In this document: piece after piece, positions 1 through 33,629 of the stretch
How the letters are laid out: each line of letters opens with the position of its first letter
How positions within the stretch are numbered: the stretch's first letter is position 1
Assembly (NCBI GenBank): GCA_016200145.1
Contig: JACQFH010000550.1
Span: 1-33,629, forward strand
Direction: 5' to 3'
DNA: 33,629 nt
Origin: Planctomycetia bacterium
GTDB taxonomy: Bacteria > Planctomycetota > Planctomycetia > Planctomycetales > Planctomycetaceae
Program-made: the position numbers and the translations under genes
The notes under the pieces: generated by a model
The model's database searches: none
Told to the model about the DNA's origin: nothing
What the model saw: the letters and a program-made list of their open reading frames with translations, nothing else

Positions 1-1
1 C

Positions 2-1570
2 GGGTCGGCGGCGTCCGCCCTGACGGAATACCAGTCGCGCCGCCGCACCACGTCGGAGACATTTGCCGATCAGTTGTTACTTGCCGACTGGTGCCGGATG
101 CAGAAGCTGGCCGACCAGGAACGGGCCCACCTGAATGCCGCCCTCGCCGTGGCCCCGCCGGATGAAATTGAACGAGTCCGCGTGCGCCTCGGATGGCGGC
201 GGATCGGCGGATTCTGGTTCTCGCGCGAAGATCTGCTCGAATGGCAGAAGCTCAACCAGGCGACTGACGCTTCGCTCAAGCGCTGGCAGGCGAAATGCGA
301 TCAGGTCGCCAGAAACGTCGATGGCTCGGCGCGGCAGCGAGACGCGGCCCTGGCGGCGCTCAAAGAAATTGACGAGGCGTCTGCGGTTCCGGCGCTGGAA
401 TTGACGCTGGCCGGCCGCTCTGAGGAATCCGCGCGCGCTGTCGTGCGCACGCTCGGCCGCATTGCCGGCCCCGAATCGTCCCTGGCGCTGGCCAGGCAGG
501 CGGTCTTCTCGCAATGGCCCGAAGTTCGCAATTCGGCCGCGGCAGCGCTCAAGTCGCGAACGCTCGAAGACTTCGTGCCTCCCTTGATCGGGCTATTGGC
601 GACGCCCGTCAGGACAGAACTGCAGGTGACCGCCCCGGCGCTGCGACGCACCGGCAATCGAGCGCAATTCGCGTTCGTCGTCAGCCTCGTGCTGTCTCGT
701 GAAACCGGCAATCAGTTTCAGGTCGCTGCGTTTCAAACAACCAACCTGCTGATCAACGAAGCGCTGAATCCCGGGCCAGGGACCCAGGCGGTGGGCGGTG
801 ACCCGGCCCAGATCCCCGGTTTCCTCCTGGGACGCGAAGACGCCTTGCGGACGACGGCCGATCAAACCGACGCGCAGCGGCGGACGATCGAGACAATCAA
901 CGCTCAGACCGCCGACCTCAACGACCGCATCGGCGCAGTCCTGGCTGCCGTTTCAGGAAATGAATCCCGGTCTGAACCAAAATTCTGGTGGGACTGGTGG
1001 AAAACGCATTCCGAAATTGAATCGGCAGGCCCCAAGCCGACGGCAATCGTCACCGAGGAATTCCTGGTGGGGAACCCGCAATCGGGTTATGCGCCCTACG
1101 AGTGCCTCGCCGCGGGAACACTCGTCCGCACCGACAGCGGGCTCCTGCCGATCGAAAAGATCTCGGTGGGCGACCTGGTTCTCTCCCAGGACGTCGACAC
1201 CGGGGAGATCGCGTACAAGCCCATCTTGCGGACGACGATCCGCCCGCCGAAAGAGCTCTGTTCCGTGCGCTTCGATCAGGAAACGGTCGTCCTCACCGGC
1301 GGTCACCATCTCTGGTCGTCGGGCGCCGGCTGGATCAAGGCCCGCGATCTCGAAACCCAGACGCTGATTCACACGGTGACGGGCAACGCGCCTGTCTGGA
1401 CTGTCAGGAAGGGCGAGACCGCGCAGACTTACAATCTTGTCGTCGCCGATTATCACACGTACTTCGTTGGCAAGACGGGAATTCTCTCGCATGACGTGCT
1501 GACTCCGCGCGGAACCAGCAGTCTCGTGCCGGGGCTCTCTCGCGCAAATGCCGTCGCGCGGAACAAGTAA
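2..1570 (+). CDS. HEAT-like / pretoxin-HINT domain protein (5' truncated)
   Basis: The reading frame is open from base 2 with no stop upstream, so the gene starts before the window. A TTG at 74 is only an internal codon. The middle (roughly 340-740) reads as alpha-helical HEAT-like repeats, for example the stretch around VPALELTLAGRSEESARAVV. The last ~135 residues form a HINT (Hedgehog/intein) domain. It has the first-block cysteine in ECLAAGTLVRTDSG, a histidine block TGGHHLWSSGAGW, a block ending YHTYFVGKTGILSHD, and then a ~24-residue tail. In polymorphic toxins such pretoxin-HINT domains autocleave to release a C-terminal toxin. Here only a short, basic tail follows, so there is no toxin domain. 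Planctomycetes carry many such HINT proteins of unknown role. Confidence is high for the domain and low for any function. Confidence 0.8.
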   Translation, partial: GSAASALTEYQSRRRTTSETFADQLLLADWCRMQKLADQERAHLNAALAVAPPDEIERVRVRLGWRRIGGFWFSREDLLEWQKLNQATDASLKRWQAKCDQVARNVDGSARQRDAALAALKEIDEASAVPALELTLAGRSEESARAVVRTLGRIAGPESSLALARQAVFSQWPEVRNSAAAALKSRTLEDFVPPLIGLLATPVRTELQVTAPALRRTGNRAQFAFVVSLVLSRETGNQFQVAAFQTTNLLINEALNPGPGTQAVGGDPAQIPGFLLGREDALRTTADQTDAQRRTIETINAQTADLNDRIGAVLAAVSGNESRSEPKFWWDWWKTHSEIESAGPKPTAIVTEEFLVGNPQSGYAPYECLAAGTLVRTDSGLLPIEKISVGDLVLSQDVDTGEIAYKPILRTTIRPPKELCSVRFDQETVVLTGGHHLWSSGAGWIKARDLETQTLIHTVTGNAPVWTVRKGETAQTYNLVVADYHTYFVGKTGILSHDVLTPRGTSSLVPGLSRANAVARNK

Positions 1571-1591
1571 CCGACGACACGACCAAGGCGA

Positions 1592-1635
1592 GCGGCGGCC
1601 GGGGCACCAACCTCTTTAGGTTGGTCCGCCGCCGG
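1592..1635. terminator. Hairpin between convergent genes, possible bidirectional terminator
   Basis: ACCAACC (1606-1612) and GGTTGGT (1619-1625) form a perfect 7-bp stem with a 6-nt loop. GCGGCGG (1592-1598) can extend it by pairing with CCGCCGC (1626-1632) across a bulge. It lies between the 3' ends of the HINT gene and the DUF167 gene. There is no T-run, so intrinsic termination is uncertain. Confidence 0.4.
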
Positions 1636-1668
1636 TGCTCCCGCACATGAACGCCGGAATCAATTCCT

Positions 1669-1968
1669 TCACGGCCGCAAGTGCTTTGCGACTTTCGCGC
1701 GCAGTTCCGCCGGCTCGATTCCAGCCACCAGAAACCGCTTGTGCTGCGCCGTTTCGCCCGAGAGCAGCGTGAACTGCGACGGCTTCAGATCGAGCAGCTC
1801 GGCCAGCAGCCTGACGAGGGCCTGATTGGCTTTCCCCTTTTCCGGCGCCTGGGTGACGGCGACTTTCAGCCGTCCCGCGTGAATCCCCGTGATGCCGTTC
1901 CGTCGCGCGCCGGGCTGCGCGTGGACGGGCAGAATCGTACCCCCTTTTCCCGGTTGCAGGTCGATCAT
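1669..1968 (-). CDS. DUF167 / YggU family protein
   Basis: A small single-domain protein of 99 residues, the usual YggU length. It shows the family pattern: VHAQPGARRNGITGIHAGRL, then VAVTQAPEKGKANQALV, then LLSGETAQHKRFLV near the end. The role of the family is unknown. I chose the ATG at 1968 because it leaves the usual ~11 residues before the core; an in-frame TTG at 1989 would add seven residues. The gene is convergent with the HINT gene and divergent from the DUF1501 gene. Confidence 0.85.
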   Translation of the reverse strand: MIDLQPGKGGTILPVHAQPGARRNGITGIHAGRLKVAVTQAPEKGKANQALVRLLAELLDLKPSQFTLLSGETAQHKRFLVAGIEPAELRAKVAKHLRP

Positions 1969-2053
1969 CTGGCGGCCATCGTGATCCAATCGAATCCCGT
2001 CCGGTGCTTGCGGAAACCGACGCGATCGGTATCGCAGCCGAAACGGCTCACGT

Positions 2054-2059
2054 TATACT
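2054..2059 (+). promoter_or_regulatory. Possible -10 box for the DUF1501 gene
   Basis: TATACT at 2054-2059, about 30 nt before the ATG at 2088, in the gap between the divergent DUF167 and DUF1501 genes. No convincing -35 is visible at normal spacing, so this is weak. Confidence 0.25.
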
Positions 2060-2087
2060 AACACGAAGTTCAGATCCGAGGACGACA

Positions 2088-3509
2088 ATGTTCACGATCC
2101 CAGGGAATCCCGTTCGCTCCTGTGAAGGCGTCAGCCGCCGCGAGTGGCTGCGCGTGGGGGGATTGGGAACCGTGGGCCTCAGCCTGCCGGTGCTGGCGGC
2201 GGGGCGGTCGCTTGCCGGGGAACACGGCGACAGGGCGCCCCGGCCCGCGAGCTTCGGGCGTGCCAAATCGTGCATCGTGCTGTTCCTGTTCGGGGCACCG
2301 GCGCACCAGGACCTGTGGGACCTCAAGCCCAAGGCGCCGCGCGAGGTGCGCGGCGAATTTCGCCCGATTCCCAGCAGCGTCCCTGACCTGTTCGTGGGAG
2401 AGCATCTTCCCGAGCTGGCGCAGCGCGCCCACCGATACGCGCTGATCCGGTCGGTCACGCACCCCGACAATACCCACACGGTGGCGATGCACTATATGCT
2501 CTCCGGGGTGCGCCACGCGCGACCGGCGACGAACCCGCGCAACGCGCCCGACGATTTCCCCTGCTTCGGCGCCATCGCGAACTACGTCGCCGCCAGCCGC
2601 CTGCGCGCGGCAGACCGCGCGCAGGCGCGGCCGCCGTCGAGCCTGCCGGCCGCGGTCAGCCTGAATGCCCCGGCGAACCAGGTCTCAGCGAACAACCATA
2701 TTTTTCCCGGTTTCTTCGCCGGATTTCTGGGGGCGGGATTCGATCCGCTGTTCGTCCCGCAGAATGCCGACGTGCCCGATTATCGTCCGCTGCCCAGCGT
2801 CGAAGACCGCGGCCGCCTGGTTGCAAGGCGGCAGTTGCTGGCGGCGATCGCCGGGGACGATCGGCTCGTTTCGCAGGCCGCCGCGGTCCGCAACCTCGAC
2901 GGCGAGTACGCGCGGGCCTTCGAAGTGCTCACCTCGCCGGGCGTGCGCAGGGCGTTTTCCCTCGAAGAAGAACCACCGGCGCTGCGTGCGGCGTACGGGG
3001 CGACCCCGTTCGGCCAGGGGTGCCTCTTGGCGCGGCGGCTGGTCGAAAGCGGCGTGTCGCTGGTAACCGTCAACTGGGAACGCGACGACGCCTACTGGGA
3101 CACGCACAAGAACAACTTTGCCGACTTGAAGAACAAATTGTGCCCCAACTTGGACAAGGGGCTCTCGGCACTGCTCGACGATCTGACGCGGCGGGGGCTG
3201 CTGGAGGAAACGCTGGTCGTCTGTCTCGGGGAATTCGGCCGGACGCCGCATATCAATAACGCGGCTGGCCGCGACCATTGGGCCCCCTGCAACAGCGTCG
3301 TGCTGGCCGGCGCGGGCATTCCCGGCGGCGCCGTGTACGGCTCGTCAGACCGGCTGGCAGCGTATCCCGCGTCGAACCCCGTCACTCCGCAGGACCTCTC
3401 GGCGACAATCTACCACCTGCTCGGAATCGACCCGCTGCAGGTGATCCGTGATCCACTCGGACGCGAATATCCGTTGTCGACTGGCGAACCCGTGTGGGAC
3501 CTGGTTTGA
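2088..3509 (+). CDS. DUF1501 domain protein, Tat-exported
   Basis: 473 residues. The N-terminus has a twin-arginine signal, SRREWLRVGGLGTVGLSLPV, placing the mature protein outside the cytoplasm. The body matches DUF1501, an alkaline-phosphatase/sulfatase-fold family very common in planctomycetes: SCIVLFLFGAPAHQDLWDLK near the start, SVTHPDNTHTVAMHYM, and the C-terminal FGRTPHINNAAGRDHW with GIPGGAVYGSSD and DLSATIYHLLGIDP. The frame is open from 2004, but that would put the start inside the divergent intergenic region; the ATG at 2088 places the Tat motif at the right distance. DUF1501 genes usually sit next to a DUF1549/DUF1553 cytochrome gene, and none is present here. Substrate unknown. 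Confidence 0.9.
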   Translation: MFTIPGNPVRSCEGVSRREWLRVGGLGTVGLSLPVLAAGRSLAGEHGDRAPRPASFGRAKSCIVLFLFGAPAHQDLWDLKPKAPREVRGEFRPIPSSVPDLFVGEHLPELAQRAHRYALIRSVTHPDNTHTVAMHYMLSGVRHARPATNPRNAPDDFPCFGAIANYVAASRLRAADRAQARPPSSLPAAVSLNAPANQVSANNHIFPGFFAGFLGAGFDPLFVPQNADVPDYRPLPSVEDRGRLVARRQLLAAIAGDDRLVSQAAAVRNLDGEYARAFEVLTSPGVRRAFSLEEEPPALRAAYGATPFGQGCLLARRLVESGVSLVTVNWERDDAYWDTHKNNFADLKNKLCPNLDKGLSALLDDLTRRGLLEETLVVCLGEFGRTPHINNAAGRDHWAPCNSVVLAGAGIPGGAVYGSSDRLAAYPASNPVTPQDLSATIYHLLGIDPLQVIRDPLGREYPLSTGEPVWDLV

Positions 3510-3573
3510 AAACGAGGATTGGCACCGGACGCGGCACAGACAGTGAGTGGCGAGACGACGAGACTAGGAGAGC

Positions 3574-3594
3574 TGCCGGCAGCCAGCTCCTCGT
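3574..3594 (+). repeat. Inverted repeat after the DUF1501 gene
   Basis: AGCTG and CAGCT flank CCGGCAGC, with AGG/CCT able to extend the stem. It precedes the stronger terminator at 3598. Confidence 0.3.
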
Positions 3595-3597
3595 GAC

Positions 3598-3623
3598 AAT
3601 CGGGCGGTCGTTGCCCGATTTTT
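3598..3623 (+). terminator. Rho-independent terminator of the DUF1501 gene
   Basis: AATCGGGC (3598-3605) pairs with GCCCGATT (3613-3620) around a 7-nt loop, followed directly by a T-run through 3623. It lies 90 bp after the DUF1501 stop and 64 bp before the sigma factor start, so it separates the two units. Confidence 0.75.
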
Positions 3624-3686
3624 ACATTTAAGGGCGCCCGGCGAGGCAGTACTTGGCAGACGTAGGTTTGAACAGCAGGTTGCGAG

Positions 3687-4694
3687 ATGCAGCAGAGTCT
3701 ATCCCCGAGCGTGGTCCCGAATTCCGAACCGAATGCGGTGCAGGAGTCGGTCCGTTCCGATGCTGAGCTGCTGACGCAGTTTTCGGCCGCACGGGACGAA
3801 GGTGCATTTTCGGAGCTGGTCCGCCGGCACGGTCCGCTGGTGCTGGGGGTCTGCCGGCGGATCCTGGGAGATGTCCACGCGGCGGACGACGTGTTTCAGG
3901 CCGTGTTCCTGGTGCTTGCCAGAAAAGCCGGTTCGATCAAAAAACCCGAACTGCTGGCCAACTGGCTGTACGGAGTCGCCTGCCGGATCGCGCGGAAGGC
4001 GCGGACCAGGACGATTCGGAACGTGAATCGGGAAAGGTGCGCCGTGAGCATGCCGATGACCGAAGAACGGCTGGAGCTGGAATGGGCCGAGCTGAAGCAG
4101 GCCCTCGACGAAGAAGTCAGCCGGCTCCCGGAAAAATACCGCGCACCCCTGGTCCTCTGCTATTTTCAGGGGCAGACGAACGCTCAGGCGGCGGCGCAGC
4201 TGGGGTGGCCCTTGGGTTCGATGTCCGAGCGTCTGGCCCAGGCCCGCGAGATGCTGCGCACCCGGCTCAATCGACGGGGAATGCGGCTGACGACCGCCCT
4301 CTTGGCGATCCTGCTGACGCAAAAGGCCGCCTCGGCAGCCGTCTCGACGACTCTGGTTGCGACGACAGTCAAAACGGCCGTCACTGGCTCGGTGAAATCC
4401 GCAACCACGGCGAGCGTCTCGCATTCAGTGCTCGAGCTGGCCCGCGAATCGGCCGGCTTACCGTTTGCGAGCGCGGGCAAAGTGCTGGTCCTGACGATCG
4501 TCATCATGGCGTCGGCCGTGTCGATCTGCCGGTCGCAGGGCATTTCGATTGATCTGTCGTCGATGATTCCCGGGTGGGCTGGCGGGCAGGCCAGCCATTC
4601 CGGCGGGGGGAGCGCGTGTTCGATCGGCGGGCCGCCCGGCAGTCCGCCGGTTGAAATGGCGGCGGACCGGCCGGCCGATTCTGCGGGCGAATGA
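3687..4694 (+). CDS. ECF-type RNA polymerase sigma factor with hydrophobic C-terminal extension
   Basis: 335 residues, against about 170-200 for a plain ECF sigma factor. Region 2 spans about 27-105 (LLTQFSAARDEGAFSELVRR, DDVFQAVFLVLARK). Region 4 spans about 130-195 (LPEKYRAPLVLCYFQGQTNA, GWPLGSMSERLAQAREMLRT), the helix-turn-helix that reads the -35 element. Residues 200-222 (TTALLAILLTQKAASAAV) are hydrophobic, and 264-281 (GKVLVLTIVIMASAVSIC) look like a membrane helix. A low-complexity Gly/Ser/Pro tail ends the protein. Planctomycete ECF factors with membrane tails are known, often ending in a large sensor domain; here the tail is short. Either the protein is a membrane-tethered sigma factor regulated in cis, or the tail is a remnant of a longer sensor. 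No anti-sigma gene is adjacent. Confidence 0.88.
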   Translation: MQQSLSPSVVPNSEPNAVQESVRSDAELLTQFSAARDEGAFSELVRRHGPLVLGVCRRILGDVHAADDVFQAVFLVLARKAGSIKKPELLANWLYGVACRIARKARTRTIRNVNRERCAVSMPMTEERLELEWAELKQALDEEVSRLPEKYRAPLVLCYFQGQTNAQAAAQLGWPLGSMSERLAQAREMLRTRLNRRGMRLTTALLAILLTQKAASAAVSTTLVATTVKTAVTGSVKSATTASVSHSVLELARESAGLPFASAGKVLVLTIVIMASAVSICRSQGISIDLSSMIPGWAGGQASHSGGGSACSIGGPPGSPPVEMAADRPADSAGE

Positions 4695-4786
4695 AAGGAT
4701 GCGAGACACAGAGGAATTTCAACAGGGCAACTCCCCAGGGAATGATCCTGAGGGGGGTGCGCCCAGCAAAGTCAGATTTTTTCTCC

Positions 4787-4843
4787 GGGGGCGGCCGGCC
4801 CGATCATACGCGTCATTGTTCACCGGCCGCTTCCCGGGTTTTT
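4787..4843 (+). terminator. Probable terminator after the ECF sigma gene
   Basis: GCGGCCGG (4791-4798) pairs perfectly with CCGGCCGC (4823-4830). G-rich bases 4787-4790 can extend the stem with TTCC. A T-run follows at 4839-4843. It lies about 100 bp after the sigma gene and before moxR. Confidence 0.5.
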
Positions 4844-4945
4844 ATTGACCGATCCTGCCGTTCCGAGCGACCTGAGTCGAGCTTGCCTCTTCGCGCCGCT
4901 GTGCGTGCCAGCGCCGCGTGATTGATTGCCGCTGCGGCCTCGCCT

Positions 4946-5953
4946 ATGCTGGTTCATTCAGCCTCTCAGGCATCACCCCGATCGGACCCGTTGGCGTCGC
5001 TGGAGCACCGCGTGGGAAGTCAGATTCATGCGCTGATCGAGTCTCTCGATCAGAACATCGCCACCGTGCTTCTGGGAAAGCCCGCGCCGATCCGCCTGGC
5101 GATCGTGGCCCTGCTGGCGGAAGGGCACGTGCTGATCGAAGACGCGCCCGGCGTCGGCAAGACGGTGCTGGCCAAAGCCCTCGCCAAATGTCTCGACTGC
5201 AAATTCCGCAGGCTGCAGTTTACCCCCGACCTGCTCCCCAGCGACATCCTGGGGTCGAGCGTCTTCCTTCCGAACCGTGGCGAGTTTGAGTTCCGGCCCG
5301 GACCGATCTTCACGAACGTGCTGCTGGCCGACGAGATCAATCGCACCACTCCCCGTACGCAAAGCGCGCTTCTGGAAGCGATGAACGAAGGGCAGGTCTC
5401 GGTCGACGGGCAGACGTATCACCTCGAAGCGCCGTTCTTCGTGATCGCCACGCAGAACCCGTTCGAGTTCGAAGGGACTTATCCCCTGCCCGAGAACCAG
5501 CTCGACCGCTTCATGCTCTGTATTGAAGTGGGCTACCCCGATCGCGACGCCGAACGGCAGGTCCTGATGACCCACCGCAACGGCTAACCGGTCGACAAAC
5601 TGCAGCCGGTGCTCAACGTCGACCAGCTCAAGGAGCTGCGCGCGGCCGTGCGCCAGGTCCGTGTCGACGAAGCGATCAACGAATATCTGCTCGAAATCGT
5701 CGCGCAGACCCGCCGCCACGCCGACCTGGCCCTGGGGGTCAGCACGCGCGGGGCCATTACGCTGTTCCGGGCCGTGCAGGGGATGGCCTTCATCGAAGGC
5801 CGCGACTACGCCGTTCCGGACGACGTGAAACGCCTCGTCGTCCCGGTGCTTGCGCACCGCACCGTCTGTCGCGGCCCCATGCGGTTCGCCCAGCGGGCCC
5901 GCACTCGCGGCATCCTGGAGCAAATCCTGCAGAAAGTCCCCGTCCCGCGCTGA
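4946..5953 (+). pseudogene. MoxR-family AAA+ ATPase interrupted by an in-frame TAA
   Basis: One continuous frame encodes a whole MoxR ATPase of about 335 codons, but codon 214 (5585-5587) is TAA. Before the stop are Walker [10 protein letters not shown] (65-73), Walker [10 protein letters not shown] (D129, E130) and the sensor-1 region [20 protein letters not shown]. After it, in the same frame, follow VDKLQPVLNVDQLKELRA and the lid helices with the sensor-2 region ALGVSTRGAITLFRAVQGMA. CAA to TAA is one base change, and Gln would suit the site. No other lesion is seen. MoxR proteins are chaperone-like ATPases, usually beside DUF58 or VWA genes, which are absent here. A GTG at 5609 could restart translation but has no clear ribosome binding site. 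The ATG at 4946 is preferred over a TTG at 4922. Sequencing error, recent inactivation and split expression all remain possible. Confidence 0.85.
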
Positions 5954-6045
5954 GCTGGATTGCTCGTGACTCGATTCCCGACTTTGTAGTAATATCCGGT
6001 TTCGTTTCGGATGAATCGGGATTCAAAATCAACGGAGTGACCGGC

Positions 6046-7998
6046 ATGTCGATCGCACGGCGCGTTGTGTTCTGGGCATTGGCGATTCTTGGGTTCGTCG
6101 TCGCCTGGCCCGGCGCCGCCCAGGCCCAGGTGACAGTCAAAGCCGCTCTCTCGCTGCGTCCGCAGCAGCCCGACGTCGATTACGACACGCCCGACGCCAA
6201 AACCCTCGACCAGTGCAAGGTCGCGCTCGTCAAAGAGGGCAAGGCGACCGGCTGGATCGTCACCGGCCCGGGCGGGCAGGCCTTGCGGAAGTTCATGGAC
6301 ATCGACGGCGTCAAAGACGACAAAGGGGAGACCACGGTCGATGAATTCAGCTACTACAAGAACGGACTCGAGGTTTACCGCGAGATTGATTCGAACGGCA
6401 ACGGCAAGAAAGACCAGTACCGCTGGTTCAACTTCGCCGGCACGCGCTGGGGGATCGCCACTAAGGAAGACGGCAAGATCGACATCTGGAAGCAGATTTC
6501 GGCCGAAGAGGTCAGCCGGATCGCCGTCAAGGCCTTGGCCACTCAGGACGCGTCGCTCCTCGCGCCCCTGCTGATCACGAAAGACGATCTCAAGCAATTG
6601 GGCATCCGCGGGTCGCTCGAAGAAAAGGTGCTGACCTCAGTCGCCGATCCGGCGGCCAAGCTGCGAAAGGCCGCCGCCAGTTCCAAAACAATCAACGCGA
6701 AAACGACCTGGCTGCGCTTCGACGCCACGCCGCCTGGCGTCGTGCCCGCCGAATCGATCAAGGCGGCCCACGACGTCGTGGTTTATGAAAACGTGATGGG
6801 GATCGTCGATTCGGGTAACCCGATGCAGCCCGGGCTGGTGATGGTGGGTGAACTGGTCAAGCTGGGGGACGCCTGGAAGATGACGTCACTGCCGGTCCCC
6901 ATCGAAGGGAACAGCATCCAGATCGAGCCCGGGCTGGTCATGAACGAGCCGCTCTTTAACTCGGGCAAAGACGCCGGCGCACCGTCGACGACGTTGCCCA
7001 AAGAGGTCGAAGAACTCGTCAAGAAGCTCCAGGATCTCATGGAAAAACGCCCCGCGCCCGATGCGGCGCCCGGCGTCTTCCAGAAATGGGAGAAATCGGT
7101 CGAAACCGTGCTCATCGACCTGATCAATGCCGTCAAGTCGGAAGACGACAAGCTGCAATGGACTCGGCAACTCCTCGACAACATGTCGATGGCCGTGCAG
7201 TCGGGGAAAGACTCCGCCGCCCTGGGCCGTTTGAAAAAACTGGAAACCGAGATCGGCCGATCGTTTCCCAAAGCATCGATCGTCGTGACTGCAAAGTATC
7301 GCGTGATGTATGCCGAATACCTGGCGGCGATGCAGGAAGCCGAGAAAGACAACGACAAAAAGCAGGAGACCCACGATCGCTGGCTCAGTGACCTGTCGGA
7401 ATTCCTTGAGGCCAATCCCAAGTTCGACGAAGCGCTCGACGCCACCGTGCAACTCGCTCAGGAATATGAATTCGCCGGCAAGATCGAAAAAGCAACGAAG
7501 TGGTACCAGCGCGTCGTAAAGGACTTTCCAGGCACGCCTCAGGCCGCGCGCGCCGCGGGGGCGCTGAAGCGCCTCGAGCTGGTTGGCAAGACGCTGGCGC
7601 TGTCCGGCCCCGGGTTCACCGGCGGAACAATTGATGTCAAGCAATACCGCGGCAAAGTTGTCTGCGTTGCGTTCTGGGACACTTTCAATCGGCAGTACAT
7701 CGATGAGCTCCCTGCGCTCAAGGCGCTTTACGACCAGCACCATGCCCAGGGATTCGAGATCATCGGCATCAATCTCGACATCGAGAAGGGGACGGTGGGG
7801 CCATTCCTGCAGAAGAACGGCGGCAAGTGGCCGCAGATTTACGCCCCAGGCGGACAGGACAGCCCGCTGGCCGTCGAATTCGGCATCTATGTATTGCCGA
7901 CGATGTTCGTCGTCGATCGCGAGGGCAAAGTCGTCAACCGCAGCGCCACCGTCGCCGACCTGAAATCAACGCTGCCAGAGGCGCTGGGGAAGAAATAG
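6046..7998 (+). CDS. Secreted thioredoxin-fold (TlpA/redoxin-like) protein lacking active-site cysteines
   Basis: 650 residues. The ATG at 6046 has GGAG 8 nt upstream (6034-6037), better than the in-frame GTG at 6037. A Sec signal peptide (about 1-28, ending GAAQAQ) exports it. Two Asp-rich loops, DIDGVKDDKGETTVDEF (85-101) and DSNGNGKKDQY (115-125), resemble EF-hand/dockerin-like calcium loops. The centre is helical, possibly TPR-like, around EEYEFAGKIEKATKWYQRVV-type segments (about 480-500). From about 512 to the end is a TlpA/AhpC-like thioredoxin fold (IDVKQYRGKVVCVAFWDTFN, GFEIIGINLDIEKG, YVLPTMFVVDREGKVV with the cis-Pro). Where active members have WCxPC after FW, this protein reads FWDTFNRQYIDELP, so no redox cysteine remains. 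It probably binds rather than oxidises or reduces. Expressed alone. Confidence 0.82.
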   Translation: MSIARRVVFWALAILGFVVAWPGAAQAQVTVKAALSLRPQQPDVDYDTPDAKTLDQCKVALVKEGKATGWIVTGPGGQALRKFMDIDGVKDDKGETTVDEFSYYKNGLEVYREIDSNGNGKKDQYRWFNFAGTRWGIATKEDGKIDIWKQISAEEVSRIAVKALATQDASLLAPLLITKDDLKQLGIRGSLEEKVLTSVADPAAKLRKAAASSKTINAKTTWLRFDATPPGVVPAESIKAAHDVVVYENVMGIVDSGNPMQPGLVMVGELVKLGDAWKMTSLPVPIEGNSIQIEPGLVMNEPLFNSGKDAGAPSTTLPKEVEELVKKLQDLMEKRPAPDAAPGVFQKWEKSVETVLIDLINAVKSEDDKLQWTRQLLDNMSMAVQSGKDSAALGRLKKLETEIGRSFPKASIVVTAKYRVMYAEYLAAMQEAEKDNDKKQETHDRWLSDLSEFLEANPKFDEALDATVQLAQEYEFAGKIEKATKWYQRVVKDFPGTPQAARAAGALKRLELVGKTLALSGPGFTGGTIDVKQYRGKVVCVAFWDTFNRQYIDELPALKALYDQHHAQGFEIIGINLDIEKGTVGPFLQKNGGKWPQIYAPGGQDSPLAVEFGIYVLPTMFVVDREGKVVNRSATVADLKSTLPEALGKK

Positions 7999-8585
7999 GA
8001 AACTTGTGTTCGAGAGTGAGCGCGGTCTTTCAATACATCTGCCGGTTGAAACCACCGGTCGTCGTCCAGAATCAGCGGTATTTTGGCCACGGATGAAACA
8101 CGGATACGAACGGCGCCACGATGCAGGAAGGCAGGTGAGCAGGAGTTTTTCTCGTCGCGTTCACGCTGTCTTCAGTCGTTTCCTGCCTTCCTGCCTTCCT
8201 CGCTTCAAATTCCTGGGCCGCGGTCCCTGAAGTGACTCGGTCCGGGGAGTCCAAAGTTGTACTTGCTTTTTTCGTGTTTTTCGCGTCTTTCGTGGTTCCT
8301 CATCGTTCCGGACCGCAACCGGTCGAAAGCTCACGATGGCAACTGACTATTAGTGTCGATTAGCGTTTATTAGTGTTTCAGTCGTTCGTTTTGTCGTGAC
8401 CTCAATCAGGAGCGACCGACTCGCAGCTTTTTCAAGGGATCGCGCAACGCATTCTGCAGCAATGATTTACGGCAGCCGCGCAATCACTTCCTGAAATTCC
8501 GCGGATTTTCTTCCGTATTTACCGAACCTTTCCGAAGAATCTGCCGTCTCAGGCGAAGAGACTATCAGTCTTTCCGAACGAAGCG
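7999..8585. other. Long intergenic stretch without a recognised gene
   Basis: I see no credible coding frame here. It holds repeat-like text: CCTGCCTTCCTGCCTTCC (near 8186) with a partial inverted match AGGAAGGCAGG upstream near 8126, a segment GTGTTTTTCGCGTCTTTCG (near 8274), and three ATTAG[T/C]GT copies at 10-bp spacing (8349, 8359, 8369). These look like decayed intergenic repeats. Confidence 0.5.
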
Positions 8586-8587
8586 TG

Positions 8588-8593
8588 TATACT
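8588..8593 (+). promoter_or_regulatory. Possible -10 box upstream of the small ORF
   Basis: TATACT preceded by TG, about 95 nt before the ATG at 8686. No good -35 is visible. Confidence 0.3.
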
Positions 8594-8617
8594 TGTATTG
8601 GCCTTCGTGTGGGGGCC

Positions 8618-8637
8618 GGACGCCAGGGTTGGCGTCC
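8618..8637 (+). promoter_or_regulatory. Leader stem-loop before the small ORF
   Basis: GGACGCC (8618-8624) and GGCGTCC (8631-8637) form a perfect 7-bp stem with loop AGGGTT. A T-run follows at about 8651-8655, and a second small stem CTGCG/CGCAG sits directly before the ribosome binding site. It could be an attenuator or a translation-control structure. Confidence 0.4.
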
Positions 8638-8685
8638 CTTTCTGATCCGCTTTTTGTGACTGCGGCGATCGCAGGAGGTGCTTCG

Positions 8686-8967
8686 ATGATTACGACCAGC
8701 CAAAACCGTATTGCGGTGAATCAGGTCAGCTCCGTGAATGTTCGCGGACAGGTCCTGGCGGCTGCCGTCGTTCATCCGCGTCTCTCGTCGATGCGCCCGT
8801 ATATGACGCGACGAACACGGCTCCCCTTCGGTACCCCGGCGTTTTCAGATTCGAAACGCCGCATAACCGAAGCCCGGCTGCAAAAGCCGGACGGTTGTGA
8901 TGCACGCCATGCCATGCATCCACGACTGTGGGCCCGTCTTGTGTTGAGCAAGATGAGCCGCGGCTAA
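8686..8967 (+). CDS. Small hypothetical protein (93 aa), Arg-rich
   Basis: The ATG at 8686 has a near-perfect ribosome binding site AGGAGGTG 6-7 nt upstream, the best in the window. The product is basic (many Arg, for example MTRRTRLPFGTP and KRRITEARLQKP), has no signal peptide or membrane helix, and matches no family I know. It is followed by a 277-bp gap and then an ECF sigma gene on the same strand. The frame also runs open upstream to 8593. The coding call rests almost wholly on the ribosome binding site and could be wrong; the strong site may instead serve a shorter leader peptide. Confidence 0.4.
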   Translation: MITTSQNRIAVNQVSSVNVRGQVLAAAVVHPRLSSMRPYMTRRTRLPFGTPAFSDSKRRITEARLQKPDGCDARHAMHPRLWARLVLSKMSRG

Positions 8968-9070
8968 TTCGGCCGCAACCGCGTACGTTCGTCGTCTGAT
9001 GGATTCTGGCAAGCGCCGGCACAGGATGCCCGACTTGCCAGGCCGATTTGTCTGCCCCCCCGGGCCCAAG

Positions 9071-9129
9071 CGCTGCTTGCACGGCGCCGTCCCGCGGGCG
9101 AAAGCCAGTCGGAAGCAGCGTTCGCTGCT
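9071..9129 (+). promoter_or_regulatory. Mutually exclusive hairpins in the ECF sigma leader
   Basis: CGCTGCTT (9071-9078) is fully complementary to AAGCAGCG (9113-9120), and AGCAGCG of that second arm is also complementary to CGCTGCT (9123-9129). Only one pairing can form at a time, as in attenuators. This may be chance in GC-rich DNA. Confidence 0.25.
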
Positions 9130-9146
9130 GACATCAGGTCCAGCAC

Positions 9147-9178
9147 AAAAAACCACAATGACGGCCGAGCCGTCATTG
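9147..9178 (-). terminator. Perfect 10-bp hairpin with an A-tract on the + strand
   Basis: CAATGACGGC (9156-9165) and GCCGTCATTG (9169-9178) with a 3-nt loop. An A-run at 9147-9152 becomes a T-run after the hairpin on the minus strand, so the element reads as a minus-strand terminator. No minus-strand gene is visible upstream of it. Confidence 0.35.
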
Positions 9179-9244
9179 GCCGCCGAGCCGAATCGCTGTC
9201 GTTCTTTCTGAACAGACGCAGCGCCCGGCCGGGAGGGATCAGTC

Positions 9245-9799
9245 ATGAACGAGACCGAGATCTACGAGCTGGTGTGCCTCGCCCAGGCCGGGAACCGGGA
9301 TGCCTTCGACAGTCTGGTGCAGCGGACGGAGTCGATGGTGTTCGCCGTCGTGCTGCGCCGGCTGCGCAACCGGTCTGAAGCGCTGGAAGTGACGCAGGAC
9401 GTGTTCATTCAGGTGCTGCGGAAGATCGGGCAGCTTCGCGATCCCGAGCGGTTCGGGGGCTGGCTGCGCAGGATCGCCGTGCGCCTGGCCATCAACCGGG
9501 CCGTCCGGCGTCCGCGGGAAGTGCTGGGCGACAACGCCGTGCTGGGAGGGATGCGCGCCGAAACGGTCAACCCGTTCGAACGCGTGATCGCTTCCGAAAA
9601 CGCGGCTTGCGTCCGAGACTGCATGAACCGGCTGCGCGACCTCGACCGCCGGACGCTGCTGGCGTTCTACTTCGAAGGCCGTTCGCTGCAGGAGATGAGC
9701 GCCGAGTTCGACAGCCCGGTCGGCACGATCAAGCGCCGGCTGCACACGGCCCGGAACAGGCTGCGCGACAAGCTCAGCGACTTGCAGCTCGTCGGGTAA
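9245..9799 (+). CDS. ECF-subfamily RNA polymerase sigma factor
   Basis: 184 residues, the normal ECF length. Region 2: ELVCLAQAGNRDAFDSLVQR, TQDVFIQVLRKIGQLRDPER and FGGWLRRIAVRLAINR. Region 4: LRDLDRRTLLAFYFEGRSLQ and FDSPVGTIKRRLHTARNRLR. It directs RNA polymerase to alternative promoters. The ATG at 9245 has a G/A-rich site (GGGAGGG) about 8 nt upstream. There is no neighbouring anti-sigma gene and no C-terminal extension, unlike the ECF factor at 3687. Target genes unknown. Confidence 0.93.
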   Translation: MNETEIYELVCLAQAGNRDAFDSLVQRTESMVFAVVLRRLRNRSEALEVTQDVFIQVLRKIGQLRDPERFGGWLRRIAVRLAINRAVRRPREVLGDNAVLGGMRAETVNPFERVIASENAACVRDCMNRLRDLDRRTLLAFYFEGRSLQEMSAEFDSPVGTIKRRLHTARNRLRDKLSDLQLVG

Positions 9800-9811
9800 T
9801 TTGAGTGCGTC

Positions 9812-9877
9812 GTTTAGCGGCGACGCGCAGCGGAGCATCTTTCCTGAGAAATGCTTCGCTGCGCGGCGCCGCTAAAC
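9812..9877. repeat. Long inverted repeat between convergent genes, likely bidirectional terminator
   Basis: GTTTAGCGGCG plus CGCGCAGCG on the left pairs with CGCTGCGCG plus GCGCCGCTAAAC on the right, and GAGCAT/ATGCTTC close the stem around CTTTCCTGAGA. A T-run follows at 9879-9883. It lies between the ECF gene and the minus-strand peptidase gene. A similar arm occurs at 22497. Confidence 0.6.
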
Positions 9878-9881
9878 ATTT

Positions 9882-10646
9882 TTACTTCCCGTCGCGCGAG
9901 TCGACTTCCCACAGTTTTTTCAGCAGCGCGAACATCCGCGGGTCGTGCCGTTCGAGTTCCGACCGCACGAACGGGTAGAAATCGTTGGTCCCGAAGAACG
10001 CCTCGCTCTGCTCGGCGAAGTACTCCTGCTGGTTCGTGAGCGCGTAGTGGCGTTGCCTGCGGCCGTTGATATGCAGCACGTCCTCGTAGAGCCGTTCTTC
10101 TTTGGCCGCGGCGAGTGCGGCGGCCAGCTCGCCGTTTTCGAAGCCCGACTCTACGACCTGGTGATGATATCCGTGGGCCAGTTCGTGAAAGACCATCCAC
10201 GGCTGCTGCTTCGTCCACGTGAGAAAGTTCTTCGCGTTGGCGACTTCGATGCACCGCGCTTTGTCCGGATTCATGTCGTGCTCGCGGAGCCAGCCCGCGT
10301 CCGGGTGGTAGCACATGCAGGGATGATGCGGCTCCGCAAGCTCGACCCACGCCGGGATCTTCCGCAGCCTGGCGACCGCCTCCCGCGGCACCATCCGCGT
10401 GATCTGGTAGAGCTGCACTTTGAGCAGCGCCAGCGTCTCGGCACACAACTCGGGCTCGTCGGCCTCAAATTTCCGGTTGAGAAACACCTTCCACCCCTCG
10501 ACCTCGCGAATCGCATACTGGTCGGTGGGCTCGAAAGGAATCTTTACTTCCGTGGGTTCCGCGCCGGTGACCACGACGGGCAACATCCCGACAAACGCCA
10601 GGATTGCCAGACAAACGAGTGCCAGGAAATGTCTGAATGAACACAT
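9882..10646 (-). CDS. Secreted HExxH metallopeptidase-like protein
   Basis: 254 residues from the ATG at 10646, which has GCAGG 6 nt upstream; an in-frame ATG at 10664 would add six residues. A signal peptide (about 1-29, hydrophobic ALVCLAILAFVGMLPVVV) exports it. The zinc motif HELAH (H154, E155, H158) sits in WMVFHELAHGYHHQV. About 50 residues later NQQEYFAEQSEAFFG supplies glutamates (E208, E212) that fit the third ligand of gluzincins, as in lethal-factor-like domains. This supports a working zinc peptidase, with substrate unknown. The gene is last of two on this strand after the SUMF1-like gene, but a hairpin between them argues for separate units. Confidence 0.8.
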   Translation of the reverse strand: MCSFRHFLALVCLAILAFVGMLPVVVTGAEPTEVKIPFEPTDQYAIREVEGWKVFLNRKFEADEPELCAETLALLKVQLYQITRMVPREAVARLRKIPAWVELAEPHHPCMCYHPDAGWLREHDMNPDKARCIEVANAKNFLTWTKQQPWMVFHELAHGYHHQVVESGFENGELAAALAAAKEERLYEDVLHINGRRQRHYALTNQQEYFAEQSEAFFGTNDFYPFVRSELERHDPRMFALLKKLWEVDSRDGK

Positions 10647-10675
10647 AAGGAACCTGCCCGTCATACGTTCGCAGC

Positions 10676-10712
10676 GCGGCGATCGAGCTCATAAGTAAGA
10701 GCTTCTCGCCGC
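10676..10712. repeat. Inverted repeat between two minus-strand genes
   Basis: GCGGCGA (10676-10682) pairs with TCGCCGC (10706-10712); inner GAGCTC/GAGCTT extends it. It lies between the SUMF1-like gene and the peptidase gene. Confidence 0.4.
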
Positions 10713-10754
10713 GATTCATATTCGGCCTTCGATGTCCTGTTCATTCGCGGCCTC

Positions 10755-11630
10755 TCACTTCACCTTTGCCTTCACGCAGCGCAGGCCGACGTCGTCGTCT
10801 TTCGCCTTCTCGGCGATCGGTTTACGATGAGCGCTGCGCAGGGCTTCGTGCCGGTCTTTCCACGAGCCGCCGCGGATCACGCGCCGGGCCGGCTTGTTGT
10901 CGTCCGTGCGGCTGCGGCCGTCGGCGGGAGCGCCCTCATAATTCTCGTACCAGGCGTCGCTCACGAATTCCCACAGGTAACCGTGCATGTCGTAGAGACC
11001 CCAGGCATTCGGCTTCTTCGCCCCCACGGGGGGATCGTTTCCCGCCGCATTGCCCGTGTGCCAGGCGAATTCGTCCAGGATGCTGGCCTTCGTCCCTGCG
11101 TCGTCTGGTTTCACGGCGCTGTCGCCAAAACTATAGGCCGTGGTTGTCCCCGCGCGGCAGCAATATTCCCACTCGGCTTCGGTCGGCAGCCGGATCTCTT
11201 CATCGGCCGCGAGCAGTTTGGCGTCGCGCATCAGGGCCGTGGCCTTCTTGCAGAATGTCAGAGCCTCGTCGAAATCGAACATCTCGACCGAGTTGCGCGG
11301 GCCTTTCCACTTGCTGGGGTTTTCACCCATAACCGCTTCGTAGAGATTCTGCGGAACTTCGTACTTGGCCATCGCGAAGCTGTAACCGAACGTCACCGAG
11401 TGGGCCGGCGCTTCGGCCGGAGCCCCTTTTTCGGTCCCCATCACGAACGACTTCGGGAAGGCCTTCTCCCCGGGCGTAATCGCGACAAATTCGGCATTGA
11501 ACGTCTTCAGCAGGTCAATCGTCTCCTGTGGCGGCTCTTTGGCGAGCGCTGGCTGGTTCACGGTCCCTCCGATCAACAGGGAAACGACGAAAATCCCAAA
11601 CGCCGAGACCAAAAGCCCGTTCCGCAGCAT
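10755..11630 (-). CDS. Secreted SUMF1 / formylglycine-generating-enzyme-like protein, catalytic cysteines absent
   Basis: 291 residues with a signal peptide (1-30, ending QPALAKE). The FGE-sulfatase fold is clear: SFVMGTEKG, YEVPQNLYEAVMGENPSKWK, IRLPTEAEWEYCCRAGTTTA, NAWGLYDMHGYLWEFVSDAW and RVIRGGSWKDRHEALRSAHR. True formylglycine-generating enzymes have two cysteines shortly after RGGSW; here the segment reads KDRHEALRSAHR, so it cannot carry out that chemistry in the known way. Such non-catalytic SUMF1-like domains are abundant in planctomycetes and may bind ligands or sulfated substrates. The ATG at 11630 gives a proper signal peptide, though no strong ribosome binding site is seen. Confidence 0.88.
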   Translation of the reverse strand: MLRNGLLVSAFGIFVVSLLIGGTVNQPALAKEPPQETIDLLKTFNAEFVAITPGEKAFPKSFVMGTEKGAPAEAPAHSVTFGYSFAMAKYEVPQNLYEAVMGENPSKWKGPRNSVEMFDFDEALTFCKKATALMRDAKLLAADEEIRLPTEAEWEYCCRAGTTTAYSFGDSAVKPDDAGTKASILDEFAWHTGNAAGNDPPVGAKKPNAWGLYDMHGYLWEFVSDAWYENYEGAPADGRSRTDDNKPARRVIRGGSWKDRHEALRSAHRKPIAEKAKDDDVGLRCVKAKVK

Positions 11631-11744
11631 GGTGCGTCTCCCCAGTCGGAATATGTCATTGCCGGTCAGTCATTGGAACCCGATTCTAAGGCGAACCCTG
11701 CTGAATCGAAAGCAAACCGCCTCAATCTGTGGCCGGACGATTGC

Positions 11745-11877
11745 TGGAGTTCAGGCTTCAGCCTGCGCTCTTGTCGAATCGAGCGCACGATTGCATTCTC
11801 GGCGGGCTGGTATTGTGGTCGGTTGTGTGCACTTCTGTGAATCGCCTCCAGTTGCGCAGGCTGAAGCCCGAACTCCA
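11745..11877. repeat. 133-bp element with 24-bp inverted repeats (MITE-like)
   Basis: Left arm 11745-11768 (TGGAGTTCAGGCTTCAGCCT...) and right arm 11854-11877 are inverted copies matching at 23 of 24 positions, with about 85 bp between. No coding frame lies inside. It sits in the divergent gap between the SUMF1-like and PLP-enzyme genes. Confidence 0.7.
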
Positions 11878-11966
11878 ACTCACAGCATTGACAATCCGCG
11901 CCGTATCCATCGAAATGTAAGGAACCGTATTCCGCACTCCGAATTCCGCACTCCTCAGGACCTCCC

Positions 11967-13067
11967 GTGCCTCAATCTCTCGTCGGCGTCCGCAAACACG
12001 AACTCGATACGCCCGTCTTGTGCATCGATCTCGACCGCATGGAATCGAACATCCGCAAGATGGCCGGTTTTTGCCGCGAGCATGGCGTGCAATGGCGTCC
12101 GCACGAAAAGTGCCACAAGACGCCGGCCATTGCCCTCAAGGAGATCGAGGCCGGCGCGATCGGCGTGACGTGCGCGAAGGTTTCTGAGGCCGAGGTGATG
12201 GCCGCCGGCGGTGTGCGCGACATCCTGATCGCCAACATGATCGTCGGACCACGAAAGCTGGAACGTGTGGCGGCCCTGCGCCGCTGGGCCGATCCGATCG
12301 TCGCCTGCGATCACTTCGCCCAGGTGCAACCGCTGGCCGAGGTGTGCCGCAGTCACGGCGTCGAAGTCCGCATGCTGATCGAAGTCAACGTGGGTCTCGA
12401 CCGGGTGGGCGTCAGTCCCGGGCGCGATACGCTCGAGCTGGCTCAGGCCATCGATCGCCTGAAGGGGGTCAAGCTGGCGGGGATCATGGGCTACGAAGGG
12501 CACCTGTTGCAGATCGCCGACCCGGCGGAGAAAGCCCAGAAGATCCGCGAGAACATGGCCCTGCTCGTAGGCTGCAAAGAGCAGATCGCTAAATCGGGGA
12601 TCGACTGCGGCATCGTCAGCGCCGGAGGCACCGGTTCGTACCAGTACACCGTGAAATGCCCCGGCGTGACCGAAGTGCAGGCCGGCGGCGGGATCTTCAT
12701 GGATCCCTTCTACCGCCTGAAGTGCCAGGTGCAGGAGCTTGATTACGCGCTCACCGTGCTGGCGACGGTCGTCAGCCGCCCGACGCTGGAGCGGGCCGTG
12801 CTCGACGCCGGCCGCAAGACAATGAATCCGGACGTGGCCATGCCGGTCGTCGTCGGCCATGACGACGCCGAGGTCAAACGGCTCTCAGCCGAGCACTGCG
12901 AGCTGAAGCTGGGCCCCCAGTCGCAGAACCTGAAAATCGGCGACCAGGTCGAGCTGGTCGTCGGCTACGGTGACTTCACGACCGTACTGCACGACGAGTT
13001 CTACGGCTTCCGCGGCGACCGGCTGGAAGTCATCTGGCCGATATTGGGTCGCGGGAAATTGCAATAA
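11967..13067 (+). CDS. D-threonine aldolase / D-serine dehydratase-like PLP enzyme
   Basis: 366 residues, from a GTG with AGGA about 6 nt upstream. The N-terminal part is an alanine-racemase-type TIM barrel: LDTPVLCIDLDRMESNIRKM and RPHEKCHKTPAIA (44-56), where K48 is the expected PLP lysine, then EVNVGLDRVG and GIMGYEGHLL, with the phosphate-binding SAGGTGSYQYT. The C-terminal DSD1-type domain ends with GYGDFTTVLHDEFYGFRGDR. In characterised members a metal site in that segment uses a His and a Cys or Asp (HxC/HxD); here the aligned triplet reads YGD. The enzyme probably acts on a D-amino acid or beta-hydroxy-D-amino acid in the cytoplasm, with substrate not deducible. Confidence 0.88.
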   Translation: MPQSLVGVRKHELDTPVLCIDLDRMESNIRKMAGFCREHGVQWRPHEKCHKTPAIALKEIEAGAIGVTCAKVSEAEVMAAGGVRDILIANMIVGPRKLERVAALRRWADPIVACDHFAQVQPLAEVCRSHGVEVRMLIEVNVGLDRVGVSPGRDTLELAQAIDRLKGVKLAGIMGYEGHLLQIADPAEKAQKIRENMALLVGCKEQIAKSGIDCGIVSAGGTGSYQYTVKCPGVTEVQAGGGIFMDPFYRLKCQVQELDYALTVLATVVSRPTLERAVLDAGRKTMNPDVAMPVVVGHDDAEVKRLSAEHCELKLGPQSQNLKIGDQVELVVGYGDFTTVLHDEFYGFRGDRLEVIWPILGRGKLQ

Positions 13068-13097
13068 GACGTATTTCTTCATGCGACCAACTGCCTG

Positions 13098-13103
13098 TAT
13101 AAT
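13098..13103 (+). promoter_or_regulatory. Promoter of the DUF433/DUF5615 pair
   Basis: A perfect TATAAT -10 preceded by TG, 50 nt before the ATG at 13148. At 17-bp spacing the -35 position is TTCTTC, a weak match. Confidence 0.5.
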
Positions 13104-13147
13104 GCAGATGGGCGGACGTCGTGTAATCCGGTGTGGTGAAAGAAGAA

Positions 13148-13468
13148 ATGAATCTGCCTGATTTCTTAGAGCCGAGCAGCGACGGAGTCGTGCGAATCCG
13201 AGGTCATCGAATCGGGATCGATGACATCGTGCATTCCTACAACGACGGGTGTTCGGCCGAGATGCTGGCTGCCGAATTTCCTACCTTGTCGCTGGCGCTG
13301 ATTCACAAAGTTCTGGCCTTCTATCTCGAAAATCGGTCGGATGTCGACCAATACGTTTTCGCGGCGCGGCGAGAGACCGATGCAGCCCGCGCGGCCGGGT
13401 CGAAGGGTCCAAATCTTGCAGAATTGCGTCGGCGGTTGGATGCATTGAGTCCCACGTCCCCCAAATAA
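13148..13468 (+). CDS. DUF433 family protein, putative antitoxin
   Basis: 106 residues from the ATG at 13148; a GTG at 13133 would add five. The DUF433 core is clear: GVVRIRGHRIGIDDIVHSYN, AEMLAAEFPTLSLALIHKVL and AFYLENRSDVDQYV, a small winged or helical DNA-binding fold. It sits 12 bp before a DUF5615 PIN-like gene, a common pairing taken to be a type II toxin-antitoxin module. DUF433 would be the antitoxin and autoregulator, probably acting at the promoter just upstream. The activity is inferred from family context only. Confidence 0.85.
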   Translation: MNLPDFLEPSSDGVVRIRGHRIGIDDIVHSYNDGCSAEMLAAEFPTLSLALIHKVLAFYLENRSDVDQYVFAARRETDAARAAGSKGPNLAELRRRLDALSPTSPK

Positions 13469-13480
13469 TTGGGGCCACAC

Positions 13481-13849
13481 ATGACTCTGCGGTACGTTCT
13501 CGACGAGAACGTCACTGTCCGGCTGCTGCAAGCTGTCCGGCGGCACAACATCGATCACGAATTATCGTTGGACGTCGTTCGTGTCGGCGAGCCGGATGAT
13601 CTGCCGTTGCAATCGGCGGATCCCGAAATTCTGCGTTGGGCCGAGCGAGAAGGTCGAATCCTCGTGACCAACGACACGCACACGATGCAGTTACATCTCG
13701 ATGAGCACTTGCGCAGAGGCGGTCACAGTCCCGGGATATTCATGATTCGGCGCGGGGCGCGCATTGCCACATTGCTGGAATTCCTCGTCGCAGCAGCGTA
13801 TGCGAGCGAACCTCATGAATGGCACGATCGAATCGAGTTTATTCTGTAG
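13481..13849 (+). CDS. DUF5615 PIN-like protein, putative RNase toxin
   Basis: 122 residues. The ATG at 13481 is preferred over a TTG at 13469. The N-terminal LRYVLDENVTVRLLQAV matches the DUF5615 start (conserved Asp-Glu-Asn). DPEILRWAEREGRILVTNDT carries the second acidic cluster, and GIFMIRRGARIATLLEF closes the fold. PIN-like proteins of this type are thought to be Mg-dependent RNases, neutralised by the DUF433 partner 12 bp upstream. The 3' end overlaps the 3' end of the convergent MFS gene by 11 bp. Toxicity is inferred, not visible. Confidence 0.85.
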   Translation: MTLRYVLDENVTVRLLQAVRRHNIDHELSLDVVRVGEPDDLPLQSADPEILRWAEREGRILVTNDTHTMQLHLDEHLRRGGHSPGIFMIRRGARIATLLEFLVAAAYASEPHEWHDRIEFIL

Positions 13850-15197
13850 CCGCAGCTCCTGGCTCGCAGTCGACAACCTGTGTGCAATCAATAAACAACC
13901 ACGACAGCGCCGAGGCGATGTACACGACACCGATCATCACGAACAGGGCCGTCCAGCCGGCGGGGTCGTTGGGCGCGCCGCTTCCCAGGCGCTTGCCGAA
14001 GTAGTCGATCGTAAAGCCCATCACCGGCCCGGCGGCAAACCCCGCCAGCGAGCCCGACGTGTTGACCAGCGCAAACAGCGATGCCGCGCTGCGCCCCCCC
14101 ATGTCGGTGATCGCGCCCCAGCACGTCGGCTGCGCCCAGTCGGCGAAGAACTTCAGGCCGAAGAAAATCCAGACTATCTGCGTCGCCGAATCGAACGCCA
14201 GGCTCGCGAACAGGCAGGCCCCCGCCAGCAGGTTGCCGACCAGGCCAATTCCGCTCCGCGACCAGCGGCGGTTGCCCGTCTTGTGAATCAGCCAGCCCTG
14301 CAGCATGCCGCCGGCGGCCATGCCGCCGATTGCTCCGCCGATCAGCGGCAGCGCCGCCATCCAGCCCGTGCCCGTCATCTCGACTCCCTTGACCTTCCGC
14401 AGAAACAGCGGCAGCCACGCCGAAAAGAAATTGTCGACGAAAGCGCAGGTGAACTGCTGGAAGAGCAGCGCCCAGACCACTCGACTGCGGAGCACGGCGT
14501 TCCAGTTCATGAGGCTGCGGGTGGCGACGGCGGCCGACGCGTCCCCCAGAGTAATCAGATCGGCCTCGGCCTTGTTGGCCCAGGGATGCGTACGCGGCGT
14601 GTTGCGAAACAGCAGAGCAAATGCAGCGGTAAAGACGCAGCCGACGACCGTCAGCCAGCCCAGCGCCGTCCGCCAGGGAAGCTTCCATTCCCCAAGCATG
14701 ATGGTTCCGAGCAGGATGAACGCGGCCGCTCCCCCCATGCGGCCGAAGAACGACGCCACCCAGCCCTGTACGGCCGTCCGGTCGGGAACGGGAAACCAGA
14801 CCTTCGTGACTTTGCTGAGATTGGGGTAACACCCCGCCTGCGCAAACCCGAACAAGACCCGTGCCGTCGTCATCGATGCGAAGCCCCGCGCCAGCGCCAT
14901 GCCGCCCATGGACAGCGACCAGACGAGAATCATCCCCGAGAGAACGATCCGCGGGCCGAACCAGTCGCCGAGCATTCCGCCGGGAATCTGGCCTCCCGCG
15001 TAGCTGACCATGAACGCGCTGTCGAGCCAGCCGAGTTCCTGGTTGTCCCAGCCAAACTCGTCCCCCACGCTGACTTTCAGAATGCCCCACGTATAGCGAT
15101 GCAGGTACAGAAGAAATGACGTTCCCGAGGCCAGCACAAACACAAGCCAGCGGATTCTGGTCGCCTCGGTGTTCCGGTCCGCAGGCGGGGAGTTCAA
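13839..15197 (-). CDS. MFS transporter, ACS (anion:cation symporter)-like
   Basis: About 452 residues with ~12 hydrophobic helices. The first loop has YAGGQIPGGMLGDWFGPRIV, the MFS signature in the form seen in hexuronate/glucarate-type transporters. HRYTWGILKVSV and RVLFGFAQAGCYPNLSKV are also typical. The frame runs open to 15401, inside the aldolase gene, but a TTG at 15197 has GAGG 6 nt upstream and starts just before the first helix, 47 bp after the aldolase stop. It likely shares a transcript with that aldolase and imports a sugar acid or related carboxylate for it. The 3' end overlaps the PIN-like gene on the other strand. Confidence 0.85.
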   Translation of the reverse strand: MNSPPADRNTEATRIRWLVFVLASGTSFLLYLHRYTWGILKVSVGDEFGWDNQELGWLDSAFMVSYAGGQIPGGMLGDWFGPRIVLSGMILVWSLSMGGMALARGFASMTTARVLFGFAQAGCYPNLSKVTKVWFPVPDRTAVQGWVASFFGRMGGAAAFILLGTIMLGEWKLPWRTALGWLTVVGCVFTAAFALLFRNTPRTHPWANKAEADLITLGDASAAVATRSLMNWNAVLRSRVVWALLFQQFTCAFVDNFFSAWLPLFLRKVKGVEMTGTGWMAALPLIGGAIGGMAAGGMLQGWLIHKTGNRRWSRSGIGLVGNLLAGACLFASLAFDSATQIVWIFFGLKFFADWAQPTCWGAITDMGGRSAASLFALVNTSGSLAGFAAGPVMGFTIDYFGKRLGSGAPNDPAGWTALFVMIGVVYIASALSWLFIDCTQVVDCEPGAAATE

Positions 15198-15244
15198 TTG
15201 GAACCTCGACGTGTCGGAGACTTGCTTGACCGCCGCAGCCCGGG

Positions 15245-16012
15245 CTACCGGCCGCAAGCCTCGAGGAACTTGCGTGAGGTCTGCATGACGTACTGCTCGG
15301 CACAGCCATAACCGATCGCACGGTAGCCCTGCTCTTTCGCCCAGCGGGCCGATTCCATGTCGCGGGCAGGAAAGCCGCACGCCACGTTGTGCCTGCGGCA
15401 TACCTCAAGCACACGTGCCGCCGCTTCCATGACTCTGGGGTGCTGCGTCTGGCCGGGTACTCCCAAATCGGCCGCCAGGTCGCTCGTCCCGACCCACAGG
15501 ACATCGAGCCCCACCTTGGCGATTTCCTCGATATTCTCGACCCCCTCGACCTCTTCGACCAATGCCAGGGTGAGGATTAAATCGTCGATCGTGTCGAAGT
15601 ACTCGGCCGTGGGCACGAGCCCCCATTTGGAGCCACGCCCGGGCCCGAAGCCCCGCTTCCCCCGCGGCGGATAGAATGCCGCCTGCTGCAATCGCCGCGC
15701 GTCGTCGGCCGTTCGGCAGTGCGGGATGAGAACTCCCTGCGCTCCCAGATCAAGGGCCTTCATGACGGCTTCCGGCTCGTCGTTGCGCAGCACGCGGACC
15801 ACGGGGACGGTGCCCCCCGCAAAACAACCCTGCACGAGCCGGTCAATGGTTGCGGCGTCGGTCGCGCCGTGTTCGCCGTCGATCAGCACGAAGTCGAATC
15901 CCGCGTAACCCAGCAGCTCGCACATCCCCGGCTCAGGGAGGCGCACCGAACTCGAGTAGACGGTGCCGCCTGCACGCAGGATCTGTTTGACCCTGTTCTC
16001 CCGGATGGGCAT
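15245..16012 (-). CDS. HpcH/HpaI family aldolase (2-keto-3-deoxy sugar acid type)
   Basis: 255 residues, the usual family length. The ATG at 16012 has AGGA 8 nt upstream; an in-frame TTG at 16018 is too close to that site. Family marks are GYAGFDFVLIDGEHGATDAA with the catalytic histidine, PVVRVLRNDEPEAVMKALDL with the arginine, LGAQGVLIPHCRTADDARR, and the metal ligands E in VEEVEGVENIEEIAK and D in DVLWVGTSDLAADLG. These class II aldolases split 2-keto-3-deoxy acids to pyruvate and an aldehyde. First gene of an operon with the MFS transporter, which suggests uptake and cleavage of one substrate. Confidence 0.9.
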   Translation of the reverse strand: MPIRENRVKQILRAGGTVYSSSVRLPEPGMCELLGYAGFDFVLIDGEHGATDAATIDRLVQGCFAGGTVPVVRVLRNDEPEAVMKALDLGAQGVLIPHCRTADDARRLQQAAFYPPRGKRGFGPGRGSKWGLVPTAEYFDTIDDLILTLALVEEVEGVENIEEIAKVGLDVLWVGTSDLAADLGVPGQTQHPRVMEAAARVLEVCRRHNVACGFPARDMESARWAKEQGYRAIGYGCAEQYVMQTSRKFLEACGR

Positions 16013-16052
16013 GTTCAATTTCCTGAATTATGTCGTTCGTAATGTAGGCATC

Positions 16053-16101
16053 TCGCTCCGCCGAGATGCGGTCGGTGCTCTCACTCATCTCGGCGGAGCG
16101 A
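16053..16101. repeat. 16-bp perfect inverted repeat
   Basis: TCGCTCCGCCGAGATG (16053-16068) and CATCTCGGCGGAGCGA (16086-16101) are exact inverses with a 17-nt loop. It lies between two minus-strand genes and could terminate the upstream transcript. There is no T-run on that side. Confidence 0.65.
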
Positions 16102-16120
16102 AATGACTACTATCAGAAAT

Positions 16121-16837
16121 TCAATTCTTATCCGGCAGTTCGCTGAGGGCCGTCGTGTTGATGTCGGCGAGCTTGAGCTTGAATGTTCCATTGAGCGCTG
16201 TCTGGCCGTTCGCTTTGAGCTCAAATTTCCAGTTCGCCGTGACGAGGCCGAACGGCGCTTTCTCGTGCAGCCGGTTTTCCATGTTGATGACGATCTGGGT
16301 GCCCCCCGGGCCCTCGACCTCCAGGTCGCCGGTGGCGCCGGCGCTGCTGATCTTGCCGAGGGCCGTATTGTCGATCTCGGTTTTGTCGAGGTCGGTGGGA
16401 TTTTTTGCAGCGCCGGCCAGGAAGACGGCGATGGCGATCATCCGCGGGTCTTTGAGGTCCTTGACTTCGGTCGCCGGCATGTCTCCTTCTTTGACCCAGG
16501 CGCGAATCAGGTTTTCACCGGGCGATTTGCCTTTTTCCAGGTGTTTTTCGGGTATCAGCACCTTGGCCAGGTTCAGGCGCTCCTGGTCGTCCTCTTTGAA
16601 GATCATCTTGAATTCGATCCAGCGGCACTTCTCGTTGTCGACGGTCGTTTGCCCGACTGAGCTGATTGTCACTGATCCCTTCGTGGAGACCTGCTGGCCG
16701 CCGACCGTGACGTCGACTTCCATCTCGAAGCGCCCCTGCGCTCCGTCGGCCGGCAACCGGTAAATCAAACCGTCCGCCCGCGCCGCACCCGAAAAACCGG
16801 TCAGCGACAGCAGAACGACAATCAAGGAACGGGGCAT
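16121..16837 (-). CDS. Secreted hypothetical protein (238 aa)
   Basis: The ATG at 16837 has GGAGAG 5 nt upstream. A signal peptide (1-21, LIVVLLSLTGFSGAARA) exports it. The rest is a beta-rich, lysine- and glutamate-containing domain with no family I recognise: YRLPADGAQGRFEMEVDVTV, CRWIEFKMIFKEDDQERLNL, KGKSPGENLIRAWVKEGDMP. Similar small exported proteins with this lipid-binding-like start are scattered in planctomycetes. It is followed by another secreted small protein on the same strand upstream, about 110 bp away, but nothing shows they act together. Confidence 0.75.
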   Translation of the reverse strand: MPRSLIVVLLSLTGFSGAARADGLIYRLPADGAQGRFEMEVDVTVGGQQVSTKGSVTISSVGQTTVDNEKCRWIEFKMIFKEDDQERLNLAKVLIPEKHLEKGKSPGENLIRAWVKEGDMPATEVKDLKDPRMIAIAVFLAGAAKNPTDLDKTEIDNTALGKISSAGATGDLEVEGPGGTQIVINMENRLHEKAPFGLVTANWKFELKANGQTALNGTFKLKLADINTTALSELPDKN

Positions 16838-16948
16838 CCGAACTCTCCAGTCAACGGAACTGTCGTATTTGTGATTCTCGAGCAGGCGTCTGTGTCATCT
16901 GCGGAATCAGGAACTATTGGAATAGGTCATATTCTGAGCTGCGCGGCT

Positions 16949-17440
16949 CTACGGCTTCTTTTCTTCCTTGCGCTCGGTCTCTTTCAGCACTTTCCCGTCG
17001 GAATCGACTTGAAGGTCGAGCAGCCGCTGGTCTCCTGTCAGCAGCAGAATCTCGTAAGTCACCGCCTTGTCAGTGGTGACCTCGACAACTTTCTTGTTCG
17101 TGCCGCGCGGATACTTGTCGATCAGCGCTTTGGCGACTTTGGTGGGCAGGTCCCGGCCCGAGATGGCCTTCCCGGTTCTGGTGATCTTTCCATCGTCTGT
17201 GAGGCGCACGTCATGATCGTGGTCTTTGAAGTTCAATGCGACGTTGAAGACCGTCTTGCCGTCCACGGTTTCCTTTTCTGCGCTCGTCAATTTCGCGTCG
17301 GGAAATTTGGACTTGAGGGCCGCGCTGACGGCTTTGGGCAACTTGTCGAGGGATACCTTCTCGGCCGCGGCCAAGGCGTCGGCGACAGAGATCGCCAGCA
17401 CGATGCAGACCAACAACGACCTCGTCAAATCGTGTCGCAT
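16949..17440 (-). CDS. Secreted PepSY-like protein
   Basis: 163 residues from the ATG at 17440, which has AGGAG 6 nt upstream; the frame is open to 17494 but without a better start. Signal peptide RSLLVCIVLAISVADALA. Two PepSY-like (beta-lactamase-inhibitor-like) repeats follow: VSLDKLPKAVSAALKSKFPD with KETVDGKTVFNVALNF, then SGRDLPTKVAKALIDKYPRG with VTTDKAVTYEILLL. Such domains act as inhibitors or binding modules outside the cytoplasm. Partner unknown. Confidence 0.75.
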   Translation of the reverse strand: MRHDLTRSLLVCIVLAISVADALAAAEKVSLDKLPKAVSAALKSKFPDAKLTSAEKETVDGKTVFNVALNFKDHDHDVRLTDDGKITRTGKAISGRDLPTKVAKALIDKYPRGTNKKVVEVTTDKAVTYEILLLTGDQRLLDLQVDSDGKVLKETERKEEKKP

Positions 17441-17617
17441 GGCTGACTCCTGCCTGCGGCTCATCGAAGATTGGTATCGAATGAAAAAGGGCATCCGCCA
17501 TCCTGACCGCGCGGCGCGGCGATTTCAATGCCACCCGCCGGGCCTCCTCAGTAAATTTGACGCATTGGTGGCTGGAAATCACAATATCACCAACCCCTCA
17601 CTCGTCGTGCAACTTCC

Positions 17618-18061
17618 ATGATGACTGGCTCGCCGACTCTTTCATTCCGCATCGCAACTGTCGAGGATTGCCGTGCATTAGCCGCAATGAATCATCAACT
17701 GATTCGCGACGAGGGACATCGCAACTCGATGTCCGAGGCCGAGCTGGAACAACGTATGCGCGGTTGGATCGCCGGGGAGTATCGGGCCGTTTTGTTCGAG
17801 CGGAACCATCGGGTCGTGGCATACGCACTGTATCGCGAACAGACGGATGAAATTTACCTGCGGCAGCTCTTCGTGGTGCGCGAGCACCGCCGGGAGGGGA
17901 TTGGCAGGCAGGCCATCGAGCTGTTGCGAACATCGGTGTGGCCGAAATCCAGGCGCCTGACCGTTGACGTCCTGGTCGCGAATCAGAGCGCGCTCGCATT
18001 CTGGCGCGCCGTCGGCTATTCGGATTATTGCCTGACTCTCGAAATTCTGCCGCAGTCGTAA
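17618..18061 (+). CDS. GNAT family N-acetyltransferase
   Basis: 147 residues, standard GNAT length. The acetyl-CoA loop is visible: LRQLFVVREHRREGIGRQAI (RxxGxG type), followed by the late motif NQSALAFWRAVGYSDYCLTL. N-terminal FRIATVEDCRALAAMNHQLI is also typical. It transfers an acetyl group from acetyl-CoA to an amine; the substrate cannot be told. Convergent with the NHL gene 42 bp downstream. Confidence 0.9.
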   Translation: MMTGSPTLSFRIATVEDCRALAAMNHQLIRDEGHRNSMSEAELEQRMRGWIAGEYRAVLFERNHRVVAYALYREQTDEIYLRQLFVVREHRREGIGRQAIELLRTSVWPKSRRLTVDVLVANQSALAFWRAVGYSDYCLTLEILPQS

Positions 18062-18102
18062 ACAGGAACCGCTCCGACGTTTCGAGAGTTCGCCGACTTC
18101 TA

Positions 18103-19014
18103 TTATTTGCGTTTGAATTTCTGCAACCGCAAACCGTCAATCTCGGCGACGAACAGATTGCCTGCGGCGTCGCAGGCCAGCATGTGGGGGACATTGAACT
18201 GTCCCGGCCCGGCGCCGCGCTCGCCCAACCTGTGCACAATCTTGCCGTCGTCGTCGAGTTGCAGCACCTGATGGGCCACGGCGTCGGCGACGAAGATGTG
18301 CCCGTCGCGGTCGATCTCGATTCCGTACGGCGCAAACCCCTTCCAGGCCGCAAGGAATTTCCCTTCGCCGTCGAAAACCTGGATCCTCTCATTTTCGCGG
18401 TCGCCGACGAGCACGCGCTGTTTCGAATCGACGCAGATCGCGTGCGGCAGGTCGAACTCCCCGGGCCCATCCCCCTTTTTGCCCCAGGCCTTGATGAATT
18501 TGCCCTGCTGATTGAACTGCATGACACGGGTATTGACGTATCCGTCGGAGATGTAGACTTCGTCCTGCGCTCCAAAGGCAATGTCGGTCGGCTTATTGAA
18601 TTGGTCGCGGCCGTCGCCCGGCTTGTCGCTCGTTCCCAGGGCCAGCAGAAGTTTTCCCTGCACGTTGAACTTGAGGACCAGATGATGGCCGATGTCGGTG
18701 GTCCAGATGTTGTCATGCCGGTCGATCCGCAGTCCGTGGGGCGTGTGCAACAGCTCATCTCCCCAGCTTCGCAGGAATTTCCCGGTGGCGTCGAAACACA
18801 AGATCGGCTTCTTGCCGCGATGGAACAGGTAGAGCTGTCCCTTGCTGTCGAAGGCGACGGCTGAGCACTTGCCGAGCGTCACGTCGGCGGGAACTTTCAG
18901 AAAGTCGGCTACGGGCGTGAATTCGACTTTCTCACCAGACAGGACCAGTGCGCTGTCGATCGAGATCACCACGACCAAAGCCAGAACGAACGGAGCAGAC
19001 CGAATGTGCGTCAT
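18103..19014 (-). CDS. NHL-repeat protein, peptidyl-alpha-hydroxyglycine alpha-amidating lyase (PAL)-like
   Basis: 303 residues with a signal peptide (1-26). A six-bladed NHL propeller follows. It keeps the pattern of animal PAL, which cleaves peptidyl-alpha-hydroxyglycine to an amidated peptide and glyoxylate. LYLFHRGKKP carries the catalytic Arg (R66). TPHGLRIDRHDNIWTTDIGH gives H93, YISDGYVNTRVMQFN gives the Tyr (Y159), FDLPHAICV gives H191 and FNVPHMLAC gives H277. These match the three zinc-binding histidines. DRENER (205-210) matches the second conserved Arg region. The cysteine beside the Tyr is Val here. No copper monooxygenase (PHM) partner is in the window. Lyase activity is a supported inference; a simple binding propeller is the alternative. 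Confidence 0.8.
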   Translation of the reverse strand: MTHIRSAPFVLALVVVISIDSALVLSGEKVEFTPVADFLKVPADVTLGKCSAVAFDSKGQLYLFHRGKKPILCFDATGKFLRSWGDELLHTPHGLRIDRHDNIWTTDIGHHLVLKFNVQGKLLLALGTSDKPGDGRDQFNKPTDIAFGAQDEVYISDGYVNTRVMQFNQQGKFIKAWGKKGDGPGEFDLPHAICVDSKQRVLVGDRENERIQVFDGEGKFLAAWKGFAPYGIEIDRDGHIFVADAVAHQVLQLDDDGKIVHRLGERGAGPGQFNVPHMLACDAAGNLFVAEIDGLRLQKFKRK

Positions 19015-19389
19015 CGCTCAGCCCTCGATTGATGGCAGCGGTTTGCGGGGCGCCGGTCGACGACCAGTGATCCCGAACCGATCAGGATACACCTGCCGAT
19101 TTCCCGCCGCGACCTGATTTGCGGCAAATCTTTCCCCGCCGGAAAAGTTTACCAGACCGTCACAGGCGGAAAGGTCGCAGGTTGAGTCCTCTTGAATCAG
19201 GCGGTACAGCCCGATCATTCGCTACAGGTCGAACGGCTCCTGCGGGGGACTACCCCGCGCTTCGCCTTTGGATGATGCGGTTTTGCAGGGGGTGACGATT
19301 CTCACTCTGAATTCCGTTGTAACGGTGATTTCGGCCGTAACGCGGCTCAAATAGCCTTGTTCGCAGCGCTCTTGAAACAACCCGCCGTG
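19015..19389. other. Intergenic stretch, no gene seen
   Basis: Divergent gap between the PAL-like gene and the phosphatase lipoprotein gene. It contains a small hairpin GCGGGG/CCCCGC (19242-19258) and a direct pair GTAACG (near 19318 and 19339). No convincing promoter or ORF. Confidence 0.4.
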
Positions 19390-22300
19390 ATGAACTCTCT
19401 CTCTGCTCCCGGTGCGCGCCTCACGCTGGGGCGAATGCGCTCGGCGGCACTGGCACTGGTGCTGATCGCGGCTGCCTGCGCCCATTTGGCCGGCTGCGCA
19501 AAAAATCCGTCGCCGGTGCCGATCGTTTCAGTCGACGAGCAGATTCCGCCCAACGCGCTTGTCGTGCCGGGTAACGCTCCCTGGATGGATACGGGCGTCG
19601 ATGTGGTCGCCGGTCAACCGCTGACGATTTCCGCGAAGGGCCGGGTCGCGATCACGCGGCTCAAGCGGCCCAGAGGTGATTCCGAGCGCGAGGTGGGGCC
19701 GGCCGGCACGTTTTTCTACGACGACCGGCTGTCGCACGTACAGTTTCCGCTCGCCGCCGCAGGCAACGGCCCAGCTCCCTGCTTCTGCCTGATCGGTCGA
19801 ATCGGACACGGTCCCGCATTCTACGTCGGTCCGGGACGAAGCTGGGTTCCCGAGCAGACCGGCCGCCTGTGGCTGGGAATCAACGACGCCGACCCGTCTC
19901 AGAACGTGGGGGACTTCTACGCCGAAGTCGGCAAGCCCTCCGACGTGCAGCCCGTTGCGTACCGACAGGCCGTCCCTCTTTCGTCGGAAGGAGGCGAGCC
20001 GCTTCCGGACTGCAACGTTGTCGTGTTCTACATCGACGGTCTGCGTCCGGACGTCGTAGAAGAAATGGCGGCGATGGGCCACATCCCTAATCTGCGCACG
20101 ATTTTCGTCGACGGCGGAACGCATCTGATGAACGCGTTCACCGCGTTTCCTTCCGATACGATTACCTCCAACGGCACGATGTGGACCGGGTGCTTTTCCG
20201 ACCGGCACGGCCTGAAAGGCCAGGTCCGATTCAGTCGCACGCGCCTCAAGTCCGAATCGTTCCTCGAAACCCTTGGTCCGTCTCGCAGCTCGCGGCACAT
20301 GGGCCCCAAGGGGATCGACAAGTTTTTTCACGAAACGCAGGCCGTGTCGATCGGCTTGGTTTCGGGCGCGAACGAAGCGACCGTCTGGCGCGAGTCGAAA
20401 ACCAGCAGCACGCCCGTGATCTACGACTATCTGCGCGCAGAGGGCGCCGACTGGGCGACCGGCATTCTGCCCATCATGACCGACATGCCTCCCCCGCTCT
20501 GGACACGCAGCATGGCCCGCGCGCTCCCGTACTTCGACGCCCAGGAGGCCTGGCGCTACATCGACGACGCCAACGCCGATTTCGCAGTCCGCCACTTGAT
20601 CCGTCAGCCCCAGCCCGTCACGATCATCTGGCTGCCCGAGACCGATTCGGTCAGCCACAAAGAGTGCCGCGGCCAGTTTGGCAGCACGCGCCGTACGATC
20701 GCCCGCGCCGATCGGCTCGTCGGCGGTGTGGTGTCTGAGCTGGCCGCGCAGCGCAGGCTCGATTCGACGTACCTGATCCTGGTCAGCGATCACGGCCACC
20801 TGGGAGGCCGCGACACGCACCTGTCGCGGTTCGACCTGGCCGACGAACTGTTCTTCAACCCACGGCAGATGACGCGCGACGGGCGGTGGGTTGGGGGCGG
20901 CCTGGGTCTCTCGGTGCGCCAGCACCGGTTCGCCAACTGGCATTCTGGCGACAAGGCCGGGCAGTTCGTGTTCATCGACGCCGATTCCGACGGGGCCGCG
21001 CGGATTTTCCTGCCGCGCGGCGACTACAAATCCGGCGAATGGATCGGCGGAAACTCGGCCGCCGAGCTGTTGGCCTATCGCATTGCGCCGCACCTCGCGC
21101 CGATCAACCTGCCAGAAACCCTGGCCAACGCCCGGGCCGCGCACGACGAAGGCGCCGGCGACCGGCCCATCGACCTCGTCCTGATGAAGCTCGACGAAGG
21201 ATCGATCGTGATCACGACCGCCGACCGCGGCAAAGCGGTCATCCAGCGCCGCCGCGCCGAAAACGGCCGCTGGGAATACCGCTACACGCCGGTCGAGGGG
21301 GTCTCGGTGGCGGCCGACGGCGGAGTCGCCTGTCGCGAAGTCGAACGGCCCTCGGTCGATCCGCTGGGTCTCGTGCGGCGAGTCCGTCCCGCGTTCCTCA
21401 AGGAGTTTCACAGCGAGCAGGCCTGGCTGCTGGCGACTGCCTCCAGCGATTATCCCGACGGCGTTGTGACCCTCACCCGCCACATGCTCTGGCAGGACGA
21501 AATCAAGGCCCAGGAAAAGGAGTTCGCCCCCGACCTCGTCGTCACCGCGCGGCATGGCTGGCTGTTTTCGACGCAGAACACCCCGGGCACGACGCACGGC
21601 TATCCGCTGGCCGATTCGGTCCGGGCGACCTGGTACGTCTCTGGGCCAAACATCCGCCGTGGCGCCAAGGTCGAAGCGCCCTGCCGGCTGGCTGACCTCA
21701 CCCCCACGATTCTCGCGCTGACCGGCGCCGCGCACGATCCCGAGAAAATGGACGGGCACGCGTTGCGGAACATTTTCGACGTGCCCGAAGAGCAGGCAGA
21801 GGACCAGGAAGGCGCCGGCAAAGCGCGCGCCGGCGATCAGCCCGAATTCTGGCAGGACGTCGATCTGCGGGCCTGGCAGCCCCTGCCGTACACCCCCTCG
21901 GTGCCCTATGAGCACCTGCCCAAGTCGATCAACCAGCCCTCCAGCGGCTGGGACCTGAACAACTTCGCGTACAACGCGATCTCGATCGGCGACTGGAGCG
22001 TTTTCCAGCTTATGGACAACATCCTCACGCCGATTACGCCGGGGCAGACGAAAATCGAACCCACGATCGACGCCATCGACCGCCGGGCGGCGCACGCGCG
22101 CCGACCCTGGGTCGGCGACGGAGTGCGGGCGCTCAATGTGCCGGAAGTCTCGTTGTCGGACTACAGCCCCACTTCGATCGGCAATATCCGCCGCGTCGAT
22201 CAGGCGGTCGATTGGCTGCAGGAACGGGGCACCCGGCTCGATTCCAAGATCGCCAACCGCGCGCATCGCCGCACGGTGCTGGGGGCGCCGGTCACGAACA

Positions 22301-22464
22301 AGGTGATCGACTCGGTCCAGGGCGGCTTCTGGGAAGCCTACCGCTGGGTGAGCCGGCTGGGGATCGAAATCCTCGACGAGATGCTGCTGAACAACATCGA
22401 AAACGGCGTCGACTCGGCCGTCAACGCGTTCCGCAAAGTTCCGTCTGAGGTGATCGTTGAATAG
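19390..22464 (+). CDS. Lipoprotein with LecA-like domain and alkaline-phosphatase-superfamily phosphodiesterase domain
   Basis: 1024 residues from the ATG at 19390; an ATG at 19435 gives a more typical 20-residue lipoprotein signal. Lipobox LAGC with Cys36 (Cys21 from 19435). About 50-175 is a LecA/PA-IL-like beta-sandwich: VDVVAGQPLTISAKGRVAIT, CFCLIGRIG, TGRLWLGINDADPSQNVGDF. From about 205 is an alkaline-phosphatase/NPP-type domain: VVFYIDGLRPDVV (D216, metal), FTAFPSDTITSNGTMWTG (T257, nucleophile), LPETDSVSHKE, LILVSDHGHLGG and TPGTTHGYPLAD (ligands). All expected metal ligands are present, so it is probably an active phosphatase or phosphodiesterase. The last ~270 residues match no family I know. 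It may anchor at a membrane, bind sugar and hydrolyse a phosphoester. Single gene. Confidence 0.85.
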   Translation: MNSLSAPGARLTLGRMRSAALALVLIAAACAHLAGCAKNPSPVPIVSVDEQIPPNALVVPGNAPWMDTGVDVVAGQPLTISAKGRVAITRLKRPRGDSEREVGPAGTFFYDDRLSHVQFPLAAAGNGPAPCFCLIGRIGHGPAFYVGPGRSWVPEQTGRLWLGINDADPSQNVGDFYAEVGKPSDVQPVAYRQAVPLSSEGGEPLPDCNVVVFYIDGLRPDVVEEMAAMGHIPNLRTIFVDGGTHLMNAFTAFPSDTITSNGTMWTGCFSDRHGLKGQVRFSRTRLKSESFLETLGPSRSSRHMGPKGIDKFFHETQAVSIGLVSGANEATVWRESKTSSTPVIYDYLRAEGADWATGILPIMTDMPPPLWTRSMARALPYFDAQEAWRYIDDANADFAVRHLIRQPQPVTIIWLPETDSVSHKECRGQFGSTRRTIARADRLVGGVVSELAAQRRLDSTYLILVSDHGHLGGRDTHLSRFDLADELFFNPRQMTRDGRWVGGGLGLSVRQHRFANWHSGDKAGQFVFIDADSDGAARIFLPRGDYKSGEWIGGNSAAELLAYRIAPHLAPINLPETLANARAAHDEGAGDRPIDLVLMKLDEGSIVITTADRGKAVIQRRRAENGRWEYRYTPVEGVSVAADGGVACREVERPSVDPLGLVRRVRPAFLKEFHSEQAWLLATASSDYPDGVVTLTRHMLWQDEIKAQEKEFAPDLVVTARHGWLFSTQNTPGTTHGYPLADSVRATWYVSGPNIRRGAKVEAPCRLADLTPTILALTGAAHDPEKMDGHALRNIFDVPEEQAEDQEGAGKARAGDQPEFWQDVDLRAWQPLPYTPSVPYEHLPKSINQPSSGWDLNNFAYNAISIGDWSVFQLMDNILTPITPGQTKIEPTIDAIDRRAAHARRPWVGDGVRALNVPEVSLSDYSPTSIGNIRRVDQAVDWLQERGTRLDSKIANRAHRRTVLGAPVTNKVIDSVQGGFWEAYRWVSRLGIEILDEMLLNNIENGVDSAVNAFRKVPSEVIVE

Positions 22465-22496
22465 CGCGTATTGCAGCAGCGCTCGCTCGCGATCCG

Positions 22497-22530
22497 TTTA
22501 GCCGCGAGGCGCAGCCGAGTGCCGTAGCGC
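22497..22530. repeat. GTTTAGC-type intergenic repeat, second copy
   Basis: GTTTAGCCGCGAGGCGCAGC here matches the arm at 9812 (GTTTAGCGGCGACGCGCAGC) at 18 of 20 positions, so one dispersed repeat family is present. Confidence 0.5.
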
Positions 22531-22551
22531 ACGATGTCCACTCGCGAATCC

Positions 22552-22567
22552 ACCGCCTGAAGGCGGT
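22552..22567. repeat. Short palindrome before the SDR gene end
   Basis: ACCGCCT/AGGCGGT with a 2-nt centre, just after the phosphatase gene and before the SDR stop. Possible terminator for both strands. Confidence 0.35.
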
Positions 22568-22576
22568 ACTACGAAC

Positions 22577-23335
22577 TTACGGGATCATGATGCGACCGCC
22601 GCAGACTGAGACCGTCTGCCCGACGACGAACTTTGAGCGTTCGCTCAGCAGAAAACAGGCGACCTCGGCGATGTCTTCGGGCGTTCCCAGTCGCCCCATC
22701 GGGGTCTGATCGATCACGGTTTGCGTCTGCTGAGGAGTGAGCACCTTCGCCATCTCGGTGTCGATCAGCCCCGGAGCGATGGCGTTGATCCGCACGTTGT
22801 TGGGCGCGAGGCCCTCGGCAAGGCACCGCGTCATGGCAATGACCCCCGCCTTCGACGCCGAGTAATGAATCTGCCGGGCGCGCGGCCGCAAGGCCGCCAC
22901 CGACGAGAGCATCACGATCCGGCCGAACTTGCGGCGGACCATCTCGTCTTTGACGGCATACAGCACACGGAATGCCCCGTGCAGGTTGACGTCGATCATC
23001 TCATTCCACAGCTCCCACGTCAGCTCGTCGTGGTTGCACGTGTTGCTGATGGCGCCGCAGTGGACAAGCAGATCGATCGGGCCAAGCGTCTCGCGAGTTT
23101 TGCTCACGAGTGCGTCAACGTCGCCCTGCGACGCCACGTTGCATGCCACGGCCAGCGATTTTCGCCCCAGCAATTCGATCTCGCCCTGCGTTTTTTTCGC
23201 CGGTTCGGGTCGGGAGGCGTAACTGATGGCGACGTTCGCCCCCTCGCGGGCAAGCTGCAGGGCAATCGCCCTGCCAATCCCCCGCGACCCGCCGGTCACA
23301 AGAGCCACACGGCCGTGAAAATCAGTGTTTGACAT
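22577..23335 (-). CDS. SDR family NAD(P)-dependent oxidoreductase (FabG-like)
   Basis: 252 residues. The ATG at 23335 follows the SSS stop after 1 nt, so the two are almost certainly co-translated. Rossmann motif ALVTGGSRGIGRAIALQLA, NAG-like segment VHCGAISNT, catalytic Ser in VMLSSVAALRP, Tyr and Lys in IHYSASKAGVIAMTRCLAEG, and the GLIDTEMAKVL loop. It likely reduces or oxidises a hydroxy/keto group; substrate unknown. The transporter upstream suggests it acts on the imported compound. Confidence 0.92.
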   Translation of the reverse strand: MSNTDFHGRVALVTGGSRGIGRAIALQLAREGANVAISYASRPEPAKKTQGEIELLGRKSLAVACNVASQGDVDALVSKTRETLGPIDLLVHCGAISNTCNHDELTWELWNEMIDVNLHGAFRVLYAVKDEMVRRKFGRIVMLSSVAALRPRARQIHYSASKAGVIAMTRCLAEGLAPNNVRINAIAPGLIDTEMAKVLTPQQTQTVIDQTPMGRLGTPEDIAEVACFLLSERSKFVVGQTVSVCGGRIMIP

Positions 23336-23336
23336 G

Positions 23337-25091
23337 CTATTTTCCCAACGACGCAAGATACACAAGCAGCGCGATCAGGACGCCGACGGTGGCCCAGGCG
23401 GCAAGAAAACCTCCCCAGTCGATGAGCTTCATGCGGGGGATTTCAATCCCGTATTTCTGTAAACCCTGATACGCATACCGCGATGCTTTTTCATAATCAA
23501 GGGCCTGCCCGTGCAGGCCCAGCAAGGCTTCTTCCTGAAACGCCGCAGGCGCGGCCGCCATTTCGCATTCTGCCTCGCGCCCGACCGGAATGTGCAGGCG
23601 CGCGAAAAAGGGATCGAGCAGTGCATCTGGCTGCCGCGGCGTCAACAGGCTCACAAGAATCAGAACAGCGAACTGTGCGGCCAGCGACAGCAGGATGATC
23701 ACTGATTCGCCATAATCGGGCAACAAATTCAGAACCTGGACATACCAGAGTCCACCCCCAGTCAGCAGGCTGCACCACGCGCCGGCCGGGTTGGCGCGGC
23801 GCCATGTGACCCCCAGCCAGAACAGCGGCCCCATTAGGCCGACGACCCGGATCGACGCCTTGAGCAGGTCGTTGATGTTCCCGGCGGCTAGCGCCGCGGC
23901 GATGGAGGCCACCAGAATTCCCGCCGCGGCGATTCGCCCGACCCACATCCGCTGCCGATCGCCCGCCTCGGGAACGACGTGTGCATAGAAGTTGCGGGTG
24001 AATACCCCCGACCCGACCACCATGATCGTTTCGGCGCTCGTCACGCCGGCGATGATGCAGGCGATCATCAACCCGCGCCAGCCGTCTCCCAACAGGTGCT
24101 GGATGGCCTGTCCGAACAGCGTCTCGCTGGCTTCTTTCAACTGCTCGGCGGGCACGTCCACGACTTTGGGAAACAGCACCAGGGCAATCAGGCCGGTGAA
24201 CGCCCAGGCAATCGTCAGAAACCGCTTGATGAAATTGCCGTAGCACATCCCCACGCGGGCCTCCAGTTCGGTCTTGCCGGAGCCCGTCGATGTCATCACG
24301 TGCGGCTGCGCCACGATGCCCGCCAGGCCCAGGATCGACATGGCGACGACGAACAACGGATGCCCCTCCTTCGCGCCGGCCGGGGCCACGACTGACATGA
24401 ATCCCTCGGGGAGCCGGCTTTGCAGTTCCGCCATGCCGCCGATCACGTTGAGCCCCGCGGGCACGAGCAGCACCGACAGCACGATCAGCATGACTCCTTG
24501 CAGAAAGTCGGTGTATGCCGCCGCCATCAGGCCCCCGACCATCACGTAGGTTGAAAACAGCACCGACAGCGCGATGACCCAGTGATTGGTGAGGACAGCG
24601 CTTCCCGTGGCCCCGGCGATTGCGGCCCCCGCTCCGCGCAGGAGCATGGCGATCGACAGCACGATGTAGACCAGCGCCACGAGCGAATAGACCAGTTCCA
24701 GTTGCCAACCGTAGCGGATGCGAAAGACTTCGCCCGTCGTGATGACGCGCAGGCGGCGCACCATCGGCCCGATCAACCAGTAGAACGGCGTCGAGAACAG
24801 GTACATCCACTGATACCAGATGCCACCCAGCCCGACGCGGGCACAGGCACCCGCCACCTGCACCGCCTGTTCGCTGTGCGTGCCGGTGCACAACCAGTGC
24901 ATCACCAAGAGGCCCTTGCCGAACCGTCGGCCGCCGAGGAAGAAATCCTCGTCATTGTGCACCTTGGTCGAGGCCCAGAACCCGATCCCCATCACCAGGG
25001 CGAAATACCCGGCGATCACCCCCGCATCGATGAGCTTGAGGCCGACGATTGTTTCCACGTCGTTTGCGATTTCCGAAATGCGAGCAGGCAT
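23337..25091 (-). CDS. Sodium:solute symporter (SSS) family transporter
   Basis: 584 residues with ~13 hydrophobic helices. Typical SSS text: ALVMGIGFWASTKVHNDEDF, FFLGGRRFGKGLLVMHWLCT, TGEVFRIRYGWQLELVYSLV, GLMAAAYTDFLQGVMLIVLS and GVTSAETIMVVGSGVFTRNF. A cytoplasmic tail and a last helix (FLAAWATVGVLIALLVYLAS) end it. It couples solute uptake to Na+. First gene of a two-gene operon with the SDR. The ATG at 25091 is chosen because upstream residues are arginine-rich and non-family; an earlier start to 25145 is possible. Confidence 0.9.
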   Translation of the reverse strand: MPARISEIANDVETIVGLKLIDAGVIAGYFALVMGIGFWASTKVHNDEDFFLGGRRFGKGLLVMHWLCTGTHSEQAVQVAGACARVGLGGIWYQWMYLFSTPFYWLIGPMVRRLRVITTGEVFRIRYGWQLELVYSLVALVYIVLSIAMLLRGAGAAIAGATGSAVLTNHWVIALSVLFSTYVMVGGLMAAAYTDFLQGVMLIVLSVLLVPAGLNVIGGMAELQSRLPEGFMSVVAPAGAKEGHPLFVVAMSILGLAGIVAQPHVMTSTGSGKTELEARVGMCYGNFIKRFLTIAWAFTGLIALVLFPKVVDVPAEQLKEASETLFGQAIQHLLGDGWRGLMIACIIAGVTSAETIMVVGSGVFTRNFYAHVVPEAGDRQRMWVGRIAAAGILVASIAAALAAGNINDLLKASIRVVGLMGPLFWLGVTWRRANPAGAWCSLLTGGGLWYVQVLNLLPDYGESVIILLSLAAQFAVLILVSLLTPRQPDALLDPFFARLHIPVGREAECEMAAAPAAFQEEALLGLHGQALDYEKASRYAYQGLQKYGIEIPRMKLIDWGGFLAAWATVGVLIALLVYLASLGK

Positions 25092-25231
25092 CGCAAACGT
25101 GCGCGATCTCACTACGAAATCACGCCACGCGACGCGTCCGCCCATCGTACTGGCGTGGCAAACGAATAACTATCGAGCCAAGATCTCACGCCAGCAGGGG
25201 GTGCATCCGTCAAGCGGCAGTGGTCGACCCT

Positions 25232-25263
25232 GTGCCCCGGCCGCTTGGCGGCGGCCGGGGCAC
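25232..25263. repeat. 13-bp perfect inverted repeat (GC-rich)
   Basis: GTGCCCCGGCCGC (25232-25244) and GCGGCCGGGGCAC (25251-25263) with loop TTGGCG. The right arm recurs at 25380-25392 and 1595-1607, so this is a dispersed element. Confidence 0.65.
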
Positions 25264-25350
25264 TGCATCGCAGACAGGGGTGGCTTTGGCGCGTTTGCAA
25301 GCGAGCTCGGATTAGCACGCGATCCGTGGACCGTCATTCCTGCGAGTGAA

Positions 25351-25392
25351 GTGCCCTCCGCCTGAGGCGGACCGAAAAAGCGGCCGGGGCAC
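25351..25392. repeat. Second copy of the GC-rich inverted element
   Basis: GTGCCC (25351) and GCGGCCGGGGCAC (25380-25392) flank an inner palindrome CCGCCTGAGGCGG. Confidence 0.5.
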
Positions 25393-25454
25393 GGTCGCAA
25401 TTTCCGCAGAGTCGGGTTGGTCAATAAAATCTACACGGCTTTTCTGTTTTCCTA

Positions 25455-25482
25455 TTGACAGTCTTGTGATACTAGTTATAAT
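25455..25482 (+). promoter_or_regulatory. Perfect consensus sigma-70 promoter in an AT-rich island
   Basis: TTGACA (25455-25460), 16-bp spacer, TATAAT (25477-25482). Bases around 25420-25530 are much richer in A and T than the rest of the window. Transcription would start near 25489 and run into the 21-bp repeats at 25611 and the archaemetzincin remnant. No confident gene follows within 250 bp. Confidence 0.7.
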
Positions 25483-25610
25483 AAATAAAAATGGTGTCAT
25501 GTAACTAAAATATGCGGTGATTGTGATGTGTTATCGGAACTGTCAAGCTGGGTGTGATGCAAAGGTGACGCAGACAGAATCGGTTTCAATTCTGTGGCCA
25601 TGCGAAAACT

Positions 25611-25747
25611 TTCCCCCCTTCGACGTTTTTTTACTCCCTTCGACAGATTCTCGCGAAATTCGCACGATTCGATTTTCCCCCCTTCGGCGAACCGATTCCC
25701 CCCTTCGACAGTTTGATTCCCCCCTTCACGGTTCAATTCCCCCCTAC
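25611..25747 (+). repeat. Array of ~21-bp direct repeats with C-tracts
   Basis: Clear copies of TTCCCCCCTTC start at 25611, 25675, 25696, 25717 and (as TTCCCCCCTAC) 25737; a diverged copy (CCCTTCGACAG) is at 25636. Spacing is 20-21 bp, and the first gap (25611-25675) is about three periods. Typical unit: GATTCCCCCCTTCGACAGTT. Confidence 0.65.
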
Positions 25748-25749
25748 GC

Positions 25750-26007
25750 ATGAACGGCTCGAATCACCTGGCCGAAGCCGAGCGCCGGCTACTCGAATTC
25801 TGCCCAGAATGCCTGCCAAAAATCTGGTGGACCTGCGACGTCGACCCAGTCAGTCGTTTCACGAGTCTGATCGAATTCGGGGAGAAACACGGGCTGACAA
25901 AGGACACCGAACTCTGGCGCGCGGCTCGCGAACGAGTCGCACAACAGACCTCTCGTTCCCACGCTCTGCGTGGGAACGCGCGTCCGGACGCTCTGCGTCG
26001 TATATGA
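25750..26007 (+). pseudogene. C-terminal remnant of an archaemetzincin
   Basis: 85 codons. MNGSNHLAEAERRLLEFCPE plus CLPKIWW matches the end of archaemetzincin zinc peptidases: the Met segment and then the CPxCLxK zinc motif after about 16 residues. It continues with DPVSRFTSLIEFGEKHGL, the usual C-terminal helix region. The catalytic HExxHxxGxxH part that should precede it is absent: upstream is the 21-bp repeat array, with no similar frame. The last ~18 codons come from a palindromic repeat (25954). No ribosome binding site precedes the ATG. I read it as a truncated gene, not a working peptidase. Confidence 0.55.
25954..25978. repeat. CGTTCCCACGC palindrome
   Basis: CGTTCCCACGC / GCGTGGGAACG around TCT, a perfect 11-bp stem. 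It lies inside the 3' end of the archaemetzincin remnant. Similar palindromes are common intergenic repeats in several phyla. Confidence 0.7.
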
Positions 26008-26105
26008 TACGCGTCCCTTGAAACTGTCGCGCGGCTTACTGACAATGGCGGACCGGCAAATTTTTCACCGGCAACCGGCGCCGACACCATTGAACGGACA
26101 GCATT

Positions 26106-27155
26106 GTGGCCCAGAAACCAGACCCCAAAGCTCCCCCCCGGCAGGCCGACGCGCCGCGGATCATCATCAGCGCCTTCGCCGACGAGGCGGCCAATTCGAA
26201 ATCGGTCGTCGAGCAGTTCGCCGTGCTCGCCGCCCTCGGTCTCGAATACTACAGCCCCCGCTTCCTGAACGTCTCGGGCGAAGTCAAAAACATCATGAAG
26301 CTCGACAAGGCCGAGCTCAAAACCGTCAAGTCGTTGCAGGACGATTACGGTCTCTCGGTCACGAGCATCGGGTCGCCGATCGGCAAGGTCAAGCTGCTCG
26401 ACCAGGACGACGGCACGCACAACCGGTTCGTTCCGTTCTCCAAATACCTGAAAGAAGACGTGGCGATCGCCATCGACCGGGCCAGGGCCCTCGACGCGAA
26501 GATGATCCGCGGGTTTTCGTTCTATCATCCGCGCGGGACGAACCCCGTACCCCACGTTCCCCAGGCCGCCGAGCAGCTCACCGCGATCGCCGACAAATGC
26601 GCCGAAGCCGACATCGTGTTTGCACTCGAGGTGGAGGCCAATCTGATCGGCCAGAACGGTCGCCTGATGGCCGACCTGGCCCACCGCGTCGACCGGCCGA
26701 ACCTCGTCTGCATCTTCGATGGCGGCAATATCTCATCGCAGAACCTCGATCCGGTGAAGTGCTTCGCCGAGTTCCAGGCGATGCGCAAATATCTCGGTTA
26801 TCTGCACATCAAAGACTACCGCATCGATGAGAAGCTGGAATGGACGGGAGTCGTCGACGAAGAGCGGTTGAAGAACTTCGTGCCCTGCGACCGGGGCGAC
26901 AGCGGCCATGAAGCCATCTTCCGCGACCTGCGCGACAACCTGCCGGCGATCGACCGGAAGATGAAGCGGCTGGGGCTGCCGGGAGTGTTCCTCGAGCTCG
27001 AGCCGCACCTGAAAGGGGGCGGCCAGTTCGGAGGTTTCAGCGGGCCCGATGGGCTGGGGGTCGCCTGCCGGGCGCTGTGCCGGCTGCTCGATTACGTCGG
27101 CCTCGACTACCAGTTGCGGACGTTCGACCACATCCGCCAGGCGCGGGGGTTCTGA
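26106..27155 (+). CDS. Xylose isomerase-like TIM barrel (sugar phosphate isomerase/epimerase family)
   Basis: 349 residues from a GTG at 26106. The AP-endonuclease-2/xylose-isomerase-like barrel shows [60 protein letters not shown] (metal Glu), [13 protein letters not shown] (Asp), [14 protein letters not shown] (His) and [14 protein letters not shown] (Glu). These metal ligands support an active isomerase or epimerase of a sugar, substrate unknown. The next gene starts directly after its TGA, so the two are one operon. Confidence 0.87.
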
Positions 27156-27401
27156 ATGTCGTTCGATCCGAAACTGCTCGACAAAATTCTGGTGTGCACC
27201 AAGTGCCGCTCGTCGCTGGTACGCGACGGCGAGGCCCTGGTGTGCGTGACCCGCGATTGCCGCCGGCGATTTTCCATCCAGCACGAAATCCCGAACATGC
27301 TCATGGAAGAAGCGGCCGTCGTCCCCGACGCCGAATGGTCGACCATGATGGTTCGCGCCGGCCGCGACCCGGCCACCGGTACGCAGATCGGTTCCCCGTG
27401 A
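27156..27401 (+). CDS. Trm112-like zinc-binding small protein (UPF0434-like)
   Basis: 81 residues. Start is ILVCTKCRSSLVR, then LVCVTRDCRRRFSIQHEIPN and ML. Four cysteines (C14, C17, C30, C35) form a zinc site as in Trm112/YcaR-like proteins, and IPNML is the usual end of the core. Trm112 activates methyltransferases in eukaryotes and archaea; bacterial relatives have no settled role. The ATG lies directly after the stop of the isomerase-like gene, so they are likely co-translated. A methyltransferase fusion starts 377 bp downstream. Confidence 0.85.
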   Translation: MSFDPKLLDKILVCTKCRSSLVRDGEALVCVTRDCRRRFSIQHEIPNMLMEEAAVVPDAEWSTMMVRAGRDPATGTQIGSP

Positions 27402-27433
27402 CAGGATTGGCCGGGGCAACTTTACGAATAGGC

Positions 27434-27517
27434 GATCCACAGATTTCCCAGATTTCCACAGATGATCCTGATGCAGGGCCTGCTTCAATCTGCGAAAATC
27501 TGTGCAATCTGTGGATA
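27434..27517. repeat. Imperfect inverted repeat (ATCCACAGATT type)
   Basis: ATCCACAGATTTCCCAGATT near the left and ATCTGTGCAATCTGTGGAT at the right are imperfect inverses. No coding frame inside. Confidence 0.55.
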
Positions 27518-27596
27518 TTCTCAGTAGTCGGGACTTCAATATCCGCGGGATTGCCACGCCATCCGTGGGTTCATTCCGGAAGCAGGAAAAAGAGGA

Positions 27597-27679
27597 GCCG
27601 CGAATAAACGCAAATGAACACGGATGTGAAACTGCATCTTACTTCCGCTGATTCGCGTTTATCTGCTTTCATTCGCGGC
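27597..27679. repeat. Imperfect inverted repeat (GCCGCGAAT type)
   Basis: GCCGCGAATAAACGCAAATG on the left and CTGCTTTCATTCGCGGC on the right are imperfect inverses (27597-27679). It is followed by the large fusion gene. Confidence 0.55.
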
Positions 27680-27777
27680 TACTATTCAATTGGTTCCGGT
27701 CAATTGGTTCCGGCCGAAGACCAGGCCGGGGTTCATCCGTGGCTTTAATGCCCGTTACCTTTGGGGATACGGAATTC

Positions 27778-30700
27778 ATGTTGCGGCTCAGCTCAGTCGA
27801 GAATGTTCGCGCCTCAGGCGCTGATTCCGTGGCGTCGCTTTCACGCTCAGGCAAATCCCGATTCCCGCGGGTTGTGGCTGCACTGGTCGCCCTGCTGCTC
27901 CTGCTGAACGTGGTGGCCGGTTGCAGCGACGGAACGACGCCGACCGGCAAACCCACGGCCGCGCCGACGGTGAATCATTCGGTCGCGGCACAATCCCCAG
28001 TGGAACCGCAGCAAGTCGTGGCTCAATCCGGCCCGACTGACAATCCCGGCGTGACGGAATCCGACACCGAGTTGGCCAGCGAGCCGGAATCGTCTGCGGC
28101 TGATCCAGAAACTGCAGACTCGACCCTTGCCGATTCAGTCGCCGAGGAGGATGTCGACGAAGTCCAATTGGCCGCGGCCGACCCCAAGAAGAAGCCTGCC
28201 GCGAAGAAACAGGGGCCGCGGTACACGATCAAGCAGGACCACGACCCCAACGGCATCGGCAAGTTCTACATGGGACGCGAAATCGCCCACGTGATGGGCT
28301 TTCAGGGTGGCGGGGCGACCTGGCTCGACCGCCCGGAGCGAGAGCAGGAAGAGCAGTCATCCAAGATGATTGAAGAGCTCAAGCTTCAGCCCGGGCAGGT
28401 CGTCGCCGACATCGGCGCGGGAACCGGCCGGCTCACGCTGATGATGGCCGAGAAAGTCGGCAATGACGGCAAGGTGCTGGCGGTCGACGTGCAGCAGGAG
28501 ATGCTCGACATCATCTCGGTGAAGATTCGCCAGCGGAACATCAAGAATATCGAGCTGGTCAAGGGCACGATCAAGTCGCCCAAACTCAAGAAGAACAGCC
28601 TCGATCTCGCACTGTTCGTTGACGTCTATCACGAGTTCGCCTTCCCCTACGAGATGATGGTCGAAATCTCGAAGGCGATGAAAGTCGGCGGACGCGTCGT
28701 GCTCGTCGAGTTCCGCATGGAGGACGAAACCGTCCCCATCAAGCTTGTCCACAAGATGACCGAGGCCCAGGCCAAAAAGGAGCTGAGCGTTCCCGAACTG
28801 CGCCTCAAGTGGACCGAGACGATCGGCACGCTCCCCTGGCAGCACATCCTCGTCTTCGAACGGTTGCCCGACACCGACGAAGAAAAAGACGAGAAAGACG
28901 GCGATAAGCCTGAAAAGACCGAAGAAGGCGCGAAAGGCTCTGCGTCGGCATTCCCCCCAACACCCAATACGCAGGACCCCAAAGACAAGCTGTCGACTCC
29001 GGAAGAGGCGCTGGCGAAGATTGTGCTTCCGCCGGGCTTTTCCGCCACGCTGTTCGCTGCCGAGCCCGACGTGCAGCAGCCGATCGCCCTCACGACCGAC
29101 GAGCGCGGCCGACTGTGGATCGCCGAGAATTACACCTATGCCGAGAGCAAAGTGAACTTTGCGCCGGAGCTTCGCGACCGCATCGTGATCCTCGAAGACA
29201 CGGACGGCGACGGCCGGTTCGACGAGCGGACCGTCTTCTGGGACGAAGGCCAGAAGCTGACCAGCATCGAGGTCGGTTTCGGCGGCGTGTGGGCGCTGTG
29301 CGCGCCGCACCTGTTGTTCATTCCCGATACGAACCGCGACGACATTCCCGACGGCAAGCCGGTCGTCGTCCTCGACGGCTGGGACGACAGTGCCGTGCGG
29401 CACAACATCGTCAACGGCCTCAAGTGGGGGCCCGACGGCTGGCTTTACGGACGACACGGCATTCTCGCCACGTCGCAGGTCGGCAAACCCGGCGCCGCGC
29501 CATCGCAGCGCGTGCCCATCAACTGCGGCATCTGGCGATACCATCCCACGCGCGGCGTCTTCGAAGCCGTCGCCCACGGCACCACGAACTCGTGGGGCTT
29601 CGATTACGACGACCATGGCGAGATGTTCTTCATCAACACGGTGATCGGCCACCTGTGGCACATCGTGCCGGGGGCGCATTACCGGCGGATGTACGGCACC
29701 GATCTCAATCCGTACGTCTATCAACTGATTGAACAATCCGCCGATCACTTTCACTGGGACACGGGCGAAGCCTGGAACGATATCCGCAAGGGAGTCACGC
29801 CCACGACCGACAAAGCCGGCGGCGGTCACGCGCATTCCGGCATGATGATCTACCTCGGCGGCAACTGGCCCGGCGAGTTCCGCAACACGATGTTCACCGT
29901 CAACCTGCATGGCCGGCGGCTGAACAACGACCGGCTCGAGCGATCGGGCGCCGGATACGTGGGCCGGCACGCCCCCGATCACGTGCGGTTCGACGATCTG
30001 TGGTTTCGCGGCATCGACCTGATCTACGGGGCTGATGGCGGCGTTTTCGTCGCCGACTGGTCCGACGTGGGCGAGTGCCACGAAAACGACGGAGTCCATC
30101 GCACGTCGGGGCGCATTTACAAGATCACGCATGGAAAGCCCAGGCCGACGTTCGGATTCGACATGGCCAACGCCACCGATGCCGACCTCGTCCGCGCCCA
30201 GCTCAATCCGAACGACTGGATCGTGCGCCAGGCCCGGCGCATCTTGCAGGAACGGGCCGCCAGCGGTCGCGATCTGGCCCACGCCCGCACGCTGCTGTTC
30301 GAGCTGCTGAATGGCGACCAGAAGATCCCGCAGAAGCTGCGGGCCCTGTGGTGCCTGAATTCGATCGGGGCCCTCGACGAGCCGCGCTTGATCGGGCTCT
30401 TCACGCACGACGACGAACATATCCGCGCCTGGGCCGTGCGGTTGCTGGCCGATCGCGGAGAGTTTTCCCCGGCAGCCGTACACGAATTGCAGCTGCTCGC
30501 CGGACGGGAAACGTCGGGCCTTGTGCAGGTGTATCTGGCGTCGACGCTGCAGCGCCTCGATTTCGAGCAGCGCTGGCCGATCGCCGAGGCGCTTGTCTCG
30601 CGAGACGAATTCGCCAGCGACCGCGAATTGCCGCTGATGGTCTGGTACGGCATCGAGCCGGCGGTCGTCCAGCAGCCGTCGCGCGCCGTGAATCTGGCGC

Positions 30701-31896
30701 TGGCCAGCCGGTTTCCCGTGGTGCGGCAGCACGTGGCGCGGCGCCTGACGGTCGAAATTGAGCGGATGACGGAACCGGTGAACGCCCTGGTGCAGCGCCT
30801 GGCAGAGTCCGGTGATCCAGTCGTGCAAATCGATCTGCTGACCGGCATGACGCAGGCGCTGCGCGGTTGGCGCAAAGCGCCGGTTCCGCCCGCCTGGACG
30901 AGCGTGGCCGAGAAGCTGACCGCCTCTGCCGACAACCGCGTGCATCGGCTGGCACGGGAATTGGCGGTTGTGTTTGGCGACGGCCGGGCGATCGGCGAGC
31001 TGCGGCAGATCGTGAACGATGGCAATGCCGAGGCCGACTCGCGGCAGCAGGCCCTGCGGACGCTTGTTGAAAGCCGTCCGGACGATCTGCCAGCACTCCT
31101 GGCGAAGCTGGTGGGTGACCGGGTTCTGGCAAACGAAGCCGTGCGCGGACTGGCGGCGTGCGAGGTCGCCGACACACCCCGCCTGATTTTCGACGCCTTT
31201 CCCCGTCTCGATCCCGAGGGGCGTTCGATCGCCATTAATACGCTGGTGTCGCGCGCCGCCTTTGCCAGCGCGCTGCTCGACGCAGTGGCTGCCGGGCGCA
31301 TCGGGCGCGGCGACCTGTCGGCATTTCACGCCCGGCAGATTCGCAGCTTTGACGACGCGGCGCTTACCGAAAAGCTGACGCAGGTGTGGGGCGAAACCCG
31401 CGTCACCGACGCCGAGAAACGCAAACTGATCGACCGCTACAAGGGCCTCTTGGCGCCAGAGCGCCTGGCGGGGGCCAATCTTTCGGCGGGGCGCGGGCTG
31501 TTCAATAAGACGTGCGCCGCCTGCCACGTGCTGTATGGACAAGGGAAATCGGCGGGGCCGGATCTGACCGGCTCGAACCGCAGGAACCACGAGTACCTGC
31601 TCGAAAACATCATCGACCCCAACGCCTCGGTGGCCGTCGATTTTCGGATGACGGTCGTTGCGCTGAACAGCGGCCGGGTCGTCACCGGCCTGATCGTCGA
31701 AAAGACCGACAAAACGCTGACGCTTCAGACTCAGAACGAGCGGGTTGTCGTCGATAAGTCGGAGATCGAAGAGATGAAAGGGACCACGTCGTCGCTGATG
31801 CCCGAGGGGCTGCTCACCAACCTCAACGACAACGAATTCCGCGACCTCGCCGCGTACCTGATGTCCACCGAACAAGTCCCACTGCCGGCACCGTAA
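27778..31896 (+). CDS. Exported lipoprotein fusing a SAM methyltransferase, a PVC-type dehydrogenase propeller and a cytochrome c domain
   Basis: 1372 residues from the ATG at 27778, with GGA 5 nt upstream; earlier in-frame starts at 27739 and 27748 are possible. Signal VVAALVALLLLLNVVAGC has a lipobox with Cys49. Residues 50-150 are low-complexity, rich in Pro, Ser, Glu. About 152-367 is a class I SAM methyltransferase: FYMGREIAHVMGFQGGGATW, VVADIGAGTGRLTLMMAEKV (SAM loop 211-219), VLAVDVQQEML, ALFVDVYHEFAFPYEM. A charged linker (about 365-407) follows. Then comes a PVC-type membrane-bound dehydrogenase propeller (ALAKIVLPPGFSATLFAAEP, GLKWGPDGWLYGRHG, ADWSDVGECHENDG). After HEAT-like repeats, a cytochrome c domain has CAACH (C1246) and a possible axial Met in SSLMPEGLL. 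The dehydrogenase-cytochrome half is common in planctomycetes; the methyltransferase is usually a separate gene. The SAM loop looks intact. Donor supply outside the cytoplasm is unexplained. Confidence 0.88.
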   Translation: MLRLSSVENVRASGADSVASLSRSGKSRFPRVVAALVALLLLLNVVAGCSDGTTPTGKPTAAPTVNHSVAAQSPVEPQQVVAQSGPTDNPGVTESDTELASEPESSAADPETADSTLADSVAEEDVDEVQLAAADPKKKPAAKKQGPRYTIKQDHDPNGIGKFYMGREIAHVMGFQGGGATWLDRPEREQEEQSSKMIEELKLQPGQVVADIGAGTGRLTLMMAEKVGNDGKVLAVDVQQEMLDIISVKIRQRNIKNIELVKGTIKSPKLKKNSLDLALFVDVYHEFAFPYEMMVEISKAMKVGGRVVLVEFRMEDETVPIKLVHKMTEAQAKKELSVPELRLKWTETIGTLPWQHILVFERLPDTDEEKDEKDGDKPEKTEEGAKGSASAFPPTPNTQDPKDKLSTPEEALAKIVLPPGFSATLFAAEPDVQQPIALTTDERGRLWIAENYTYAESKVNFAPELRDRIVILEDTDGDGRFDERTVFWDEGQKLTSIEVGFGGVWALCAPHLLFIPDTNRDDIPDGKPVVVLDGWDDSAVRHNIVNGLKWGPDGWLYGRHGILATSQVGKPGAAPSQRVPINCGIWRYHPTRGVFEAVAHGTTNSWGFDYDDHGEMFFINTVIGHLWHIVPGAHYRRMYGTDLNPYVYQLIEQSADHFHWDTGEAWNDIRKGVTPTTDKAGGGHAHSGMMIYLGGNWPGEFRNTMFTVNLHGRRLNNDRLERSGAGYVGRHAPDHVRFDDLWFRGIDLIYGADGGVFVADWSDVGECHENDGVHRTSGRIYKITHGKPRPTFGFDMANATDADLVRAQLNPNDWIVRQARRILQERAASGRDLAHARTLLFELLNGDQKIPQKLRALWCLNSIGALDEPRLIGLFTHDDEHIRAWAVRLLADRGEFSPAAVHELQLLAGRETSGLVQVYLASTLQRLDFEQRWPIAEALVSRDEFASDRELPLMVWYGIEPAVVQQPSRAVNLALASRFPVVRQHVARRLTVEIERMTEPVNALVQRLAESGDPVVQIDLLTGMTQALRGWRKAPVPPAWTSVAEKLTASADNRVHRLARELAVVFGDGRAIGELRQIVNDGNAEADSRQQALRTLVESRPDDLPALLAKLVGDRVLANEAVRGLAACEVADTPRLIFDAFPRLDPEGRSIAINTLVSRAAFASALLDAVAAGRIGRGDLSAFHARQIRSFDDAALTEKLTQVWGETRVTDAEKRKLIDRYKGLLAPERLAGANLSAGRGLFNKTCAACHVLYGQGKSAGPDLTGSNRRNHEYLLENIIDPNASVAVDFRMTVVALNSGRVVTGLIVEKTDKTLTLQTQNERVVVDKSEIEEMKGTTSSLMPEGLLTNLNDNEFRDLAAYLMSTEQVPLPAP

Positions 31897-31950
31897 TGGC
31901 ACGGCGGGCGACTGAATCGTCATCGACGGAACGCGCAAACGAATGGCCCC

Positions 31951-32294
31951 GACCCCTGCCGGTTTACCCGGCAGGTGAAGGAGATTGGTCGGCTAGATAC
32001 GATTCCATTCAAACTACGAAGACCCCTGCCGGCTCGTCCGGCAGGTGAACAAGTTTGTTTGGCTAGTTTGAAAACAGGAAAAATCCTCAAGACCCCTGCC
32101 ACCTCTTGTGGTCCGCCTCATGCGGAAATCAGTTTCGTCGGCTGTTGGTGTCATCGGCGTCCAAATACGTGCGGGCGTACATAGCTGAAAAAACTCATTC
32201 ACCTGCCGGCAAGCCGGCAGGGGTCTTGGTGTGCGCCGAGGGCTCCGTTTAGCTACAGAAACTCTTTCACCTGCCGGGTAAACCGGCAGGGGTC
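31951..32294. repeat. Cluster of five ~46-bp palindromic repeats with 70-bp spacing
   Basis: Copies on +: R1 31951-31996, R2 32021-32066, R3 32091-32144 (diverged, 8 nt longer). Copies on -: R4 32181-32225, R5 32250-32294. Each starts GACCCCTGCC, forms a hairpin (CCTGCCGG/CCGGCAGG in the clear copies) and ends near GGCTAG or an equivalent. R1, R2 and R3 starts are exactly 70 bp apart; R4 and R5 are 69 bp apart. Between R1-R2, R2-R3 and R4-R5 lie unrelated 24-nt segments. It sits between the fusion gene and the DUF885 gene. There is no cas gene or leader, and orientation flips. Confidence 0.7.
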
Positions 32295-32321
32295 ACGACG
32301 TGGATCGACCTGGACTCTACG

Positions 32322-33629
32322 ATGCGAACAACCGATTCGCTTATACATCGAATAAGGCAATGTCTCACGGTCGCGTGCGTCATCATTCTTATCCCGGCAG
32401 TCGTCGTTGCAGGACCAGATGGCCCGGCAGCGGATTCAACAGCCCTCGAAACGATCTACGCCGCCGAATGGGAATGGGCCCTGCGCGAAGACCCTCTGAC
32501 CGCGTCGCACCTGGGCGATCCGCGGTACAACGACCGCTGGCCCGACGTGAGTCTGGCGTCGTTCGAGCGCCGGCACGCCCACCGGCAGGACGTGCTCAAG
32601 CAGCTCGACAAATTCGACCCCGCGAAGCTGGCGCCCGATGACCGGCTCAATTACCGCCTCTTCCGCCGGCAGTACGAACTCGACGTGGAAGAGTTTCCGT
32701 TCCACTGGCACCTGATCCCGCTCAACCAGCGCGAGGGGATTCAGGACGCCGGGTCGCTCGCCGACGTGCTGCGGCTGGCGACACTCAAGGACTACCACGA
32801 CTGGCTGACCCGTCTCGATGCGTTTCCGGCATACCTCGATGCGACAATCGTCCTTATGCGCGAAGGCATCCGGCGGCGGATCGTGCTCCCCCGGATCGTC
32901 ATGGAGCGCGTGCCGCACCAGATCGCGCGGCAGATTGTCTCCGACCCCGAAAAAAGCCTGTTCTACAAGCCGTTCCGCAAGTTTCCCGATGACATCGCCG
33001 AGGCCGACCGGACGGCCCTGATCGCGGCGGCGCGTCAGGCCATCTTAGAGAAGATCGTTCCGGCGTATCGCCGGTTCGCCGAGTTCTTCGAACACGACTA
33101 TCTGCCGGCCTGCCCCGGGAAAGTCGGCGCCTGGCAACTCCCCCGTGGCAAAGAGCTGTACGAGTTTCGCGCCCGGCAGTTCACCACGACCAGACTCACG
33201 CCGCAGGAGATTCACGAAATCGGCCAGCGCGAAGTGCGGCGGATTCGGGCCGAGATGGAACTCATCGTGAAGCAGGTCGGTTTCCAGGGAACCTTTAAGC
33301 AATTCCTCGATCACCTGCGGACCGACCCGCAGTTCTATTACAAAGACCCGAACGAGCTGATGGCGGCCTACCTGATCGTCTGCAAGAAGATCGATCCACA
33401 GCTTCCGAAGCTGTTCCGCAAGCTGCCTCGCATTCCGTACGGGGTCGAGCCGATCCCCGAGCACATCGCCCCGGACACGACGACGGCCTACTATCGCCAG
33501 CCATCGGCCGACGGGTCGCGGGCCGGGATGTTTTTCGTCAACCTGTACCGTCCCGAGGTGCGCCCGAAGTACGAGATGGAGGCCCTGTCGCTGCACGAAG
33601 CGGTTCCGGGGCACCACCTGCAGATCGCC
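32322..33629 (+). CDS. DUF885 family protein, putative zinc peptidase (3' truncated by the window)
   Basis: 436 residues are visible and the gene runs off the end. The ATG at 32322 gives a signal peptide (CLTVACVIILIPAVVVAG). The DUF885 start is clear: ETIYAAEWEWALREDPLTAS, HLGDPRYNDRWPDVSLASFE and PLNQREGIQDAGSLADVLRL. The zinc motif LHEAVPGHHLQIA (H425, E426, H431) is the family form HExxPGHH and lies at the edge of the window. DUF885 proteins are exported and predicted to be metallopeptidases; substrate unknown. The repeat cluster ends 27 bp before the start. Confidence 0.9.
   Translation, partial: MRTTDSLIHRIRQCLTVACVIILIPAVVVAGPDGPAADSTALETIYAAEWEWALREDPLTASHLGDPRYNDRWPDVSLASFERRHAHRQDVLKQLDKFDPAKLAPDDRLNYRLFRRQYELDVEEFPFHWHLIPLNQREGIQDAGSLADVLRLATLKDYHDWLTRLDAFPAYLDATIVLMREGIRRRIVLPRIVMERVPHQIARQIVSDPEKSLFYKPFRKFPDDIAEADRTALIAAARQAILEKIVPAYRRFAEFFEHDYLPACPGKVGAWQLPRGKELYEFRARQFTTTRLTPQEIHEIGQREVRRIRAEMELIVKQVGFQGTFKQFLDHLRTDPQFYYKDPNELMAAYLIVCKKIDPQLPKLFRKLPRIPYGVEPIPEHIAPDTTTAYYRQPSADGSRAGMFFVNLYRPEVRPKYEMEALSLHEAVPGHHLQIA

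Follow-up and report, generated by a model that had tools for sequence, protein, structure and literature searches.

The window (the whole stretch of DNA that was analysed, 33,629 nucleotides) carries a forward-strand gene whose product joins a class I methyltransferase (MT) to a PVC-type dehydrogenase and a cytochrome c domain in one reading frame. Two further genes, encoding an AP_endonuc_2 protein and a small Trm112-like protein, precede it on the same strand (Table 1).

Table 1. Features of the fusion locus, with positions counted from the first nucleotide of the window
Feature	Position	Strand	Basis or remark
AP_endonuc_2 gene (xylose-isomerase-like TIM barrel), without signal peptide	26106..27155	+	Conserved cassette with MT
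Trm112-like ORF, 81 aa	27156..27401	+	Starts directly past the AP_endonuc_2 stop
Fusion gene, 1372 aa	27778..31896	+	Predicted exported lipoprotein MT-dehydrogenase-cytochrome c; ATG start
Signal peptide, aa 1-48, and lipobox Cys49 (VVAG-C)	27778..27924	+	Sequence
Acidic low-complexity leader, aa 50-150	27925..28227	+	Weakly conserved, 40% identity to L036
Class I SAM-dependent MT domain, aa 151-362	28228..28863	+	Pfam, AF2 model, fold match
SAM motif I DIGAGTG, aa 211-217	28408..28428	+	Conservation over 129 homologues
Acidic ribose-binding motif AVDVQQEM, aa 235-242	28480..28503	+	Conservation over homologues
Putative active-site motifs VDVYHEF (281-287) and VEFRMED (310-316)	28618..28725	+	Invariant residues
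Linker, aa 363-407	28864..28998	+	Part matches the start of separate mature dehydrogenases
DUF7133/TIGR02604 propeller (PVC-type dehydrogenase), aa 408-790	28999..30147	+	Pfam/NCBIfam, model folds
HEAT-like helical region, aa 791-1225	30148..31452	+	HEAT_2 weak here
TIGR02603 haem-binding cytochrome c domain	31477..31866	+	CAACH at 31513-31527

The fusion frame is unbroken from its ATG, and an in-frame GTG at 27739 is also a possible start. The product runs from a signal peptide with lipobox through the MT, a linker, the propeller and a HEAT-like region to the C-terminal cytochrome c. Matches were obtained to Methyltransf_31/25/11 (aa 205-334, Pfam/NCBIfam), DUF7133 (aa 408-763, E 1.9e-59, Pfam), TIGR02604 (aa 420-785, E 3e-118, 395 bits against a cut-off of 122, NCBIfam) and TIGR02603 (aa 1234-1363, E 2e-34, 118.6 bits against a cut-off of 68, with CAACH at aa 1246-1250), as well as to cytochrome c; HEAT_2 matched weakly at aa 840-916 and was above its cut-off in homologues L038 and L040. 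The top Foldseek folds for the propeller model (mean pLDDT 78, a middling-confidence model) were PQQ aldose sugar dehydrogenase and soluble glucose dehydrogenase (3das, 1c9u), the closest solved propeller folds, at 14-16% identity and a TM of ~0.5-0.6. An earlier, sequence-only reading had described one polypeptide combining these units; the single open frame, the Pfam/NCBIfam domains and recurrence in relatives establish that the fusion is real, and the MT boundary given then (152-367) was correct to a few residues. Purifying selection on the MT is strong (dN/dS ~0.07); by region, the ratio is 0.066 for the MT, 0.047 for the propeller, 0.073 for the cytochrome and 0.67 for aa 1-150.

The MT-PVC fusion was found in six genomes of two genera, namely the window, a congener (G057) and four genomes of another genus (G163 to G166); in a third genus, the two halves are adjacent genes, each with its own signal. 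No unfused MT copy of the close type was found in any fused genome examined. Because it occurs in independent assemblies, the fusion is neither chance nor an assembly join. The sequence-only reading had been wary of a frame or assembly error at the linker (aa 365-407), or of a unique copy with the halves always separate elsewhere; the conserved frame disposes of the one and the fused relatives in two genera rule out the other. It is very improbable that we are looking at an artefact or a decaying curiosity: although every MT-PVC fusion sits in a draft metagenome assembly, and in the G163 copy (L041) motif I is damaged (DIGAGW) and the frame ends at 907 aa, the full-length frame is present in four genomes besides that of the window, dN/dS is low in both halves, and a different fusion of the same MT lies in a single-contig genome (G088). 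Long MT frames at L166, L167, L170, L182 and L184 were dropped as additional fusions, being open frames without a visible partner domain, and PVC frames of ~1380 aa in G064 to G066 are not MT fusions.

Between the two congeners, the linker is 44% identical over aa 367-407, its frame kept despite the sequence change. The earlier description of this linker as charged is true of the window copy and of that copy only. From aa 392 to aa 412, the sequence FPPTPNTQDPKDKLSTPEEAL matches the segment that comes right after the signal peptide in separate dehydrogenases (L048/L059, L064), which places the join directly past the expected end of the dehydrogenase's own signal peptide. In the dehydrogenase tree, the genus of the window clusters with the genus in which the two genes lie side by side, unfused (97/98 support). 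Forcing all fused copies into one clade costs 17.6 log-likelihood units, a constraint that the AU test does not reject (p 0.087); two independent fusions are likely, rather than a single origin.

The MT domain has a seven-stranded, Rossmann-like class I fold, as seen in its AF2 model (mean pLDDT 93.7) and its best fold match, Aquifex aeolicus 3dh0 (Z 25.6, 190 residues, rmsd 1.9, 22% identity). Over 129 homologues, D211, G213 and G215 of motif I are 100% conserved and G217 99%, confirming the earlier view that the SAM loop is intact; in the ribose-binding motif, D237 is conserved at 99% and Q239 at 100%, and Y284, H285, E286, E311, R313, E315 and D316 are all at 100%. The [4+2]-cyclase SpnF and a Trm112-MT complex (6f5z) are both among the structural matches. 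Among the 25 best NCBIfam matches listed, the domain falls below the cut-off of each methyltransferase family, and a UbiE/MenG quinone methyltransferase assignment was rejected (49 bits against 216 for PRK00216.1-5; 46.6 against 420 for MenG_heptapren).

Export was assigned from hydrophobicity, lipobox and partner domains. The N-terminus of the window protein, KSRFPR-VVAALVALLLLLNVVAG-C49, has the positive n-region, hydrophobic core and lipobox cysteine of a lipoprotein signal, as had been read earlier, and lipobox-type N-termini also occur in fused relatives L036 to L041 and in L048. A strong N-terminal hydrophobic segment is present in 110 of 128 real MT-family frames, against 5 and 11 in shifted frames, and in 1 of 47 neighbouring AP genes used as a control. 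No twin-arginine motif was found in the window protein, and a Tat-like match was found in 3 of 129 homologues. Haem is attached to cytochrome c after Sec export.

The exported MT family is present in 157 of 170 genomes of the order, in other Planctomycetota, and on cyanobacterial and Comamonadaceae plasmids, its distribution in other phyla being taken from plasmids only. Plasmid homologues (Comamonas, Delftia, Geminocystis) are 49-51% identical, and both plasmid copies that were read start with a signal peptide. Elsewhere, the same MT is fused to PQQ_2 propeller, 3-keto-disaccharide hydrolase, sulfatase, ThuA-like, ceramidase-like and AP_endonuc_2 (xylose-isomerase-like) domains, and in some fusions it is placed after the sulfatase or ThuA-like domain. 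Since such partner domains are common in planctomycetes, their recurrence supports an extracytoplasmic setting more firmly than a shared pathway. This wide exported family and its many other partners had been overlooked in the sequence-only reading. The family is apparently undescribed; an open-access literature search found no report of exported or periplasmic bacterial methyltransferases, a weak sign of novelty. A search of phages yielded nothing beyond a weak, partial similarity to Listeria phage records that lack annotation.

Upstream of the MT and on the same strand, AP_endonuc_2 genes occur in the loci of 31 of 80 species of the order (68 with enough upstream DNA). The Trm112-like ORF of the window scores 16.7 bits to Pfam Trm112p, below the 22-bit cut-off, and some orthologues score above it. 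All 43 Trm112-like matches lie just upstream of an MT on the same strand; within the order, such an ORF adjoins the MT in 39 of 100 loci and follows the AP_endonuc_2 gene in 36 of 47. None was found in four genomes of the other fusion genus (g57), nor at 19 MT loci tested outside the order. The position of these signal-less genes ahead of the MT suggests some cytoplasmic link.

We put at roughly one in two the probability that an active exported MT and a dehydrogenase-cytochrome form two catalytic units in one extracytoplasmic carbohydrate-processing step. The protein would be Sec-exported, lipid-anchored and extracytoplasmic. Its front unit, from an exported class I MT family, most likely still transfers methyl groups, with SAM reaching the periplasm by some route and serving the MT there, and its rear unit, a PVC-type sugar-dehydrogenase-like propeller, would hand electrons to the cytochrome c that it carries. 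The fusion would keep together two enzymes of one step, in which case a sugar-derived compound is probably oxidised and methylated at one place; catalysis outside the cytoplasm, a carbohydrate-type substrate and the coupling of both reactions are what we infer from these data. Somewhat short of even odds is the wider proposal that Planctomycetota and some other bacteria methylate with SAM outside the cytoplasm by means of a plug-in MT module on extracytoplasmic sugar enzymes, methyl and electron transfer being coupled here on one sugar-derived substrate. SAM is a cytoplasmic cofactor, and the analysis identified neither a periplasmic SAM pool nor a SAM transporter in bacteria, which counts against periplasmic methylation.

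For the exported domain, the sequence-only reading had offered use of SAM in the periplasm, lost catalysis with ligand binding, or action before export. Loss of catalysis is disfavoured by the SAM motifs, including motif I and the acidic ribose position, and by a set of acid/base residues, all invariant across 68-129 homologues. There is an appreciable, though lesser, chance that the domain keeps the MT fold and pocket but does another job beside the dehydrogenase, binding SAH, SAM or another ligand or carrying out SAM-independent sugar chemistry (acid/base catalysis by the invariant His/Glu/Asp residues would be an example). Such a role would fit the many invariant residues beyond the SAM motifs, the lack of a known SAM supply outside the cytoplasm, the existence of MT folds with other reactions (SpnF being a structural match) and the parallel fusions to 3-keto-sugar type modules, which suggest sugar chemistry over methylation; however, D211, G213, G215, G217 and D237 are as conserved as the rest, which would be surprising in a domain that makes no use of SAM. 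Action in the cytoplasm, either ahead of export or by a pool made from an internal start, with the Trm112-like protein as activator and the outside location a by-product or disposal, is unlikely. The adjoining Trm112-like ORF, often after AP_endonuc_2, and the 6f5z fold match speak for it, as does the activation of class I methyltransferases by Trm112 in eukaryotes (PMC5372719), but the cytochrome c half is functional only outside, no Trm112-like gene was found in the four genomes of the other fusion genus, plasmid homologues from other phyla are exported too, and the MT can follow sulfatase or ThuA-like domains. Moreover, the signals are of Sec/lipoprotein type, not twin-arginine, so the chain should cross unfolded. 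Action before export is disfavoured by these signals and the cytochrome c partner, the signal-less Trm112-like neighbour keeping a small doubt alive, and use of SAM in the periplasm appears to be the best remaining of the three options.

To our knowledge, SAM chemistry is taken as cytoplasmic in bacteria. If our preferred reading is true, an exported SAM-using MT implies a periplasmic SAM supply and a new class of methylated extracytoplasmic products; the alternative would imply that the methyltransferase fold has been put to a new use. Complete planctomycete genomes and conjugative plasmids both carry the family, which is therefore testable now. The linked Trm112-like gene also puts the MT forward as a candidate partner of Trm112 in bacteria; a 2017 review stated that the role of the bacterial protein was not known (PMC5372719).

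With known Trm112-MT pairs (e.g., 6f5z), the family shares a class I MT of similar fold and, in much of the order, an adjoining Trm112-like gene, but those pairs work in the cytoplasm, on RNA or translation factors, whereas the MT here has an export signal. With 3dh0 and UbiE/MenG/Coq5-like enzymes (Methyltransf_11/25/31 type), the MT has in common the fold, motif I, the acidic ribose-binding motif and overall length; it differs in being predicted as exported or lipid-anchored, in its family's own N-terminal motif (GREIAxVMGxxGAxWLxRxxRExEE) and in the invariant VDVYHEF, VEFR.ED and LPxQH motifs. Fusion partners and neighbours come from the same broad families as 3-keto-glycoside pathways (LgdA/B1/B2/C, DUF1080 3-keto-disaccharide hydrolases), sharing sugar isomerase-like AP_endonuc_2, DUF1080 and ThuA-like proteins (PMC7676230, PMC9007349); unlike the MT fusions, those pathways are without a known methyltransferase step. 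The whole propeller, the HEAT-like region and the CxxCH domain are those of PVC-type heme-binding CxxCH proteins ("planctomycete-specific" dehydrogenase-cytochromes), whose separate orthologues in relatives have their own signal peptide, which here is replaced by a whole exported MT.

Profile searches of the fusion ORF place a class I methyltransferase domain (MT; aa 151-362, numbered in the fusion protein) first, followed by DUF7133/TIGR02604, a region scoring weakly for HEAT, and then TIGR02603 together with cytochrome c. The frame opens with a lipoprotein signal (lipobox Cys49), and the methyltransferase-dehydrogenase-cytochrome fusion claimed by the sequence-only reading is thus present. 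The antisense frame opposite it is probably a codon-composition effect, because fused genes in three relatives are also faced by antisense frames, there shorter (660 to 998 aa).

Features at and upstream of the fusion gene in the window
Feature	Position	Strand	Remarks
AP_endonuc_2 gene	26106-27155	+	same strand as MT, upstream
Trm112-like ORF, 81 aa	27156-27401	+	directly after AP_endonuc_2 gene, before MT
Fusion ORF, 1372 aa	27778 (ATG) to 31896	+	single open frame; in-frame GTG at 27739
Antisense open frame, 1193 aa	28357-31938	-	opposite fusion

MT was found in 157 of 170 genomes searched from the order (one family). One frame carries both MT and the dehydrogenase (propeller, HEAT-like region, and cytochrome c) in G057, another species of the genus, and in four genomes of a second genus (G164, G165, and G166, plus G163 with a shorter frame), so the halves are not always separate elsewhere, nor is the window copy unique. 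Between the window and G057, dN/dS was 0.066 for MT, 0.047 for the propeller, and 0.073 for the cytochrome (approximate; dS is high), and the frame is maintained although leader and linker are weakly conserved. An artefact is thereby ruled out, and the frame or assembly error at the linker that had been raised as a concern is not borne out. The fused copy is the sole close MT copy in all fused genomes examined, except for a contig-edge second copy in G165, whose linker continues as in the fused one; remaining matches are distant paralogues. The G163 copy (locus L041) has a damaged SAM loop (DIGAGW) and terminates at 907 aa, and is either decaying or a sequencing error.

In a third genus (G101 and G102), MT and dehydrogenase are separate neighbouring genes, and between them lie one or two short frames predicted to encode membrane proteins. 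Both genomes give the dehydrogenase an N-terminal signal peptide of its own, and MT begins with a lipoprotein signal in G101 (in G102 it is cut by the contig end). Dehydrogenase orthologues in other genera are unlinked to MT and have their own signal. The fusion linker terminates in FPPTPNTQDPKDKLSTPEEAL, which corresponds to FPAPRNTQDPKDRLSTPQEAL, the stretch that immediately follows the signal peptide where the dehydrogenase is a separate gene. The join therefore swapped that signal peptide for an entire exported methyltransferase, leaving dehydrogenase topology unaltered. The dehydrogenase tree groups the window's genus with this "adjacent" genus (support, 97/98), which suggests two independent fusions; an approximately unbiased (AU) test leaves a single origin unrejected (p-AU, 0.087).

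A strongly hydrophobic segment precedes MT in 110 of 128 real frames, versus 5 and 11 in shifted frames; the same test on neighbouring AP_endonuc_2 genes gave 1 of 47. Few MT homologues (3 of 129) have a twin-arginine motif. Plasmid homologues, 49 to 51% identical, occur in Comamonas, Delftia, an uncultured bacterium, and the cyanobacterium Geminocystis, and both of those translated start with a signal peptide. The Comamonas and uncultured-bacterium plasmids (L202 and L204) are IncP conjugative plasmids on which a phosphatase/metallophosphoesterase gene adjoins MT; L204 also has, immediately upstream, an ABC transporter operon that includes solute-binding proteins. The fused cytochrome c independently supports MT export, as haem attachment to c-type cytochromes takes place outside the cytoplasmic membrane.

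Open frames read around MT in other planctomycetes join it to a PQQ_2 propeller (G006 and the single-contig genome G088), a 3-keto-disaccharide hydrolase/DUF1080 domain (Pfam match in G325; G266, G351, and G487 alike by sequence), a sulfatase (G198), a ThuA-like domain (G470 and G297, below the Pfam cut-off; similar sequence in G231, G497, G281, and G436), a ceramidase-like stretch (G059, below cut-off), an AP_endonuc_2 TIM barrel (Pfam matches in G498, G303, and G423; G523, G257, G344, and G472 by sequence), and, in G347, a C-terminal region of no assigned domain. Except for AP_endonuc_2, which has no signal peptide where it is a separate neighbour, the partner enzymes and domains are typically extracytoplasmic in planctomycetes, which makes an outside location of MT hard to avoid. 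The DUF1080-like fusions (L205, L206, L207, and L174) come from four related genomes. The AP_endonuc_2-type fusions (L171, L172, L175, L177, L180, L181, and L185) come from species outside the order; in the window, domains of these two types are encoded separately by neighbouring genes. A more distant paralogous methyltransferase family (L209-L211 and L213; N-terminal motif VNPGINxSF/Y...) has a signal-like hydrophobic stretch ahead of the methyltransferase in L210, L211, and L213, and a C-terminal extension of no identified domain in L211.

Exported MT raises a weighty question, namely how an enzyme that depends on SAM could function outside the cytoplasm. The main rival to a working methyltransferase is that the fold serves ligand binding or a role independent of SAM. 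The loop first read as intact is kept: D211, G213, G215, and G217, with D237, are 99 to 100% conserved over 129 homologues, as are Q239, Y284, H285, E286, E311, R313, E315, D316, H325, Q355, and H356, and a 68-sequence alignment agrees. Together with the fold (AlphaFold2 model, high confidence, 93.7), these putative SAM-site residues argue against decay, and so against lost catalysis in that sense; SAM binding and catalysis themselves are predicted.

Of 80 species' loci of the order (68 with 1.8 kb or more of upstream sequence), 31 have the AP_endonuc_2 gene upstream of MT and on its strand; in none is it downstream or on the opposite strand. The Trm112-like ORF (below the Pfam cut-off in the window, above it in some relatives) occurs in 39 of 100 loci with sufficient upstream sequence; all 43 matches (43/43) are immediately upstream of MT on the same strand, and it was undetected in the genus with the other MT-dehydrogenase fusion. 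Eukaryotic Trm112 activates class I methyltransferases; for bacteria, where some Trm112 fusions to methyltransferases occur, its role was described as unknown (PMC5372719). By analogy with that activator, the linkage lends support to the exported domain being a working methyltransferase. It is also puzzling, as neither the Trm112-like nor the AP_endonuc_2 protein has an export signal. That would fit a cytoplasmic MT role with the Trm112-like protein, which is less likely given the signals ahead of MT. The window's Trm112-like ORF is a candidate lead to the function of bacterial Trm112. In L045 (G058; 9411-10529, minus strand), a Trm112-like frame runs without a stop via a hydrophobic segment into MT. 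This may be a Trm112-methyltransferase fusion that places MT outside the membrane, or else an error in the draft assembly.

We favour a lipoprotein of the periplasm or cell surface whose SAM-dependent methyltransferase and cytochrome-linked sugar dehydrogenase would share one extracytoplasmic carbohydrate step. This builds on the observed fusion and its recurrence, the export signals, selection, conserved SAM-site residues, gene linkage, and parallel fusions, and would entail catalysis, a SAM supply, and a substrate outside, and coupling of the halves. The exported MT family seems unnamed, because its Pfam matches are general methyltransferase domains only, every methyltransferase family among the 25 best NCBIfam matches listed scores under cut-off, and no description was found in literature partially covered. 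Both halves are of already known kinds. The propeller model (mean pLDDT, 78) best matches PQQ aldose sugar dehydrogenase and soluble glucose dehydrogenase, with modest scores, and the rear half is likely, from this model, a sugar-type dehydrogenase giving electrons to the attached cytochrome; the best solved match of the MT model is the Aquifex SAM-dependent methyltransferase 3dh0 (Z, 25.6; 190 residues; rmsd, 1.9; 22% identity).
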